In this document: positions 1 through 62,507 of the stretch, in pieces
Layout of the letters: each line of letters opens with the position of its first letter
Position numbering within the stretch: position 1 is the stretch's first letter
NCBI GenBank assembly: GCA_944324265.1
Contig: CALUVS010000006.1
Span: 1 to 62,507, forward strand
Reading direction: 5' to 3'
From: an uncultured Traorella sp.
Lineage (GTDB): Bacteria; Bacillota_I; Bacilli_A; Erysipelotrichales; Erysipelotrichaceae
DNA: 62,507 nt
Program-made: the position numbers and the translations under genes
Notes under the pieces: generated by a model
What the model saw: the letters and a program-made list of their open reading frames with translations, nothing else
Databases searched by the model: none
What the model was told of the DNA's origin: nothing

Positions 1-7
1 ATAAATC

Positions 8-58
8 AACCCTCCAAAATACCGCTATTCATGCGGATATGGAGGGTTCTATTCTTTT
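8..58 (+). terminator. Intrinsic terminator of an upstream gene lying outside the window
   Basis: AACCCTCCA (8-16) and TACCGC pair with GCGGATA and TGGAGGGTT (41-48) around a short loop, followed by CTATTCTTTT. This is a GC-rich hairpin with a weak T tail that would end a rightward transcript entering from the left. No gene to the left is visible. Confidence 0.6.
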
Positions 59-182
59 CAAACTGTAAAAGACAGGTCAGGAAAAAATTGCCGCAAAAAA
101 ACATAGACCTCCCATAAAATATTCAGTTTTTTCAATGTTTTTTTGTGTTATAATATATAAGTTATTAAAAGAAGGGAAGTCT

Positions 183-2033
183 ATGGCAGAAAAAGTAATC
201 AGTTTTTTGAAAAATACACTTTCGATTCCATTCATGATATTGGGATTTATGGCCAGTGATTTGATGCTGAGAATGATGACCCAAGAGGTTGGCTTTTATG
301 ATATTCATCACAGTGCTCCTTTTTTATTTACCCTTTTTTGGAGCTGTATGCTGGCTTTGATCTTTACTTCTTTTCCGAGAAGATTCGGACAGATCTTATA
401 TGGAATTGTTTCCTTGGTATTTAATTTATATGCCTGCGGGCAGGTAATTTATTATCGTATCTTTGATACTTTTATTTGGTTTAATGATATTGGCTTAGCA
501 TCTGAAGGCTCTGATTATGCCAGTTATGTTTTGACCTTGATTGATAAATCGATCATTATCATGTTTTTGTTTTCTTTTGTCTGCAGTGTTTTTGCGATTC
601 TTTTATATCCGAAGCGCAAAAAAGGCTTTATTGAATTAGGTGTTCGTTTATCTGTTGCCGGATGTTTGCTTTTGGGCTATGCTCAGATTCCTTCTCGTTT
701 GGGAGAAGTACCGGAAGTCATGGAGTGGGACAGCTGGAAAAATCCGCGTGTGGTGTATGAACAGTTTACCAATCAAGCCTTTATGATGCAGATCAGCGGA
801 TTTTATGAATATATGGCCCAAGACTTTATGACGACATTTGTGGAAGGCAATATGATTGATGAATCGTCTTATGCAGATATGGCCAGTTATATGGAAAGCA
901 TGGATGAAGTGCAGGAAAACAGCATGAGCGGTATTTTCAAAGATAAGAATGTTATTATTGTCATGATGGAAAGTATGGATGATTGGATCATTTCTGAAAC
1001 TTATACACCAACCATCAAGATGATGATGGATAATGGGATTAATTTTACGCAGCATTATGCTCCTATTTTCTCAACAGGAGCGACCTTTAATTCTGAATTT
1101 GCGTTATTGACGGGCAGTTATTCACCGAACTCCGGCAGTGCGGCATATTCCTATGCGACCAATGATTTTTCGCAAAGTCTGCCGAATTTGTTCAAAGCAG
1201 CGGGTTATGAAGTGAATTCATTCCATTACAATGAACCTACTTTCTATAATCGTGAACAGATGCATTTGGCCTTTGGTTTTGATGATTATGTTTCATTATT
1301 GGAAGAGACACCGGATTGGCATGAAGCAGTGCTGGATGAATCTTTGGCAAGTATTGACAGTGTGTATGAGAAGATGACTTCCGGTGATAAATTTATGTCG
1401 TATGTGATTACTTATTCACCGCATCTTCCTTATTCAACGGATAATTATGTCTGCCGATATGCCGCTGAATTGAAACCGGAATTATGGAATGGCGGTATTG
1501 ATGAAGAAACCAATTGTTTGGAATTACAGGCCAGTCTGACAGATGATTTCTTTGCGACACTTTTGGAAAGATTAGAAGAAGATGGTTTATTGGAAGACAC
1601 GATCATTATTGGCTATGCCGATCATTACAGCTATGGCTACAGTGATTCAGATGCCATGCAGGCGTTAAGTGATGCCAGCGGTGCTGCTACTGTGGATGCT
1701 GTTCCGTTCTTTATTTATGGAGCCAGCATTGAACCGATGAGTGTAGATAAGGTGAATGCAACCATTGATTTGCTGCCGACGATAGCGAACTTATTTGGTT
1801 TGGATGCCAATAAATACTATATCGGCAAGGATATCTTTGATGAACGTTATACAGGCTTAGCTTATTTCAATGATTATTCTTGGTATGATGGTCATACTTA
1901 CTATGTGAATGGAGATGTTGCTTATACGGATGGTACAAGTGATATCGAAAAGACCAATGAGACTGTTTCAAATAATATACGCATCGGAGAAATGATCGTA
2001 ACGGAAGATTTCTTCTCGTTCTTTCAGCCTTGA
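183..2033 (+). CDS. LTA synthase family membrane sulfatase
   Basis: Polytopic membrane enzyme of the LtaS/alkaline phosphatase superfamily, which moves glycerol-phosphate from phosphatidylglycerol onto a growing lipoteichoic acid chain or similar polymer outside the cell. About five N-terminal membrane segments fill residues 10-170. The extracellular sulfatase domain starts near residue 260: VIIVMMESMD supplies the metal-binding Glu, T301 in GATFNSEF is in the place of the catalytic Thr, and YADHYSYG carries the late Asp-His metal pair. The 616-residue length fits LtaS-type enzymes. I chose ATG 183, after GAAGGGAAG, over an ATG 48 nt upstream with no ribosome site. A primase-type or phosphoethanolamine-transferase role cannot be excluded. 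Confidence 0.85.
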   Translation: MAEKVISFLKNTLSIPFMILGFMASDLMLRMMTQEVGFYDIHHSAPFLFTLFWSCMLALIFTSFPRRFGQILYGIVSLVFNLYACGQVIYYRIFDTFIWFNDIGLASEGSDYASYVLTLIDKSIIIMFLFSFVCSVFAILLYPKRKKGFIELGVRLSVAGCLLLGYAQIPSRLGEVPEVMEWDSWKNPRVVYEQFTNQAFMMQISGFYEYMAQDFMTTFVEGNMIDESSYADMASYMESMDEVQENSMSGIFKDKNVIIVMMESMDDWIISETYTPTIKMMMDNGINFTQHYAPIFSTGATFNSEFALLTGSYSPNSGSAAYSYATNDFSQSLPNLFKAAGYEVNSFHYNEPTFYNREQMHLAFGFDDYVSLLEETPDWHEAVLDESLASIDSVYEKMTSGDKFMSYVITYSPHLPYSTDNYVCRYAAELKPELWNGGIDEETNCLELQASLTDDFFATLLERLEEDGLLEDTIIIGYADHYSYGYSDSDAMQALSDASGAATVDAVPFFIYGASIEPMSVDKVNATIDLLPTIANLFGLDANKYYIGKDIFDERYTGLAYFNDYSWYDGHTYYVNGDVAYTDGTSDIEKTNETVSNNIRIGEMIVTEDFFSFFQP

Positions 2034-2060
2034 CAGTTCACTTCTGTGAACTGTTTTTTA
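2033..2060 (+). terminator. Terminator of the LTA synthase-like gene
   Basis: ACAGTTCAC (2033-2041), loop TTCT, GTGAACTGT (2046-2054), then a T run. The hairpin overlaps the last sense codons of the convergent permease gene, so these bases serve as coding sequence on one strand and terminator on the other. Confidence 0.85.
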
Positions 2061-3066
2061 TATAGTGCAGGGCTGATGTCATGATCAAAGGTGTCAGGAT
2101 CATGCCTAAAAAGCCGAATAAACGGGAAGATACAAGCATGCCGGCGAGTAAAAGAACAGGCGGGAGGCCGGTATGCTGACTGAGAAAATGCGGTTCACAG
2201 ATCTGATGCACCGCTGAGATGACAGCGGCAATGATCAATAAACCAATGGCTGTACTCGTCTGGCCGCTGATGAAAGAAAAAAAGCTCCATGGCAATAAGA
2301 TTAAAGAAGTGCCGACTGCCGGCAGGGCATCGGCTAAGGCAATCCCTGAAGCCAACAGCAGACTCTGCGGAATTTTCAGCAGGGCTAAACCTATTTGCAG
2401 GATGACAAAAGTAATGCTCATCATCTGCAGCATAGCCAAAAACATCTTTGCAAGCAAAGGAAAGAGAATGGTTTTTGCTTGATGGATCTGATACTGAAAG
2501 GAAGCAGGCAGCAGCATTTGCATGAAGGAAATGAATTCATCAAAGGAAATACAGAAAAAGCATAAAAAGATAAGGGTAAGAAAAACATTCATGAAAAAAA
2601 CAGGAATGAATGACGCCAAATGAGTAATGGATTGAAGCAGATAAGAAGAAAACTGAGAACACAGATCCTGAAATAATTCCATAAAAGGCATCAGACTTGA
2701 TTTCCAGATGGAAGAAGATAATTGGGTTTGAAATTGTATCAGCTTATCGGCCAGCTGATTTTCATAATAGCTAGGGAAGCTGAGCAATAGCTGAAGGATG
2801 TGTTCAAATAATTGAAAACCGATAAATAACAGCAAGCTGAACAAGATTATCAATAACAGCACTAATAATACGATTCGAGTAACTTTAACGGGAAATGAAA
2901 ATCTGTGCTGAAGTTTTTGAGCAATGATCTGAAATCCATAAGCTGCAGCCAGTGCAAGCAGAAAAGGCAAAAGCCATAAAAATACATAACGAAAGAAAAG
3001 ATAAATCAAGCCGGCGGATAAGAAAACTGCCGCAGACTGAATCAGAAATTGTTTTTGTTTTTCCAT
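2038..3066 (-). CDS. AI-2E family transporter (PerM/YtvI type), first copy
   Basis: Integral membrane protein of the AI-2E/PerM family with a paired N-terminal membrane hairpin (residues about 8-35 and 45-75), a soluble amphipathic middle part and a C-terminal bundle that includes the family-like ALADALPAVGTSLILLPW segment. Members have been linked to autoinducer-2 export or to Na+/H+ antiport; the substrate here is unknown. I chose ATG 3066: the upstream ATG at 3114 would place the gdhA terminator hairpin inside the coding region. Its ribosome site is weak (GGTG). It is probably expressed by read-through from gdhA or from an unseen promoter. A second family member lies at 11774. Confidence 0.8.
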   Translation of the reverse strand: MEKQKQFLIQSAAVFLSAGLIYLFFRYVFLWLLPFLLALAAAYGFQIIAQKLQHRFSFPVKVTRIVLLVLLLIILFSLLLFIGFQLFEHILQLLLSFPSYYENQLADKLIQFQTQLSSSIWKSSLMPFMELFQDLCSQFSSYLLQSITHLASFIPVFFMNVFLTLIFLCFFCISFDEFISFMQMLLPASFQYQIHQAKTILFPLLAKMFLAMLQMMSITFVILQIGLALLKIPQSLLLASGIALADALPAVGTSLILLPWSFFSFISGQTSTAIGLLIIAAVISAVHQICEPHFLSQHTGLPPVLLLAGMLVSSRLFGFLGMILTPLIMTSALHYIKNSSQK

Positions 3067-3075
3067 TGTTTCACC

Positions 3076-3103
3076 AAAAAAAGATGGGGGCTTCCCATCT
3101 TTT
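3076..3103 (-). terminator. Terminator of gdhA
   Basis: On the minus strand AAAAGATGGG, loop, CCCATCTTTTTTT directly follows the gdhA stop. The T run ends only about 10 nt before the start codon of the next gene on the same strand. Confidence 0.85.
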
Positions 3104-3126
3104 AGTGTATTCATTTTGTTTGAATT

Positions 3127-4476
<1,350 letters not shown>

Positions 4477-4487
4477 CTATATTTATT

Positions 4488-4516
4488 ATTATAAACATTT
4501 CTTTCTGAAATGAAAA
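4488..4516 (-). promoter_or_regulatory. gdhA promoter
   Basis: On the minus strand TTTTCA, a 17-nt spacer and a perfect TATAAT, giving a start about 20 nt ahead of the gdhA ATG. Confidence 0.7.
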
Positions 4517-4538
4517 GATAAATATTAATTTTCATATT

Positions 4539-4556
4539 TTGTGAAAATATTTTCAA
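4539..4556. promoter_or_regulatory. Rex-like palindrome upstream of the gdhA promoter
   Basis: TTGTGAAAATATTTTCAA resembles the Rex operator TTGTGAA-N4-TTCACAA, with the first arm perfect and two mismatches in the second; it contains the exact palindrome TGAAAATATTTTCA. It sits about 25 nt upstream of the gdhA -35 and overlaps the stop of the LysR gene. Regulator assignment is inference. Confidence 0.35.
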
Positions 4557-5440
4557 TCAAATTCATTCTGCAATGTTTCCAAAAACTGCTTTGCTGCCGG
4601 TGAAAAAAGCTGATATTTCTTCCATACGACATTTACTTCCATCTTCAGTTCAGGGGACAAAGGACGAAAGCATAACATACTGTCTTCACTTGTATTGGCA
4701 ATTCCCTCCAGACATAAAGCTATCCCTAATTCCTCTTCGACCATCAAGGAACCATTATATAAAAGACTATAAGTAGCAGCAATATGCAATGAAGACAAGC
4801 TTTGATGCAGCCAGGAAGACAGCAATGAACTGGAAGCACTTTGACGGGATATGATCAAAGGCTGATCCTGCAGATCCTTTGCAGTAATTGTTTTTTTTGC
4901 TGATAAAGGATGATCCTTGCGCATGAGCACACCCCAATTTTCATATACCGGCAAAGAAATGACATGATATTTTGAAGTATCTGCCGGCTGCAGCACTAAA
5001 CCAAAATCAATCAGACCTTTATCCAGATCTTCCAATACATCTAAACCATCACCGCTGGAAATATGAAAATGAATAGCGGGATATTTTTCCTGTACTTTCT
5101 TTGTAATTTTTGTCAATAAGCGGACTCCTTTTGATTCACCGGCGCCGATATACACATCTCCGCTGATCAATGAATCCAAGGATGTGATTTCATTTTCAGC
5201 TCGCTGTACAAGAGAAAGAATTTCTTCTGCTCGTTTTCTTAAGATCATGCCTTCTTCTGTCAATGTAACTTTTCGAGATCCGGGCTTTCCTCGAATAAGA
5301 AGCTGTTTTCCCAATTCTTCTTCCAATTGCATCAATTGACGAGATAAAGTTGGCTGAGAAAGATGCAGGGAATCAGCTGCTTTTGAAATGCTTTGTTCTC
5401 TGGCAACTGCTAAAAAATAATGAAGTACACGTAGTTCCAT
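4553..5440 (-). CDS. LysR family transcriptional regulator
   Basis: DNA-binding regulator of 295 residues. The N-terminal winged helix-turn-helix (1-60) has the family signature QSISKAADSLHLSQPTLSRQ, followed by the linker helix and a periplasmic-binding-protein-like effector domain (about 90-290) whose ligand cannot be read from sequence. It is divergent from a frameshifted cupin gene at 5564. The 85-bp gap between them holds a dyad of LysR-box type (5473-5491), so autorepression and control of the cupin gene are the obvious guesses. ATG 5440 is preceded by AGGAGGA. No terminator separates it from gdhA, so read-through into gdhA is possible. Confidence 0.9.
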   Translation of the reverse strand: MELRVLHYFLAVAREQSISKAADSLHLSQPTLSRQLMQLEEELGKQLLIRGKPGSRKVTLTEEGMILRKRAEEILSLVQRAENEITSLDSLISGDVYIGAGESKGVRLLTKITKKVQEKYPAIHFHISSGDGLDVLEDLDKGLIDFGLVLQPADTSKYHVISLPVYENWGVLMRKDHPLSAKKTITAKDLQDQPLIISRQSASSSLLSSWLHQSLSSLHIAATYSLLYNGSLMVEEELGIALCLEGIANTSEDSMLCFRPLSPELKMEVNVVWKKYQLFSPAAKQFLETLQNEFD

Positions 5441-5472
5441 AAAATATCCTCCTAAGAATATTATAGCTTTTT

Positions 5473-5491
5473 GTATAGCTTTTATCTATAC
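5473..5491. promoter_or_regulatory. Candidate LysR operator
   Basis: GTATAG, 7-nt spacer CTTTTAT, CTATAC forms a perfect dyad with the T-N11-A layout of LysR boxes, centred in the divergent gap between the LysR gene and the cupin pseudogene. An extra ATAGCTTTT copy lies just to the left. Confidence 0.55.
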
Positions 5492-5563
5492 ATAACTATC
5501 AATTATAAGTATTTGTAATTCTAATTGGAATCTATTACACTGAAATCAGAAAGAAAAGAGTCG

Positions 5564-6194
5564 ATGGAAATGGAAAATTTATCAGAAATGCTTCTGCAGA
5601 ATCTAAAGGATGCAGGATGCAGTCATGAAATGATCAAGCAATTTCTTTGTTGCGAAGAAGAAGGACAAATCCAAGAACAGTTGGATTTGCTTTCTGTTCA
5701 GCGTCAAAAGCTTCTGGATAAAGTTCACAGAGAGGAAAAGAAAATTGTTTGTTTGGATTATCTGGTTTATCAGATAGAAAAACAAAAGACAAACAAAATG
5801 AAAACGATGAATGAACAACTTTTTAACAAAGAAAATGTTTTTGGCAAAGGAGAAGCCAATACAGCTTATGCTCAATATTTCCAAGGAGAGTCTTATTTAC
5901 ATCCTTTGACTGACCCTGAGGCATGTTCCATTTTTTATAGCTAATGTGACCTTTGAACCTGGATGCCGCAACAACTGGCATATTCATCATGCCAAAAACG
6001 GCGGCGGGCAGGTCTTGATTTGTACAGCAGGTGAGGGCTGGTATCAGGAAGAAGGCAAAGAATCTGTCAGCCTGACCCCGGGAACCGTTATTGTCATTCC
6101 ATCAGGAGTCAAACACTGGCACGGAGCGAAAAAAGACAGTTGGTTCAGTCATATTGCTTTTGAACTGCCGGGGGAAGAATGCCGCAATAAATAA
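5564..6194 (+). pseudogene. Frameshifted cupin domain protein with an N-terminal helical domain
   Basis: The first part (5564-5944) encodes a charged helical region (AGCSHEMIKQFL ... REEKKIVCLDYLVYQ) run together with a cupin N-terminus (FGKGEANTAYAQYFQGESYL). It then leaves frame at about 5930. In the next frame the protein continues as PFFIANVTFEPGCRNNWHIHHA through GVKHWHGA, carrying the cupin metal His residues, to 6194. Removing one T near 5927 would join the halves. The C-terminus also stops early compared with related cupins, and similar residues (NWMHSLFPEE) appear in another frame after it. The helical part and the cupin are usually separate proteins, so the fusion may also reflect decay. 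A sequencing error is the main alternative. Confidence 0.75.
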
Positions 6195-6279
6195 ATTGGA
6201 TGCATAGTCTTTTTCCAGAAGAAAAACAATTGAACAGAAAAAAACAGGACCGGCAATATGCAAATCCTGTCATATCATG

Positions 6280-6310
6280 ACTTCCTTCTATTTGTTTAGG
6301 AAGTTTTTTT
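6280..6310 (+). terminator. Terminator downstream of the cupin pseudogene
   Basis: ACTTCC (6280-6285), 13-nt loop, GGAAGT (6299-6304), then seven T. It abuts the stop codon of the convergent plsY. Confidence 0.75.
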
Positions 6311-6908
6311 ACATCCAAGTAATCTTTCTTTCTGTTCCGTTCAGGATACGGCTGATATTTTCTTTATGGCGATAAATGATCAGCACAGATAAAAGAATGC
6401 TTGCCAATAAGATCATGAAGTTGACCTGCAATATGATCAGCATGATCGTTGAAGTAACCGTCGCGACCATTGAGGACAGAGAAACCATCTTACTTAAATA
6501 AAGGCACAGGAAGAAGGCTGCTAATGGGATAATGAAGACCCAGATATTGCCGGCGATAAATACGGCAATGGAAAACAGGAAGCCAAACATGCTGGCAGCT
6601 GCTTTTCCGCCTTTGAAATTCGCAAATACAGGATAGCAGTGTCCGACACAGACAAATAATCCGCACCAAATTCCTGCTTCTAAAGAAAACTGGGCAAAGA
6701 TGGCCACCGGAATCAAAGCTTTTAAAGCATCAAATAAAATAACAGCGATACCGGCTTTTTTGCCTAGTACACGTCCGGCATTTGTTCCGCCGAGATTTCC
6801 GCTGCCATATTGACGGACATCTTTATGATAGAAAACTTTGCCGATAACTAAAGCAAAGGGAATTGAACCTAATAAATAACCAATAATACACGCAGAAAGT
6901 GTAAGCAT
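6309..6908 (-). CDS. plsY: Acyl-phosphate glycerol-3-phosphate acyltransferase PlsY
   Basis: Membrane enzyme that moves an acyl group from acyl-phosphate to glycerol-3-phosphate, the first step of phospholipid synthesis in most Gram-positives. The 199-residue protein has about five membrane segments and the three family loops: GSGNLGGTNAGRVLG (residues 36-50), GHCYPVFANFKGGKA and a later loop near SKMVSLSSMVA. ATG 6908 follows GGAGAGGTGATTTC. It is divergent from parE, an order common in Firmicutes. Confidence 0.95.
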   Translation of the reverse strand: MLTLSACIIGYLLGSIPFALVIGKVFYHKDVRQYGSGNLGGTNAGRVLGKKAGIAVILFDALKALIPVAIFAQFSLEAGIWCGLFVCVGHCYPVFANFKGGKAAASMFGFLFSIAVFIAGNIWVFIIPLAAFFLCLYLSKMVSLSSMVATVTSTIMLIILQVNFMILLASILLSVLIIYRHKENISRILNGTERKITWM

Positions 6909-6960
6909 GAAATCACCTCTCCATCATTTTAACACGAATAAATTAAACTACAAAGTTCTT

Positions 6961-6988
6961 TTTTCAAATCGCGGAATTGTGCTATAAT
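6961..6988 (+). promoter_or_regulatory. parEC promoter
   Basis: TTTTCA, 16-nt spacer and TATAAT (6983-6988), 24 nt before the parE ATG with a GAGGTG ribosome site between. Confidence 0.65.
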
Positions 6989-7003
6989 AGGCGGGTGAAG
7001 TGA

Positions 7004-11405
<4,402 letters not shown>

Positions 11406-11406
11406 A

Positions 11407-11434
11407 GGAACTGATAAAAAAGTTCCTTTTTTTT
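11407..11434 (+). terminator. Terminator of parEC
   Basis: GGAACT, 8-nt loop, AGTTCC followed by eight T. Confidence 0.9.
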
Positions 11435-11474
11435 CGAATATACGATACAATAATAAGTAACGGAGGTATCTATA

Positions 11475-11717
11475 ATGAAAAAATCTACATTATTATCATT
11501 AGCCGTAATCGGCGGTGCTGCTGTCGGCATTGCAGCTGCTTATCAATATGAAAAGATGAAATATTTAGAAAATGAATTGGCGAAAAATCCATTTTATACA
11601 GCAAAAAAGAATATTTCTACGATTAAGGAAGGAAAAGAAGTAACAAGCATTGAAGTTCATCACAATGCCAGCCTGATGGAACGACTGCGCATTGCGGCTC
11701 ATATCTTGAAACGTTAA
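11475..11717 (+). CDS. Small single-pass membrane protein, unknown
   Basis: An 80-residue protein with an Ala/Gly-rich N-terminal membrane segment or signal anchor (residues 5-23, LSLAVIGGAAVGIAAAY) and a basic, charged tail of about 55 residues ending RLRIAAHILKR. The start is secure, with CGGAGG nine nt ahead. It has its own transcription unit between the parC terminator and the next promoter. I do not recognise a family; the layout resembles small YtxH-like envelope proteins, but that is only a resemblance. Confidence 0.7.
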   Translation: MKKSTLLSLAVIGGAAVGIAAAYQYEKMKYLENELAKNPFYTAKKNISTIKEGKEVTSIEVHHNASLMERLRIAAHILKR

Positions 11718-11721
11718 TCGT

Positions 11722-11750
11722 TTGTCAATCCATTCATGATGCGTTATAAT
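11722..11750 (+). promoter_or_regulatory. Promoter of the second AI-2E family gene
   Basis: TTGTCA, 17-nt spacer, TATAAT; the start would fall about 17 nt ahead of the ATG, with GGAGG in the leader. Confidence 0.8.
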
Positions 11751-11773
11751 AGAGATAATTTTGGAGGCACATT

Positions 11774-12928
11774 ATGAATTTAGATAAAGAAAATATGAAG
11801 AAAATAGCTCTTTTGATCACATATACAGTATGTCTTTTTGTCGGGCTATTTCATTTAGATGTAATTTTAAATCTTTTTGGATTTATCTGGGGCATTGCCT
11901 TTCCGTTTATTATGGGGGCAGCAATGGCGTTTGTCTTAAATGTGCCTATGCGTTTTCTCGAAGAAAAAGTTATGAAGAAGCTTAATTTTTCCGGAAAACG
12001 TCCGCTTTCATTAACCGTATCAATTGTATTGGTGCTGGCGGTCTTGTTTTTTGCATTTACCGTCATTATTCCTCAGCTGATTGAAACAATTCAGACGATT
12101 GCTGTTACTTTTGAAAGAGTGATTCCGCAGATTCAATTGAAATTGGAAGAATTGTTTAAAATGTATCCGGAGATCCAGCAATCCATTGCTTCATTGGATC
12201 TTGATTGGAAAAGCATGGTTACTGCATTGGCAGATTTCTTAAAGAATGGAGCGACTTCCGTTGTCAATCAAACGGTGTCTTTTGCATTCAGCTTTGCCAG
12301 TGCCGCAACGAATTTTTTCATTGCGTTTATCTTTGCTTGCTATATTTTGCTGATGAAAGAAAAACTGCATCGTCAGATTCGTTATATTCTGATGGCCATT
12401 TTGCCGAAGAAACGTTTTGATACGGTGATGAAGGTTGGCTCACTGTCTTACCGCATTTTTTCAAGTTTTGTAGTGGGACAGGTCAAGGAAGCTTGTATTT
12501 TTGGCATCATGCTGTTTGCCTGCATGAGTTTATTCGGTATGCCATATGCGATGCTGATAAGCGTATTGGTAGCCTTGCTGGCATTGATTCCGATTGTCGG
12601 ACCATTCATTTCCTGCGGGATCGGTGTCTTATTGATCTTGATGGTCAATCCGATGCAGGCACTTGTATTCTTGATTCTGTTTCTTGTTCTTCAGCAGATT
12701 GAAGGAAACATCATTTATCCAAGAACCGTCGGAAATTCAGTTGGTCTGCCGGCTATCTGGGTCATTTTCTCTGTAACGATCGGCGGAGCCTTGATGGGCA
12801 TCATCGGTATGTTTATCTGTATTCCTATTTCATCCATCATTTATGCTTTAGTGCGTGAATGGACATATAAAAGACTGGAAGAAAAACAATTGCTTCCGGC
12901 AAATCAAGAAGTACAAAATGAAGTATAA
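11774..12928 (+). CDS. AI-2E family transporter, second copy
   Basis: Membrane protein of 384 residues in the same family as the gene at 2038-3066. It has an N-terminal membrane hairpin (about 9-55 and 72-95), a soluble coil (100-150) and the C-terminal bundle with family-like IVGPFISCGIGVLL and LQQIEGNIIYPRTVGNSVGLPA. The PRTVG-type motif is better conserved here than in the first copy. Its promoter and GGAGG ribosome site are clear. Substrate unknown; the family name rests on one member and does not imply AI-2 export here. Confidence 0.85.
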   Translation: MNLDKENMKKIALLITYTVCLFVGLFHLDVILNLFGFIWGIAFPFIMGAAMAFVLNVPMRFLEEKVMKKLNFSGKRPLSLTVSIVLVLAVLFFAFTVIIPQLIETIQTIAVTFERVIPQIQLKLEELFKMYPEIQQSIASLDLDWKSMVTALADFLKNGATSVVNQTVSFAFSFASAATNFFIAFIFACYILLMKEKLHRQIRYILMAILPKKRFDTVMKVGSLSYRIFSSFVVGQVKEACIFGIMLFACMSLFGMPYAMLISVLVALLALIPIVGPFISCGIGVLLILMVNPMQALVFLILFLVLQQIEGNIIYPRTVGNSVGLPAIWVIFSVTIGGALMGIIGMFICIPISSIIYALVREWTYKRLEEKQLLPANQEVQNEV

Positions 12929-12962
12929 AAAAACGGCTGGTTCAGAAATGAATCAGCCATTT
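12927..12962. terminator. Bidirectional terminator between AI-2E gene and yjzC
   Basis: GGCTGGTT (12935-12942), 8-nt loop, AATCAGCC (12951-12958). Seven A precede it, giving a U tract on the minus strand for the YjzC-like gene; the plus-strand tail is weaker. Confidence 0.7.
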
Positions 12963-12965
12963 GCG

Positions 12966-13133
12966 TTATTTTTGAATTTTAAAATAAGATCCTTTTTCTT
13001 GAGCCGGCGGAAAACGTCTTCCTTCTTCAACATCGATATCTTCATTGACACATTTTCCATCTTCTGTATATTCAGCGTATTTTCCTGATTTTTCGCAATT
13101 GGAACCTGGCTTATGCTTTTCATTTTTTGCCAT
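12966..13133 (-). CDS. YjzC-like small protein
   Basis: A 55-residue soluble protein starting MAKNEKHKPGSNCEKSG and ending EKGSYFKIQK. Its pattern (PG-x5-SGKY-x-E then GRRFPPA near the C-terminus) resembles the YjzC family of Bacillus, whose function is unknown. The ribosome site GGAGGTGAACAT is very strong and fixes the start at 13133. A longer frame over the same bases was rejected because it lacks a ribosome site and has no recognisable content. Two Cys residues (13 and 28) are present. Confidence 0.8.
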   Translation of the reverse strand: MAKNEKHKPGSNCEKSGKYAEYTEDGKCVNEDIDVEEGRRFPPAQEKGSYFKIQK

Positions 13134-13161
13134 ATGTTCACCTCCTGTTTTTATTTTGTTC

Positions 13162-14061
13162 TTATTTATTCAAATTATACAAACAGGACATATCCTTCGG
13201 TAAAGGACAGGTGACATGTATTTTCTCTAAGGTAAGCGGATGAGTGAGAGTGATACTGGAAGAGTGCAGAGCACAGCGCTTGATCAGCGGACTTTTTCGT
13301 CCATACAATTCATCGCCGATCAAAGGGTGATGGATCGAAGCACAATGCACGCGTATCTGATGTGTTCTTCCTGTTTCCAAAACACAGCGAATTAAAGTTG
13401 TGCCATGAGCGTGGGACAGGGGAGTTACATGTGTAATGGCATCATTTCCTTGAGGAGAAATACGGTATTTATTGGAAACATGACGATCTTTTCCCAATGC
13501 TTTATGGATGGTCATGCTTTTTTCAAGATTTCCTTCCGCAATAGCTAAGTATTCTCTTTGAATATTTTTCACAGATAATTCATGATCCAAAAAAGGCTGA
13601 AAGAAAGGCTGCTTGCAGAAAAGAATACAGCCGCTGGTATCTTTGTCCAAACGATGAATATGGCGCACAGCATGCTTTTGATGTGTTGCTTGGTAATAAG
13701 CACTGACACCATTCGCCAAAGTATTTAATCCATTTTTGTCATCCGGATGAATGATAATGCCGGCAGGCTTATCCAAAATCAAGAGCAATTCATCTTCATA
13801 TAAAATATTGAATGAAATATCTTGAGCGATAAAATCACATTCTTCTTCCATCATACATTCAATGGATAAAAGATCTTGTTCATGTAAGACAGGATCATGT
13901 TGGATCGTTTGGTGATTCAGCTGAATTTTCTTTTCCATACGCAGCTTGTGGCGCATTTTCTTCGAAATATGATAAAAATCAAAAAAATCGTTTAAACGTT
14001 TTCCATCATAGGTCTGATCGATATAAAAATGCACATAATTTCCCTGAATATTTGTTTTCAT
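13162..14061 (-). CDS. RluA family 23S rRNA or tRNA pseudouridine synthase
   Basis: Isomerises uridine to pseudouridine in structured RNA. The N-terminal part (about 20-75) is S4-like (RLNDFFDFYHISKKMRHKL), followed by the catalytic domain with HRLDKDTSGCILF, where Asp in RLDKDTSG is the nucleophile, and the later motif GRTHQIRVHCA. Which RNA it modifies (RluD/YlyB-like or other) cannot be read. ATG 14061 gives 299 residues, the usual size; a longer frame upstream would run over its own promoter. There is no ribosome site, and the -10 box ends only 6 nt before the ATG, so the mRNA may be leaderless. Confidence 0.9.
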   Translation of the reverse strand: MKTNIQGNYVHFYIDQTYDGKRLNDFFDFYHISKKMRHKLRMEKKIQLNHQTIQHDPVLHEQDLLSIECMMEEECDFIAQDISFNILYEDELLLILDKPAGIIIHPDDKNGLNTLANGVSAYYQATHQKHAVRHIHRLDKDTSGCILFCKQPFFQPFLDHELSVKNIQREYLAIAEGNLEKSMTIHKALGKDRHVSNKYRISPQGNDAITHVTPLSHAHGTTLIRCVLETGRTHQIRVHCASIHHPLIGDELYGRKSPLIKRCALHSSSITLTHPLTLEKIHVTCPLPKDMSCLYNLNK

Positions 14062-14067
14062 GCAATC

Positions 14068-14095
14068 AGTATACCATGAATTTGTTTTTTGGCAA
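14068..14095 (-). promoter_or_regulatory. Promoter of the RluA gene, abutting its start codon
   Basis: On the minus strand TTGCCA, 16-nt spacer ending in TGG (extended -10), then TATACT, 6 nt before ATG. The predicted transcription start coincides with the start codon. Confidence 0.7.
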
Positions 14096-14149
14096 CTTGT
14101 GAGTCCGCAATGTTTATGATAAAATGGGGACTGCAAGTGAGGTGAGAAC

Positions 14150-15187
14150 ATGAGTATCAAAACAAATATCGCTCTGTTCTGGAAAACATTTTTAAATGAA
14201 CAAAAAGAACTGGAAAAAGCATTGGATGCCAATGATACCAATGAAATCAAACGCATCAGTGCCGAATTAAATGATATTCTGATTCAGACAAGCGGCTGTT
14301 ATCTAAATGTTCATAAAGAAGATGATTTTTATGAATGTACTTTTTTGCCGGAAGAAGATAAAACAAGCCAGATTATTTGCGTTTTCTTGAAACAGTTTGC
14401 CCCGAAAGCTGTCAATGAATCATGGCGCGTGTATGACTGCCGTCCGCCGATGAGCGAACAGGTGTATCATATGACCTTTGATGTGAAAGACTTAAGTTAT
14501 ACGATTCAGGATATTGATGTGGCCTTAACGCCTTATAAGGAAATCTCCAGCTTTGATCTGCATGTGGTCTGTGCCGGCTTTGAATGGATGGCTGAACCGG
14601 AAATCAAAGCAACTGTTGATCGTATCTTAAAATATGTATTGGGAGATGTATTGGCAGAGAACAACATCAATGAAGTGACTTTTTCTCATCAGAAAAAGAA
14701 AGATCTGAGCTATGTCAATATGAGTGATCTTTATGAAGTGATGTGTGATAAAATGGATGAACTGGACATGCCGTTTTATACCGATCTGACACAGACCTAC
14801 CGTGTCTTCAGAAGAAATGAAGCAGAAACAAGCGATGAATTTTTACAGGATCGCTTGCTGATCAGTACGATACATCCTTATTTGTTTGTGGAAATTATGA
14901 ATAAGCAGCGTATTATCCTGGACCAGATGTCTCGTCTGGGCGGTGAATATGGGGTAATGGCTTATGAAATCGAAACTTATGATGAACAAGCAGCTGCCAG
15001 AAAACGCATGCTGGAAAAACAGCTCAATGACTTGTTGATCAGTCAGGGAACGGCACGAATTATCGGCAGTGCTATTGGTACAAAGCGCATTTATTTTGAT
15101 GTAGCGGTTTTAGATAAAAAGGATTTTAAGACAAGCTTGCTGACACTAGGCAAGAATGGTTTCTTATTTACCTATCGTCCTTACTAG
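14150..15187 (+). CDS. Conserved-looking soluble protein, unknown function
   Basis: A 345-residue acidic cytosolic protein without signal or membrane segments. The N-terminal 40 residues are helical and coiled-coil-like (LNEQKELEKALDANDTNEIKR). The rest is mixed alpha/beta with several aromatic strands (SWRVYDCRPPMSEQVYHM; SFDLHVVCAGFEWM). I recognise no catalytic motif or family. ATG 14150 follows GTGAGGTGAGAAC. It is divergent from the RluA gene and convergent with sigK, with the two 3' ends overlapping by 20 nt. Confidence 0.8.
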   Translation: MSIKTNIALFWKTFLNEQKELEKALDANDTNEIKRISAELNDILIQTSGCYLNVHKEDDFYECTFLPEEDKTSQIICVFLKQFAPKAVNESWRVYDCRPPMSEQVYHMTFDVKDLSYTIQDIDVALTPYKEISSFDLHVVCAGFEWMAEPEIKATVDRILKYVLGDVLAENNINEVTFSHQKKKDLSYVNMSDLYEVMCDKMDELDMPFYTDLTQTYRVFRRNEAETSDEFLQDRLLISTIHPYLFVEIMNKQRIILDQMSRLGGEYGVMAYEIETYDEQAAARKRMLEKQLNDLLISQGTARIIGSAIGTKRIYFDVAVLDKKDFKTSLLTLGKNGFLFTYRPY

Positions 15188-15884
15188 ACAGTGTTTCACT
15201 GTCTTTTTTCTTGGAAAATTCTTTAAATAATTTAATAGTAGCTCTTTTTTCTATACGAGAAACATAAGAACGTGAAATATTATACTGCATGGCAATTTCC
15301 TTCTGTGTCATTTCATGGTGACCGAATAGACCATATCTTTTCGTTAAGATATCTTTTTCCCGCTCATCCAAAATAGGAAAATAAGTCATCATCCTTGTTA
15401 CATTCTCTAATTTCATAAAATCACTGATAATATCTATCTGTTCATCTGCAATGACATCGATCAATGACAAAGCATTGCCGTCACTTTCCTGAATGGATTC
15501 ATTCAAGGAAAGCGTATTGAAATGCTTGATATTGCTTCGCAATGCCATCAGAATTTCATTTTCAATGCACCTGGCTGCATAAGTAGTTAATTTATGCCCG
15601 CTTTCAATCTTAAAGGTATCGACTGCTTTAATAAGTCCGATTGTACCGATACTGATCAAATCATCTCTTTCCATTTTCTTGATATCGTATTTTTTGACAA
15701 TATGAGCAACCAATCTGAGATTGTGCTCAATGAGCATTTCTCTGGCCTCTGCATCACCTTTTGCAAGCAGAATAAGCATTTCTGCTTCCTTTTCTTTCGT
15801 TAAAGGATCCTTGAATCTGCGGCTTTGAATAAACCCGCAATAAGCCATCAGCTGCACCATCGATATACTGAATAATTCAAACAT
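15168..15884 (-). CDS. sigK: RNA polymerase sporulation sigma factor SigK
   Basis: Late mother-cell sigma factor. Region 2 is very SigK-like (ARNMLIEHNLRLVAHIVKK equivalent at 46-65, then DLISIGTIGLIKAVDTF and TYAARCIENEILMALR). Region 4 carries the helix-turn-helix MTQKEIAMQYNISRSYVSR. The 27 residues ahead of PLTKEKEAE, hydrophobic and ending in a basic SRRFKD, match the place of the SigK pro-sequence removed by SpoIVFB. The gene is continuous, with no skin-type insertion. ATG 15884 follows AGGTGATAAC. Spo-IVFA/FB-like genes lie 5 kb away at 20781-22042. Confidence 0.92.
   Translation of the reverse strand: MFELFSISMVQLMAYCGFIQSRRFKDPLTKEKEAEMLILLAKGDAEAREMLIEHNLRLVAHIVKKYDIKKMERDDLISIGTIGLIKAVDTFKIESGHKLTTYAARCIENEILMALRSNIKHFNTLSLNESIQESDGNALSLIDVIADEQIDIISDFMKLENVTRMMTYFPILDEREKDILTKRYGLFGHHEMTQKEIAMQYNISRSYVSRIEKRATIKLFKEFSKKKDSETLSSKDDR
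15187..15209 (+). terminator. Terminator embedded in the 3' end of sigK
   Basis: GACAGTG TTT CACTGTC followed by six T stops the rightward gene. The hairpin lies in codons for the last residues of SigK on the other strand. Confidence 0.85.
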
Positions 15885-15949
15885 GTTATCACCTGTTTCA
15901 TTCTATGTGCAGGAAGATGAAGATATGAAGAAGTTATTTATGATCTCTT

Positions 15950-16234
15950 ATGAGCTTGTGTTATAAAAATTACAGAATTTAAAAAAATGAAAGTTTCGGG
16001 ATTTAGTGAAGATTGGTTCATTTTGATAGAATAAGTATATTTTCAAATACGCAGCTTACACGAGTAAAAGATGACGCTATCAATAAATCGGGTGTTCGCA
16101 GAATAAAGAACTATTGTTTCAGACATTCTCATGCGCCTATGTTAATTGATAGTGGTGAATTAACTATTTTAGATGTTTTCCGCAGACTTGGGCATTCTGA
16201 TTCAAACAAATATATTCGCACTTCTATAAGATGA
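15950..16234 (+). pseudogene. Decayed tyrosine recombinase (integrase) C-terminal fragment
   Basis: One frame reads ITEFKKMKVSGFSEDWF, shifts by one base near 16022, and continues as FDRISIFSNTQLTRVKDD ... RRIKNYCFRHSHAPMLIDSG ... FRRLGHSDSNKY. FRHSHA is the R-H-x-x-R-type core and RLGH the second box of Tn916/phage integrases. The protein then stops before the nucleophile Tyr, and no N-terminal half is present upstream. It lies 3' of tRNA-Ser, the normal place for an integrase left behind by an element integrated at a tRNA end. No attachment-site duplication was found by eye. Confidence 0.8.
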
Positions 16235-16303
16235 ATGATAGATGAATTTCTTATTGTAAAAACAAAAGAATGTAGTCAAAAAGGCATTCGATTGATTATT
16301 ATA

Positions 16304-16330
16304 TCAAAAAAAGCCCTATTTCTAGGACTT
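16304..16330 (-). terminator. Terminator of tRNA-Ser
   Basis: On the minus strand AAGTCCTA, loop GAAA, TAGGGCTT (one G-T pair) followed by seven T, starting 12 nt after the tRNA CCA end. Confidence 0.85.
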
Positions 16331-16341
16331 TATGTTAAATA

Positions 16342-16430
16342 TGGCGGAGAACATGGGATTCGAACCCACGGTAGGGGTTGCCTACGCCACCTTTCCAAGA
16401 TGGTGCCTTAAACCGCTCGGCCAATTCTCC
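16342..16430 (-). tRNA. tRNA-Ser (anticodon GGA)
   Basis: An 89-nt class II tRNA on the minus strand: acceptor GGAGAAT/GTTCTCC, D-arm GCCGAGCGGTTTAAGGC, anticodon stem CCATC/GGTGG with loop TTGGAAA giving anticodon GGA, a long variable arm, T-arm with GGTTCGAATCC, discriminator G and encoded CCA. Reading the loop one base earlier would give a Pro anticodon but breaks the stem. Confidence 0.95.
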
Positions 16431-16440
16431 ATACATATCT

Positions 16441-16468
16441 ATTTTATGTGTTATTAATAAAAAGTCAA
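16441..16468 (-). promoter_or_regulatory. tRNA-Ser promoter
   Basis: Minus-strand TTGACT, 16-nt spacer, TAAAAT, 10 nt upstream of the tRNA 5' end. Confidence 0.7.
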
Positions 16469-16487
16469 CTATTTTTTCAACTAATTC

Positions 16488-16516
16488 TTGACTTCCTGCT
16501 GTCAATATTGTAATAT
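16488..16516 (+). promoter_or_regulatory. tRNA-Lys promoter
   Basis: TTGACT, 17-nt spacer, TAATAT, 15 nt before the tRNA. It is divergent from the tRNA-Ser promoter in a 101-bp gap. Confidence 0.7.
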
Positions 16517-16531
16517 ATACAAGCAAGCAAT

Positions 16532-16607
16532 GACCTGTTAGCTCAGTTGGTAGAGCAACTGACTCTTAATCAGTGGGTCTAGGGTTCGAGTCCCTAACGG
16601 GTCACCA
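16532..16607 (+). tRNA. tRNA-Lys (anticodon CTT)
   Basis: A 76-nt tRNA: acceptor GACCTGT/ACGGGTC, D-arm AGCTCAGTTGGTAGAGCA, anticodon stem ACTGA/TCAGT with loop CTCTTAA giving CTT, T-arm AGGGTTCGAGTCCCT, discriminator A and encoded CCA. Confidence 0.96.
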
Positions 16608-16620
16608 TGAATAGAAACAA

Positions 16621-16647
16621 GGCTTTCTAATAGTGAAAGCTTTTTTT
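16621..16647 (+). terminator. Terminator of tRNA-Lys
   Basis: GGCTTTC, 7-nt loop, GAAAGC followed by seven T. Confidence 0.88.
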
Positions 16648-16706
16648 ATATTTTTTTGAACAAAATCACTTCTGAGTGCTTATAAATGTATTGAGGAGGT
16701 GAAGAT

Positions 16707-16880
16707 ATGTTCCTATTGAGTGAACAAGAAATGAGATCGATGTATGGAAGTGTTGTTTCTACTGCAGCGATTTTGGGTTATGTGGCAGTAGCTGCCGGGA
16801 TTGCAGCGATTGTAAAGATCGTGACATCATCCAAGGGCCGTGTTTCTGTGCCGGGTGTCAATATCTCTTGGGGCAATTAG
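16707..16880 (+). CDS. Small hydrophobic peptide, bacteriocin-like
   Basis: A 57-residue peptide with a strong ribosome site (TGAGGAGGTGAAGAT). The first 15 residues, MFLLSEQEMRSMYGS, look like a short leader of the LS-x-x-E-(L/M)...G-(G/S/A) type cut by C39 peptidase transporters. The rest has a hydrophobic helix (VVSTAAILGYVAVAAGIAAIV) and a basic, polar end (TSSKGRVSVPGVNISWGN), like several unmodified Firmicute bacteriocins. No immunity gene or ABC exporter is adjacent. The alternative is a small membrane protein of the following radC-mre operon. Too short for most automated gene calls. Confidence 0.65.
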   Translation: MFLLSEQEMRSMYGSVVSTAAILGYVAVAAGIAAIVKIVTSSKGRVSVPGVNISWGN

Positions 16881-16925
16881 GTCTAAGATAGTCAAATAGC
16901 ACATAAAAATAAAACGAGGTGAATA

Positions 16926-17330
16926 ATGAACAAAAAAAGTGCCAGTGTTTTTTTAGCTTTGTTTTTGAATGTGTTATTTGCAGGATTGTTTTTGGGTATT
17001 TCCTTTCTGTTAAAGGAAAATGAGAGTGCCACTGTATATATGAATCAGATTGGCATCTATGAGGAAGAAAGCAATGCTTCGGAAAGCAAACTGAAAGTAG
17101 AGGCTTTGGGACTTACAGCTTATACATATGCGTTAGATGATTTGTTTGTGGTGGTCAGTTCAGTTTATGAAGAAAAGTCATTGACGCAGAGTGAGGCAGA
17201 GCTTTTAAATGCAAACGGCATTTCATTTATCGAAAAAGAAGTGACTTCTTCCAGTCCTGCTTTCCTTGAAGCAATGCATGCAGAAGATATTGAAAAATTA
17301 ATGGAGTTGATGAACGATCAAAGTAGCTGA
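16926..17330 (+). CDS. Membrane-anchored protein with SPOR-like domain
   Basis: A 134-residue protein with an N-terminal membrane anchor (9-30, VFLALFLNVLFAGLFLGISF) and an extracytoplasmic part holding two short repeats, YMNQIGIYEEESNASES...GL and FVVVSSVYEEKSLTQSEA...GI. These recall the beta-strand plus helix pattern of SPOR domains, which bind denuded septal peptidoglycan. The SPOR call is inference. Its start follows AACGAGGTGAATA. It ends 1 nt before radC and leads the radC-mre-min run, which fits a role in division or cell shape. Confidence 0.7.
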   Translation: MNKKSASVFLALFLNVLFAGLFLGISFLLKENESATVYMNQIGIYEEESNASESKLKVEALGLTAYTYALDDLFVVVSSVYEEKSLTQSEAELLNANGISFIEKEVTSSSPAFLEAMHAEDIEKLMELMNDQSS

Positions 17331-17331
17331 A

Positions 17332-17994
17332 ATGAATGAAAATGAACGTCCGCGGGAAAAAGCACTTCGTTTGGGGATTGAGAGTCTAAGCAATCGAGAA
17401 TTGCTGGCTTTGCTTTTAAGAAGCGGTGTTGCTGGTTTTTCAGCACTGGAGGTTGCTGATCAGATCCTGCTTTTGAGAAATCATCTGGGGCTATTGCAAA
17501 ATGTCACTTTGCAGGAACTCACAAAGATCAAAGGAATCTCTCATGTCAAGGCTTTGGAAATATTGGCATGCATGGAATTATCCAGACGTGTAAGCTATGA
17601 TTCAATGTGTGAGGAGTTTCAGGTGGATCGTCCGAAAAAGCTGATTGAATGGATGAATAAGAAAATAGGATTTAGTGATCAGGAACATTTTTTTGTTTTA
17701 TTTTTGAATCAGAAGAATAAAATTATCGGTCACAAGCTTTTATTTGTCGGCTTGCTGGATAGCTGCAATATTGGTGCGAAGGAAGTATTCAAAGAAGCGA
17801 TTCGCTATAACAGTGCCAAGATTTTGCTGGTGCATAATCATCCCAGCGGCAGCGTAGAACCGAGTGTTGAAGATCAGCGGGTGACCATGCATCTGCAGGA
17901 TGTGGCAGATATTTGCAAGATACCAATCTTGGATCATATTATTGTCGGCAATAATCATTATTTCAGTTTTCGGGAGCATCAATTATTGACATGA
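17332..17994 (+). CDS. radC: RadC family protein (JAMM/MPN+ metalloprotein)
   Basis: A 220-residue RadC/YsxA-like protein. An N-terminal helix-hairpin-helix-like region (1-70: RPREKALRLGIESLSNRELLALLLRSG) is followed by the MPN+ domain, with the zinc motif HNHPSGSVEPSVED (about 168-181). RadC was once linked to DNA repair, but its biochemical role is unsettled. Here it sits directly upstream of mreC as in Bacillus, except that mreB is absent between them. Confidence 0.9.
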   Translation: MNENERPREKALRLGIESLSNRELLALLLRSGVAGFSALEVADQILLLRNHLGLLQNVTLQELTKIKGISHVKALEILACMELSRRVSYDSMCEEFQVDRPKKLIEWMNKKIGFSDQEHFFVLFLNQKNKIIGHKLLFVGLLDSCNIGAKEVFKEAIRYNSAKILLVHNHPSGSVEPSVEDQRVTMHLQDVADICKIPILDHIIVGNNHYFSFREHQLLT

Positions 17995-18008
17995 TTTTCA
18001 AATTGTCA

Positions 18009-18037
18009 TTGAGTCAAAACACAAACCCTTGTATAAT
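18009..18037 (+). promoter_or_regulatory. mreC operon promoter
   Basis: TTGAGT, 17-nt spacer, TATAAT, giving a leader of about 10 nt with AAAGGTG ahead of the mreC ATG. Confidence 0.75.
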
Positions 18038-18054
18038 GAATAAAGGTGATAATT

Positions 18055-18879
18055 ATGTCAAAATTTACTCGCTTTCAGAAAATTTTGCTTGGGCTGATTG
18101 CTGTACTTTTAGTTTTTTCCTTACTGACATACGGCAAATCAAGTGTTCTTAAAAGTGTTGTGTATGATCCTTTGATCATGCTGAAATATTCTGTGATTGA
18201 TTATCCGATTGAAACAGTTCGTTCCTGGGTGCAGGATTTTAATGATTTATGGTATGTGCATGAAGAAAATGATCATCTGCGCTATGAATTGAGCCAGCAG
18301 GAACAATATGCGGCTCTTGTCGATGAATTAAGAAGAGAAAATGAAGAATTAAGCAGCTTGCTGGAATTAAGACAGACCAATTATGAAAGTATCAGTGCTC
18401 GTGTCGTTAACCGAAATGCGGAAACATGGAATAATCTGATTACTTTAAATGTTGGAGCCAATGACGGAATCTTGGTGGATATGGCGGTAGTCAATCATCA
18501 AGGACTTGTCGGCAAGGTAGTCGAAGTAGGTGAATGGACCTGCCGAGTACGTCTGCTGACTTCTCAGGATCAGCTGTCCAAAGTAGCTGTTCGAATTGTC
18601 TTGAATGAGGAAAGCACGATTGAAGGCTATTTGGAGGAATATGATCTGGAAAGAAAATCATTCCGTGTTCGTTTGTTTACAGATAGTGAAGAAATCCAAA
18701 ATGGACAGAAAGTCATTACCAGCGGATTGGGCGGTGTTTTCCCTAACGGTATCTTGGTCGGAGAAGTCAATGAGGTCGTAGAAATGATCAATGAAACGGG
18801 AATGACAGTTTATGTAACACCGGCGGCGGATTTCAATGATTTTGATTATGTATCGGTAATCAATGAGGTGATTTCATGA
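18055..18879 (+). CDS. mreC: Rod shape-determining protein MreC
   Basis: Bitopic membrane protein that scaffolds the lateral wall synthesis complex. It has an N-terminal membrane helix (about 9-27), a coiled coil (75-105, HEENDHLRYELSQQEQYAALVDELRREN in shape) and an extracellular double beta-barrel with NVGANDGILVDMAVVN and VITSGLGGVFPNGILVG, typical of MreC. ATG 18055 was preferred over a GTG 9 nt upstream that lies inside the ribosome site. It overlaps mreD by 4 nt (ATGA). Confidence 0.92.
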   Translation: MSKFTRFQKILLGLIAVLLVFSLLTYGKSSVLKSVVYDPLIMLKYSVIDYPIETVRSWVQDFNDLWYVHEENDHLRYELSQQEQYAALVDELRRENEELSSLLELRQTNYESISARVVNRNAETWNNLITLNVGANDGILVDMAVVNHQGLVGKVVEVGEWTCRVRLLTSQDQLSKVAVRIVLNEESTIEGYLEEYDLERKSFRVRLFTDSEEIQNGQKVITSGLGGVFPNGILVGEVNEVVEMINETGMTVYVTPAADFNDFDYVSVINEVIS

Positions 18880-19433
18880 TTATCTCGCTTTTATTTATCG
18901 GTGCCTGTTTTATCGGGGATATGATTTTGTCGGCTTTGCTGCCGGCAAGTTATCTTCCGACGGATATTGTTGTGGTTCATTGTTTGGGACTTTCTGCCCT
19001 TGTATTGACAAAGCGTCAGATGGATCCGATGGACTCACATTGTCTGTTTTTGCTTTTTGGTTTATTGTATGATTTCTTTGTCAGCAGCACCGGCTGTGTC
19101 TATATGATTATTTTCGGTATTTTAAGCTGGCTTGTGGCACAATGGCAGAAGCATATGATGGATTCAATGTTTGAAAGAGCATTGCTTTGCATTACGACAA
19201 TCTTCGTCAAAGAACTTCTGATATATTTCTATATGTATCTGATGCGTCATACGACTTTATCTTTGGGACAATTGATGACCAATCGCATTTTCATGACTAT
19301 TTTAGTCAATGGTGTATTGGTATTCTTGATCATTTTAGCTTCCCGTACGATTGATGATATCATTTTGATGCGTGAAAAGCGGATACGGAAGGAAGAACAT
19401 GTCACATGGTGGAAGTTAAAGTCAAAGCAGTAA
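18876..19433 (+). CDS. mreD: Rod shape-determining protein MreD
   Basis: An integral membrane partner of MreC, 185 residues with about five membrane segments and the short MreD-like segment LFGLLYDFFVSSTGCVYMI. It begins in the mreC stop (ATGA) and overlaps minC by 28 nt, so the three genes are probably translationally linked. The family is weakly conserved; the call rests on topology, size and position after mreC. Confidence 0.85.
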   Translation: MIISLLFIGACFIGDMILSALLPASYLPTDIVVVHCLGLSALVLTKRQMDPMDSHCLFLLFGLLYDFFVSSTGCVYMIIFGILSWLVAQWQKHMMDSMFERALLCITTIFVKELLIYFYMYLMRHTTLSLGQLMTNRIFMTILVNGVLVFLIILASRTIDDIILMREKRIRKEEHVTWWKLKSKQ

Positions 19434-19972
19434 ATCATGATTATTTTGTTGTATGCAGGGCCGCTGATTCATTTTTGATATTGGATGAACTTGAAAAAAA
19501 GCTTTGCGCATGCGCGTTTCACAGCGGGGATGTGTTCAAAGCTTTTTTTGTTTTTGAGTGTGCTGTTGATGAGGCTTTTTTGATTGAAGTATTGAAAGTA
19601 TGTCAGAAAACAAAGACAATGTTTTTGGGTGTGAAGGAAACGAAAAAGGATCAAGCTCTGCAGGTATATAAAGAAAAACTGTATGCAGGCAGTCAAGTGA
19701 CTTTTTTAGAGAATACATTGATCTGTACGGATATTCCAAAGGATTGCTTTGTTGTCAGTCATGCCTCTTTGTATGTTGTCGGAAAGGTATATGGCTGCAT
19801 TGATTTTCTGCATCCGGAATGTGAATGCTATGCCTCCGGCTATGAAAATGCAAGAATCCGTATTTTTGATACGAACTACCAGAATCTGACATTTTTCTGT
19901 GCACAGACAATTTATTATGAAAACCAGAATATCCTATTTAACGACCAAAGGAGGCTGGTTTATGGGCTTTAG
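19406..19972 (+). CDS. minC: Septum site-determining protein MinC
   Basis: FtsZ-assembly inhibitor recruited by MinD. The 188-residue protein has an N-terminal alpha/beta domain (1-90, poorly conserved) and a C-terminal right-handed beta-helix domain, seen in LYAGSQVTFLENTLICTDIP and SLYVVGKVYGCIDFLHPE, matching the YAGQ...GNIHVYGxLRG pattern of MinC. It overlaps minD by 11 nt. Confidence 0.85.
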   Translation: MVEVKVKAVNHDYFVVCRAADSFLILDELEKKLCACAFHSGDVFKAFFVFECAVDEAFLIEVLKVCQKTKTMFLGVKETKKDQALQVYKEKLYAGSQVTFLENTLICTDIPKDCFVVSHASLYVVGKVYGCIDFLHPECECYASGYENARIRIFDTNYQNLTFFCAQTIYYENQNILFNDQRRLVYGL

Positions 19973-20741
19973 TATCGCTGTCACTTCTGGTAAGGGAGGC
20001 GTAGGGAAAAGCAGTATCTGCATAGGATTAGGAGTTGCTTTGGCACAGGCTGGATTTCAGGTCTGTCTGATTGATATGGATCTAGGTTTAAAAAATTTAG
20101 ATGTAATGATGGGATTGGAAAATCGTGTTTTTTATGATCTGATGGATGTGATGGAACAGCGTTGTTCACTGAATAAAGCAATCATCAAAGACAAGCATCA
20201 GCAAAATTTAAGTCTGCTGCCGGCATGCAAAACCATGCAGACTTCACAGTTTAACGGAGATAAATTTATTCGTATTGTCAATGAATTAAAAAATCAGTTT
20301 GATTATATTTTGATGGATACACCTGCCGGAATTGAATCAGGCTTTCTTCATGCCATGCATTGTGCTGACCGCATGATCGTAGTTACGACATTAGATGTAA
20401 CGGCTTTGCAGGATGCTGATCGAATCATCGGCTTGTTGATGAAGGAAAATGCAGATAAGATTCAGCTTATTGTGAATCGATGCAATCCTCGCTATATTGA
20501 AAAAGGCATCAGTGTTCGCCTGGAAGAAGCATTGAACTGGCTTTCAATTGAATTATTAGGAATTGTCTATGATGAAGAAATGATTGTCAAAGGTCATAAC
20601 AAGGGAACTCCATATGTCATGGATGAAAGCTCGCTGACACATGAATGCTTTAAGCAGATTGTTGCTACTTTCTTAGGAGAACCAATTCAAATACCGAAAT
20701 ATCGTACCAAAGGCTTTCTTCAGAAATTCTTTATGACATAA
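19962..20741 (+). CDS. minD: Septum site-determining ATPase MinD
   Basis: Membrane-cycling ATPase of the ParA/MinD class. The deviant Walker A motif SGKGGVGKSS (9-18) has the signature first Lys, with LIDMDLGLKNLDVMMG as switch region and LMDTPAGIESG as Walker B. The C-terminal amphipathic helix (KGFLQKFFMT) is the membrane-targeting sequence. ATG 19962 follows AAAGGAGGCTGG and gives 259 residues; a longer upstream frame has no ribosome site. Confidence 0.94.
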   Translation: MGFSIAVTSGKGGVGKSSICIGLGVALAQAGFQVCLIDMDLGLKNLDVMMGLENRVFYDLMDVMEQRCSLNKAIIKDKHQQNLSLLPACKTMQTSQFNGDKFIRIVNELKNQFDYILMDTPAGIESGFLHAMHCADRMIVVTTLDVTALQDADRIIGLLMKENADKIQLIVNRCNPRYIEKGISVRLEEALNWLSIELLGIVYDEEMIVKGHNKGTPYVMDESSLTHECFKQIVATFLGEPIQIPKYRTKGFLQKFFMT

Positions 20742-20780
20742 AACAAAAGACTTTTACATAGGGTATAGTGGAGAGTGATC

Positions 20781-21299
20781 ATGAGACAGAAAGAAAAACT
20801 GAAAAGCCGTTTTGTCGAAACAGAAAAGAAGCGAACCCCTTTATTTGTTAAACTGGTTTTGCTTTTGATGGCTTTTATGATTGTTGGATTGAGCATTAAA
20901 ATTAATGAAAAGGTTCAATTTACCTCTCATCCTTTTGTCATTAAGATGTTAAATATCGGAAACTGGATTCCATATGAAAATTGGTTTTCTTACTATGATA
21001 AAACAGTTTCTTCTTCCATTGTCTATCATCGCATCAATGATAATTATTTTGTCAATGGGACAAATCAATGTGTCACAATCAGTGACGGCATCATACTGTC
21101 CGTCAATGATACACAAGTAGTCGTTCTGCAGGATAATGGGGTTATAGCTACCTACGGCAATTTGAATGAGATATTGGTCAAAAGTGATGAAAGAGTGCTT
21201 CAAGGAGCGGTATTGGCGACTTTTTCGGAAAGTGTTACATTGGATTTTGAAGCAGATGGAGAAAAGATGGATTACGAAAGTGCGCTGGCAGGATCGTGA
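20781..21299 (+). CDS. SpoIVFA-like membrane protein
   Basis: A 173-residue membrane protein: basic N-terminus, one membrane helix (about 25-43) and an extracytoplasmic domain with the M23/lipoyl-like strands TISDGIILSVNDTQVVVLQDNG and VLQGAVLATFS, degenerate with respect to the zinc residues. SpoIVFA has this shape and holds SpoIVFB inactive in the outer forespore membrane. The gene follows minD and overlaps the metalloprotease gene by 4 nt, exactly the Bacillus minCD-spoIVFA-spoIVFB order. Similarity to SpoIVFA is structural and positional more than sequence-based. Confidence 0.72.
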   Translation: MRQKEKLKSRFVETEKKRTPLFVKLVLLLMAFMIVGLSIKINEKVQFTSHPFVIKMLNIGNWIPYENWFSYYDKTVSSSIVYHRINDNYFVNGTNQCVTISDGIILSVNDTQVVVLQDNGVIATYGNLNEILVKSDERVLQGAVLATFSESVTLDFEADGEKMDYESALAGS

Positions 21300-22042
21300 A
21301 AATTCATCTTTCTTTTTTATGGGTCATCTTTTTGGCAATTGCTTATTTTTCTCACGCTCTTAAAACCTTTTTGATCTTGTTTGGCTTGCTATTGATTCAT
21401 GAGATGGCACATGTATTTACGGCTAAGCTCATGCATTATGAAACAGGAAAGCTCAATATTTATCCCTTTGGCTACAGCTGTGAGATCAGACATTTGAAGC
21501 ATGGGAAAAGCTATGAAGAAATCATGATTGTATTGGCTGGATTAGGCATGCATTTATGTTTCCCGTTGCTTTTTGAACTTGCTTATAGATGGGATTTGAT
21601 CTCTTATTCTTATCTTATTTATTTGAATGAATTGAATCATGCTATTTTTTTCTTTAATTGTCTGCCGATCTATCCTTTGGATGGAGGCAGGATCTTAGAT
21701 GCCTTGCTGCATTTTTTTCTTCCTTATCAGAAAGCAAGAAAGCTTACGCTGATTATTTCTTTCTTGGTGATAACACTGATGCTTGTATTCAGAGTTTTTC
21801 GTTTTCCGAACATGTTATTGATTGTTCTTTTTCTTTATTATCAGCTTTATCATCATTTCAATGAAATGCCGCAGGATCTATTGGAGTTTTATTTTTTTCG
21901 CTATCAGCATCCGTTTATGACAAAGAAAAATCGGCGCCGAAGTTCTTATCTTTACCGCAATAAAGCGGTTGATAAAATACATGATCAGCTTATTCAAAAG
22001 GAAGAGGTGTGGCTAAAACAAATGTTTTCAAAATTCAAATAA
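21296..22042 (+). CDS. SpoIVFB-like intramembrane metalloprotease (M50)
   Basis: Site-2-type protease that in Bacillus removes the SigK pro-sequence. Several membrane helices enclose the zinc motif HEMAH (about 35-39) and the third-ligand motif YPLDGGR (about 126-132). The GTG start (21296) lies in the stop of the preceding gene (GTGA). A basic cytosolic tail (TKKNRRRSSYLYRNK) replaces a CBS domain. A likely substrate, pro-SigK, is encoded 5.4 kb away. Confidence 0.85.
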   Translation: MKIHLSFLWVIFLAIAYFSHALKTFLILFGLLLIHEMAHVFTAKLMHYETGKLNIYPFGYSCEIRHLKHGKSYEEIMIVLAGLGMHLCFPLLFELAYRWDLISYSYLIYLNELNHAIFFFNCLPIYPLDGGRILDALLHFFLPYQKARKLTLIISFLVITLMLVFRVFRFPNMLLIVLFLYYQLYHHFNEMPQDLLEFYFFRYQHPFMTKKNRRRSSYLYRNKAVDKIHDQLIQKEEVWLKQMFSKFK

Positions 22043-22068
22043 ATGTTATAATAGAAGCGGTGATGAAG

Positions 22069-23022
22069 ATGAAGAGAATTTTCAAGATATTGGTGTGTCT
22101 CTGTCTGATATTTGTCAGCGGCTGTTCTATTGATCAGCCAAAGGCTTGTGCTACCAATTATCCTGTCTATTATTTATTGAACCGTATTGTCGGCGGTTAT
22201 GTTGAAATATGTAATTTATCGACCAATGAATTGATTCAAAGAGCTCATGTTGTCGATAATTTTGCAGAAGAATTGGAATCTGCGACAGTTATATTTACGT
22301 TAAGACCGATTGAACCTTATTATGAAATTTATGCAGATGATTTTGCCAACAGTGATGCGACAAAGATTGACTTATCGCAGACAAGTGCAATCTATGAATT
22401 TAAGCGTTATACCAATACCTTGGTAGATAATCAGGTAGTAACGGTTGAAAACAACTATTATGAAGGGGACGTATTCAAAGATATTGATATGTACAATCAG
22501 GATGTTACATTATGGATGGACCCTATCTCAATGATGAGCATGGCGGATACGATCCTGCAGTATTTTGTGAAGACTTATCCGGATAATGCCTATATTTTTG
22601 AGGAAAATTATAAGCAACTGGAAGTTGAATTGGCTCAGTTAGATGCAGCTTTCCAAAGTTTGAAAGACAGCGGAAAGGAAATTAAGATTGTAACGATGAC
22701 TCCTAATTTCGGTAATTGGCAGAAATCTTATGGTTTTGGTATTTATCCGATTGTTTTATCTCGTTATGGTGCATTGCCGAGTGAATCACAGTTAGAAGCA
22801 ATTATTGCGCGTATTCAGCAGGATGGTGTGAGATATATTGCTCATGAGGAAAATCTGCCGGAGGATATGGAAGCCTTGTTTACTGAAATTGAAGAAAGAT
22901 TGCAGCTGACACGCATTGAATTGAATAATATTTCTTCTATTACAGAGGAATCTATCAACAGCAATAAGGATTATCTGACATTAATGTATGAAAATCTGGC
23001 TGCTTTGGAAGCACTGGAGTAA
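22069..23022 (+). CDS. ZnuA/TroA-like lipoprotein lacking metal ligands
   Basis: Exported lipoprotein (lipobox VSGCS, 12-16 residues into the mature start) with the overall layout of metal ABC transporter binding proteins: NYPVYYLLNRIVGG near the N-terminus, LWMDPISMMSMADTI in the middle, a long backbone helix and the C-terminal HEENLPEDMEALF. The usual His ligands are missing: the DPHxWLDP motif reads VTLWMDP, and the SHxAFGY motif reads TPNFGNWQ. No permease or ATPase adjoins it. ATG 22069 fits the GCGGTG ribosome site; ATG 22063 is possible. Confidence 0.75.
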   Translation: MKRIFKILVCLCLIFVSGCSIDQPKACATNYPVYYLLNRIVGGYVEICNLSTNELIQRAHVVDNFAEELESATVIFTLRPIEPYYEIYADDFANSDATKIDLSQTSAIYEFKRYTNTLVDNQVVTVENNYYEGDVFKDIDMYNQDVTLWMDPISMMSMADTILQYFVKTYPDNAYIFEENYKQLEVELAQLDAAFQSLKDSGKEIKIVTMTPNFGNWQKSYGFGIYPIVLSRYGALPSESQLEAIIARIQQDGVRYIAHEENLPEDMEALFTEIEERLQLTRIELNNISSITEESINSNKDYLTLMYENLAALEALE

Positions 23023-23024
23023 TT

Positions 23025-24590
23025 ATGCTGCGAATCAATCAATGTAAATTAAAACTAGATCAGCCAATTGGTGATCTAAAAAAAGTCATTGCTCATAAAT
23101 TAAAAAATACACGCAGTGAATTTACTTATGAAATCATCAAAGAAAGCATTGATGCTCGTGAGAAGGAAATTATCTTAAGCTATACAGTCGATGTTTCGAT
23201 TGAACATGAAGAGCGTTATCTGAAATGCAAAGATGTTTCTTTGGTAAAACCGGTAAAACCTTTTGAAGCGAAAAGAAAAACCTTTCTGCATCGTCCTGTA
23301 ATTATTGGATTTGGACCTGCAGGGATGTTTGCGGCCTTGACTCTGGCGAAAGCAGGGTGCAGGCCTCTTATTTTTGAAAGAGGCAGTGATGTCGATACAC
23401 GCAGTGAAGAAGTGGAGCATTTTTGGAAAACCGGTGAATTGAATGAAGAAAGCAATGTGCAGTTTGGGGAAGGCGGAGCCGGTACTTTCAGTGACGGCAA
23501 ACTGACTTCAAGAAGCAAAGATGAACGCAGTGTGACTGTGTTGAAGGAATTGGTGCGTTTTGGTGCTGATCCGAAGATCTTATATCAGGCAATGCCTCAT
23601 ATCGGAACAGATGTATTAAGAAATGTTGTGAAAAATCTGCGTCAGGAAGTTATTCGTTTGGGCGGTGAAATTCACTTTAACAGCAAGGTCAGTGGTTTCC
23701 GCATTGAAAATAAACAAATAAAAGCTGTGTTTGTTCAAGGAAAATGGATTGAAACAGAGGATGTTGTATTAGCTATCGGACATTCAGCTCGAGATACGTT
23801 TCATCAGCTGCATGAAATAGGTGTTTATATGGAACCGAAACCATTTGCCGTAGGTGTCCGCATTGAACATCCCCAGTCATTGATCTCTGAGCACCAATAT
23901 GGTTCTTATGCCCATCATCCGGCCTTGCCGGTAGCCAGCTATCGCTTGACTCATCAATGTGAGCAGCGTTCCGTGTATTCTTTCTGTATGTGTCCTGGAG
24001 GATGTGTAGTGGCTTCTACTTCACAGAAAGGACATTTGGTTACCAATGGAATGAGTTATGCTGCCCGTGACATGGAAAATGCCAATAGTGCTCTGCTGGT
24101 ACAAGTCTTTTTAGAGGATGTGGGTTCTGGCTTATTTGATGGCATGAAATTTCAGGAAGAATTGGAAAAGAAGGCTTTTGAATTAGGCGGAAGTCATTAT
24201 CGAGCTCCGGCTCAGCTGGTGGGTGATTTTCTGAAGCATCAGCCTTCTGCAGAGATAAAAAGTGTTAAGCCAAGTTATTCCAATGGAGTCACATTATGTG
24301 ATCTTCATCAATGTCTGCCGGAGTTTGTGACTAGTGCATTGGAAGAAGGAATTCAGGCTTTTGATAAAAAAATCAACGGCTTTGCCATGAATGATGCGAT
24401 ATTGACAGCGGTGGAATCTCGTTCGACTTCACCGATTCGTTTCAGCCGCAGTTTTGAAACTTGTCAGTCACTGAATACCCAAAATCTTTATCCTTGCGGA
24501 GAGGGAGCCGGTTATGCCGGCGGAATTGTTTCAGCGGCAATTGACGGTATTCGTGTGGCAGAGCATATTTTAAGTAACGAGGAGAAATGA
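23025..24590 (+). CDS. FAD-dependent dehydrogenase/oxidoreductase (COG2509 type)
   Basis: A 521-residue flavoprotein. A 90-residue N-terminal domain ([20 protein letters not shown] onward) precedes the FAD-binding Rossmann motif [21 protein letters not shown] (about 91-111), followed by [18 protein letters not shown] and the C-terminal FAD motif [20 protein letters not shown]. This architecture is common in Firmicutes; the substrate is unknown. It starts 2 nt after the lipoprotein gene and overlaps the mscL region by a few bases. Confidence 0.9.
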
Positions 24591-24592
24591 AG

Positions 24593-24973
24593 ATGAAGAT
24601 ATTAAAGGAATTTAAAGAATTTGCAGTCAAAGGCAATGTTGTGGATATGGCTGTCGGGGTTGTTGTCGGCGGTGCTTTCTCAAAGATTGTTACTTCACTT
24701 GTCAGTGATATCATTACACCCTTTTTCTCAATTCTGTTAGGAAAGGCCAATTTAAGTTCATTGGTGCTGCAGGTAGGAGAAGCAACCATTAATTATGGGA
24801 TGTTCTTACAGAATGTCGTTGATTTTCTGATTATCTCTGCTTCTATTTTTGCAGTGATCCGTATTATCAATAAATTTAAACGCAAACAGGAACCTGCTCC
24901 TGCAGAAGCACCGAAGCCTACACAGACAGAACTGCTTTTGATGGAAATTCGTGATGAATTAAAGAAACGCTAA
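24593..24973 (+). CDS. mscL: Large-conductance mechanosensitive channel MscL
   Basis: Pentameric tension-gated channel that releases solutes on osmotic downshock. It has the amphipathic N-terminus ([20 protein letters not shown]), TM1 with the glycine-rich pore lining [19 protein letters not shown], a short loop, TM2 ([16 protein letters not shown]) and a charged C-terminal helix ([15 protein letters not shown]). ATG 24593 is better spaced from GAGGAG than the in-frame ATG at 24587. Confidence 0.95.
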
Positions 24974-24993
24974 ACCTCGCAAGAGGTTTTTTA
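24973..24993 (+). terminator. Terminator after mscL
   Basis: AACCTC, loop GCAA, GAGGTT followed by T residues, directly at the mscL stop. Confidence 0.88.
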
Positions 24994-25253
24994 TTTGAGT
25001 AATTTTCTGTTTTAATATCTTTTTTAAGTTCAGTTTAAGTTTATCTTCTATATTTCTGTATCGAACAAAAAAAGTTCAATCAAAATTTCAGCAAAGTATT
25101 GAATTTCCTGTAAAAAAAAGACGACTTTTTTTGTCCGTCCTTTTCATCATTATATCGTGTTTGTCTTATTGACAGAAAATATAGAATCATGAATATTCAG
25201 CCAAGTTGCTTTTTGAAATATAATGATTCTATCAGAACATCATTCAAACAAGT
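24994..25253. other. AT-rich gap between convergent genes
   Basis: About 260 bases with no credible coding frame. The only structure is AAAAAAAG-ACGA-CTTTTTTT (25113-25132), a low-GC hairpin that might help end transcription from either side, and a GAAC-A7-GTTC motif near 25065. Confidence 0.5.
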
Positions 25254-25592
25254 TTATTTCATCGAAGTGTGATGTTCTGCTTGAGCTTTATAAGCTTCGC
25301 CCCAGTTCCACATGGCATCCAAGACAGGCTTTAAGCTGTAGCCTGTTTCTGTCAGTGTATATTCAACACGCGGAGGGACTTCTGCATAAACTTTTCTTGT
25401 CAGCAGTCCGCTTTCTTCCATGGAGCGAAGATTTGCGGTCAACACTTTCTGAGAGATGCTGCCGATGGATTTTTTCAGTTCACCGAAACGTTTGGTGCCG
25501 CTCATCAGATCGCGGAGGATCAACACTTTCCAGCGATCACTGATTAGCATCAACGTCGTTTCCACCGGACATGCGGGTAATTCTTTTTCCAT
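25254..25592 (-). CDS. HxlR family transcriptional regulator
   Basis: A 112-residue winged helix-turn-helix protein. The N-terminal CPVETTL segment carries the conserved Cys (C8) that many HxlR proteins use to sense electrophiles or disulfide stress. The recognition region is GDRWK-like (SDRWKVLILRDLMSGTKRFGELKKS), followed by the wing VPPRVEYTLTETG. It is divergent from the flavoprotein gene at 25728 and probably controls it. Confidence 0.93.
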   Translation of the reverse strand: MEKELPACPVETTLMLISDRWKVLILRDLMSGTKRFGELKKSIGSISQKVLTANLRSMEESGLLTRKVYAEVPPRVEYTLTETGYSLKPVLDAMWNWGEAYKAQAEHHTSMK

Positions 25593-25621
25593 GATATTCC
25601 TTCTTTCTTCAATAGTATCTA

Positions 25622-25670
25622 AAAGGTAACTATAGCACAGAGAAGTGCTTACTTTACAAAAGAACCTTTT
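25622..25670. promoter_or_regulatory. Candidate HxlR operator region
   Basis: AAAAGGT near 25620 and ACCTTTT (25664-25670) are inverted to each other and flank the dyad AGCAC-N6-GTGCT (25634-25649). TATAAT (25679-25684) of the rightward gene lies next to it. Confidence 0.4.
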
Positions 25671-25727
25671 GAACTTATTATAATCGTGTCAAAAGACATT
25701 TGCAACAAAGAAATGGAGGAATGACAG

Positions 25728-26129
25728 ATGAATGATGTTGTAAAATTTCTGCAGGAAAATCCTGTTCAGTATTTAGCTACGGTAGGATGTGACGGCAAAG
25801 CCAAATGCCGACCTTTTATGTTTGCCGGTGAAGCTGAAGGCAAACTTTGGTTCTGTACAAACAATACCAAGGAAGTTTATCAAGATATGCAGAAGAATGC
25901 TTTTGTGGAACTTTCTGTTTCGAGTCCTTCCTATGCATGGATTCGTTTGAATGGTGAAGCTGTATTTGAAAATAACATGGAAGTAAAAGAAATGTGCCTG
26001 CAGAATCCAATTGTCAAAGGACAATATCAAGAAGCATCCAATCCGATTTTTGAAGTATTTTATTTAAAAAATGCACATGCTGTGATTGCGGATTTTTCCG
26101 GTAATCCGGCGAAAGAATATACATTGTAA
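25728..26129 (+). CDS. Pyridoxamine 5'-phosphate oxidase-like split-barrel flavoprotein
   Basis: A 133-residue split-barrel protein of the PNPOx-like class that binds FMN or F420-type cofactors. Characteristic strands are VQYLATVGCDGKAKCRPFMF and KLWFCTNNTKEVYQDMQKN. The substrate is unknown. GGAGGAATGACAG gives the start. The gene is first in a run that continues with a second split-barrel protein 43 nt later, and is divergent from an HxlR regulator. Confidence 0.85.
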   Translation: MNDVVKFLQENPVQYLATVGCDGKAKCRPFMFAGEAEGKLWFCTNNTKEVYQDMQKNAFVELSVSSPSYAWIRLNGEAVFENNMEVKEMCLQNPIVKGQYQEASNPIFEVFYLKNAHAVIADFSGNPAKEYTL

Positions 26130-26172
26130 TTCTGATGAATATAAGCTGCAAGGATTCATGAAAGGAGAATTT

Positions 26173-26799
26173 ATGTCCGCATCAAAATATTTGAAATATC
26201 TTGTAGAAGAAATGCATACGACAGTCTTAGCAACATTGGATGCACAAGGACATCCCATCACTTGTGTGATTGATATGATGGATCAGGATGAACAGGGACT
26301 TTATTTTCTTACCGCCAAAGGCAAAAACTTTTATCAGCGGCTGAAGGCCAATGAAAACATTGCGTTAACTGCTGTGAAGGGAGAAGATACTTTATCTAGC
26401 GTGTCCATTTCTATTCAGGGAAAAGCAAAAGAAATCGGTCCGGATAGACTTCCTTTGCTTTTTGAAATAAATGAATATATGAAAAAAATCTATCCGGATG
26501 AAAAGTCTCGGTCAGCTTTAACGGTATTTCAGATAACGGAAGGACAAGGGGAATGGTTTGATTTGTCCAAGCATCCGATTGAACGTGATTCCTTTGCCTT
26601 CGGTACAAAACAAAATCATGCTTGGGGTTATTTTGTTACGGACAAATGCATTGGATGCAAACTGTGTTACTCAGTATGTCCGCAGAAATGCATTGATGTG
26701 ACAACAAAACCGGCAGTCATTGCCCAGCATCATTGCCTGCACTGCGGAAATTGTGTCAGCATATGTCCGGCATCAGCTATTGAAAGGAGAACGTTATGA
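26173..26799 (+). CDS. Split-barrel flavoprotein fused to a 2x[4Fe-4S] ferredoxin
   Basis: A 208-residue fusion. Residues 1-145 form a PNPOx-like barrel (MHTTVLATLDAQGHPITCVIDMM; YFLTAKGKNFYQRLK). Residues 155-205 carry two cluster motifs, CIGCKLCYSVCP (Cys159, 162, 165, 169) and CLHCGNCVSICP (Cys188, 191, 194, 198). It probably passes electrons from ferredoxin clusters to a flavin. ATG 26173 follows AAAGGAG; an upstream extension overlaps the previous gene and lacks a ribosome site. It overlaps the macrodomain gene by 4 nt, tying it to the ADP-ribosylation pair. Confidence 0.85.
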   Translation: MSASKYLKYLVEEMHTTVLATLDAQGHPITCVIDMMDQDEQGLYFLTAKGKNFYQRLKANENIALTAVKGEDTLSSVSISIQGKAKEIGPDRLPLLFEINEYMKKIYPDEKSRSALTVFQITEGQGEWFDLSKHPIERDSFAFGTKQNHAWGYFVTDKCIGCKLCYSVCPQKCIDVTTKPAVIAQHHCLHCGNCVSICPASAIERRTL

Positions 26800-27563
26800 A
26801 TCAGCAGGAAAGATTGAATTATCTCATTGCATATTTGATCAATGAAAATAAGGAATATCAGAATTTAATGATTCCCGAAGATGAAAATAATAAAAAAAGA
26901 TTACTGCGTTCCTTGATGAATGTGCGTATGCCTATGCCGATCAGTGAACAATTTCTTCAAGTACAGGATGCCTATTTAAAAGAAGAAAGCATGCGGAAAG
27001 GCATTGTAAAGATCAGTGATTTGAAGCCGATTCAGAAGGGAATTTATCTGTGGCAGGGAGATATTACTGCTTTGGTGGCGGATGCTATTGTCAATGCCGC
27101 CAACAATCAATTGCTTGGATGCTTTGTTCCTTGCCATGGATGTATAGACAATGCTATTCATTCGGCATCCGGCATACAGTTAAGACTGGAATGTGCGAAG
27201 ATCATGGAATCCAAAACAAGTGAACCAACCGGACAGGCACAGATGACTCAGGCGTATAATCTGCCAAGTAAATATGTGATTCATACGGTTGGGCCGATCA
27301 TTGTCCAAAAGGTTACGCAGAAGGATTGTGAATTATTAGCTTCCTGTTATCGTTCCTGCCTGGAAAAGGCAGCGGAAGCTCATTGCAGAAGCATTGCTTT
27401 CTGCTGTATCTCTACAGGTGAATTCCATTTTCCGAATCAATTGGCAGCAGAAATTGCTGTTCAGACAGTAAAAGAATTTCTTGATGAAAAACATGAACTG
27501 GAGGTGATCTTCAATGTTTTCAAAGACAAAGACTATCAAATCTACCGACGATTGCTGCAGTAA
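26796..27563 (+). CDS. Zinc-dependent macrodomain ADP-ribosyl hydrolase
   Basis: A 255-residue protein. An N-terminal helical part (1-80) precedes a macrodomain with GDIT (88-91) and IVNAANN (98-104), which contact ADP-ribose, then the zinc loop CFVPCHGCIDNAIH (109-122), characteristic of the Zn-macro group found with class M sirtuins. In that group the enzyme removes ADP-ribose put on by the partner sirtuin. The gene is translationally coupled on both sides: ATGA overlap upstream and a 50-nt overlap downstream. Confidence 0.9.
   Translation: MNQQERLNYLIAYLINENKEYQNLMIPEDENNKKRLLRSLMNVRMPMPISEQFLQVQDAYLKEESMRKGIVKISDLKPIQKGIYLWQGDITALVADAIVNAANNQLLGCFVPCHGCIDNAIHSASGIQLRLECAKIMESKTSEPTGQAQMTQAYNLPSKYVIHTVGPIIVQKVTQKDCELLASCYRSCLEKAAEAHCRSIAFCCISTGEFHFPNQLAAEIAVQTVKEFLDEKHELEVIFNVFKDKDYQIYRRLLQ
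27500..27509 (+). promoter_or_regulatory. Strong ribosome site inside the macrodomain gene
   Basis: GGAGGTGATC, nearly the full anti-Shine-Dalgarno complement, lies 4 nt before ATG 27514 within the end of the macrodomain gene. It fixes the sirtuin start despite the 50-nt overlap. Confidence 0.8.
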
Positions 27564-28440
27564 GACAGAGCTGTTAAGAAAAGCGTTCGATGAATCAGAG
27601 GCTGTTTTGATTGGCGCAGGATCCGGCCTTTCTGCTTCTGCTGGATTTGTTTATACTGGAGAGCGCCTGCATCAATATTTTTTTGATTTTGTTAAGAAGT
27701 ATCGATTCAGTGATATGTATTCCGGAGGTTTTTATCCGTACACAACATTGGAAGAACACTGGGCTTATTGGAGCCGATATATTTACATCAATCGTTATAT
27801 GAATGCTCCGCTGCCTGTTTATGAACAGCTATATGAATTAGTGAAAGAGAAAAATACCTTTGTTTTGACGACCAATGTCGATCATTGTTTTCAGAAAGCC
27901 GGCTTTGATAAGCAGCGCTTGTTTTATACTCAAGGAGATTATGGCTTGTTTCAATGCAGTGAACCTTGTCATCAGGCAACTTATGAAAATGAAGAATTGA
28001 TTAAAAAGATGGTTCAGGCACAAGGGTTTGTCATCAAAGAAAACGGTGATTTGATTCTGCCGGAAGGAATTCAGCCCAAAAGGATGATTCCCAGTGAATT
28101 GATCCCCTATTGTCCTCGATGCGGTAAACCGATGAGCATGAATCTTCGTGCAGATCAAGCATTTGTGGAAGATGAGGGATGGCATCAAGCCAAAGAACAA
28201 TATCTTCATTTTTTAGAATCTCATCTTCATCAAAAAATACTCTTTTTGGAATTAGGCGTCGGCGGCAATACCCCAGGAATTATCAAATATCCTTTTTGGC
28301 AGATGACAGTTCAAAATCCAAATGCTGTCTATGCCTGCATCAATGATGGTGAAGCTTTTGTTCCAAAACAGATTGCCTCACAATCCATTTGTATTAACGA
28401 TGATATCAAAGAGATTTTAAAACAAATCACTTTCCAATAG
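27514..28440 (+). CDS. Class M sirtuin (SirTM) protein ADP-ribosyltransferase
   Basis: A 308-residue Sir2-fold protein. The NAD-binding motif GAGSGLSASAG spans 34-44 and TTNVDHCFQKAG spans 119-130. The usual catalytic His is replaced by Gln140 in YTQGDYG, with Asn121 19 residues before it, the arrangement known for SirTM enzymes, which ADP-ribosylate a lipoylated GcvH-like carrier rather than deacylate. A zinc finger is formed by Cys148, Cys152, Cys200 and Cys203. In staphylococci and streptococci the operon also holds gcvH-L and lplA2; neither is seen here. The target in this organism is therefore open. Confidence 0.9.
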   Translation: MFSKTKTIKSTDDCCSKTELLRKAFDESEAVLIGAGSGLSASAGFVYTGERLHQYFFDFVKKYRFSDMYSGGFYPYTTLEEHWAYWSRYIYINRYMNAPLPVYEQLYELVKEKNTFVLTTNVDHCFQKAGFDKQRLFYTQGDYGLFQCSEPCHQATYENEELIKKMVQAQGFVIKENGDLILPEGIQPKRMIPSELIPYCPRCGKPMSMNLRADQAFVEDEGWHQAKEQYLHFLESHLHQKILFLELGVGGNTPGIIKYPFWQMTVQNPNAVYACINDGEAFVPKQIASQSICINDDIKEILKQITFQ

Positions 28441-28461
28441 AGCGGCAGGGCCGCTTTTATT
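28441..28461 (+). terminator. Terminator after the sirtuin gene
   Basis: AGCGGC, loop AGG, GCCGCT followed by T-rich sequence, immediately at the stop codon. Confidence 0.88.
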
Positions 28462-28499
28462 ATGCATGATCTGCATCGATGAGAATAATGAATAGGCAT

Positions 28500-28528
28500 T
28501 CGACAGTTGGCAGCACAAATCATATAAT
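28500..28528 (+). promoter_or_regulatory. Promoter of the flavodoxin-fold reductase gene
   Basis: TCGACA, 17-nt spacer, TATAAT, a near-consensus promoter that makes the next gene a separate transcription unit. Confidence 0.78.
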
Positions 28529-28561
28529 GATTGTGAAGATGGTTAAGAGGAGGTTTTCATA

Positions 28562-29098
28562 ATGAAAATTGTTGTATTGGAAGGCAGTCCCAACAAGAAT
28601 GGTTCTTCAAACTTTCTAGCGGATCAATTTATTCAAGGGGCTGAAAAGGCAGGACATACGGTGAAGATCATTGATGCTGCTAAGGCACATATTCATCCTT
28701 GCATCGGCTGCATTCATTGCGGATATGAAGGCCCTTGTGTGCAGAAGGATGATATGGAATTCATTCGCCGGCAAATCTTAGAAGCCGATATGATCGTATT
28801 TGTTACGCCTTTGTATTATTATGGAATGTCTGCACAGCTGAAGATCCTGATTGATCGTTTCTGTGCTTTTAACAGTTCCATTCAGCGTAAGCATATGAAA
28901 TCAGCTTTGCTGGCAGCTGCCTGGAATAATGATGACTGGACGTTTGATGCATTGGAGGCTCATTATAAAACATTAGTTCATTATTTGAATCTTCAGGATA
29001 TGGGCATGGTGCTTGGAAAAGGGGGCGGAACACTTGCGATGACCAAAGCCAGTTCATTTGTGCATGATGCCTATCAGCTGGGCTTTCAGCTCAGATAA
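28562..29098 (+). CDS. NAD(P)H-dependent FMN reductase-like flavoprotein
   Basis: A 178-residue flavodoxin-fold protein: FMN phosphate loop GSPNKNGSSNFLAD (8-21), iron-sulfur-flavoprotein-like Cys pattern CIGCIHCGYEGPC (47-59), and TPLYYYGMSAQLKILIDR (about 82-99), typical of the family. The Cys group could bind a [4Fe-4S] cluster as in iron-sulfur flavoproteins. It follows the sirtuin operon but is separated by a terminator and its own promoter. GAGGAGG precedes ATG. Confidence 0.88.
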   Translation: MKIVVLEGSPNKNGSSNFLADQFIQGAEKAGHTVKIIDAAKAHIHPCIGCIHCGYEGPCVQKDDMEFIRRQILEADMIVFVTPLYYYGMSAQLKILIDRFCAFNSSIQRKHMKSALLAAAWNNDDWTFDALEAHYKTLVHYLNLQDMGMVLGKGGGTLAMTKASSFVHDAYQLGFQLR

Positions 29099-29169
29099 AT
29101 ATAATTATCTTGAAAGAAAAAATGATATATTCAAATATGCCTTCTCATAAGATATAGAGGAGGCATTTT

Positions 29170-30465
29170 ATGTCAAAAAAATTCAAGACAGGTTTATACA
29201 GTATTCTATGTGTCATATTGCTGATTTTTGTCCTGCTTTTTCTTCTCTTTTTGAAATGTCAGGGGTTTTTTGGCGTACAGCTGAAGTTCAATGGTTCCAA
29301 ACAGATCCAGATTGAGATTCATGAACCCTATCAGGAAGAAGGAATTCATGCCAGATGGAAATTTGAAGATGTATCAGATCAAGTTCAGATTTTTTCATCC
29401 ATCGATACTTCAAAACTCGGCAAACAGGAAGTCAGTTATCAATTTATGCAGGAAAAAATTACTCGTATTGTCGATGTGGTCGATACAACCGCTCCTCATA
29501 TCAGCTTGATCGGTCAGGAAAAGGTCATTGTATTTCAGAATGAAGAATATACAGAGGAAGGGATCAATGTTGCGGATAATTCTTTGGAAGATCTTCAGGG
29601 AAAGATTAATATAAGCCAAAATATCAACACGCACATCATCGGTCAATATGAAGTTTTATATGAGGTCAGTGATTCTTCCGGCAATCGTGCTGAATTAAAA
29701 AGAGCCGTGTGGGTCGTTAAAAATCCGGCGCTGGAAAAATTATTTTATCATTATGATGATATCGATAATACCCTTCAATCTTGGTGGTTTCATAAAGCTA
29801 AGGATCATGAGCGCAAACCGCCGAGCTTTGATCCTGAATTGATGGAAAAATATAATGCCATTTATCTTGGCAATGATGAAAAGGTCATTTATCTGACTTA
29901 TGATGAGGGCGGCAGTGATATTACTTATATCAAAGAAATTACTGACATCTTGAATCATCATGATATTCAGGCAACGTACTTTCTGACTCGCAATTATATT
30001 AAAAATGAAGCTGAATTTATGCGTGAATTGGTCAATCAGGGACATGTGGTTGCCAATCATACGCGCAATCATTATTCCATGCGGGATTATGCTACGGAAA
30101 GCGGTGCTTCTGCTTTTGTCAGTGAAATTACGGATACACAGAAAACAATCTATGAAGTGACTCAGCAGGAACCGCCGATGATCTTTCGTTTTCCGAAAGG
30201 AGAATACAGTGAAAGAGCGTTGGCGATGGTTCATGATTTAGGATATCAAACTGTTTTCTGGAGTCATGCTTATCATGATTATGGTGAAGATGTATCCAAG
30301 GAAGAAGCTTATAATAATTTGATCACCCATCTGCATCCGGGAGCCATCTATTTATTGCATCCTTCCAATAAAGGCAATTTGGACAGCTTAAATGACTTTA
30401 TCGAGGAAGCAATCAAACAGAATTATCGATTTGATGTCATCAGTTCATTGCAAAATGAAAAATGA
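29170..30465 (+). CDS. Membrane-anchored polysaccharide deacetylase (PdaA-like) with Ig-like domain
   Basis: A 431-residue protein with an N-terminal membrane anchor (about 10-34) and a bacterial Ig-like DUF5011 domain (about 110-185, VIVFQNEEYTEEGINVADNS). A linker leads to a NodB deacetylase domain (235-430). The first motif is LTYDEGG (catalytic Asp-Glu as in PdaA), the zinc motif is HTRNH, and RFPKGEYS and LLHPSN follow. PdaA-like enzymes act on muramic acid or GlcNAc in peptidoglycan, in spores for cortex formation. ATG follows AGAGGAGG. Confidence 0.88.
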   Translation: MSKKFKTGLYSILCVILLIFVLLFLLFLKCQGFFGVQLKFNGSKQIQIEIHEPYQEEGIHARWKFEDVSDQVQIFSSIDTSKLGKQEVSYQFMQEKITRIVDVVDTTAPHISLIGQEKVIVFQNEEYTEEGINVADNSLEDLQGKINISQNINTHIIGQYEVLYEVSDSSGNRAELKRAVWVVKNPALEKLFYHYDDIDNTLQSWWFHKAKDHERKPPSFDPELMEKYNAIYLGNDEKVIYLTYDEGGSDITYIKEITDILNHHDIQATYFLTRNYIKNEAEFMRELVNQGHVVANHTRNHYSMRDYATESGASAFVSEITDTQKTIYEVTQQEPPMIFRFPKGEYSERALAMVHDLGYQTVFWSHAYHDYGEDVSKEEAYNNLITHLHPGAIYLLHPSNKGNLDSLNDFIEEAIKQNYRFDVISSLQNEK

Positions 30466-30525
30466 GTCTTTCCTAACTTCCTAAAAAAGTGTAAAATATA
30501 CACGTTATAGAAAGAAGGAATGAAG

Positions 30526-32304
30526 ATGAACGTGAATGAAAGAATTCAAGCACTTCGTGCATTGATGAAAGAAAAAAACATTACTGCAGTATATATTCCT
30601 ACTTCTGATTTTCATAATTCAGAATATGTAGGGGATTATTTCAAATGCCGTGCCTATATGACAAACTTTTATGGCAGTGCCGGTGTTGTATTGATTACCC
30701 AAGAGAAAGCTTTATTATGGACAGATGCTCGCTATTTCATTATTGCGGCGAATGCCATCAAAGACAATGAAGTTATTTTGATGAAGATGGCAGAAGAAGG
30801 TGTTCCGACAATTGAGGAATATATGTGTGAACATCTGCATGCCAATGATACATTAGCCTTTGACGGCCGTGTTGTCAGTGCTACTTTGTATAAGCAATGG
30901 AAAGAATTATTGCCGGAAGTCAACTTTAAGAGTGATGAAGACTTAGTCGGTCAGATCTGGACAGATCGTCCTGAATTATCCAATGCTCCGGCATGGCTTT
31001 TATCTGAAAAATATACCGGCAAAAGCACAGCTCAGAAAATCAGTGAGATCCGTGAAAAGATGAAAGAATACGGGACTGATTATCATTTGATTTCTACTTT
31101 GGATGATAATGCATGGCTGTTCAATATGCGCGGTGATGATGTTCATTCTTCACCGGTTGTCTTAAGCTACTCTATCATCGGAATGGATGAAGTTCGCTTG
31201 TTTGTGAATGAAAACAAGCTCAGTGATGAATTGAAGGATTATTTGAAACAAAGCGGAGTAGTCTGCTATCCATATAATGATGTTTATGAACACTTGACAC
31301 AATTGCCGAAGGATAAAACAATGCTGATGAACAGTGCTGTTGTCAATTCCTTGTTATTGTCTAGCTGTGCCTGCAAGATCGTTGATGCTCCGGCACCATC
31401 TACATTGATGAAAGCTATGAAGAATGAAGTGGAAATTGAAAATACACGTCAGGCTCATTTAGTGGATGGAGTAGCAGTAACTAAATTTATGATCTGGCTG
31501 AAGGATGAAATCAAAAAACGTGAAATCAGTGAATTGGAAGCCGCTGAAGTATTGTATAACTATCGCAGCGAATGTGAAGATCTCATTGAATTGAGTTTTG
31601 ATACGATTGCCGGCTATGGCCCTAACGGTGCCAGCATGCACTATACCGCCAGTCCGGAATCTTATGCTATGTGCAAAGCAGAAGGATTCTTGTTAGTGGA
31701 CAGCGGGGGAACTTACAAACAAGGAACAACCGATATTACACGTACCTTTGTTTTAGGTCCTTTGAATGAAACTTTCCGCAGTCATTTTACTACTGTTCTG
31801 CGTTCTTTGATTGATTTATCTTTGGCACATTTCCCATATGGAGCTACAGGAGCTAACTTAGACAGTATTTCCCGTCAGGTATTCTGGGAAAAAGGATTGG
31901 ATTTCAAACATGGTACAGGACATGGTGTCGGCCATGTATTGAATGTTCATGAAGGCCCAAATAATATTTTCTGGCGTATTTCACCAAATCGTCCTTCTAT
32001 TGTCATGGAAGAAGGCATGATTACTTCCAATGAACCAGGCTATTATGAAGAAGGCAGCCATGGTATTCGCTTAGAAAATGAAATTTTGACAGTGAAAGCA
32101 GAAAAAACAGAATATGGTCAGTTCATGAAATTTGAAACTTTGACATTAGCACCATTGGATCTGGATGGAGTCAATGTTGATGAATTGACACAGTATGAAA
32201 AAGCATGGCTCAATGATTATCACAAGACAGTGTATGAAAAGATTTCACCATTCTTGAATGAACATGAAAAGCAGATGCTTGCGATTTATACAAGAGCTAT
32301 TTAA
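30526..32304 (+). CDS. Xaa-Pro aminopeptidase (M24B)
   Basis: Cytosolic metallopeptidase removing N-terminal residues ahead of proline. Two creatinase-like N-terminal domains (1-300) precede the pita-bread domain, with metal ligands in LVDSGGTYKQGTTDITRTF (two Asp), HGTGHGVGHVLNVHEGPN (His), SNEPGYYEEG (Glu) and RLENEI (Glu). The length of 592 fits three-domain enzymes of the eukaryotic APP1 type, also found in Firmicutes. ATG 30526 suits the AGAAGGA site better than ATG 30520. Confidence 0.93.
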   Translation: MNVNERIQALRALMKEKNITAVYIPTSDFHNSEYVGDYFKCRAYMTNFYGSAGVVLITQEKALLWTDARYFIIAANAIKDNEVILMKMAEEGVPTIEEYMCEHLHANDTLAFDGRVVSATLYKQWKELLPEVNFKSDEDLVGQIWTDRPELSNAPAWLLSEKYTGKSTAQKISEIREKMKEYGTDYHLISTLDDNAWLFNMRGDDVHSSPVVLSYSIIGMDEVRLFVNENKLSDELKDYLKQSGVVCYPYNDVYEHLTQLPKDKTMLMNSAVVNSLLLSSCACKIVDAPAPSTLMKAMKNEVEIENTRQAHLVDGVAVTKFMIWLKDEIKKREISELEAAEVLYNYRSECEDLIELSFDTIAGYGPNGASMHYTASPESYAMCKAEGFLLVDSGGTYKQGTTDITRTFVLGPLNETFRSHFTTVLRSLIDLSLAHFPYGATGANLDSISRQVFWEKGLDFKHGTGHGVGHVLNVHEGPNNIFWRISPNRPSIVMEEGMITSNEPGYYEEGSHGIRLENEILTVKAEKTEYGQFMKFETLTLAPLDLDGVNVDELTQYEKAWLNDYHKTVYEKISPFLNEHEKQMLAIYTRAI

Positions 32305-32330
32305 AACCTTCCGCAGTGAAGGTTTTCTTT
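32303..32330 (+). terminator. Terminator after the aminopeptidase gene
   Basis: AAAACCTTC, 6-nt loop, GAAGGTTTT then CTTTT, starting inside the stop codon. Confidence 0.88.
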
Positions 32331-32373
32331 TGGCTTGTGAAATGGTATGATGTAGATGAAAAAGGAGAAAATT

Positions 32374-33570
32374 ATGACATATCCAACAGTAAAATTAAAA
32401 AAAGGAGAAGGACGTACCCTTTATGGCGGAGGCTATTGGGTGTATGACAATGAAATAGAAAGTGCAGAAGCTTATGAAAACGGCGGATTGGTTCGTGTGG
32501 TTGATGCTCGGGATCATTTGATGGGCATTGGTTTTATCAATGATGCATCTAAGATCAGAATTCGTCTGATGACAAGAAAAGAAGAAGTCATTGATGAAGC
32601 CTTTCTTGAACAGCGCATCCGCAATGCCTGGCAGTATCGCAAGGATACGATTGATACTTCCAGCTGCCGTGTGATCTTTGGAGAAGCGGATTATTTTCCG
32701 GGGCTGGTCATTGATAAGTTTGAAGATGTATTGGTCGTAGAATCGTTGGCTTTGGGCATTGACCGCATGAAAATAACGATCATTGAACTGTTGAAGAAAG
32801 TATTGGCGGAAGAGGGAATTCACATCCGAGGCGTTTATGAACGCAGTGATGCGAAGGTTCGTCTGCAGGAAGGCATGGAGCGCATCAAGGGATTCATCGG
32901 TGAACCGTTTGATACGCAGGTGCAGATCATTGAGAATGGCGTCAAATATTTGGTGGATGTCGAAAATGGTCAGAAAACCGGTTTCTTTCTGGATCAGAAA
33001 AACAATCGAAGAGATGTACAGAGAATCTGCAAAGATAAGACAGTCTTGGATTGCTTTACTCATACCGGTTCTTTTGCTTTGAATGCCGGACTTGGAAAAG
33101 CCAAATCAGTTTTAGGTGTGGATGCCAGTGATGTTGCTATTGAACAGGCAAGAAAAAATACCGAACTGAATCAATTGAGTGATGTTGTTCAATTTGAATG
33201 CTGTGATGTATTTGATCTATTGCCGCAGTTGGAAAAAGAAGGAAAGAAATTTGATGTGGTAATTCTTGATCCGCCGGCTTTTACCAAATCACGCAATTCC
33301 ATCAAAAATGCAGTCAAAGGCTATCGTGAGATCAACATGCGCGGAATGAAATTGGTGAAAAACGGCGGTTATCTGGCTACTTGTTCCTGCTCGCATTTCA
33401 TGAATCCGGAATTATTTGCCAAGACGATTCAGCAGGCCGCTGTTTCGGCAAAGAAAACATTGCGTCAGGTGTCTTTTTCTACACAGGCCTGTGATCATCC
33501 GATTATTTGGAATAATGGAGAATCTTATTATTTGAAATTTTATATTTTCCAAGTATGTGAAGAAAGATAG
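32374..33570 (+). CDS. Class I SAM-dependent rRNA methyltransferase (RlmI-like)
   Basis: A 398-residue enzyme with an N-terminal PUA domain (1-75), a middle domain, and a Rossmann methyltransferase domain holding LDCFTHTGSFALNAG, GVDASDVAIEQARKN and LDPPAFTKSRN; the NPPY-type motif here is DPPA, as in m5C-forming RlmI/YwbD enzymes. The YLATCSCS segment carries Cys residues expected for m5C catalysis. ATG 32374 follows AAGGAGAAAATT; an upstream ATG lies within the promoter and ribosome site. Confidence 0.9.
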   Translation: MTYPTVKLKKGEGRTLYGGGYWVYDNEIESAEAYENGGLVRVVDARDHLMGIGFINDASKIRIRLMTRKEEVIDEAFLEQRIRNAWQYRKDTIDTSSCRVIFGEADYFPGLVIDKFEDVLVVESLALGIDRMKITIIELLKKVLAEEGIHIRGVYERSDAKVRLQEGMERIKGFIGEPFDTQVQIIENGVKYLVDVENGQKTGFFLDQKNNRRDVQRICKDKTVLDCFTHTGSFALNAGLGKAKSVLGVDASDVAIEQARKNTELNQLSDVVQFECCDVFDLLPQLEKEGKKFDVVILDPPAFTKSRNSIKNAVKGYREINMRGMKLVKNGGYLATCSCSHFMNPELFAKTIQQAAVSAKKTLRQVSFSTQACDHPIIWNNGESYYLKFYIFQVCEER

Positions 33571-33597
33571 GAATATTCATCATTTGGAGGAATATTG

Positions 33598-34188
33598 ATG
33601 CACAAAGATAAAAGAATACGTAAATGGTTAATGGGTATAAGTTTGATTTGTTTATCGTTGTTAAGTGTCGGCTGCAGTCAAAATAATAAAAATGAAATAC
33701 AGGAAGAAGCATTGACTGAAATTACGATTCCAGCCTCTTTTCTGCAGTTTACAGGGAATGATGTCCAAGAAAGTGCTCAAGGGTATGAAGCGTATTGTAC
33801 GGATGCACAGATATCCGGGGAGGATGTCGTGCTGCAGGTAACAGAACAGGAAAAAGCAGATCTTATCAAAATGAATCAGGATTATATTGATGATGCTTTG
33901 GCTGATTTTACAGCTGAAAATCCGCAGTATTCTTATGAATTGAAAGAAGATTTCAGCCGTGTGACTTATCGTTTTGATGAAAACATCGATCCGACTGTCA
34001 TGGCTTCTTTGCTGATGGGTGTTACTTCTATGACTGTTTTAAACGGCATTATTGAAAATAATGAAAGTGATTGGAGCATTGAAGTGATCATTGAAAATTG
34101 TCATACTAATAAAATCGTGGCAGAAGGAACATTGCCGCAGGATACCATTGCTTTCGGTGAAAGCGAATGGCAGCAAAGTTATGAATAA
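33598..34188 (+). CDS. Putative lipoprotein, unknown
   Basis: A 196-residue exported protein with a basic N-terminus and lipobox LLSVGC. The mature part is acidic, includes ENPQYSYELKEDFSRVTYRFDE and may form one compact domain; I do not recognise a family. ATG 33598 follows GGAGGAATATTG. It is the only gene here between the methyltransferase and a P-loop protein, all on the same strand. Confidence 0.78.
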   Translation: MHKDKRIRKWLMGISLICLSLLSVGCSQNNKNEIQEEALTEITIPASFLQFTGNDVQESAQGYEAYCTDAQISGEDVVLQVTEQEKADLIKMNQDYIDDALADFTAENPQYSYELKEDFSRVTYRFDENIDPTVMASLLMGVTSMTVLNGIIENNESDWSIEVIIENCHTNKIVAEGTLPQDTIAFGESEWQQSYE

Positions 34189-34223
34189 GTCTTAAAAATA
34201 CGAACAATTGAAGGAGGGATATT

Positions 34224-34742
34224 ATGATCATTCTGATCAGCGGTTCATCTCACACAGGGAAGACATTGCTTGCTCAAAAGCTCATGGAAAAGAAGCATAT
34301 GCCATATTATTCCATTGATCATCTGAAAATGGGGCTGATTCGTTCAGGACAAACTTCCTTATCTGTGGAAGAAGATGATCAGCTGACGGAATATCTGTGG
34401 CCGATCGTTGCGGAGATCATCAAAACAGCAATTGAAAATCATCAGCATTTGATCATTGAAGGCTGTTATATTCCTTTTGATTGGAAGAAAAGCTTTGAAC
34501 CGATTTATCTGAAACATATTCGCTATATCTGTCTGATTTTTACAGAGAATTATATTGAGAAGCATTTTCAGGATGTTTTGAAGAATGCGAATGCGATTGA
34601 ACATCGTTTACATGATTATGTAGAAAAAGAGGCTTTGATCAAAGAAAATAGATATAATCTTGCGATGTGTCTGAAATATCAGTGTACTTATTTTCTGATC
34701 AATGAAAAATATAATCTGGATTCACTCGTTTTTGCATTTTAG
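34224..34742 (+). CDS. P-loop NTPase, small-molecule kinase-like
   Basis: A 172-residue protein with Walker A ISGSSHTGKT (5-14), a YSIDHLKMGLIR segment and LIIEGCYIPFDW in the place of the substrate/lid region, as in AAA_33 or zeta-toxin-related kinases. The substrate is unknown. Ribosome site GGAGGGATATT. No antitoxin-like gene is adjacent, so a toxin reading is not favoured. Confidence 0.75.
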   Translation: MIILISGSSHTGKTLLAQKLMEKKHMPYYSIDHLKMGLIRSGQTSLSVEEDDQLTEYLWPIVAEIIKTAIENHQHLIIEGCYIPFDWKKSFEPIYLKHIRYICLIFTENYIEKHFQDVLKNANAIEHRLHDYVEKEALIKENRYNLAMCLKYQCTYFLINEKYNLDSLVFAF

Positions 34743-34759
34743 TAAAATTCGGCTATAAT
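34731..34759 (+). promoter_or_regulatory. Promoter abutting the ABC permease start
   Basis: TTTGCA, 17-nt spacer, TATAAT ending 7 nt before the ATG; the -35 lies in the end of the preceding gene. No ribosome site fits, so the transcript would be leaderless. Confidence 0.68.
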
Positions 34760-34766
34760 AGAAAAT

Positions 34767-35504
34767 ATGAAAAAAAGAGGATGGATCACAGTAATCATAC
34801 TGCTTTTGATATGGCTGTATCTGGGGAAAGCAGTAAATAACGAAATACGTCTGCCGGCTTTGATGGATGTCATGGATACGATGATCATGCAGGCATCAAG
34901 TCCTGAGTTTTATCAGGCTTTTTGGATGACGATCCAAAGAAGTCTGAGCGGTCTTATCATAGCAGGTATTGCCGGGCTGATATTAGGAGTTCTCAGCGGC
35001 TTATATCCCAAATTTGAAGAGTATTTTTCACCGATATATCTGATTTTGAAAAGTATTCCCAATGTATCTTACATTCTGATTGTCTTGATTTGGACAAGCA
35101 ATGATTTTGCGGTCAAGACCATCAGCTTTATGATCATTTTTCCGATGACCTATGCCAATGTTTTGAGCGGTATGAAAAGCATTGATCAGGATTTATTGGA
35201 TGTGATGGAATTGTATCCTGAAAGTAAATTCACAGAAATCATTCATGTTTATCTGCCATTGATCTCACCTTATGTTTTAGCCGCATTGAATAACGGCTTG
35301 GGACTGGCTTTTAAGGTAGGAATCATGGCTGAGATCATTGGTTCTGTCTCTCCGGGAGTCGGACGTATGTTTCAGGTTTACCGCATCAATGTCGATATGA
35401 CATCAACGTTTGCATTGACAATCTGGGTAGTGCTTTTCTTAGGATTGCTGGAACTGATCATTCGTTTGATCCGCCGGCAATTAGAAAAATATCATGTTTC
35501 ATGA
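34767..35504 (+). CDS. ABC transporter permease (SsuC/TauC type), no partners nearby
   Basis: A 245-residue permease with about six membrane segments. The inner-membrane component loop is DLLDVMELYPESKFTEIIHVYLPLISPY, which holds the EAA-like coupling helix of nitrate/sulfonate/taurine-type importers. Neither an ATPase nor a binding protein lies beside it. The start is set by the membrane helix at residues 7-23 and by the promoter 7 nt upstream. Confidence 0.85.
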   Translation: MKKRGWITVIILLLIWLYLGKAVNNEIRLPALMDVMDTMIMQASSPEFYQAFWMTIQRSLSGLIIAGIAGLILGVLSGLYPKFEEYFSPIYLILKSIPNVSYILIVLIWTSNDFAVKTISFMIIFPMTYANVLSGMKSIDQDLLDVMELYPESKFTEIIHVYLPLISPYVLAALNNGLGLAFKVGIMAEIIGSVSPGVGRMFQVYRINVDMTSTFALTIWVVLFLGLLELIIRLIRRQLEKYHVS

Positions 35505-35527
35505 CTGCAGTATGCAGTCTTTTTCTT
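35503..35527 (+). terminator. Terminator after the ABC permease
   Basis: GACTGCA, loop GTA, TGCAGTC followed by T5C; it begins in the stop codon. Confidence 0.9.
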
Positions 35528-35543
35528 TATCTGAAAGAAATCT

Positions 35544-35669
35544 TTGTGAAAATATGGATCATTTTTGTGAATATATTATCATGATGAAATTTTGAAAGAC
35601 TTGAAATTTGGCATGATTTCATGGAATTGTGAAGTTTTTCTTTAGTGAAAACGCTTTATTTTTTCACAA
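35544..35669. promoter_or_regulatory. TTGTGAA repeat array upstream of the hydrogenase operon
   Basis: TTGTGAA occurs at 35544, 35565 and 35627 (spacings 21 and 62, close to two and six helical turns), with an inverted TTCACAA at 35663. TTGTGAATATATTATCAT at 35565 is the closest to a full Rex operator, but its second arm is degraded. Candidate redox control region; regulator unproven. Confidence 0.45.
35646..35659 (+). promoter_or_regulatory. cre-like site 1
   Basis: TGAAAACGCTTTAT keeps the central CG of the catabolite-responsive element and differs only near the end. It lies about 30 nt upstream of the operon -35. Confidence 0.45.
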
Positions 35670-35679
35670 GAACAGCTTC

Positions 35680-35716
35680 TGAAAGTGTTTTCAATTGAAA
35701 AAAATAATGGTATTAT
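35680..35716 (+). promoter_or_regulatory. Hydrogenase operon promoter overlapped by cre-like site 2
   Basis: TGAAAGTGTTTTCA (35680-35693) differs by one base from a classic cre box. Its last six bases serve as the -35 TTTTCA, followed by a 17-nt spacer and TATTAT (35711-35716). This predicts repression by CcpA binding at the -35. Confidence 0.55.
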
Positions 35717-35762
35717 ATAAGCAGTAATAGGTGTTTTTCAATTATGAAAGAGGTGTAAGAAA

Positions 35763-36248
35763 ATGGAAAAACTGAATGCCATGTCCATTGCGAAAATTGA
35801 TGAAATCGTAGCACGGCACAAAGGAAAAAAGGGTCCAGTGAAATTGATGCTACATGATGTTCAGCATGAATTGGGCTATATTCCTTTTGATGCTATGGTC
35901 AAGATCGCAGATGCCTGTGGAGTGAGTGTTGCCAATGTTTATGGGGTTGTAACGTTCTATACGCAGTTTACAACAGAACCAAAAGGAAAACATGTGATCA
36001 ATATCTGTATGGGAACAGCTTGCTATGTCAAGGGGGCTCAGCAGTTATTGGATAAGATGTGTGAAGTTTGTGAATGCAAGGTTAATTCAACAAGTGATGA
36101 TGGGTTGTTTTCCATTGATGCAACTCGCTGCTTGGGTGCATGCGGATTGGCACCGGTCATGATCATTGATGGCAAAGTACATGGAAATATCACTGATTTG
36201 TCCAGCATGGAATTGCTTATCTATGAAATGAGAGCGATGGAAGCTTAA
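35763..36248 (+). CDS. hydC: NuoE/HydC-like [2Fe-2S] hydrogenase subunit
   Basis: A 161-residue thioredoxin-fold subunit. N-terminal helices (LMLHDVQHELGYIPFDAMVKI) lead to a [2Fe-2S] site of four Cys in CMGTAC and CLGACG. In trimeric bifurcating hydrogenases, HydC works with HydB to oxidise NADH. The start follows GAAAGAGGTGTAAGAA. First gene of the operon. Confidence 0.9.
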   Translation: MEKLNAMSIAKIDEIVARHKGKKGPVKLMLHDVQHELGYIPFDAMVKIADACGVSVANVYGVVTFYTQFTTEPKGKHVINICMGTACYVKGAQQLLDKMCEVCECKVNSTSDDGLFSIDATRCLGACGLAPVMIIDGKVHGNITDLSSMELLIYEMRAMEA

Positions 36249-36249
36249 G

Positions 36250-36597
36250 ATGAAACTGGCAGAGTTGGAAAAAATCTTGGATATTACAGTTGTCAATATG
36301 GCTGATGATTGTGAATTCGATGTTGCTTTTGCAACGGATTTGATGAGTGATGCTTTGCATTTGATTCAGGACAACAGTGACAAGACATTATTGATTACAG
36401 GCTTATGCAATGCACAGAGTGTGCGTACAGCGGATATGCTGGATCTGAAGACAATTTTATATGTTCGCGGCAAAACACTTCAGGAAGAGGATCTGCAGCT
36501 GGCAAAAAGCCTGAATCTGAATATTTTATCAACAAAATTAACAATGTATGAAGTATGTGGACAGCTTTATGAAAAAGGATTAAAACCTGTTTCATAA
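36250..36597 (+). CDS. DRTGG domain protein 1
   Basis: A 115-residue single DRTGG-type domain (residues 35-110, LLITGLCNAQSVRTADMLDLKTILYVRGK). The domain is found near phosphotransacetylase and CBS proteins and, repeatedly, in hydrogenase operons; function unknown, possibly nucleotide sensing. It starts 1 nt after hydC and is followed at 1 nt by an ATPase-fold gene. A second copy lies at 38183. Confidence 0.8.
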   Translation: MKLAELEKILDITVVNMADDCEFDVAFATDLMSDALHLIQDNSDKTLLITGLCNAQSVRTADMLDLKTILYVRGKTLQEEDLQLAKSLNLNILSTKLTMYEVCGQLYEKGLKPVS

Positions 36598-36598
36598 A

Positions 36599-37015
36599 AT
36601 GTTTGAACAAAGGTATGCTATCCTGCGTGAAGATTATGCCAATGCCGGCAAGGCCAGCAGTGCCATCAAAAGTGCATTGAAACAGCTGGGAATTGCTCCT
36701 GACATTTTAAGAAGAATTGCGGTAGCTTGCTATGAAGCAGAAATCAATCTGATCATTCATTCCTACGGCGGAGAGATCTTGATGAATATTGATGAAGAAA
36801 ACAGCAAGGTCATTCTTTCTTTCAATGATACAGGACCGGGTATTCCAGATATGGAAAAAGCTTTGACACCTGGCTTTTCAACGGCCAGTGCAACGGCTCG
36901 TGAGTTTGGCTTCGGCGCTGGGATGGGATTGCCGAATATTAAGCGTGTATCAGATGAATTTGATGTAGTCAGCAGCAGTGAAGGAACACATCTGAAGATA
37001 GGATTTTATGTATGA
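36599..37015 (+). CDS. GHKL ATPase, anti-sigma/serine kinase-like
   Basis: A 138-residue ATP-binding domain of the RsbW/SpoIIAB type: N-box CYEAEINLIIHSYGG, G1 box DTGPGIPD and G2 box FGFGAGMGLPNIKRVSDEF. No kinase dimerisation His domain is present. Its partner is unknown; co-location with a sensory hydrogenase suggests a signalling role. It overlaps the next gene by 4 nt. Confidence 0.85.
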   Translation: MFEQRYAILREDYANAGKASSAIKSALKQLGIAPDILRRIAVACYEAEINLIIHSYGGEILMNIDEENSKVILSFNDTGPGIPDMEKALTPGFSTASATAREFGFGAGMGLPNIKRVSDEFDVVSSSEGTHLKIGFYV

Positions 37016-38193
37016 GTGTGATTTCGTATACATTACATCATTGCATCAAATGCATGCATTGTTTAAGAAGCTGTCCAACAGAAGCAATTACAATACGCAA
37101 TGAACGTGTGAATATTTCTGCAGAAAAATGTATCAACTGCGGAAAATGCATCAGCGGCTGTCAGCATGCCGGACTTACCGCCAAGGGCAGTACACTGGTG
37201 GATAAAGAAAATTATGAATACAGCGTCTGCTTAGTGCCTACTTCGATCTATGCAGACTGCTCATCATTAGAAGAAGCAGAAAAATTAAATGCGGCATTGG
37301 AGAAATTGGGATTTGATGAATTGGTTTATTTAGGAGAATATGAAGGCAATGTGTACAGCCGAGTCAATGAGGCCTTGGAAAAAAGCGAACATCGTCTGAT
37401 CATTTCTTCCTTTTGTCCAACCATCAATCGTTTGATTGAAACACAGTATCCGATGCTGATGGAGTGCCAGGTTGATTTTGAACTGCCGGCAGTTTTGGCC
37501 GCAAAGGATCTGCGCAGAAAATATGCAGATAAAAATTGCGGTATCTTTCTTTTATGCGAATGTCCAAGCAAATTGGCATTAGCTAAATATCCTTACGGCA
37601 ATCAAACGACTGAGATTGATCATGCAATTTCCATTGTCGATTATTTTCCATTGATCAATGGATTGCGCAGCGAACAAAGAGCACCGGCTCAATTGTGTGC
37701 CGAAGGCATTAAACTGGTCGCTACGGGCTTAGGATCTCGCTTTGATAAGCAGATCTTGTCGGTCAATGGTTTGGATAAAGTAATCAAAGCGCTGGAATTG
37801 GCTGAGTTTGGCTTATTGAAGGAAGTCAAATATTTATCGCTGAGTGCTTGTTATAATGGCTGCATCGGCGGACAGTTTTTATGGGGAAACTCATTTAACG
37901 GCCGCATCAATATGCATGAGCTGTTAAAGGAAGCTAAGCCTTTGCAGCATGAATTCTCATTGGCCAGTATGGCAAGAACAAAAGAAAATTATGATGAAAA
38001 GAAAAAGAGTTCTATGGCGGATCGTATGAAACGTTTCCGTGCAATCAATGAAGCTTTTGATTATCTGCCGGGCTATGACTGCGGTGCCTGCGGTTTCCCA
38101 AGCTGCAGAGCAATGGCAGAAGCCATTGCCGATGGACATCAAAGTATTAAGGATTGCAGAATTCTTGGAAAGAGAGAAACAGATGAAAGTTAG
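37012..38193 (+). CDS. Sensory-type [FeFe] hydrogenase-like iron-sulfur protein (HydS-like)
   Basis: A 393-residue protein. An N-terminal two-cluster ferredoxin (CIKCMHCLRSCP; CINCGKCISGC) is followed by a reduced H-cluster domain with SSFCPT (about 132), LLCECPSK (about 182) and ACYNGCIGG (about 281-289) in place of the three classic H-cluster motifs. A C-terminal four-Cys Fe-S domain has YDCGACGFPSCRAMAEAIADG. The weakened second and third motifs point to a sensor rather than a catalytic enzyme, as for group C/D hydrogenases. No PAS domain is fused. Confidence 0.85.
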   Translation: MSVISYTLHHCIKCMHCLRSCPTEAITIRNERVNISAEKCINCGKCISGCQHAGLTAKGSTLVDKENYEYSVCLVPTSIYADCSSLEEAEKLNAALEKLGFDELVYLGEYEGNVYSRVNEALEKSEHRLIISSFCPTINRLIETQYPMLMECQVDFELPAVLAAKDLRRKYADKNCGIFLLCECPSKLALAKYPYGNQTTEIDHAISIVDYFPLINGLRSEQRAPAQLCAEGIKLVATGLGSRFDKQILSVNGLDKVIKALELAEFGLLKEVKYLSLSACYNGCIGGQFLWGNSFNGRINMHELLKEAKPLQHEFSLASMARTKENYDEKKKSSMADRMKRFRAINEAFDYLPGYDCGACGFPSCRAMAEAIADGHQSIKDCRILGKRETDES

Positions 38194-38515
38194 AGAATTG
38201 GCAGAAAAAAGCGGATTTCAAGTACATGCAGATGAAATTGCTTTCGATAAAGAAATCGAGGGTGTATTCTGCGGTGATCTTTTGAGCTGGGTCATGGGCA
38301 ATTGTCATGAATCCAATGCATGGATCACAGTACAGACACATCTGAATGTGGTGGCAGTGGCAGCATTGAAGGAAATCAGCTGTTTGATCATCGTGCAGGA
38401 TGCTTCGATTCCGCAGGAGACCTTGGATAAGGCGAAAGAAGAGCATATAGCTGTTTTTGAAACATCGATGAGTGCTTATGAAGCCTGTGTTTTCTGTCAT
38501 GAAATAGGTTGCTGA
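38183..38515 (+). CDS. DRTGG domain protein 2
   Basis: A 110-residue protein related to the DRTGG protein at 36250: EGVFCGDLLSWVMGNCHESNAWITVQ, then CLIIVQDASIPQETLDKAKEEHIAVFETSMSAYE, which fits the family fold. ATG 38183 gives an 11-nt overlap with the sensory hydrogenase gene; a longer frame inside that gene lacks a ribosome site. It ends 1 nt before the PHP gene. Confidence 0.8.
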   Translation: MKVRELAEKSGFQVHADEIAFDKEIEGVFCGDLLSWVMGNCHESNAWITVQTHLNVVAVAALKEISCLIIVQDASIPQETLDKAKEEHIAVFETSMSAYEACVFCHEIGC

Positions 38516-38516
38516 T

Positions 38517-39215
38517 ATGTTTTACGATTTTCATATTCATTCCGTTCTTTCACCTTGTGCTGAGGATGACATGACGCCGAACAATATTGTCAATATGTCG
38601 TTATTGAAAGGATTGGAATGCATTGCTGTCTGTGATCACAATTCTGCGGCTCAGCAGAAAACAATGGCTTTGGTTGCCAAAGAAAAAGGACTTCATTATA
38701 TTTACGGCATTGAGGTGCAGACCATAGAAGAGGTTCATGTTTTGGCACTGTTTGAAAAAGAAGAGCATTGTTTGTCTTTCGGTGAATGGGTAAAAGAAAA
38801 ATTGCCGCCGATTCCCAATGATGTGCAGTATTTCGGTCAGCAGCAGATCATGAATGAAAAGGATGAAGAAATTGCTTCAGAACCCATTTTGCTTCTGCAG
38901 TCCATTGAAGCGGGAATCAATGAAACCTGTGATCGGGTTCATGCTCATCATGGCTTATTTATTTTGGCTCATGTGATGGATCGGGCCAATTCGATCATGA
39001 CTCAGTTAGGTTTTATTCCGCAAGGTCTGCCGATTGATGGCTGTGAGATCAAAGAAAGCATGCAGAAGGAATTGATCTTGGCAATGCATCCTTATTTGAG
39101 TGAAGAATTGATCTGGCTGATTGACAGTGATGCGCATCAGCTGATTGATATTCATGAGAATGAATATGAAATAGATTTTGAAATTTTAAAAAAAGGATGG
39201 AGGAAGTATGTATGA
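38517..39215 (+). CDS. PHP domain metal-dependent phosphoesterase
   Basis: A 232-residue PHP protein with the metal motif DFHIHSVLSPCAEDD (His6, His8), VCDHNSAAQQ, YGIEVQTIEEVHVLALF and a late DSDAHQL. Related TrpH/YciV proteins cleave 3',5'-nucleotides or short RNAs. PHP genes recur in hydrogenase operons, but their role there is unknown. It overlaps the next gene by 4 nt. Confidence 0.85.
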   Translation: MFYDFHIHSVLSPCAEDDMTPNNIVNMSLLKGLECIAVCDHNSAAQQKTMALVAKEKGLHYIYGIEVQTIEEVHVLALFEKEEHCLSFGEWVKEKLPPIPNDVQYFGQQQIMNEKDEEIASEPILLLQSIEAGINETCDRVHAHHGLFILAHVMDRANSIMTQLGFIPQGLPIDGCEIKESMQKELILAMHPYLSEELIWLIDSDAHQLIDIHENEYEIDFEILKKGWRKYV

Positions 39216-39769
39216 TGCAGAATTTAAGTATGCATGTATTGGATATTGCATCAAATTCAGTTCGTGCAGAGGCTACTGATCTCCATATTATAATGATCAA
39301 CAGTACTTGTAAGGATCTGATTTCCATTGAAGTGATAGATAATGGCAAGGGAATGGATGAAGAAATGATTCAACGAGTACAAGATCCGTTTTTTACCTCA
39401 AGAACGACTCGCAGAATTGGGTTGGGCATTCCTTTTTTCAAGGAACTGGCTGAGGCATGCAATGGATCCTTTGAACTGGAATCACAAGTGAATGTTGGGA
39501 CACGCATTTATGTATCGATGCAGAAAAGTCATTGGGATACACCGCCATTGGGTGATCTGGGAGATGCTGTTGTGCTTGTCTGGTGTCAGAAGGAAACCAA
39601 TCATATTCACTTTGATTATAAAACTGATGCAAATCAGTTCAGCTTTGATTCAGATGAAATTAAGGCGATTCTCGGCGATGAAGTTAGTGTGTGTGAAGCT
39701 GAGATCATGATGTGGTGCAAGGACTACATCAATCAACAAATACAGGTGTGTGAGGAGGAACAAGTATGA
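39212..39769 (+). CDS. GHKL ATPase (histidine kinase-like), hydrogenase-associated
   Basis: A 185-residue protein with N-box LDIASNSVRAEAT (the SNSxRA form), G1 VIDNGKGMDEE, PFFTSR and G2 RIGLGIPFFKEL, then an extra C-terminal domain of about 80 residues. No phosphoacceptor His domain. Proteins like this accompany hydBA in many clostridia (called HydD in some acetogens). GGAGGA precedes ATG 39212. Confidence 0.85.
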   Translation: MMQNLSMHVLDIASNSVRAEATDLHIIMINSTCKDLISIEVIDNGKGMDEEMIQRVQDPFFTSRTTRRIGLGIPFFKELAEACNGSFELESQVNVGTRIYVSMQKSHWDTPPLGDLGDAVVLVWCQKETNHIHFDYKTDANQFSFDSDEIKAILGDEVSVCEAEIMMWCKDYINQQIQVCEEEQV

Positions 39770-40131
39770 AATCTTTAGCTGATTTACAGGCTTTGCGTGA
39801 ACAGGCGAAAAAACGTCTAGAAATGCGTGAAGGCGATGCCGACTATCGTATTGTGGTAGGTATGGCTACCTGCGGAATTGCAGCTGGTGCTCGTCCGGTC
39901 TTGAATACGTTAGTAGAAGAAGTGGCAAAACATGGCTACAGCTGTACGGTAACGCAGACCGGCTGTATAGGTATGTGTACATTGGAACCAATCGTAGAAG
40001 TTTATGACAAAGCAGGGCAGAAAACAACTTATGTGCTCATGGATCCGGATAAAGCGGTTCGAATGCTGGAAAGTCATATCCGTGACGGTAAGATTCTTGA
40101 TGAATGTACAATTGCCAGTGTAAGAAAGTAG
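39766..40131 (+). CDS. Thioredoxin-like [2Fe-2S] protein
   Basis: A 121-residue stand-alone [2Fe-2S] domain: MATCGIAAGA and GCIGMCTLEP carry the four Cys, as in the C-terminal half of NuoE. It may be an extra electron relay to HydB. It overlaps the ATPase gene by 4 nt and precedes hydB by 7 nt. Confidence 0.85.
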   Translation: MKSLADLQALREQAKKRLEMREGDADYRIVVGMATCGIAAGARPVLNTLVEEVAKHGYSCTVTQTGCIGMCTLEPIVEVYDKAGQKTTYVLMDPDKAVRMLESHIRDGKILDECTIASVRK

Positions 40132-40138
40132 GTGTCTT

Positions 40139-41935
40139 ATGGAGAGATTAAATGTATTGATCTGTGCAGGAACCGGATGTACTTCCAGTAATTCAGCGCT
40201 TATTGAAGCGGAATTTGAAAAATGTCTGGCTGCTTTAAACCTGCAGTATGAAGTCAAGATCGTGAAAACAGGATGCTTTGGTCTTTGCCAAAAGGGGCCT
40301 ATTGTGGCCATTCATCCGGACAAAGTGTTTTATTGTCAAGTAAAGGTGGAAGATGTTGCGGAAATTGTCAATGAACATATTTACAAGGGACGTCGTGTTG
40401 AACGTCTGGAAATGCATGACATTGATGAAGAAACCAAAGAAAAAATCTTTGATATTGATGAAATTCGCTTCTATGCGAAACAGAAAAGAATTGCTTTGAG
40501 AAACTGCGGAGTTATCAATCCGGAAGATCTCAATGAATATATTGCCCGTGATGGTTATATGGCCTTAGGAAAAGTCTTAACGGAAATGACACCTCAGGAA
40601 GTTATTGATGAAATCAGCAAGTCTGGTCTTCGAGGCAGAGGAGGCGGAGGCTTCCCAACCGGGCGTAAATGGCAGTTTGCCAAAAATGAAGTCAGTGAAG
40701 AAAAATATGTTATCTGCAATGCTGATGAAGGAGATCCAGGAGCTTTCATGGATCGTTCCATTTTGGAAGGAGATCCTCACAGTGTAATTGAAGCGATGGC
40801 GATTGCCGGTTATGCCATTGGGGCAAAACAAGGATATATTTATATTCGTGCCGAATATCCGATTGCAGTAGATCGTTTGAAAATTGCCATCCAGCAGGCC
40901 AAAGAAGCTGGCTTATTAGGTGAAGATATTCTGGGCAGCGGATTCAGTTTTGATGTCGAGATCCGTTTAGGTGCCGGAGCCTTTGTCTGCGGTGAAGAAA
41001 CCGCTTTGATTGCTTCTATCGAAGGCAAACGAGGTATGCCGAATCCAAAACCTCCTTTCCCAGCCGTGAAGGGAGTATGGGGCAAGCCAACAATCATCAA
41101 CAATGTAGAAACATTTGCCAATGTAGCGCAGATCATCAATCATGGTGCTGATTGGTTCAGAAGCATCGGTACAGAAAAATCACCGGGTACCAAAGTATTT
41201 GCTTTGGGCGGAAAAGTTGTGAATACGGGTTTAGTTGAAGTACCGATGGGAACAACGCTGCGTGAAGTAATTTATGAAATCGGCGGCGGCTGTCCGAATA
41301 ACAAACGATTCAAAGCTGTACAGACAGGCGGTCCAAGCGGCGGCTGTCTGACAGAGGCAGATTTGGATTCTCCGATTGATTTTGATACATTGGTAGCGAA
41401 GGGTTCTATGATGGGATCCGGCGGTATGATCGTTATGGATGAAGATAATTGTATGGTCGATATTGCGCGCTTCTACATGGATTTTATCGTGGATGAATCC
41501 TGTGGAAAATGTACGCCTTGCCGTGTCGGAACCAAACGTCTTCTGGAGCTTTTAACAGATATTTGTGAGGGAAGAGGTACGATGGATACATTGACAGAAT
41601 TGGAACAGCTGAGCTATGCCATCAAGGATACAGCTTTATGCGGTTTAGGTCAGACAGCACCAAATCCGGTTTTGTCAACACTGCGTTTCTTTAAAGATGA
41701 ATATATTGCTCATGTTACAGAAAAACGCTGTCCTGCAAAAGTATGTAAGGCACTTTTGACATATAAAATTGATCCAGATAAATGCCGTAAGTGTTCCTTA
41801 TGTGCGAAGGGCTGTCCGGTCAATGCAATCAGCGGTGTGCCTGGAAAAGAAACATATAAGATCGACACAAGCAAATGCATCAAGTGCGGTGCCTGCATGA
41901 ATGCCTGCCACTTTGGTGCTGTGGAATTGGGATAG
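40139..41935 (+). CDS. hydB: Bifurcating [FeFe] hydrogenase subunit beta (HydB, NuoF-like)
   Basis: A 598-residue flavoprotein. N-terminal [2Fe-2S] domain (CAGTGCTSS; GCFGLCQKG), then the NuoF core with NADH/FMN motif GRGGGGFPTGRKW, NADEGDPGAFMDR and GAGAFVCGEETALI. An SLBB domain, a [4Fe-4S] site (SCGKCTPCRVG with later ALCGLG) and a C-terminal pair of clusters (CRKCSLCAKGCP; CIKCGACMNACH) follow. The C-terminal ferredoxin is the mark of HydB over complex I NuoF. It oxidises or forms NADH in confurcation with ferredoxin. Confidence 0.94.
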   Translation: MERLNVLICAGTGCTSSNSALIEAEFEKCLAALNLQYEVKIVKTGCFGLCQKGPIVAIHPDKVFYCQVKVEDVAEIVNEHIYKGRRVERLEMHDIDEETKEKIFDIDEIRFYAKQKRIALRNCGVINPEDLNEYIARDGYMALGKVLTEMTPQEVIDEISKSGLRGRGGGGFPTGRKWQFAKNEVSEEKYVICNADEGDPGAFMDRSILEGDPHSVIEAMAIAGYAIGAKQGYIYIRAEYPIAVDRLKIAIQQAKEAGLLGEDILGSGFSFDVEIRLGAGAFVCGEETALIASIEGKRGMPNPKPPFPAVKGVWGKPTIINNVETFANVAQIINHGADWFRSIGTEKSPGTKVFALGGKVVNTGLVEVPMGTTLREVIYEIGGGCPNNKRFKAVQTGGPSGGCLTEADLDSPIDFDTLVAKGSMMGSGGMIVMDEDNCMVDIARFYMDFIVDESCGKCTPCRVGTKRLLELLTDICEGRGTMDTLTELEQLSYAIKDTALCGLGQTAPNPVLSTLRFFKDEYIAHVTEKRCPAKVCKALLTYKIDPDKCRKCSLCAKGCPVNAISGVPGKETYKIDTSKCIKCGACMNACHFGAVELG

Positions 41936-41944
41936 GAGGATCAT

Positions 41945-43687
41945 ATGGTCAAGTTAACAATTAACAATCGTCAAATTGAAGCTGAAGAAGGAACAACGAT
42001 TCTGGAAGCAGCTCGTCAGAATAATATTCATATTCCTACCTTATGTTATTTAAAGGATCTGACAGGTACTGGAGCTTGCCGTGTCTGTCAGGTAGAAGTG
42101 AAAGGGGCTCGTTCTTTATGTGCTGCCTGTGTTTATCCGGTCAGTGAAGGCATGGTTGTCGAAACAAATTCGCAGAAAGCACTGGAAGCCAGAAAAACAG
42201 TCGTGGAACTGATTGTTTCCAATCATTCCAAAAACTGTCTGCAATGTGTCCGCAACAACAATTGTGAACTGCAGACATTGGCTGCACAGGTAGGGATTCG
42301 TGAAGATGCTTTCAAAGGGGCGCACACGAAGCCTAGCTTTGATGATGCTTCTTATGGCATTGTACGTGATACAAGCAAATGTGTGCTCTGCGGACGCTGT
42401 GTGGCTGCCTGTGAAAAGATTCAGGGCTTAGGTATCCTCAATTATATCAATCGCGGATTCAAGACAACGGTAGGTCCTGTTTTTGATAAATCACTCAGAG
42501 ATGTCAACTGTATGCAGTGCGGTCAGTGCATCAATGTCTGTCCGGTCGGAGCATTGCATGAAAAAGAAGAAATTCATGATGTCATTCAGGCATTGAATGA
42601 TCCAAATAAACATGTCATTGTACAGACAGCTCCGGCTGTTCGTGCCGGATTGGGAGAAGAATTTGGTATGCCGATCGGTACAAGAGTTACCGGCAAGATG
42701 GTCACCGCTTTGAAGCTGATGGGCTTTGATCGTGTTTATGATACAAACTATGCCGCTGACTTAACGATCATGGAAGAAGGCTATGAATTCTTGCATCGCA
42801 TCAAAACAGGCGGTACATTGCCGATGATCACTTCTTGTTCACCAGGATGGATCAATTATGCTGAAACAGAATATCCGGATTTATTGGATCACTTGTCTTC
42901 CTGCAAATCTCCGCACATGATGTTCGGTGCTATTCTCAAATCGTATTATGCTCAGACCAAGGGTATTGATCCGAAAGATATTTATGTTGTATCTGTGATG
43001 CCATGTGTCGCTAAAAAGGGCGAAAGCAGCCGTCAGGAAAACATTCATGATGGCTTAAAGGATGTCGATGCAGTTTTAACAACCCGTGAATTGGGACGTA
43101 TGATCAAAATGTTCGGCATTGATTTCGCAGATTTGATTGATTCTGACTTTGATCAGGATATGTTCGGTGAATATTCCGGTGCCGGTGTCATCTTCGGAAC
43201 TTCCGGCGGCGTGATGGAAGCTGCTTTAAGAACCGTGGCGGATGTACTGGAAAAGAAAGATCTGCAGAATGTGGATTACAAAGCAGTCCGCGGGGTAGAA
43301 GGCTTGAAAGAAGCAACCGTGGAATTGGCAGGAATGGAAATTCATGTGGCAGTTGCTCATTCCATGAGCATTGCCAAACCATTGCTGGAGGATATTCGTG
43401 CCGGCAGATCCAAATATCACTTTATTGAAATTATGGGCTGCCCTGGAGGATGCATCAATGGCGGCGGTATGCCGATTGTCAAAGCCTCTATCCGCAATTC
43501 TTCTATCAATTACAAACAGAAGCGTGCGGAAGCATTGTATGAAGAAGACAGTCAATGTAAGGTGCGTAAATCTCATGAAAATACACAGATTCAGGAACTT
43601 TACAAAAACTTCCTGCAGGAACCAAACAGTGAGCTGGCTCACCACTTGCTGCACACACACTATACAAAGAAAGAACGCTTTCGATAA
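41945..43687 (+). CDS. hydA: [FeFe] hydrogenase catalytic subunit HydA (group A3 type)
   Basis: A 580-residue enzyme. N-terminal [2Fe-2S] domain (GTGACRVCQVEV), His-Cys3 cluster (HSKNCLQCVRNNNC), and two [4Fe-4S] sites (CVLCGRCVAAC; CMQCGQCINVCP). The H-cluster domain carries TSCSPGW (about 297), MPCVAKK (about 353) and GCPGGCINGGG (about 498), then the small-subunit-like tail. It produces or consumes H2 using NADH plus reduced ferredoxin. Maturases HydE, F and G are not in this window. GGAGGATCAT precedes the ATG. Confidence 0.95.
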   Translation: MVKLTINNRQIEAEEGTTILEAARQNNIHIPTLCYLKDLTGTGACRVCQVEVKGARSLCAACVYPVSEGMVVETNSQKALEARKTVVELIVSNHSKNCLQCVRNNNCELQTLAAQVGIREDAFKGAHTKPSFDDASYGIVRDTSKCVLCGRCVAACEKIQGLGILNYINRGFKTTVGPVFDKSLRDVNCMQCGQCINVCPVGALHEKEEIHDVIQALNDPNKHVIVQTAPAVRAGLGEEFGMPIGTRVTGKMVTALKLMGFDRVYDTNYAADLTIMEEGYEFLHRIKTGGTLPMITSCSPGWINYAETEYPDLLDHLSSCKSPHMMFGAILKSYYAQTKGIDPKDIYVVSVMPCVAKKGESSRQENIHDGLKDVDAVLTTRELGRMIKMFGIDFADLIDSDFDQDMFGEYSGAGVIFGTSGGVMEAALRTVADVLEKKDLQNVDYKAVRGVEGLKEATVELAGMEIHVAVAHSMSIAKPLLEDIRAGRSKYHFIEIMGCPGGCINGGGMPIVKASIRNSSINYKQKRAEALYEEDSQCKVRKSHENTQIQELYKNFLQEPNSELAHHLLHTHYTKKERFR

Positions 43688-43692
43688 TGAGT

Positions 43693-43719
43693 AAGCCGGA
43701 CAGAAGTCCGGCTTTTTTT
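43693..43719 (+). terminator. Terminator of the hydrogenase operon
   Basis: AAGCCGGAC, 4-nt loop, GTCCGGCTT followed by T5. Confidence 0.92.
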
Positions 43720-43801
43720 ATGCGATTTTCGAAATTTTTAAGATTTATGCATGCTTTTATTTTATCTTTATTTTCTAAGATTATAGTAGGAAGTGAATGA
43801 T

Positions 43802-43861
43802 ATGAGAAGCATTAATTTGATGAAAAAAATCTTTTGGCAGGTGAAGATCTATGAAAACTAA
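43802..43861 (+). CDS. 19-codon upstream reading frame
   Basis: ATG 43802 follows GGAAGTGAATGAT and encodes MRSINLMKKIFWQVKIYEN, ending 11 nt inside the next gene in another frame. Its last codons form the ribosome site of that gene (CAGGTGAAGATCT). It may serve translational coupling; whether the peptide matters is unknown. Confidence 0.35.
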   Translation: MRSINLMKKIFWQVKIYEN

Positions 43862-44489
43862 GAAAATTGCGGCAATAATTGCTTTAGCTGTGCTGATTAT
43901 TTTGGGCTGCTTTGCAGCTTCACAGCTGAATATTGAACAATTGATCAAAAGTGTCTCAGATCTTCCTTACATCACGAAATTTATTGCTATTGTTCTTTTG
44001 ATCATGCTGCAGATCTTTTTAGCCTTTCTGCCGGGAGAACCGTTTGAATTGGCAGCGGGCTATATGCTTGGCGGATGGCAGGGAACCATTGCCTGTATGA
44101 TTGGATCACTTTTAGGTACTTTGGTTGTATTTATATTGGTGAAGATATTTAAGCGTACTTTGATTGATGCATTTTTTGACAGTAAAAAGATCGCGGAAGC
44201 AGAAAAGGTCTTTCATGCAAAGAAAGGTCTGCTTTGGGTTTTTCTTCTTTTTCTGATTCCCGGAACACCGAAAGATATCATGACTTATCTTGTATCTTTA
44301 AGCAACATTCGCTTGGTCAAATGGCTGACATTGACAACTATCGGACGCATTCCCAGTATCATCACTTCCACCTTTCTTTCTTCCAGCATCAAAGAAGGAC
44401 AGCTGTTTGTCGGGGGAATCATTTTCGTGATAACCCTCTTGCTGGTTGGAGCAGGGACTTATTTGTACAAAAAGACAATTCAGGAATGA
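43851..44489 (+). CDS. TVP38/TMEM64 (DedA/VTT) family membrane protein
   Basis: A 212-residue polytopic protein with family motifs FLPGEPFELAAGYMLGGWQG and GTLVVFILVKIF in the membrane re-entrant region, and LIPGTPKDIMTYLVSLS later. Members act as lipid scramblases or flippases, for example of undecaprenyl phosphate in DedA relatives; the exact substrate here is unknown. It sits between the hydrogenase operon and a two-component system. Confidence 0.87.
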   Translation: MKTKKIAAIIALAVLIILGCFAASQLNIEQLIKSVSDLPYITKFIAIVLLIMLQIFLAFLPGEPFELAAGYMLGGWQGTIACMIGSLLGTLVVFILVKIFKRTLIDAFFDSKKIAEAEKVFHAKKGLLWVFLLFLIPGTPKDIMTYLVSLSNIRLVKWLTLTTIGRIPSIITSTFLSSSIKEGQLFVGGIIFVITLLLVGAGTYLYKKTIQE

Positions 44490-44541
44490 AAAAGTAAGAC
44501 AAATGTTTTACAATAGTAGTTGGGAATGAGGGCTGAGATTT

Positions 44542-45252
44542 ATGAATCATACAATTTTATTAGTAGAAGATGAAAAAGGAATACGTGAAACAGTTGCCAT
44601 ATTTTTAAGAAATCAGGGATATGATGTATTGCAGGCAGAAAATGGCCAGCAGGGATTAGAACTGATTCAAGATCATGAGATCCACTTGGCGATTGTCGAT
44701 ATCATGATGCCGATCATGGATGGTATAACAATGACAATGAAGCTGCGGGAGGAACATGATTTTCCGGTTTTATTCTTAAGTGCAAAAAGTGAGGATATCG
44801 ATAAGATCACCGGTTTGAATCTGGGCGCAGATGACTATATCACCAAACCCTTTGAACCGATGGAATTAATTGCTCGTGTAAAATCACATTTAAGAAGATA
44901 TGAACAAATCTTGATGTTAAAGCAAAATCATACACAGCAAAATCAGGAAAAGCATATACTTGTTGTCGGTGAATTGGAATTGGACCAGTTTACCCGTGAG
45001 GTAACGGTCAGCGGCCGCAGTGTCCGTTTGACAGCCAAGGAATTTCAAATATTGGAATTATTGATGAGCTATCCGGGACGTGTGTATTCTGCGGATGAAA
45101 TCTATGAAGCTGTATGGAAAGAAGAAGCAATCAATACGGAAACAGTGATGGTGCATGTACGAAAACTGCGTGAAAAAATTGAAGTAAATCCAAGAAAACC
45201 CCAGTATTTAAAAGTTGTGTGGGGAATTGGCTATAAAATAGAAAAAATTTAG
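44542..45252 (+). CDS. OmpR family response regulator
   Basis: A 236-residue regulator. Receiver domain with acidic pocket EDE (9-11), phosphoacceptor Asp53 in VDIMMPIMDG, and Lys in YITKPFEP. The winged-helix output domain (130-236) has VRLTAKEFQILELLMSYPGRVYS and TVMVHVRKLREKIE. Co-transcribed with the kinase gene 8 nt downstream. Confidence 0.94.
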   Translation: MNHTILLVEDEKGIRETVAIFLRNQGYDVLQAENGQQGLELIQDHEIHLAIVDIMMPIMDGITMTMKLREEHDFPVLFLSAKSEDIDKITGLNLGADDYITKPFEPMELIARVKSHLRRYEQILMLKQNHTQQNQEKHILVVGELELDQFTREVTVSGRSVRLTAKEFQILELLMSYPGRVYSADEIYEAVWKEEAINTETVMVHVRKLREKIEVNPRKPQYLKVVWGIGYKIEKI

Positions 45253-45260
45253 GTGATACA

Positions 45261-47441
45261 ATGAAAAATGCCAAACGTATATTTGTTTTGCTCTTTGCAG
45301 CTTTGCTTATATTAATGTCCGTGATGTGTGTATCCTTTTATGACAATGTCAAAGCAAGTACAGTCATCGATGAAAACATGGTCTTGTGGCAGCTGGAAGA
45401 CGAATTGAGATATTTTTTGATTGGAAAAGCGATGGAAATTGATCCGGAGTATCAGCTATTGACTTTCTCAGATGAAGTGCCTTTGGAGGTACAGGAATCC
45501 ATCAATGATAATATGACCATGAAAATCAATGATGTCTTTTATCTTTTGGATAATGATGAAGATTTTATATATACTTTTCATAATACACTTACCCAAGAAA
45601 ATGTTTCTCGGCATACAGAAAGAGTAGAGGATATGGATGAACAGCCAGAAGATTTTTATATGTATGCTCAGTTAAATTATGATGAGCGAGGAAATCTAGA
45701 AGCCAACAATCAGATTTATTATGAGAGCTTTCGTCGTTTTCAGGCCTCTGATCTTTTGGCCAGCAATATTTATGTCACTTATACCTTTGAAGACTATTAT
45801 GGTTATGGGACAGGTGAGTTCATGGATGGAGATTTGGACTGGGAAGATTGGGAATATATCGACAGCGGTCTGATTGAGGTCAATATGCCGAAAAATCTGG
45901 AAGCAGTCATCGCTATTCCGAAAGATATGCGCGGAATCGGCTTTGTTGCAAATCGCATCAACAGCTGGGATCTTTACAATGCATATCCGGCCATTGGCCT
46001 ATTGGCAGGAGCCCTGATCCTAGCACTGTTTTTCTTGTTTTATCCGATCCGCATTGCAGAAGAAGTCAATCCATTTCTGTTAGTGAAAAAATGGAAAGGA
46101 GAATTAAATGTTGTATGGCTGACATGCTTTATTTCTGCAATGGTTGTAGGATGTATGGTCATCTGCGGACATACGATCAACAATTTCTTGGTGAATTTGC
46201 TGCAGAATTATCAGATTCACAATGCTAACGGCATTTTAGCTGTCCTTAATTTCTTTGTATGGTTCTTCACTTTCTATTTGATTTCTATTGCCTTATTTTT
46301 AATCAAATATATGTTTGCTCATGGCTTTGTACGCTACTTAAAAGAAGATACTTTGGTAGGTACCTTGATCTATTGGGTGAAGCATCTGTTTGATAAAAGT
46401 GCCGATATTGATCTAAGTCTGCCGCTGACTCGTCAAGTTTTCCAGATTGTTGCTTTGAACACCATTGTGATCTTATTGATCAATAGCTTTTTCGGCATGA
46501 GTTTTGTTTTGACAATCATTTATACTGTATGTCTGTTTTTCTGGATCAGCAGCAAAATGTCCAAGATCAAAAATGACAACGATAAAATGCTGGAAATGAC
46601 ACGTCAATTAGCGCAAGGCAATTTTGATAATGAAATTGATGAAGATGTCGGTGTTTTCAATCCTCTGAAGGAAGAACTGCAGAATATCAAGACCGGATTT
46701 GAAAAGGCTGTACAGGAAGAAACCAAATCACAGAATATGAAAACAGAACTGATCAGTCATGTTTCGCATGATCTGAAGACACCATTGACCTGCATCAAGA
46801 ATTATATTGTGTTATTGGAAGATGACACTCTGACAAATGAGCAGCGTCAGGAATATCTGAATAATGTCAAACAATATGCCAATCGTTTGAATACATTGAT
46901 TGAAGATCTGTTTGAAGTATCAAAGGTCAACAGCGGCAATATTCAATTGGAAATGATCGATCTGAACATTGTTGCGCTGATTGAACAAAGCAAAGCAGAG
47001 TATGCCGAACTGCTGGCAGAATCAGATCTTACAATTATTACTTCTTATGAAAATCCGGAGATTACGGTTCACTTAGATGGCAATAAAACATATCGTATTT
47101 TTGAAAATCTATTTACCAATATCGGCAAATATGCGATGAAGCACAGCCGTGTTTATATCGATGTCAAAGAAGATGAAGAAAATGTTTATATTGAATTTAA
47201 AAATATATCAGCGGTACAGATGAATTTTACCAGTGATGAGATTGTAGAAAGATTTGTGCGCGGGGATAAATCAAGACATGAAAGCGGAAGTGGATTGGGT
47301 CTTGCCATTGTACAGAGCTTTACGGAAGTGCAGGGCGGAACCTTAAAGATTGATATTGACGGTGATTTATTCAAAACAATCCTGACATTCAAAAAGGCAG
47401 TGAAGGAAGCATTGCCAAGCAATGAAATACAGCCGGAATAA
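45261..47441 (+). CDS. Membrane sensor histidine kinase
   Basis: A 726-residue kinase. One N-terminal membrane helix (8-26), an extracytoplasmic domain of about 210 residues, then a bundle of about six further membrane helices (240-440), a HAMP-like segment, and the dimerisation domain with phosphoacceptor His503 in VSHDLKTPLTCIKNYI. The ATPase domain ends with ESGSGLGLAIVQSFTEVQGG. Paired with the OmpR regulator before it. The topology of a sensor loop plus bundle recalls VanS/antibiotic-sensing kinases, but the signal is unknown. Confidence 0.92.
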   Translation: MKNAKRIFVLLFAALLILMSVMCVSFYDNVKASTVIDENMVLWQLEDELRYFLIGKAMEIDPEYQLLTFSDEVPLEVQESINDNMTMKINDVFYLLDNDEDFIYTFHNTLTQENVSRHTERVEDMDEQPEDFYMYAQLNYDERGNLEANNQIYYESFRRFQASDLLASNIYVTYTFEDYYGYGTGEFMDGDLDWEDWEYIDSGLIEVNMPKNLEAVIAIPKDMRGIGFVANRINSWDLYNAYPAIGLLAGALILALFFLFYPIRIAEEVNPFLLVKKWKGELNVVWLTCFISAMVVGCMVICGHTINNFLVNLLQNYQIHNANGILAVLNFFVWFFTFYLISIALFLIKYMFAHGFVRYLKEDTLVGTLIYWVKHLFDKSADIDLSLPLTRQVFQIVALNTIVILLINSFFGMSFVLTIIYTVCLFFWISSKMSKIKNDNDKMLEMTRQLAQGNFDNEIDEDVGVFNPLKEELQNIKTGFEKAVQEETKSQNMKTELISHVSHDLKTPLTCIKNYIVLLEDDTLTNEQRQEYLNNVKQYANRLNTLIEDLFEVSKVNSGNIQLEMIDLNIVALIEQSKAEYAELLAESDLTIITSYENPEITVHLDGNKTYRIFENLFTNIGKYAMKHSRVYIDVKEDEENVYIEFKNISAVQMNFTSDEIVERFVRGDKSRHESGSGLGLAIVQSFTEVQGGTLKIDIDGDLFKTILTFKKAVKEALPSNEIQPE

Positions 47442-47456
47442 GGCTGTATTTTTTGA
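47426..47456 (+). terminator. Terminator overlapping the kinase 3' end
   Basis: AATACAGCC, 7-nt loop, GGCTGTATT followed by T4; the stem begins in the last codons. Confidence 0.88.
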
Positions 47457-47537
47457 ATCTTTAGAATTTTTTAAGAATTTCATGCATATTTTATACAGAA
47501 TTTTTCTTTACAATAAAAGCATGAAAGAAGTGAGACG

Positions 47538-47726
47538 ATGAATGAAAAGTTAAGAAGTATCATGTTGGGAATGGTATTCAGCGTATTTGGTGCTGTCTGT
47601 ATCATAAAGGGAATCAGCGGCAGTGAAATGTTTGCTTATATTTTGGGATTTTTCAGTATATTTGCCGGTATTTATTTTTTCTTTGAATTGGGCAGCTATG
47701 ACTATTCCGACAATAAGAGGACTTAG
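47538..47726 (+). CDS. Small two-helix membrane protein, unknown
   Basis: A 62-residue protein with two membrane helices (about 6-26 and 32-50) and a short acidic/basic tail (DYSDNKRT). The ribosome site is GAAGTGAGACG. It forms its own unit, with TACAAT-like -10 upstream and a terminator at its end. No family recognised. Confidence 0.65.
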   Translation: MNEKLRSIMLGMVFSVFGAVCIIKGISGSEMFAYILGFFSIFAGIYFFFELGSYDYSDNKRT

Positions 47727-47740
47727 GTTCTCTTTTTTTT
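47714..47740 (+). terminator. Terminator of the small membrane protein gene
   Basis: AGAGGAC, loop TTAG, GTTCTCT (one G-T pair) followed by T residues; overlaps the last codons. Confidence 0.8.
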
Positions 47741-47842
47741 CTGAGTTTTGGATATATTTTGTATTTTAGGGGATAATCATGGACAAGAACCCATAAGCGT
47801 GTTATAGTAGTGGAGTTATTTAGAAATAAGAAAGAGGAACAA

Positions 47843-49582
47843 ATGAGTAAATTCAATGAATTAGGTTTAAGCCCACAGATTGTGAAAGCAGTTGATGAAA
47901 TGGGATATCTGGAGCCTACACAAATCCAGATGGAAGCCATTCCAGCACTGTTGAGCAGCAGAGATGTCTTGGGACGTTCCAATACAGGAACCGGCAAGAC
48001 GGCGGCGTTTGGGCTCCCGGCAATCGAGAAAGTAGACCCTCAGAATCGCAATCCGCAGATTCTGATATTAAGTCCGACAAGAGAGTTGGATATTCAAATC
48101 GCAACTGAGATGCGTAAATTCTCAAAATACAAAGAAGGCGTAAAGATCGTACCAATCTATGGGGGAGAATCCATTGAAAATCAGATCAAGCTTTTGAAAA
48201 GAGGCTGCAATATCGTGGTAGGAACACCTGGAAGAGTGATGGATCACTTACGCAGAAAAACATTAAAACTGCAGGACATCCGCATGGTTGTGCTGGATGA
48301 AGCAGATGAAATGTTAAATATGGGCTTTAAAGAAGATATTGAAACGATTTTGGCCTATATGGAACAAAAATATCAGATGGCTTTATTTTCCGCGACGATG
48401 CCGCAGGCTATCTTAAAGCTGACGCAGCAATTTCAGACAGATCCGATTTCTATCGAAGTTAAAAGTGCTCAGCGTACTATTGATACGGTAGAACAAGTGT
48501 ATTATGAATGCAAACGCGGAAGAAAAAGTGATGCATTGCGTATTTTATTAAATGCTTTGAATCCTGAATTGACGATGATTTTCTGCAATACGAAAAAAAT
48601 GGTAGAAGAATTGGTCGATGAATTGAATACATATGATATCAAGGCCATTGGACTGCATGGTGATATGAAGCAGCAATTCCGTACGCGTGTCATGGAACAG
48701 TACAAGGCAAAAAATTATCCGATTCTGATTGCGACAGATGTAGCAGCCAGAGGAATTGATGTTGATGATATTGATTTGGTTGTCAATTATGATATTCCGC
48801 AGGACTTTGAATATTATATTCATCGTGTGGGAAGAACCGGCCGTGCCGGCAAAAAAGGAAAAGCGGTTACTTTGGTATCCGGCAAAAGCCAGCTGAAGTT
48901 CATGAAGGAAATCAGCAAATATACTAAGACAATCATTCCTAGCCGTCCGCTGCCGACCAGTGAACAGCTGGAAGAAAAGAATCGTCTGTTGTATATTGAA
49001 GAAGTGAAAAGAGCTTGTTCAGAAGGCATTGATGATCACAGCATTGAAATCGCGAATATGCTGCTGAGTGAAGGCATTGCCATTGAAAATCTGCTCAGCG
49101 GATTGATTTCTATGAGCTATAAGCCAGTCAATATTGATGTTGCCAGTGTCAGTGACGGAAGCAGAAAAGAACGTCATTTTGATGTCGGAGAAACAACTAC
49201 GCTGCATTTTAATGTCGGCAAGAATCAGAAAATTGCTGCCAGCAACATTGTAGCGGCCATTGCACAATACACACAATTATCCAGTTCGATTATCGGACGC
49301 ATTGAATTGAAACCGCGCTATACGTTAGTGGATATTCAGAATGAGTATGTAGATGTCGTATTGCAGAAAATGATGGTATGTATGATCAAAGGCTATGAAG
49401 TCAATGTCAAGATCGATGCTATGGATACAGCTAAAACAGATCATAGAAAGTTTTCTGAACGATCAATGGATGAAAAAAAGAAAAGACATGAGAGTGCTAA
49501 GGTCAACAGCCGAAGAATGCGCAATCGCAAAGCCGTAAAAACAGAAACAAAACCAGCACGCAGAACCCGCTCAGACAGATAG
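47843..49582 (+). CDS. DEAD-box RNA helicase with DbpA-type RNA-binding domain
   Basis: A 579-residue ATP-dependent RNA helicase. Q motif GYLEPTQIQ, Walker A SNTGTGKT, PTREL, DEAD in VLDEADEMLNMG, SAT, and HRVGRTGRAG define the two RecA domains (1-370). A C-terminal DbpA/CsdA RNA-binding domain (about 440-520, ending with VDVVLQKM) and a basic tail follow. It resembles DeaD/CshA/DbpA proteins for ribosome assembly or cold adaptation. ATG 47843 follows GAGGAACAA; the ATG 33 nt upstream is less likely. Confidence 0.92.
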   Translation: MSKFNELGLSPQIVKAVDEMGYLEPTQIQMEAIPALLSSRDVLGRSNTGTGKTAAFGLPAIEKVDPQNRNPQILILSPTRELDIQIATEMRKFSKYKEGVKIVPIYGGESIENQIKLLKRGCNIVVGTPGRVMDHLRRKTLKLQDIRMVVLDEADEMLNMGFKEDIETILAYMEQKYQMALFSATMPQAILKLTQQFQTDPISIEVKSAQRTIDTVEQVYYECKRGRKSDALRILLNALNPELTMIFCNTKKMVEELVDELNTYDIKAIGLHGDMKQQFRTRVMEQYKAKNYPILIATDVAARGIDVDDIDLVVNYDIPQDFEYYIHRVGRTGRAGKKGKAVTLVSGKSQLKFMKEISKYTKTIIPSRPLPTSEQLEEKNRLLYIEEVKRACSEGIDDHSIEIANMLLSEGIAIENLLSGLISMSYKPVNIDVASVSDGSRKERHFDVGETTTLHFNVGKNQKIAASNIVAAIAQYTQLSSSIIGRIELKPRYTLVDIQNEYVDVVLQKMMVCMIKGYEVNVKIDAMDTAKTDHRKFSERSMDEKKKRHESAKVNSRRMRNRKAVKTETKPARRTRSDR

Positions 49583-49592
49583 CGGGTTTTTT
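49564..49592 (+). terminator. Terminator overlapping the helicase 3' end
   Basis: AACCCGCT, 9-nt loop, AGCGGGTT followed by T4; the 5' arm encodes the last residues (TRSDR) and the stop. Confidence 0.9.
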
Positions 49593-49610
49593 GATGCAAA
49601 TCAGATGAAA

Positions 49611-49633
49611 TTGTGAGACATTTCACTTATAAT
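49611..49633 (+). promoter_or_regulatory. Ferredoxin gene promoter with Rex-like operator
   Basis: TTGTGAGACATTTCACTT (49611-49628) keeps the GTGA-N6-TCAC core and spacing of a Rex box and lies just ahead of, and touching, the TATAAT at 49628-49633. Binding would block the promoter. Regulator assignment is inference. Confidence 0.45.
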
Positions 49634-49649
49634 ACAGAGAGGTGATGAT

Positions 49650-50243
49650 ATGAAAACAAAGATTCAGATTGACAGAAGTAAATGCAATGGATGCGGCAAT
49701 TGTCTGAAAGTATGCCAAAATAATGTTTTGCAGTTGATTAACGGCAGGGTGCATGTCATTAATGAGAAAAGATGTGATGTCAGCGGGCATTGCATACAGT
49801 TTTGCCCACAGGATGCTATTTCTATCGGGGAGAAGCTGCCTTTTTGTGTCGGCCCTTACTGCAGTGAAATCGGCGATTCTGAATTGTATAATTGGCCGGT
49901 GCAGATCACAAGTGTCAATGTCAACAATCGTCATTTGCCGGACAGTGATTTATTGATTGCGGCAGATTGCGGAGCCTATGCCTATGCTGATTTTCATAAT
50001 GATTTCATCCGTGACCATGTGACCTTGATTGCCTGTCCGAAAAATGATCTGACCAATCATTTGCTGGAAAAACTGACGTTATTGTTTGAATCTGTGCATT
50101 TCAACTCCATCAGTGTAGTGGCCATGAATGCACAATGCTGTCATCCTCTTTTGGGAATTGTGCGGGAAGCCGTTGAAAAAAGCGGGTGCGGTCTGTCCAT
50201 TCAGGAATGCGTTATTTCGCCGGATGGAGAAGTCTTTCGCTAG
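49650..50243 (+). CDS. 4Fe-4S ferredoxin domain protein
   Basis: A 197-residue protein. The N-terminal domain has CNGCGNCLKVCQ and CDVSGHCIQFCP, two cluster motifs, the second with one extra residue between the first two Cys. A C-terminal domain of about 120 residues (LIAADCGAYAYADFH; IACPKNDLTNHLLEKL) carries further Cys and resembles the C-terminal part of 4Fe-4S proteins in clostridial redox loci. Function unknown. Ribosome site AGAGAGGTGATGAT. Confidence 0.82.
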   Translation: MKTKIQIDRSKCNGCGNCLKVCQNNVLQLINGRVHVINEKRCDVSGHCIQFCPQDAISIGEKLPFCVGPYCSEIGDSELYNWPVQITSVNVNNRHLPDSDLLIAADCGAYAYADFHNDFIRDHVTLIACPKNDLTNHLLEKLTLLFESVHFNSISVVAMNAQCCHPLLGIVREAVEKSGCGLSIQECVISPDGEVFR

Positions 50244-50331
50244 TGGGAAAGTCTTGTTATAATTTGTGGAATTATGTGAATATATTGAATTGTCAAATGA
50301 ATTTTGTATAATAAAGTGTAGAGGCTGAGGT

Positions 50332-50784
50332 ATGGAAAAAATTAGAAGTAATCACTTGAAATGCAGAAATCTACCTTATGATTATGAAGTTGTGGATCAA
50401 ATTGATTCGAAGCCGGTCATCGGATTGGCCGCATTAGCCATCATCGGCTTTTTTACCTTAGGATCACAATATTTTATGATTGGTGCAGTCTTGATCTTTA
50501 TGAGTTTCTATGGCTTTATCAATATGAAAAATGATACTTTGGTTGTTTTTACAGATTCGTTTGTCATTTTTTATTTGGATAACCATAAAGAAGATTGTTA
50601 TCTCATTTATTGGGATGAAATTATGGATTATCGTTATATCAATAAACCATTTGAAACTGATTTGATTGAAATTACTTTGATCAACGGCAAGAAAATTCAG
50701 TTTAAATCAGTATCAAAACCGATTCTGATGCGGAATTTCAAAAAGCATGTAAAAAAGAGAATTGAGATAGACAATGACGATTAG
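50332..50784 (+). CDS. Membrane protein with PH-like domain, unknown
   Basis: A 150-residue protein with two adjacent membrane helices (about 30-50 and 52-66) and a cytosolic or external domain rich in beta strands (LVVFTDSFVIFYLD; LIEITLINGKKIQFKS), of PH-like (YdbT/DUF304) shape. A TATAAT at about 50309 and a GAGGCTGAGGT site precede it. Confidence 0.72.
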   Translation: MEKIRSNHLKCRNLPYDYEVVDQIDSKPVIGLAALAIIGFFTLGSQYFMIGAVLIFMSFYGFINMKNDTLVVFTDSFVIFYLDNHKEDCYLIYWDEIMDYRYINKPFETDLIEITLINGKKIQFKSVSKPILMRNFKKHVKKRIEIDNDD

Positions 50785-50796
50785 GCATTGTCTTTT
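50769..50796 (+). terminator. Terminator overlapping the stop of the PH-like protein
   Basis: AGACAATG, 9-nt loop, CATTGTCT followed by TTT; contains the stop codon. Confidence 0.82.
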
Positions 50797-50845
50797 ATTT
50801 GAAGTCATGGGATAATATATCCGTTATGAGTGAGGAGTGAACAAT

Positions 50846-51331
50846 ATGAAGAAAATATTTTTAGGTTTTATGGCAGCCTTTATGATGTTTGTCAGCGGCT
50901 GCGGAAATAGTGCAAATTATGAACGTAATACTGAACAAGGACGAATTGAAAGAGTTCAGTTTGCAGATATGCAGGAAAAGATGGCCAATGGTGATTCATT
51001 TGTGATGGCTTTTTCTCAGGAAAACTGTTCTCACTGCATTGCTTTCAGAGAAGAAGTATTGCCTGAATATATTGTCGATCATGGATTTACTTTCTATGAA
51101 GTACTGTTAGATATTCAGGAAGATATGGAGCCATTGTATCAATTTGTCATTGATCATCCAAATCCGGATCGTTTCTTATCTTCAGATATGGATTCTGAAT
51201 CAATTTACACACCGACATTCTATTTTGTGGAAGATGGTGAAGTAAAGGATATTTGGATCGGAGAAATTACCTACGAACAATTTGATGAATATATTGTGAA
51301 GTATCAATTAGATAAGGTAGCAGAAGAATAG
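50846..51331 (+). CDS. Thioredoxin-like lipoprotein
   Basis: A 161-residue exported lipoprotein (lipobox VSGCG at about 17-21) with a thioredoxin-fold domain: the CSHC motif in FSQENCSHCIAFREEVLPEY (about 59-62) and the cis-Pro region YTPTFYFVEDGEV. It resembles extracellular thiol-disulfide proteins of Firmicutes. No CcdA-type partner adjoins. ATG 50846 follows GAGGAGTGAAC. Confidence 0.82.
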   Translation: MKKIFLGFMAAFMMFVSGCGNSANYERNTEQGRIERVQFADMQEKMANGDSFVMAFSQENCSHCIAFREEVLPEYIVDHGFTFYEVLLDIQEDMEPLYQFVIDHPNPDRFLSSDMDSESIYTPTFYFVEDGEVKDIWIGEITYEQFDEYIVKYQLDKVAEE

Positions 51332-51355
51332 GAGTGAAAGCTCCTATTTTTATTT
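51327..51355 (+). terminator. Terminator of the thioredoxin-like gene
   Basis: AATAGGAG, 6-nt loop, CTCCTATT followed by TTTATTT; starts within the stop codon. Confidence 0.88.
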
Positions 51356-51375
51356 GCAGAAAATTTGTAAGAGAC

Positions 51376-51404
51376 TTGAAAATAATTTTCATTCATAATA
51401 TAAT
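51376..51404 (+). promoter_or_regulatory. Promoter of the alpha-hydroxyacid oxidase-like gene
   Basis: TTGAAA, 17-nt spacer, TATAAT, among the best promoters in the window. It ends 9 nt before ATG 51414 and 24 nt before ATG 51429. Confidence 0.82.
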
Positions 51405-51428
51405 AATAGCAATATGAAAGATGAAAAT

Positions 51429-52448
51429 ATGAGAGATTGGAAAAATGTTCTGGCTTCAGCCAGAAGCAAGATGACAAAGTGTCGAGCATGTCCGGAATGC
51501 AATGGTCTTGCCTGCAGAGGAGAAACTCCCGGATGCGGAGGTAAGGGAAGCGGTGAGTCCTTTGTACGCAATGTTTCGATGCTGAAACAAGTAAAGCTGA
51601 ATTTGGATACGATTGTCGGCAATGAGCCTGTAAGCTGTGAGGCTGATTTTTTTGGCGTTCAGACTGCTTTGCCTGTTTATGTAGCGCCGATCGGCGGAAT
51701 CAAAACAAATTATGGAGCTGAGATGAGTGAAGCAGAGTATGCAAGAGCTTTGATCGAAGGATGCAAGGATAAAACGGTAGTATTCACAGGAGATGGTGTA
51801 GATTTCAATATGTTCCAGGATCCTTTGCTTATTCAAAATGAGGTCGGCGGGCAGATTGTTCCGACATTCAAGCCATGGATCTATCCGGAAATTGCGAAGC
51901 GGATCGAAGCTGTCAAAAAGGCAGGCTTTTCACTGGTCTGCAGTGATATTGATGCGGCTGGACTGACAGCGCTGAGAAACAGTGCTGCACCTGTACAGTT
52001 CCGCAATAGTGAAGAATTGAAACAGCTGATTGAAGAAATTCAAATGCCTTTGATCGTAAAAGGCATTATGTCTGTTAAAGGAGCGATGAAAGCATTAGAA
52101 GCAGGCGCTGCAGGAATTGTTGTTTCAAATCACGGCGGACGTGTATTGGATGATTGTTCAAGTTCTATCGAAGTATTGCCGGAAATTGCTGAAGCGGTCA
52201 ATGGCAGAATGAAAATTTTTGCTGATGGAGGCTTCCGCAGCGGCAAAGATGTATTTAAGGCATTGGCCTTAGGCGCGGATGGCGTATTGATCGGCCGTCC
52301 ATTTTCCTTGGCTGCGATTGGTGACGGCAGTGAAGGTGTGAAAATTTATTTGAATAAATTGGAAAATGAACTGAAAGAAACAATGCAGATGTGTGGCTGC
52401 ACGAAGCTTTCAGATATTCATAGATCATGTGTGAGAATTACTTTCTAG
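51429..52448 (+). CDS. FMN-dependent alpha-hydroxy-acid oxidizing protein
   Basis: A TIM-barrel flavoprotein related to lactate/glycolate oxidase and IDI-2. It has an N-terminal Cys-rich stretch (CRACPECNGLACRGETPGCG) that could hold an Fe-S cluster or zinc, then VYVAPIGGIKTNYG, catalytic-region IVKGIMSVKGAMKALEAGA, NHGGR (His-Gly-Gly-Arg, substrate/FMN) and FADGGFRSGKDVFKALALGAD with the phosphate site IGRP. Substrate unknown. ATG 51429 matches typical family N-termini; ATG 51414 is possible and would be almost leaderless. Confidence 0.87.
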   Translation: MRDWKNVLASARSKMTKCRACPECNGLACRGETPGCGGKGSGESFVRNVSMLKQVKLNLDTIVGNEPVSCEADFFGVQTALPVYVAPIGGIKTNYGAEMSEAEYARALIEGCKDKTVVFTGDGVDFNMFQDPLLIQNEVGGQIVPTFKPWIYPEIAKRIEAVKKAGFSLVCSDIDAAGLTALRNSAAPVQFRNSEELKQLIEEIQMPLIVKGIMSVKGAMKALEAGAAGIVVSNHGGRVLDDCSSSIEVLPEIAEAVNGRMKIFADGGFRSGKDVFKALALGADGVLIGRPFSLAAIGDGSEGVKIYLNKLENELKETMQMCGCTKLSDIHRSCVRITF

Positions 52449-52461
52449 AAAGGAGAAAATT

Positions 52462-52851
52462 ATGAACACTTATGAAAATAATGCGTTTTTCTGGCAGAAA
52501 CTGGATACACTATATTTATCCAGCAAACTTGTGATTGACAGACCTAAAAATACATGTCATTATAAATACTCGAACTTGATTTATCCGGTAGACTATGGCT
52601 ATCTGAGCGATACAACAAGTTCAGATCAGTCCCCAATTGATGTATTCAAGGGCTCTTTGAAATCCAGCAAGGTCATGGCTGTGATCGTAAGCGCAGATAT
52701 CTTGAAAAAAGACTGTGAAGTGAAATTGCTGGTCGGATGCACTGATGAAGAAATCCATGATATTTTGGTATTTTTGAATCAGACTGAGTTCCAGAAGGCG
52801 GTCCTGCTTCAAAGAGGGGATGAAGTCCCTGAATGGGCGAGTGCTGATTAA
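52462..52851 (+). CDS. Inorganic pyrophosphatase-like protein, divergent
   Basis: A 129-residue protein with the family I pyrophosphatase strand pattern VIDRPKNTCHYKY...LIYPVDYGYLSDT, but the DGDPLD metal motif reads DQSPID and the later Asp-x-Lys site reads EVK. At least one metal-binding Asp is therefore missing. The protein is shorter than true enzymes (about 175 residues). It may have another phosphate-binding or hydrolytic role. Ribosome site AAAGGAGAAAATT; 13 nt after the oxidase gene. Confidence 0.75.
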   Translation: MNTYENNAFFWQKLDTLYLSSKLVIDRPKNTCHYKYSNLIYPVDYGYLSDTTSSDQSPIDVFKGSLKSSKVMAVIVSADILKKDCEVKLLVGCTDEEIHDILVFLNQTEFQKAVLLQRGDEVPEWASAD

Positions 52852-52870
52852 CACTCAAGAAAGGATGACA

Positions 52871-53338
52871 ATGAAAAAATTAACCGTGATATTTGCACTT
52901 TGTGCATCTCTGTTTGGCTGTTCCAGCAATACAACACCAAATGCAGATATTCAGGCAATGAAAGAAGACTTTTATACACAAGTCGATGAAGGAAATTTGG
53001 TGTTTGGTGCTTTGGCAGAGCTGGATGATACAATGATTCAGGATGTGTATGGGATTGATCCTGAAATCTTAGAAGATTATTTTGTCGGTATCCCAATGAT
53101 GAATGTACAAGCTAATGAAATTGCTATGTTTGAAGTCAAAGAGGGTCATTTGGATGAAGTGAAGCAAGCAGTGGAAACACGCTTGGATGCTTTGACTGAA
53201 CAGTGGAAAATGTATTTGCCGGCACAGCTTGAATTAGTAGAAAATGCGCAGACATACGAAAATGGTAATTATTATTTTATGGTGATCAGTGAATCTGCGG
53301 ATGAAACGATTGCATTTATTCAAGGCTATTTTCAGTAA
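52871..53338 (+). CDS. DUF4358 lipoprotein, short paralog
   Basis: A 155-residue lipoprotein (lipobox LFGCS) made of one DUF4358 domain: GALAELDDTMIQDVYGIDPE, then ANEIAMFEVKEGHLDEVKQAVETR and QTYENGNYYFMVIS. It is clearly paralogous to the C-terminal domain of the next protein, so the pair arose by duplication. ATG 52871 is set by GAAAGG and the signal peptide. DUF4358 lipoproteins commonly precede MBOAT genes in Firmicutes; function unknown. Confidence 0.82.
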   Translation: MKKLTVIFALCASLFGCSSNTTPNADIQAMKEDFYTQVDEGNLVFGALAELDDTMIQDVYGIDPEILEDYFVGIPMMNVQANEIAMFEVKEGHLDEVKQAVETRLDALTEQWKMYLPAQLELVENAQTYENGNYYFMVISESADETIAFIQGYFQ

Positions 53339-53426
53339 TTGTAAAAATTGAAATGATAGAAAACTTCTTCCTTTTTTAGAAAAACTATGTCATAATAGTG
53401 CCTATGAAAAGGAGAAGTTTTTTTTT

Positions 53427-54347
53427 ATGAGAAAAATGAATGTTTTATTAAGTGCTTTTTTAATTGCAGCATGCATGGGTGGATGCTCCACTCAGGAACC
53501 AACGGAGGAAAAACCTCCCGTAACTGAAGAAGAATTAACAGATGAAGAAAAGGAAGCTCAGTATTGGGAAGACATTACTGCCAAGATTGAAAGTGCAGAA
53601 AGTGATATAGAAATTGAATTGAGTGATGAATACTTAACAATGCCGACAGATGTACTGCGTGCAGTTGAAGCGAAAGAAATTGCCGTGACATTTGTTTTCG
53701 GTGAAGATCGTTTCACTGTGTCTAAGGATCAGATGCCGAACTTAAATGAAAATATGGTAGGAACTACCATTGATGCTTTGATTTCATTCTACAATGAATT
53801 AGAAAATCAGGAAACTGAAGAATCAGAAACACCAGCTGAACCTGAAACTCCAACTGAACCTGAGACACCTGCCGAACCAGAAACACCAACGGTGCCTGAA
53901 ACACCAGCTGAACCTGAAGTACCTGCGGAACCAGAAACACCGACAGAACCAGAAGCTCCAGCTGTATCGAAAGCAGATGAAATCATGAATGCGATCTATG
54001 GTGCTGGATTTGAACTGCCAGGCTACATGGAATTGGATGAAGAAACATTGACAGCTGTTTATGGCTTAAGCAGCACGGAATTAAGTGATTATTCTGTACG
54101 TACACCAATGATGATCGTACAGGCAACTGAATTTGCGGTATTTGAAGTAAAAGATGGCTATATGGATACAGTTAAGAGTGCTGTTGAAAAAAGATTGAGT
54201 GATTTGACTGCAACATGGTCACAATATCTACCAGACCAGTATGAACTGGTTCAAAATGCAAAAACATATGAAAATGGCAATATTTATGTATTGATCATCA
54301 GTGAACATGCCGATGACATCTTAAATACTGTATCTTCTATGTTCTAA
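53427..54347 (+). CDS. DUF4358 lipoprotein with Pro/Glu-rich spacer
   Basis: A 306-residue lipoprotein (lipobox MGGCS). Order: an N-terminal domain (40-125, SDEYLTMPTDVLRAVEAKEI; FTVSKDQMPNLNENMVGTTI), a repetitive Pro-Glu-Thr stalk (about 133-179), and a C-terminal DUF4358 domain (about 185-300) ending in YENGNIYVLIISEHADDI. The stalk probably spans the wall. Located 13 nt ahead of the MBOAT gene. Confidence 0.85.
   Translation: MRKMNVLLSAFLIAACMGGCSTQEPTEEKPPVTEEELTDEEKEAQYWEDITAKIESAESDIEIELSDEYLTMPTDVLRAVEAKEIAVTFVFGEDRFTVSKDQMPNLNENMVGTTIDALISFYNELENQETEESETPAEPETPTEPETPAEPETPTVPETPAEPEVPAEPETPTEPEAPAVSKADEIMNAIYGAGFELPGYMELDEETLTAVYGLSSTELSDYSVRTPMMIVQATEFAVFEVKDGYMDTVKSAVEKRLSDLTATWSQYLPDQYELVQNAKTYENGNIYVLIISEHADDILNTVSSMF
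53824..53963 (+). repeat. Coding tandem repeat of a Pro-Glu-Thr stalk
   Basis: About 12 imperfect copies of a 12-nt unit reading PAEPET/PTEPET. Likely to vary in copy number between strains by slippage. It is protein-coding, not CRISPR. Confidence 0.85.
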
Positions 54348-54360
54348 AAGGGAGGAAGCT

Positions 54361-55758
54361 ATGGTATTTAGCAGCGTTCTGTTTCTGGTTTACTACTTAG
54401 TCGCTGTATTGCTTATTTATTATGTAACACCTTTGAAATGGCGCAATATCTTTTTATTGATCGTCAACTGTATTTTCTATGGATGGGGAGAACCTTTGTA
54501 TATATCAATCATGTTCCTTTCCACCGTCATTGACTATATCAATGGATATTTTGTAGCTAAGTATCGTGATACAGATAGAAACAAAGCCAAAAAATTCATG
54601 ATTGTCGATATTATCGCCAATTTATCTATTTTATGCTTCTTTAAGTATTCTGACTTTATTATTTCAAATTTAAATTTATTAGGATTAAATATCCCATTAT
54701 TGAATCTGTCTTTGCCGATCGGTATTTCATTCTATACATTCCAGACAATGTCTTATACGATTGACATTTATCGTTATGATGCCAATGTTCAGAAAAATAT
54801 TTTTGACTTTGCCACTTATGTAACCTTATTTCCTCAGCTGATTGCCGGTCCGATTGTTCGTTACAAAGATGTAGATGAACAATTGAGAGTGCGTGAACAC
54901 TCTGTGGATAAGTTTTCAGATGGAATCAATCGCTTTGTGATTGGTTTATCCAAGAAAGTTTTATTGGCCAATAACATTGGTATTTTATGGGAAACGATCA
55001 AGACAAGCAATTTCAGTGAACTGTCCGTATTAGGGGCATGGTTAGGAACGATTGCTTTTGCTTTCCAGATTTATTTTGACTTTTCCGGTTATTCAGATAT
55101 GGCTGTCGGTTTAGGAAAAATGCTGGGATTTGAGTTTATGGAAAACTTCAATTATCCATATATTTCCAAAAGCATTACTGAATTCTGGCGAAGATGGCAC
55201 ATTTCTTTGTCTACTTGGTTCCGTGAATATGTGTATATTCCATTAGGCGGCAACCGCAAAGGGAAAGCACGTACACTGATCAATTTAGCCATTGTTTGGT
55301 TATTGACTGGTTTATGGCATGGGGCCAGCTGGAACTTTGTCATGTGGGGAGCTTATTTCGGAATCTTGCTGATCTTAGAGAAATTATTCTTGAAGCAGTG
55401 GATCGAAAAACTGCCTGCTTTCTTCCAGCATGCCTATACATTGATCTTGGTATTGATCTCATGGGTCATGTTTGAATTGATTGATATTTCTTCCATCACA
55501 GCTTATTTGAGTGCGATGTTTGGTTTAAATGGGGCTCCGCTGATCAATACGACATTCTTATATCAGTTAAGAAATAACTTGATTCTGTTAGTAATTTTAT
55601 GCTTAGCAGCAACACCATTTATTACCAAGAAGATTAGGGCTTATAACGAAAAGAAAGAAATAGCATTGACTCCGGTTGTTATGGGTGTATTGCTTGTATT
55701 GTGCTTGATGTACATTGTGGATGCTAGTTATAATCCATTCTTGTACTTCAGATTCTAG
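54361..55758 (+). CDS. MBOAT family membrane O-acyltransferase
   Basis: A 465-residue polytopic protein of the DltB/AlgI/PatA class, which passes acyl groups across the membrane to extracellular polymers. Landmarks: YTFQTMSYTIDIYR, FPQLIAGPIVRY, FWRRWHISLSTWFREYVYIPLGGNR and the active-site His in LTGLWHGASWNFVMWG. There is no dltA/C/D next to it, so D-alanylation is unlikely; the DHHW/AlgX-like gene just after it points to O-acetylation. Confidence 0.92.
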   Translation: MVFSSVLFLVYYLVAVLLIYYVTPLKWRNIFLLIVNCIFYGWGEPLYISIMFLSTVIDYINGYFVAKYRDTDRNKAKKFMIVDIIANLSILCFFKYSDFIISNLNLLGLNIPLLNLSLPIGISFYTFQTMSYTIDIYRYDANVQKNIFDFATYVTLFPQLIAGPIVRYKDVDEQLRVREHSVDKFSDGINRFVIGLSKKVLLANNIGILWETIKTSNFSELSVLGAWLGTIAFAFQIYFDFSGYSDMAVGLGKMLGFEFMENFNYPYISKSITEFWRRWHISLSTWFREYVYIPLGGNRKGKARTLINLAIVWLLTGLWHGASWNFVMWGAYFGILLILEKLFLKQWIEKLPAFFQHAYTLILVLISWVMFELIDISSITAYLSAMFGLNGAPLINTTFLYQLRNNLILLVILCLAATPFITKKIRAYNEKKEIALTPVVMGVLLVLCLMYIVDASYNPFLYFRF

Positions 55759-55767
55759 GAGGATTTC

Positions 55768-56877
55768 ATGAAAAAGAAATTACAGATAGTGAATATTGTC
55801 GTATTCTGCGGAATATTAGGCGGCTTATGTGTTGCTAATCTGCTTTCGCCGGATAAAGTATTTTCTGAAAATGAAAACCGTTATTTAGCACAAATGCCTG
55901 AGTTTTCAATTCAGTCTTTATTCAATCATACTTTCACAAATGATTTTGAAACTTATCTCAATGATCAGTTTATCGGACGTGATACTTGGGTAGAAGGAAA
56001 AACATTTGTCGAAAGAGCTTTAGGAAAAACAGAGAATAATGGTGTTTATTTTGGAAAAGAGGATACACTGATTGAAAAACTTGATCCTGTCAATGAAGAA
56101 CAGATGACTTATAATTTGGATAGGATCTTGGATTTGCAGGAAAAAGTCAATGTGCCGATAACGATGACCTTGATTCCGGGAGCTTCCAATATTTATACAG
56201 ATAAATTGCCGATGTTTGCGGATGAAGTGGATCAGCTGAGCTTGATTGAAAAAGCAGAGGATTATGTAGATGACAAGATTCAGTTCATCAATGTCAGCGA
56301 TGCTTTTTTAGCTCATAAAGATGAAGATATTTATTTCAGAACAGACCATCATTTCAATATATATGGAGCCGGTGTTGCCTATGAGGCTATGGCGGAGGCA
56401 ATGAATTGGCAGAATCATGATTTTGAATATGAAGTAGTTTCTGAAGATTTCTTAGGAACATTGGCTTCGCAGTCAGGCAGCTATTCGATTGCACCGGATG
56501 AAATTGTCAAGCTTGTTCATGACCAGAATGTGCAGGTAACTTATTCTGATTTGGAGGAAGTATATTCAGATGTTTATGTGGATGCGAATCTGAATATCAA
56601 GGATAAATATACTTATTATCTGAACGGAAATCATCCTTTGGTTCATATCCAGAATATGGACAAGGAAGGGAAAAATGTATTGATATTGCGTGATTCTTAT
56701 GCCAATATCTTTACACCGTATTTGTTAAGTGAATATGAAAATATTTATTTATTTGATCTTCGCTATAACAAAACAGAGGTCAGTACATTTATCGAAGAAA
56801 ATGATATTGATGAAGTTTTGGTATTCTATAGTGCCAAAAACTTCATGAGTGACACAAATTTTGCCTTTTTACGCTAA
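55768..56877 (+). CDS. DHHW/AlgX-like SGNH-type acyltransferase partner
   Basis: A 369-residue exported or N-anchored protein (signal anchor 5-25) of the DHHW family. Motifs: ENRYLAQMPEFS near the N-terminus, FRTDHHFNIYGAGVAYEAM with the conserved His pair, and LRDSYANIFTPYL with the probable Ser nucleophile. In alginate and cellulose systems such proteins complete O-acetyl transfer outside the membrane, working with the MBOAT protein. Starts 9 nt after the MBOAT gene, with AGGAGG. Confidence 0.88.
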   Translation: MKKKLQIVNIVVFCGILGGLCVANLLSPDKVFSENENRYLAQMPEFSIQSLFNHTFTNDFETYLNDQFIGRDTWVEGKTFVERALGKTENNGVYFGKEDTLIEKLDPVNEEQMTYNLDRILDLQEKVNVPITMTLIPGASNIYTDKLPMFADEVDQLSLIEKAEDYVDDKIQFINVSDAFLAHKDEDIYFRTDHHFNIYGAGVAYEAMAEAMNWQNHDFEYEVVSEDFLGTLASQSGSYSIAPDEIVKLVHDQNVQVTYSDLEEVYSDVYVDANLNIKDKYTYYLNGNHPLVHIQNMDKEGKNVLILRDSYANIFTPYLLSEYENIYLFDLRYNKTEVSTFIEENDIDEVLVFYSAKNFMSDTNFAFLR

Positions 56878-56903
56878 GGGAAACGATATTGTTTCCCTTT
56901 TTC
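56876..56903 (+). terminator. Terminator of the acylation cassette
   Basis: AAGGGAAAC, 6-nt loop, GTTTCCCTT followed by TTT; it includes the stop codon. Confidence 0.88.
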
Positions 56904-56912
56904 TTTCAGAAA

Positions 56913-56921
56913 TGGTATAAT
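56913..56921 (+). promoter_or_regulatory. Extended -10 promoter abutting the yihY start
   Basis: TGGTATAAT, an extended -10, ends 9 nt before ATG 56931. The -35 region is poor, as is usual for this class. Confidence 0.65.
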
Positions 56922-56930
56922 TTTGGGGCT

Positions 56931-57767
56931 ATGAACAAACTCATTCAGTGTTTTGAAGAAATTACTTCCCATGAAGGAAGTCTATTTACCTATTCTTTGT
57001 CGTATTCGCTCTTATTGACCATTGCGCCGGCAATTACGATTTTTGTGGCGTTTTTCTCGGTATTTGTCTTGGATGTGGATCTGATTGTAGAAACCTTGAG
57101 CTTGTTTCTGCCTTCAGAATATATCGCTCCGTTTGTTGATTTCTTGCTGAATAAAGAAAGCATCAATACAATGACAAGCATCGTCTCCATGATCATTTCT
57201 TTCTGGCTGGCTTCCAGAAGCAATTATTCCTTTTTGTTGATCAGTTCCAAACGGGAAGAAGTACTGATACCCAAATGGATCATTCGTGCTGAAAGCTATC
57301 TGCAGTTTTTAGTCGTCACAGTGTATGTGATCGTTGCAGCCATTTTGATTACATCCTTGTCTTTTATGGATCCATGGTTAATGCCGGTTGTTTATTTAAT
57401 TGCCGCTTTTTTCGGCTTTTATATGTTTTATCGTTTTTCAAGCTTTCTGAAAAGAGAAAAGAGTTATGGAGTAGTAGGAGCTTTGGCCGCAACATTGGGA
57501 GTATTGTTGATCGGAATCTTATTCTTTGAAATCATCAATCGCTTCACCAATTATGATAATGTTTATGGACCCTTGTCTTCCTTGGTAATCTTATTCTTAA
57601 GTATTTATTTAATTGCTTCTGTGATTTATATCGGATACATATTAAATCAAGCGTTTGCCAGTAAACCAAGCGGAGAAATACGGAATAGTCAGGTCTTAAA
57701 GATGCTGATTCTGATTGATGATAAAATTGTAGAAAAAGCAGTCAAGAAATTAATGAAGGAGAAGTAG
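56931..57767 (+). CDS. YihY/virulence factor BrkB family membrane protein
   Basis: A 278-residue protein with about six membrane helices and the family's first-helix pattern LFTYSLSYSLLLTIAPAITIF, then STIVSMIISFWLASR-like SNYSFLLIS and a VYGPLSSLVILFLSIYLIASVIYIG end. Not a ribonuclease, despite the old RNase BN label. Function unknown. ATG 56931 is chosen because the longer frame starts inside a terminator. It lacks a ribosome site. Confidence 0.85.
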   Translation: MNKLIQCFEEITSHEGSLFTYSLSYSLLLTIAPAITIFVAFFSVFVLDVDLIVETLSLFLPSEYIAPFVDFLLNKESINTMTSIVSMIISFWLASRSNYSFLLISSKREEVLIPKWIIRAESYLQFLVVTVYVIVAAILITSLSFMDPWLMPVVYLIAAFFGFYMFYRFSSFLKREKSYGVVGALAATLGVLLIGILFFEIINRFTNYDNVYGPLSSLVILFLSIYLIASVIYIGYILNQAFASKPSGEIRNSQVLKMLILIDDKIVEKAVKKLMKEK

Positions 57768-57770
57768 TGC

Positions 57771-59081
57771 ATGAAAATAGAAATTGTTAAAACAGGAATT
57801 AATGGCGAGGGAATTGGTTATTATAATAATAAACCCGTTTTTGTACCGCATGTGCTGAGCGGAGAAATTGCAGATGTGGAAATTGTGGAACAGAATAAAG
57901 GCTACAGCATCGGCAAAGCCAAGAAGATCATTCAATCTTCCTCAAAGCGTGTGCAGCCTAAATGCAAGGTTCAGAAAAGCTGCGGTGCTTGTCCCTTGAT
58001 GATTGCGGACTATGAAAAGCAATGTGAAATGAAAACAGAAATTCTGAAGCAGTCTTTGATCAAATATGCGCATGTCGATCCGAAACTGATTCAGCCAATC
58101 TTAAAAAGTGAAAAAATATTTGGCTATCGCAATCAATGCAAGCTGCCTTTTGGTATGGAAGATAGAGAATTGGTTACCGGTATGTATATTCCTAATTCTA
58201 ACTATTTCAATGGGATTGAACATTGCATCATTCATGAAGAAGGTATTGAAAGAGTACGCAAACAGCTTTTAGCGATCTTAAATCAATTTAAATTCAAAGC
58301 TTATGATTTTCATCAGAAAAAAGGACTGCGTTCTTTGGTGATTCGTGCGATGCAGGATAACTATCAGATTACTTTGGTCGGCGGAGAACATGAAATTCCT
58401 CAGGCCTGTATTGAAGCCATCATGCAGATTGAAGGCGTTGTTTCTTTGTGGCAGAGTGTATTGACACAGAAAAAAAGCGTGGATATTTTCGGCAATAAAA
58501 TGATTCTTTTAGCCGGATCCAAAACATTGGATTTCAAGTTTAAAGGATTTGAGATGCAGTTATCTCCTCGTTCTTTCTTCCAGCTCAATACAAAGCAGGC
58601 AGAAAAATTATATGATGTGATTGCTTCTATGGTGCCGGCAAATACAAACCTGCTTGTGGAAGCATACAGCGGAATCGGCGGTATTTCATTGACGCTGCAT
58701 GACAAAGCAAAGGAAATCATCGGTATTGAAAGTATTAAGGATGCTGTTGTAAATGCCAATATGATTGCAGAGAAAAATAAGCTAGATCATGTGAAGTTTG
58801 TTTGTGATGATGCAGCTTATAAATTGGAATATTATGCTAAGAAACGACAGATCGATGTTTTAGTTGTGGATCCACCACGCAGCGGACTGGATGAAATGAT
58901 GTTATCTACGATCTTAAAAAGCAAGATCAAAAATATTATTTATGTTTCCTGCAATCCTGCGACATTAGGAAAGAATCTAGCAGTTTTGAGCGAACGCTAT
59001 CAAGTGAAAAAAATACAGCCGGTAGATATGTTCCCTCAGACACAGCATGTTGAAAGTGTTTGTTTGTTAGTCAGAAAATAA
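57771..59081 (+). CDS. 23S rRNA (uracil-5-)-methyltransferase, RlmD/RlmCD type
   Basis: A 436-residue TrmA-family enzyme. N-terminal TRAM domain (1-55), a [4Fe-4S] site formed by Cys in CKVQKSCGACPLM and an earlier or later Cys, and a SAM domain with NLLVEAYSGIGGISLTL, VVDPPRSGLDEMM and the catalytic Cys in YVSCNPATLGKNL. The tail DMFPQTQHVESVCLLVRK is typical. It forms m5U in 23S rRNA; the position is not readable. It starts 3 nt after yihY. Confidence 0.93.
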   Translation: MKIEIVKTGINGEGIGYYNNKPVFVPHVLSGEIADVEIVEQNKGYSIGKAKKIIQSSSKRVQPKCKVQKSCGACPLMIADYEKQCEMKTEILKQSLIKYAHVDPKLIQPILKSEKIFGYRNQCKLPFGMEDRELVTGMYIPNSNYFNGIEHCIIHEEGIERVRKQLLAILNQFKFKAYDFHQKKGLRSLVIRAMQDNYQITLVGGEHEIPQACIEAIMQIEGVVSLWQSVLTQKKSVDIFGNKMILLAGSKTLDFKFKGFEMQLSPRSFFQLNTKQAEKLYDVIASMVPANTNLLVEAYSGIGGISLTLHDKAKEIIGIESIKDAVVNANMIAEKNKLDHVKFVCDDAAYKLEYYAKKRQIDVLVVDPPRSGLDEMMLSTILKSKIKNIIYVSCNPATLGKNLAVLSERYQVKKIQPVDMFPQTQHVESVCLLVRK

Positions 59082-59114
59082 GATATTTTGATTTGAATAT
59101 AGAACATAAAAATG

Positions 59115-59144
59115 TGCCTGATTTATTTGAAGTCAGGCTTTTTA
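59115..59144 (+). terminator. Terminator after the rRNA methyltransferase gene
   Basis: GCCTGA (59116-59121), 11-nt loop, TCAGGC (59133-59138) followed by T5. Confidence 0.82.
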
Positions 59145-59291
59145 TATGGAATCTGAATCAATGAGATATAGTAAATTATACTTGTCAATATATTGTTAAG
59201 TACCGTGAATGATGAGATAATGAATATGCTTGAAATTTATAGATTTTATTGATAAAACAATACAATGGAATAAGGAGATGTAAGACTGTTT

Positions 59292-59768
59292 ATGAAGGAA
59301 GCGGAATTTAGATATGCAGAAGAGAAAGATGTTGAATTAATATTGTATTTTATTAAAGAATTGGCTGAATATGAAAAGATGCTTGATGAAGTAATTGCCA
59401 CAGAAGATTTGTTAAGGGAATGGCTCTTTGAGAAAAAGAAAGCAGAAGTAATTTTTGTATTGGAGGATAATCAAGAAGTAGGCTTTGCTTTATTCTTTCA
59501 TAATTTTTCTACATTTCTTGGACGTGCTGGCATTTATTTAGAAGATTTGTATGTGAAACCGGAGTATCGCGGAAAGGGGTACGGAAAATCTCTTCTGAAG
59601 AAATTGGCGAAAATAGCTAAAGAAAGAGGCTGCGGCAGATTAGAGTGGTGGTGTTTGGATTGGAATAAATCCAGCATTGATTTCTATCTTTCTTTAGGAG
59701 CAAAGCCGATGAAAGACTGGACAGTCTATCGTATTTCCGGAAGTACATTGGATAATTTGGCTGAATAG
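59292..59768 (+). CDS. GNAT family N-acetyltransferase
   Basis: A 158-residue acetyl-CoA-dependent acetyltransferase. Motif A is YVKPEYRGKGYGKSLLKKLAK (acetyl-CoA pyrophosphate loop), then WCLDWNKSSIDFYLSLGAKPM. The order and WWCLDWN segment resemble diamine/spermidine acetyltransferases (SSAT-like), so a polyamine or thialysine substrate is plausible but unproven. GGAG lies 13 nt ahead of the ATG, a little far. Confidence 0.88.
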   Translation: MKEAEFRYAEEKDVELILYFIKELAEYEKMLDEVIATEDLLREWLFEKKKAEVIFVLEDNQEVGFALFFHNFSTFLGRAGIYLEDLYVKPEYRGKGYGKSLLKKLAKIAKERGCGRLEWWCLDWNKSSIDFYLSLGAKPMKDWTVYRISGSTLDNLAE

Positions 59769-59837
59769 AATTGTGAATTGTTATGTTATGGATAAATATT
59801 TGTATTAAAATGATTGTATAGACAGCTTAAATTGCAA

Positions 59838-59861
59838 TCAGCCGCGATTCTATTGGCTGAT
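59838..59861. repeat. Inverted repeat in an intergenic gap
   Basis: ATCAGCC and GGCTGAT, 10-nt apart, between the GNAT and SDR genes, without a T run on either strand. A possible operator or RNA hairpin; not a standard terminator. Confidence 0.4.
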
Positions 59862-59920
59862 AGAAAGGAAATGACATTGCATACGACTGATGAGTCAAAC
59901 TGCAATATTAAAAATGAATG

Positions 59921-60946
59921 ATGAAAAAAGTATTGATTATTGGCGGTACAGGAACAATATCTGCTCCTATTACTAAAACTTTGGCAAGCAGAGAGGATAT
60001 TGATTTATATGTGTTAAACAGAGGAAATAAAAATAAACTATTGCCTTCCAATATACATTTTATGATTGGTGATATGAAAGAAGATATAGAAGGTGTAAAA
60101 GAAGTTTTAAAAGATCTTTCTTTTGACTGTGTTATTAATTTTATAGTCATGAATCTGGAAGATGCGAAAAAGAATGTGGAACTCTTCAGAGGGAAGACAA
60201 AACAATTTATTCATATTTCCACCAACTGTGTATTGAATCATACGCTTACCTGTAATATTGATGAAACGATTGAAAAAGGAAATGCATTTTCTGCTTATGG
60301 ACGAAATAAAGCAGCGGTAGAAGATTATCTGATAGAAGAATCAAAGAAAGGTGATTTTCCATTAACCATTGTTCGGCCTTCACAGACTTATTCCGACAAC
60401 AGAATTCCGCTGAGTGTAAAAGGCAATTCCTGCTGGTCTGTTGTTTCGCGTATGTTAAGAGGAAAGGAAGTTATTGTTCATGGAGATGGACAAAGTGTGT
60501 GGAGCAGCACTCATGCCGATGACTTTGCGAAGATGTTCTGTCCATTGGTGGGACAGCCGAAAGCAATCGGTGAGATTTACCAAATCATGAATCCAAAATC
60601 TCATACATGGGATATGGTCTATCAGACATTAGCTGACTTATTAGGAGTAGAATACAAACCTGTTTATATCAGTGCTTATTTGTTAGATAAGAGTCAGGAA
60701 TTTCATTGGGAAACTTCCATTCATGGGGATAAGCATTTCTCTAATATTTTCGATGTATCCAAAGTAAAACAATTCTGTCCGGATGTTGTATGTGACATTG
60801 ATATTAAAAAAGGATTGCAAATGTATCTGGAATATATGGATGCTCATCCGGAAATGAAAAAGGAAGATGTAAAGTTTGATGAGTGGTGTGATAAAACAAT
60901 CGAAGCATATAAGAAGTTTGCACAAGCATTTACGGAAAATATATAG
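59921..60946 (+). CDS. NAD-dependent epimerase/dehydratase (extended SDR)
   Basis: A 341-residue Rossmann protein. NAD site GGTGTIS is at the start (residues 8-14), with FIHISTNCVLNH and the YGRNKAAVEDYL Tyr-x3-Lys equivalent, and TIVRPSQTYSDNRIPLSV. Of the atypical SDR group often called NAD-dependent epimerases. Sugar or nucleotide-sugar substrate unknown. Two adjacent ATGs (59918, 59921) and no clear ribosome site leave the exact start open. Confidence 0.83.
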   Translation: MKKVLIIGGTGTISAPITKTLASREDIDLYVLNRGNKNKLLPSNIHFMIGDMKEDIEGVKEVLKDLSFDCVINFIVMNLEDAKKNVELFRGKTKQFIHISTNCVLNHTLTCNIDETIEKGNAFSAYGRNKAAVEDYLIEESKKGDFPLTIVRPSQTYSDNRIPLSVKGNSCWSVVSRMLRGKEVIVHGDGQSVWSSTHADDFAKMFCPLVGQPKAIGEIYQIMNPKSHTWDMVYQTLADLLGVEYKPVYISAYLLDKSQEFHWETSIHGDKHFSNIFDVSKVKQFCPDVVCDIDIKKGLQMYLEYMDAHPEMKKEDVKFDEWCDKTIEAYKKFAQAFTENI

Positions 60947-60998
60947 ATGGATGAACTGAGTGGTTATTTTTTTCATTCTTTGTAAGGGGGAAAATAAA

Positions 60999-61643
60999 TT
61001 GCGTACATATACGTGGGATGAATATTATGAGAAGTTTTATGATTGGGCAGAGAGTACCCGAATCCGTCATCTTTCTGATTTGACTTCCTTAGGGGATGTT
61101 GATGAGGTAGCAGAAGTGATCATTGAATTACAGGAGAATATCAAAGCATCCAATCGTTTGTTAGAAAGAGCAGTTAAAGAAAAATTGGCATTTTCAGGGA
61201 ATGATCTGACAGAATTTTTATATGCCAATGATGAAAAACTTGTGCTTGCAGCTTTGAATAATTCCATTCAGCGATTTACGCAGGAAGATATAGAAGATTT
61301 ATATTGTTCTTTTGATGATGAAATCATCATCAAAATCTGTAAGCAAAGAAAGCTGGCTCTGCCGAAAGACTTGCAGGAAGAAATTGAATTAGATAAACAA
61401 TTTGAACAGGAAGTTGTTTATGAAAAGCCAAAGAAAACTGGTTTTTTTGCTTCTTTATTGATTTTGTTTGGAATAGGCCAATTGTTCAGGAAAAGAAATA
61501 CCTCATCTCATCCTGGAAGATGCAGCGGTGACTGTGCTCATTGTCCGCCGCATTATGGGTATCGTTATGGACGATGGTATTATGGAAAAGGACATACGCA
61601 TGGCTGTGAATTCGGCGGAAATAAAGCAGATGGAAGCTTGTAA
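60999..61643 (+). CDS. Membrane-attached protein with Cys/His-rich tail, unknown
   Basis: A 214-residue protein with a TTG start set by AAGGGGGAAAATAAA. The first 140 residues are acidic and helical (TWDEYYEKFYDWAEST; DDEIIIKICKQR). A short hydrophobic segment (about 163-176, GFFASLLILFGIGQLF) follows, and a tail holding HPGRCSGDCAHCPPHYG and HTHGCEFGG, which could bind zinc or another metal. No family recognised. Confidence 0.75.
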   Translation: MRTYTWDEYYEKFYDWAESTRIRHLSDLTSLGDVDEVAEVIIELQENIKASNRLLERAVKEKLAFSGNDLTEFLYANDEKLVLAALNNSIQRFTQEDIEDLYCSFDDEIIIKICKQRKLALPKDLQEEIELDKQFEQEVVYEKPKKTGFFASLLILFGIGQLFRKRNTSSHPGRCSGDCAHCPPHYGYRYGRWYYGKGHTHGCEFGGNKADGSL

Positions 61644-61705
61644 TCACGATAGATTTTACAGTTTTGGTAATAATTCTATTTTATTTGAAAGAGGGGGAAT
61701 GATAG

Positions 61706-62446
61706 ATGAATATAGTCAGAAAATTACGAGATAGCTCATGTTTTGATCGTTATGCTTTTGAAATATTGTTAGCTATTGAAATTCTAATGTCATTTACTTT
61801 CCTGGGATATATTCATATTTCACCGATATCTATCACGTTTGCTTATATTCCAATCTTGATTGCGGGAAGTCTATTTGGTCCTATCCAGTCAACGATTGCC
61901 GGATTTGTTTTTGGGGCAGCCAGTCTGTACAAAGCATCAGCGAGTTATGTTTTGCCTGCTGATATGATATTTTCACCTTTTTTGAGCGGTTCACCCTTAA
62001 ATAGTTTGATATTAAGTATCGGAACAAGAACGTTGTTCGGACTTTTGATCGGTTTGGCTTTTGCATGGGTCAAGAAATGGAAATATTTTCATATAGGATT
62101 CGGAGTCATTGCTGCCATTGCACCAAAATTACATGCTTTCTTGGTTTACGGGGCGATGGGATTTCTGTTTCCGGAATTTGGTTATGATGCTTTGACTGCA
62201 TTTCATTTCAGCTGGAATGATGTTTTATTTTCCATTGCCTGCATTTTAGCAGTGGAATTAGTCTGGTTCATTTATCATCAAGATTTGATTCAGAATATCA
62301 AGATTTCGATTGATCAGCAGCGTTATCATCGATATGAATCTAAGAAAATGAATCTGTTTTTTGGTATCTTTGAATTATTTATATTAAGTATGGAAATCTT
62401 TGCTGCTATTTATTTTTCACAGAGAGGAGATAAGACAAACTATTAA
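61706..62446 (+). CDS. ECF transporter S component-like membrane protein
   Basis: A 246-residue protein. Residues about 17-180 look like an ECF S component: five to six membrane helices, the FAYIPILIAGSLFGPIQSTIAGFVFG segment in pieces, and IGTRTLFGLLIGLAF. After about 190 comes a linker helix (DQQRYHRYESKKMNLFFGIFELFILSM) leading to another membrane helix and an abrupt end. In other Firmicutes similar N-termini are fused to signalling domains, so the protein may be a shortened sensor rather than a vitamin importer. Ribosome site AGAGGGGG. Confidence 0.72.
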   Translation: MNIVRKLRDSSCFDRYAFEILLAIEILMSFTFLGYIHISPISITFAYIPILIAGSLFGPIQSTIAGFVFGAASLYKASASYVLPADMIFSPFLSGSPLNSLILSIGTRTLFGLLIGLAFAWVKKWKYFHIGFGVIAAIAPKLHAFLVYGAMGFLFPEFGYDALTAFHFSWNDVLFSIACILAVELVWFIYHQDLIQNIKISIDQQRYHRYESKKMNLFFGIFELFILSMEIFAAIYFSQRGDKTNY

Positions 62447-62507
62447 ATGTCAATAACTATTAGAAAATAGTTAGATTCAATAGTTTTAAGAGTTTTTGCC
62501 TTGATTT
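62447..62507. other. Right end of the window, non-coding
   Basis: After the last stop there is the small AT-rich hairpin AACTATT-AGAA-AATAGTT (62455-62472) and a third TAGTT-like copy. No T run follows directly, and no gene begins before the end. Confidence 0.4.

What the first reader, a model, noticed from the sequence alone, without database searches (positions are those of the whole stretch)
16707..16880. Unlisted 57-residue bacteriocin-like peptide with a double-glycine-type leader
A very strong ribosome site precedes MFLLSEQEMRSMYGS, which has the LS-x-x-E-M...G-S layout of C39-processed leaders, followed by a hydrophobic core and a KGRVSVPGVNISWGN end. It sits alone between tRNA-Lys and the SPOR-like/radC/mre genes with no exporter or immunity gene.
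Basis: partly seen in the sequence, partly recalled or inferred. Interest (0 to 1): 0.55.

Follow-up and report, generated by a model that had tools for sequence, protein, structure and literature searches.

The report
Ancient peptide with a distant cutter
A 57-residue peptide that looks like a bacterial toxin precursor is more likely an old, inherited membrane peptide, found in relatives down to mycoplasmas, whose leader is probably cut off by a peptidase encoded far away in the same genome.

Summary
The ORF is real: strong ribosome site, purifying selection, and relatives upstream of radC in 66 of 71 inspected loci. A processing gene exists on another contig of the same genome: a stand-alone 118-aa C39 (double-glycine) peptidase between phoH and ybeY (AlphaFold pLDDT 93; fold of ComA/LahT). 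Across the class the ybeY slot holds a C39-ABC transporter, a C39-membrane protein without ATPase, or bare C39, while the leadered peptide sits upstream of radC (or of rplU-rpmA in mycoplasmas). In the window's family, 12 of 12 leadered genomes have the slot C39 and 0 of 21 leaderless ones do; the leaderless peptide starts where the mature core would begin. On a 43-genome tree leader and peptidase are lost together on the same three branches. Best reading: a vertically inherited membrane microprotein matured in trans by C39, not an arms-race bacteriocin. Cleavage and the core's role are inferred. Mycoplasmas were reported to carry C39 proteins with no apparent double-glycine peptide (PMC6609329, passages); this family supplies a candidate.

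The parts
16694..16701 (+). ribosome-binding site AGGAGGTG
16707..16751 (+). leader, residues 1-15 (MFLLSEQEMRSMYGS), C39-type; cleavage after S15 inferred
   Evidence: consensus from PMC6363468; comparison
16752..16877 (+). core, residues 16-57: hydrophobic helix plus conserved K-x3-S-x2-G ... W tail; the part kept in leaderless relatives
   Evidence: G44 and W55 invariant in 30 sequences
16926..17330 (+). SPOR-like protein, downstream neighbour (Pfam SPOR E 0.09, below cut-off)
17332..17994 (+). radC (PF04002)
18046..18879 (+). mreC (PF04085)
18876..20741 (+). mreD-, minC- and minD-like genes; mreD and minC named by gene order only (no Pfam match), minD by ParA/MinD-type domains
16619..16643 (+). 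terminator-like hairpin after tRNA-Lys, upstream of the peptide gene

Best explanation
The ORF is the substrate half of a vertically inherited, two-locus peptide-maturation system. Precursor: a ~57-aa peptide with a C39-type leader, in the radC operon. Processor: a C39 cysteine peptidase from the phoH-ybeY operon elsewhere in the chromosome (this genome: contig 6 for the peptide, contig 1 for C39). Proposed steps: C39 binds the leader and cuts after the G-S (or G) site; the ~42-aa core then sits in the producer's own membrane, N-terminus out, with its basic, Trp-bearing tail in the cytoplasm, where it acts as a small membrane component. The ancestral processor was probably a full C39-ABC transporter; this lineage lost the transport parts and kept the protease, and some sister lineages lost leader and protease together and translate the core directly. 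Shown: gene, selection, synteny, leader-C39 co-occurrence and co-loss, invariant Cys-His-Asp, C39 fold. Inferred: cleavage, topology, membrane retention, ancestral state, cellular role.
For: Peptide upstream of radC (with at most the SPOR-like gene or a short gap between) in 66 of 71 loci; radC also follows on the same strand in 17 of 20 loci mostly from other families. Of 185 order genomes at least 90% complete: family f1, 12 of 12 leadered genomes have C39 directly upstream of ybeY, 0 of 21 leaderless ones do; family f2, 36 of 36 peptide-bearing genomes are leadered and have C39, 32 in the slot and 4 with the two genes on different contigs. Four leadered f1 genomes that one search left without a slot match (G054, G056, G110, G100) proved to have one when the slot was read. 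Tree of 43 genomes: the two traits agree in 43 of 43, three losses each on the same branches; length-weighted chance about 3e-5. In 15 slot C39s at 20-49% identity to the first, only C3, H75 and D90 are invariant. AlphaFold pLDDT 93.4; PDB matches ComA peptidase Z 14.8, LahT with leader Z 14.1. In 58 genomes, mostly of other families, 53 of the 57 with both genes have C39 within 5 kb upstream of ybeY. Leaderless relatives begin at the core. 42 of 48 sequences carry more K/R after than before the helix. dN/dS 0.07-0.13 in the own genus.
Against: No cleavage has been observed. The stand-alone C39s start 2-5 residues before the Cys (the start in G056 is unclear) and so lack the Gln six residues upstream that full-length ones have, although PMC6363468 doubts its oxyanion role. 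Four congeners have G-K and others G-L, G-M or G-R where G-G/A/S is expected, so cleavage outside the window's species is less certain. Only two independent trait changes lie on well-supported branches; the conservative pair test gives p 0.5. Two f2 genomes (G038, G065) have a slot C39 but no detectable peptide. Leadered G222, G198, G247 and G224 could not be assessed: no C39 and no ybeY was found in these drafts. Many f1 genera lack the peptide, so it is not indispensable. Where the slot protein is a full ABC exporter (f2, mycoplasmas) the core may be secreted, which would weaken 'stays in the membrane'.
Confidence: 0.62

Rival explanations
1. It is an exported bacteriocin or peptide pheromone: the core leaves the cell and acts on neighbours, with transport by the slot ABC protein where present or by another transporter.
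For: Canonical leader; full C39-ABC in f2 and mycoplasmas; tandem peptide copies in some f2 genomes; a few members weakly match bacteriocin leader models (TIGR03949 in 5 of 20, best E 2.7e-4). In B. subtilis the maf-radC-mreB operon is under competence control (PMC4474612, passages).
Against: Fixed chromosomal locus over orders, purifying selection, no recognisable immunity gene, transport parts missing from the slot protein in f1, f8, f19, f24, f25, and leaderless forms that keep the core but lose the whole processing system.
Confidence: 0.18
2. A housekeeping membrane microprotein of the radC/mre operon that is never cut; the leader-like start is a coincidence or a binding tag and the slot C39 has another substrate.
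For: Non-canonical P1 residues in congeners; missing Gln in stand-alone C39; two genomes with slot C39 but no peptide.
Against: Leader and C39 agree in 43 of 43 genomes and vanish together; catalytic triad invariant in 15 of 15; leaderless forms start at the predicted mature end. RadC/Mre partnership is unlikely: G192 and G189 keep the peptide without any RadC match, and mycoplasmas keep it upstream of rplU.
Confidence: 0.15
3. Chance ORF or annotation artefact.
For: Short, no Pfam or NCBIfam family.
Against: Conserved across orders with codon-level purifying selection.
Confidence: 0.01

Closest known systems
Peptidase-containing ABC transporters (PCAT/AMS: ComA, LahT, PCAT1) and their double-glycine substrates
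   Same: C39 domain (PF03412), Cys-His-Asp triad, fold, leader residues -12/-8/-7/-4.
   Different: Substrate and peptidase lie in separate conserved housekeeping operons; in this genome the slot peptidase has no transporter part; distribution is vertical.
Class II bacteriocins with double-glycine leader (PF10439, TIGR03949, TIGR01847)
   Same: Leader type, size, hydrophobic core; weak matches in some relatives.
   Different: No recognisable immunity gene or cluster, fixed locus, purifying selection, core conserved when leader is lost.
EbfG1-4 / PteB of Synechococcus elongatus (PMC4997328, abstract and opening paragraphs seen)
   Same: Double-glycine small proteins with a non-bacteriocin role, dependent on a C39 Cys.
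   Different: Secreted biofilm factors of a cyanobacterium; there the peptidase is described as a peptidase transporter; no sequence relation was tested.
JCVI-syn3A gene 0401 (C39-domain transporter without known substrate; PMC6609329, passages seen)
   Same: A mycoplasma C39-ABC protein; other mycoplasmas carry such a protein next to ybeY.
   Different: The M. mycoides genome was not reached here, so neither its ybeY linkage nor a peptide there was tested.

Membership tests
Class II (double-glycine leader) bacteriocin | C39-type leader ending in G-G/A/S | tested here: met
   L4, E8, M9, M12, G14, S15 (consensus)
Class II (double-glycine leader) bacteriocin | dedicated C39-ABC exporter | tested here: not met
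   Own genome: PF03412 gives two frames, 121 and 257 aa, neither ABC-sized
Class II (double-glycine leader) bacteriocin | immunity gene beside the peptide gene | tested here: not met
   Neighbours are tRNA-Lys, SPOR-like, RadC, MreC in the window; relatives share radC
Class II (double-glycine leader) bacteriocin | match to a bacteriocin profile at its cut-off | tested here: not met
   No NCBIfam match for the window peptide and only sub-cut-off unrelated Pfam matches
Class II (double-glycine leader) bacteriocin | antimicrobial activity | not testable with these tools
   needs synthetic core and an assay
Peptidase family C39 (slot protein of this genome) | PF03412 above its curated cut-off | tested here: met
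   25.9 bits against 22
Peptidase family C39 (slot protein of this genome) | catalytic Cys, His, Asp | tested here: met
   C3, H75, D90, the only invariant residues in 15 relatives
Peptidase family C39 (slot protein of this genome) | papain-like C39 fold | tested here: met
   AlphaFold pLDDT 93.4; Z 14.8 to 5xe9_A, 115 residues, rmsd 2.4
Peptidase family C39 (slot protein of this genome) | Gln six residues before Cys | tested here: not met
   The gene starts two residues before Cys
Peptidase family C39 (slot protein of this genome) | cleavage of a double-glycine leader | not testable with these tools
   biochemistry needed

The most novel reading that the evidence does not exclude
A class-wide, vertically inherited system in which a membrane microprotein is released from a C39-type leader by a peptidase encoded in the ybeY operon, kept even in mycoplasmas. 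It would make C39 processing part of basic cell physiology and not only of warfare or signalling, and would supply the missing natural substrate of orphan mycoplasma C39 transporters, including gene 0401 of the minimal cell JCVI-syn3A.
Probability: 0.35. Interest if true: 0.88.

Novelty: new variant of a known kind. Interest (0 to 1): 0.72.

Why it matters
Double-glycine leaders and C39 peptidases are usually read as signs of bacteriocins or pheromones. Here the pair is inherited like housekeeping genes, split between two conserved operons, and loses its exporter part while keeping substrate and protease. It warns genome miners against calling such peptides bacteriocins, explains stand-alone C39 genes near ybeY, and gives a testable candidate substrate for C39 proteins in mycoplasmas that were reported to lack any apparent double-glycine peptide (PMC6609329, passages).

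Tried and rejected
RadC as obligate partner: rejected, because G192 and G189 keep the peptide without any RadC match (drafts 89% and 88% complete) and most inspected mycoplasma loci keep it without radC. Peptide hidden but diverged in f1 genera without a hit: 19 f1 radC regions and one f2 region were read and none held a likely copy; two weak matches (E 2.9 and 4.8) were not convincing. Occurrence on plasmids: no match. Pfam and NCBIfam for the peptide: nothing above cut-off. AlphaFold of the C39-membrane protein of family f19: mean pLDDT 66, membrane part near 60; it aligns to PCAT1 residues 9-466 (Z 19.4, 238 residues, rmsd 6.2), which suggests but does not prove a transporter without its ATPase. 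A simple motif scan of six f2 slot transporters found Walker A in 5, a Walker B-like string in 4 and an LSxGQ-like signature in 3, so ATPase activity there is likely but not shown for all. The tandem double-glycine peptides of family f12 (L220, L221) have another core and were left out. The sign test on the tree is underpowered (2 pairs, p 0.5); the 3e-5 figure assumes independent, length-proportional losses. Paper searches: radC + small protein + C39 peptidase + double-glycine, Erysipelotrichaceae + bacteriocin + double-glycine leader, ybeY + peptidase C39 + bacteriocin, radC + mreB + spoIIB + maf, Spiroplasma + Mycoplasma + double-glycine + C39, small-protein neighbourhood terms (none), gene names of 0401 (none), JCVI-syn3A + C39 terms. 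In the listings seen none described a radC-linked or ybeY-linked C39 system; most subscription papers are not covered. That the window comes from an Erysipelotrichaceae-like bacterium is my recollection of such gene orders, not a result; that mycoplasmas lack a cell wall is general knowledge.

Full report
OBSERVATION. The window at 16707-16880 (+) holds a 57-aa ORF with AGGAGGTG five bases before ATG. A terminator-like hairpin closes the tRNA-Lys unit upstream; no terminator-like site separates the peptide from the SPOR-like gene, which runs almost directly into radC. RadC and MreC are confirmed by Pfam; minD has ParA/MinD-type domains; mreD and minC are named by gene order only.

CONSERVATION. 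A protein search of 294 genomes of the order matched 101 at E 1 or better; many weak rows will be chance. In 66 of 71 loci inspected (67 genomes) radC lies downstream on the same strand, often with the SPOR-like gene between (in L068 the peptide itself was just under the threshold of that call and is seen). Of the five others, two end at contig edges (L034, L044), one is a false match (L069) and two belong to genomes without any RadC match (L054, L060). Pairwise dN/dS is 0.07-0.13 in the own genus where dS is not saturated, 0.00-0.06 in leaderless genus g44, and up to 0.34 in g41. A 30-sequence alignment leaves G44 and W55 invariant.

TWO FORMS. Family f2 and some f1 genera have a leader (ELTxQE...GG or LSxxEM..YG-S/K); other f1 genera start with Met at the beginning of the core, with a good ribosome site there in most. 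Thus the ~40-residue core is the conserved product.

THE PROCESSOR. A Pfam C39 search in 80 peptide-bearing genomes matched 39. In leadered f1 genomes the match was mostly a short stand-alone frame, in f2 a ~680-aa transporter. The own-genome gene lies between phoH and ybeY. Relatives have C39 in the same slot. Four leadered f1 genomes without a slot match proved to have one when the slot was read; four more (G222, G198, G247, G224) could not be assessed because ybeY was not found. The own protein passes the PF03412 cut-off, folds like ComA/LahT/PCAT1 peptidase domains, and Cys, His and Asp are the only invariant residues among 15 slot C39s.

CO-OCCURRENCE. Order-wide, 185 genomes at least 90% complete: f1 leadered 12, all with slot C39; f1 leaderless 21, none with slot C39 (17 have no C39 match at E 0.1, four have one elsewhere); f2 with peptide 36, all leadered and all with C39, 32 in the slot, 4 with C39 and ybeY on different contigs; f2 without peptide G038 and G065, both with slot C39. 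I saw no f1 genome without peptide that had a slot C39, but one search does not list every ybeY position. G189 has a degenerate leader and no slot C39. On a RadC+YbeY tree of 43 genomes the traits agree in 43, with three losses each on the same branches; only two independent pairs lie on well-supported branches.

BEYOND THE ORDER. Profile searches matched 87 of 395 class genomes (E 0.01) and 96 of 392 phylum genomes (E 0.001), all hits within the class (how many of the 392 lie outside the class is not shown). In 20 loci, mostly of families f8, f19, f24 and f25, radC follows the peptide on the same strand in 17 (adjacent or overlapping in 16, 2.3 kb away in L179); exceptions are L167, L176 and L177. 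In the 57 of 58 further genomes with both genes, C39 lies within 5 kb upstream of ybeY in 53; in the other four the genes are on different contigs. Architectures: C39 plus a membrane part, ~390-420 aa without ABC ATPase, in f8/f19 (C39 is the only family above cut-off in four such proteins), 131-171 aa in f24/f25, full ABC proteins in f2 and f16.

MYCOPLASMAS. Family f16 was read with TGA as Trp. In 15 f16 loci the peptide lies directly upstream of rplU-rpmA in seven, between rpmE and lspA in four, beside rpmA in one, upstream of radC-rplU-rpmA in one (L232), and elsewhere in two (L229, L230). L232 links the two settings: the rplU site looks like the old radC site after radC loss. Peptides there keep the leader, a hydrophobic core and mostly a K-x3-S-x2-G...W tail. 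Named mycoplasma records show C39-ABC next to ybeY in 9 of 11 loci; L242 lacks ybeY nearby and L249 ends inside the gene. PMC6609329 (passages) states that JCVI-syn3A 0401 has a C39 domain but no double-glycine candidate, as in other mycoplasmas, and tentatively assigns lipoyl import. The present family is a candidate substrate for such proteins; M. mycoides itself was not examined.

MECHANISM. The leader fits residues that sit in C39 pockets (PMC6363468, passages). In 42 of 48 sequences more Lys/Arg follow than precede the helix (153 against 26 in all), so N-out/C-in is likely by the positive-inside rule (general knowledge). Because mycoplasmas and RadC-less genomes keep the peptide, its role should not depend on RadC or, in mycoplasmas, on peptidoglycan. 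Cleavage, insertion and role remain inferences.

LIMITS. P1 residues vary in congeners; stand-alone C39s lack the upstream Gln; two f2 genomes break the pairing; many f1 genera live without the peptide; the tree test is weak in its conservative form.

Noticed in passing
window 16013-16234 (+): 73-aa frame resembling the C-terminal end of a tyrosine recombinase, beside tRNA-Ser and tRNA-Lys; possible relic of a mobile element. No Pfam match, so the resemblance is recalled only.
   Followed up: partly
L072:4379-4952 (G000 contig 1): An acetyltransferase-like gene between phoH and the C39 gene appears split over two overlapping frames, as after a frameshift; named by eye, not scanned.
   Followed up: no
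L043:4980-5545; G009, G044, G074: Tandem copies of the leadered peptide upstream of radC in some f2 genomes (genus g63), one copy in L043 decayed.
   Followed up: partly
G009 contig 19, 22286-22678: The slot C39-ABC gene reads as only a 192-aa frame although the genome has several peptide copies; frameshift or assembly error.
   Followed up: no
L220, L221, L254, L256: Another double-glycine peptide kind with a DGY/F-x-R-P-L/F-x-C ending, in tandem in f12 genomes and beside or near C39-ABC genes in L254 and L256.
   Followed up: no
G065 contig 83 and L200: Slot C39 protein (553-aa frame) with an intact SPOR-radC locus but no peptide; what it would process is unknown.
   Followed up: partly
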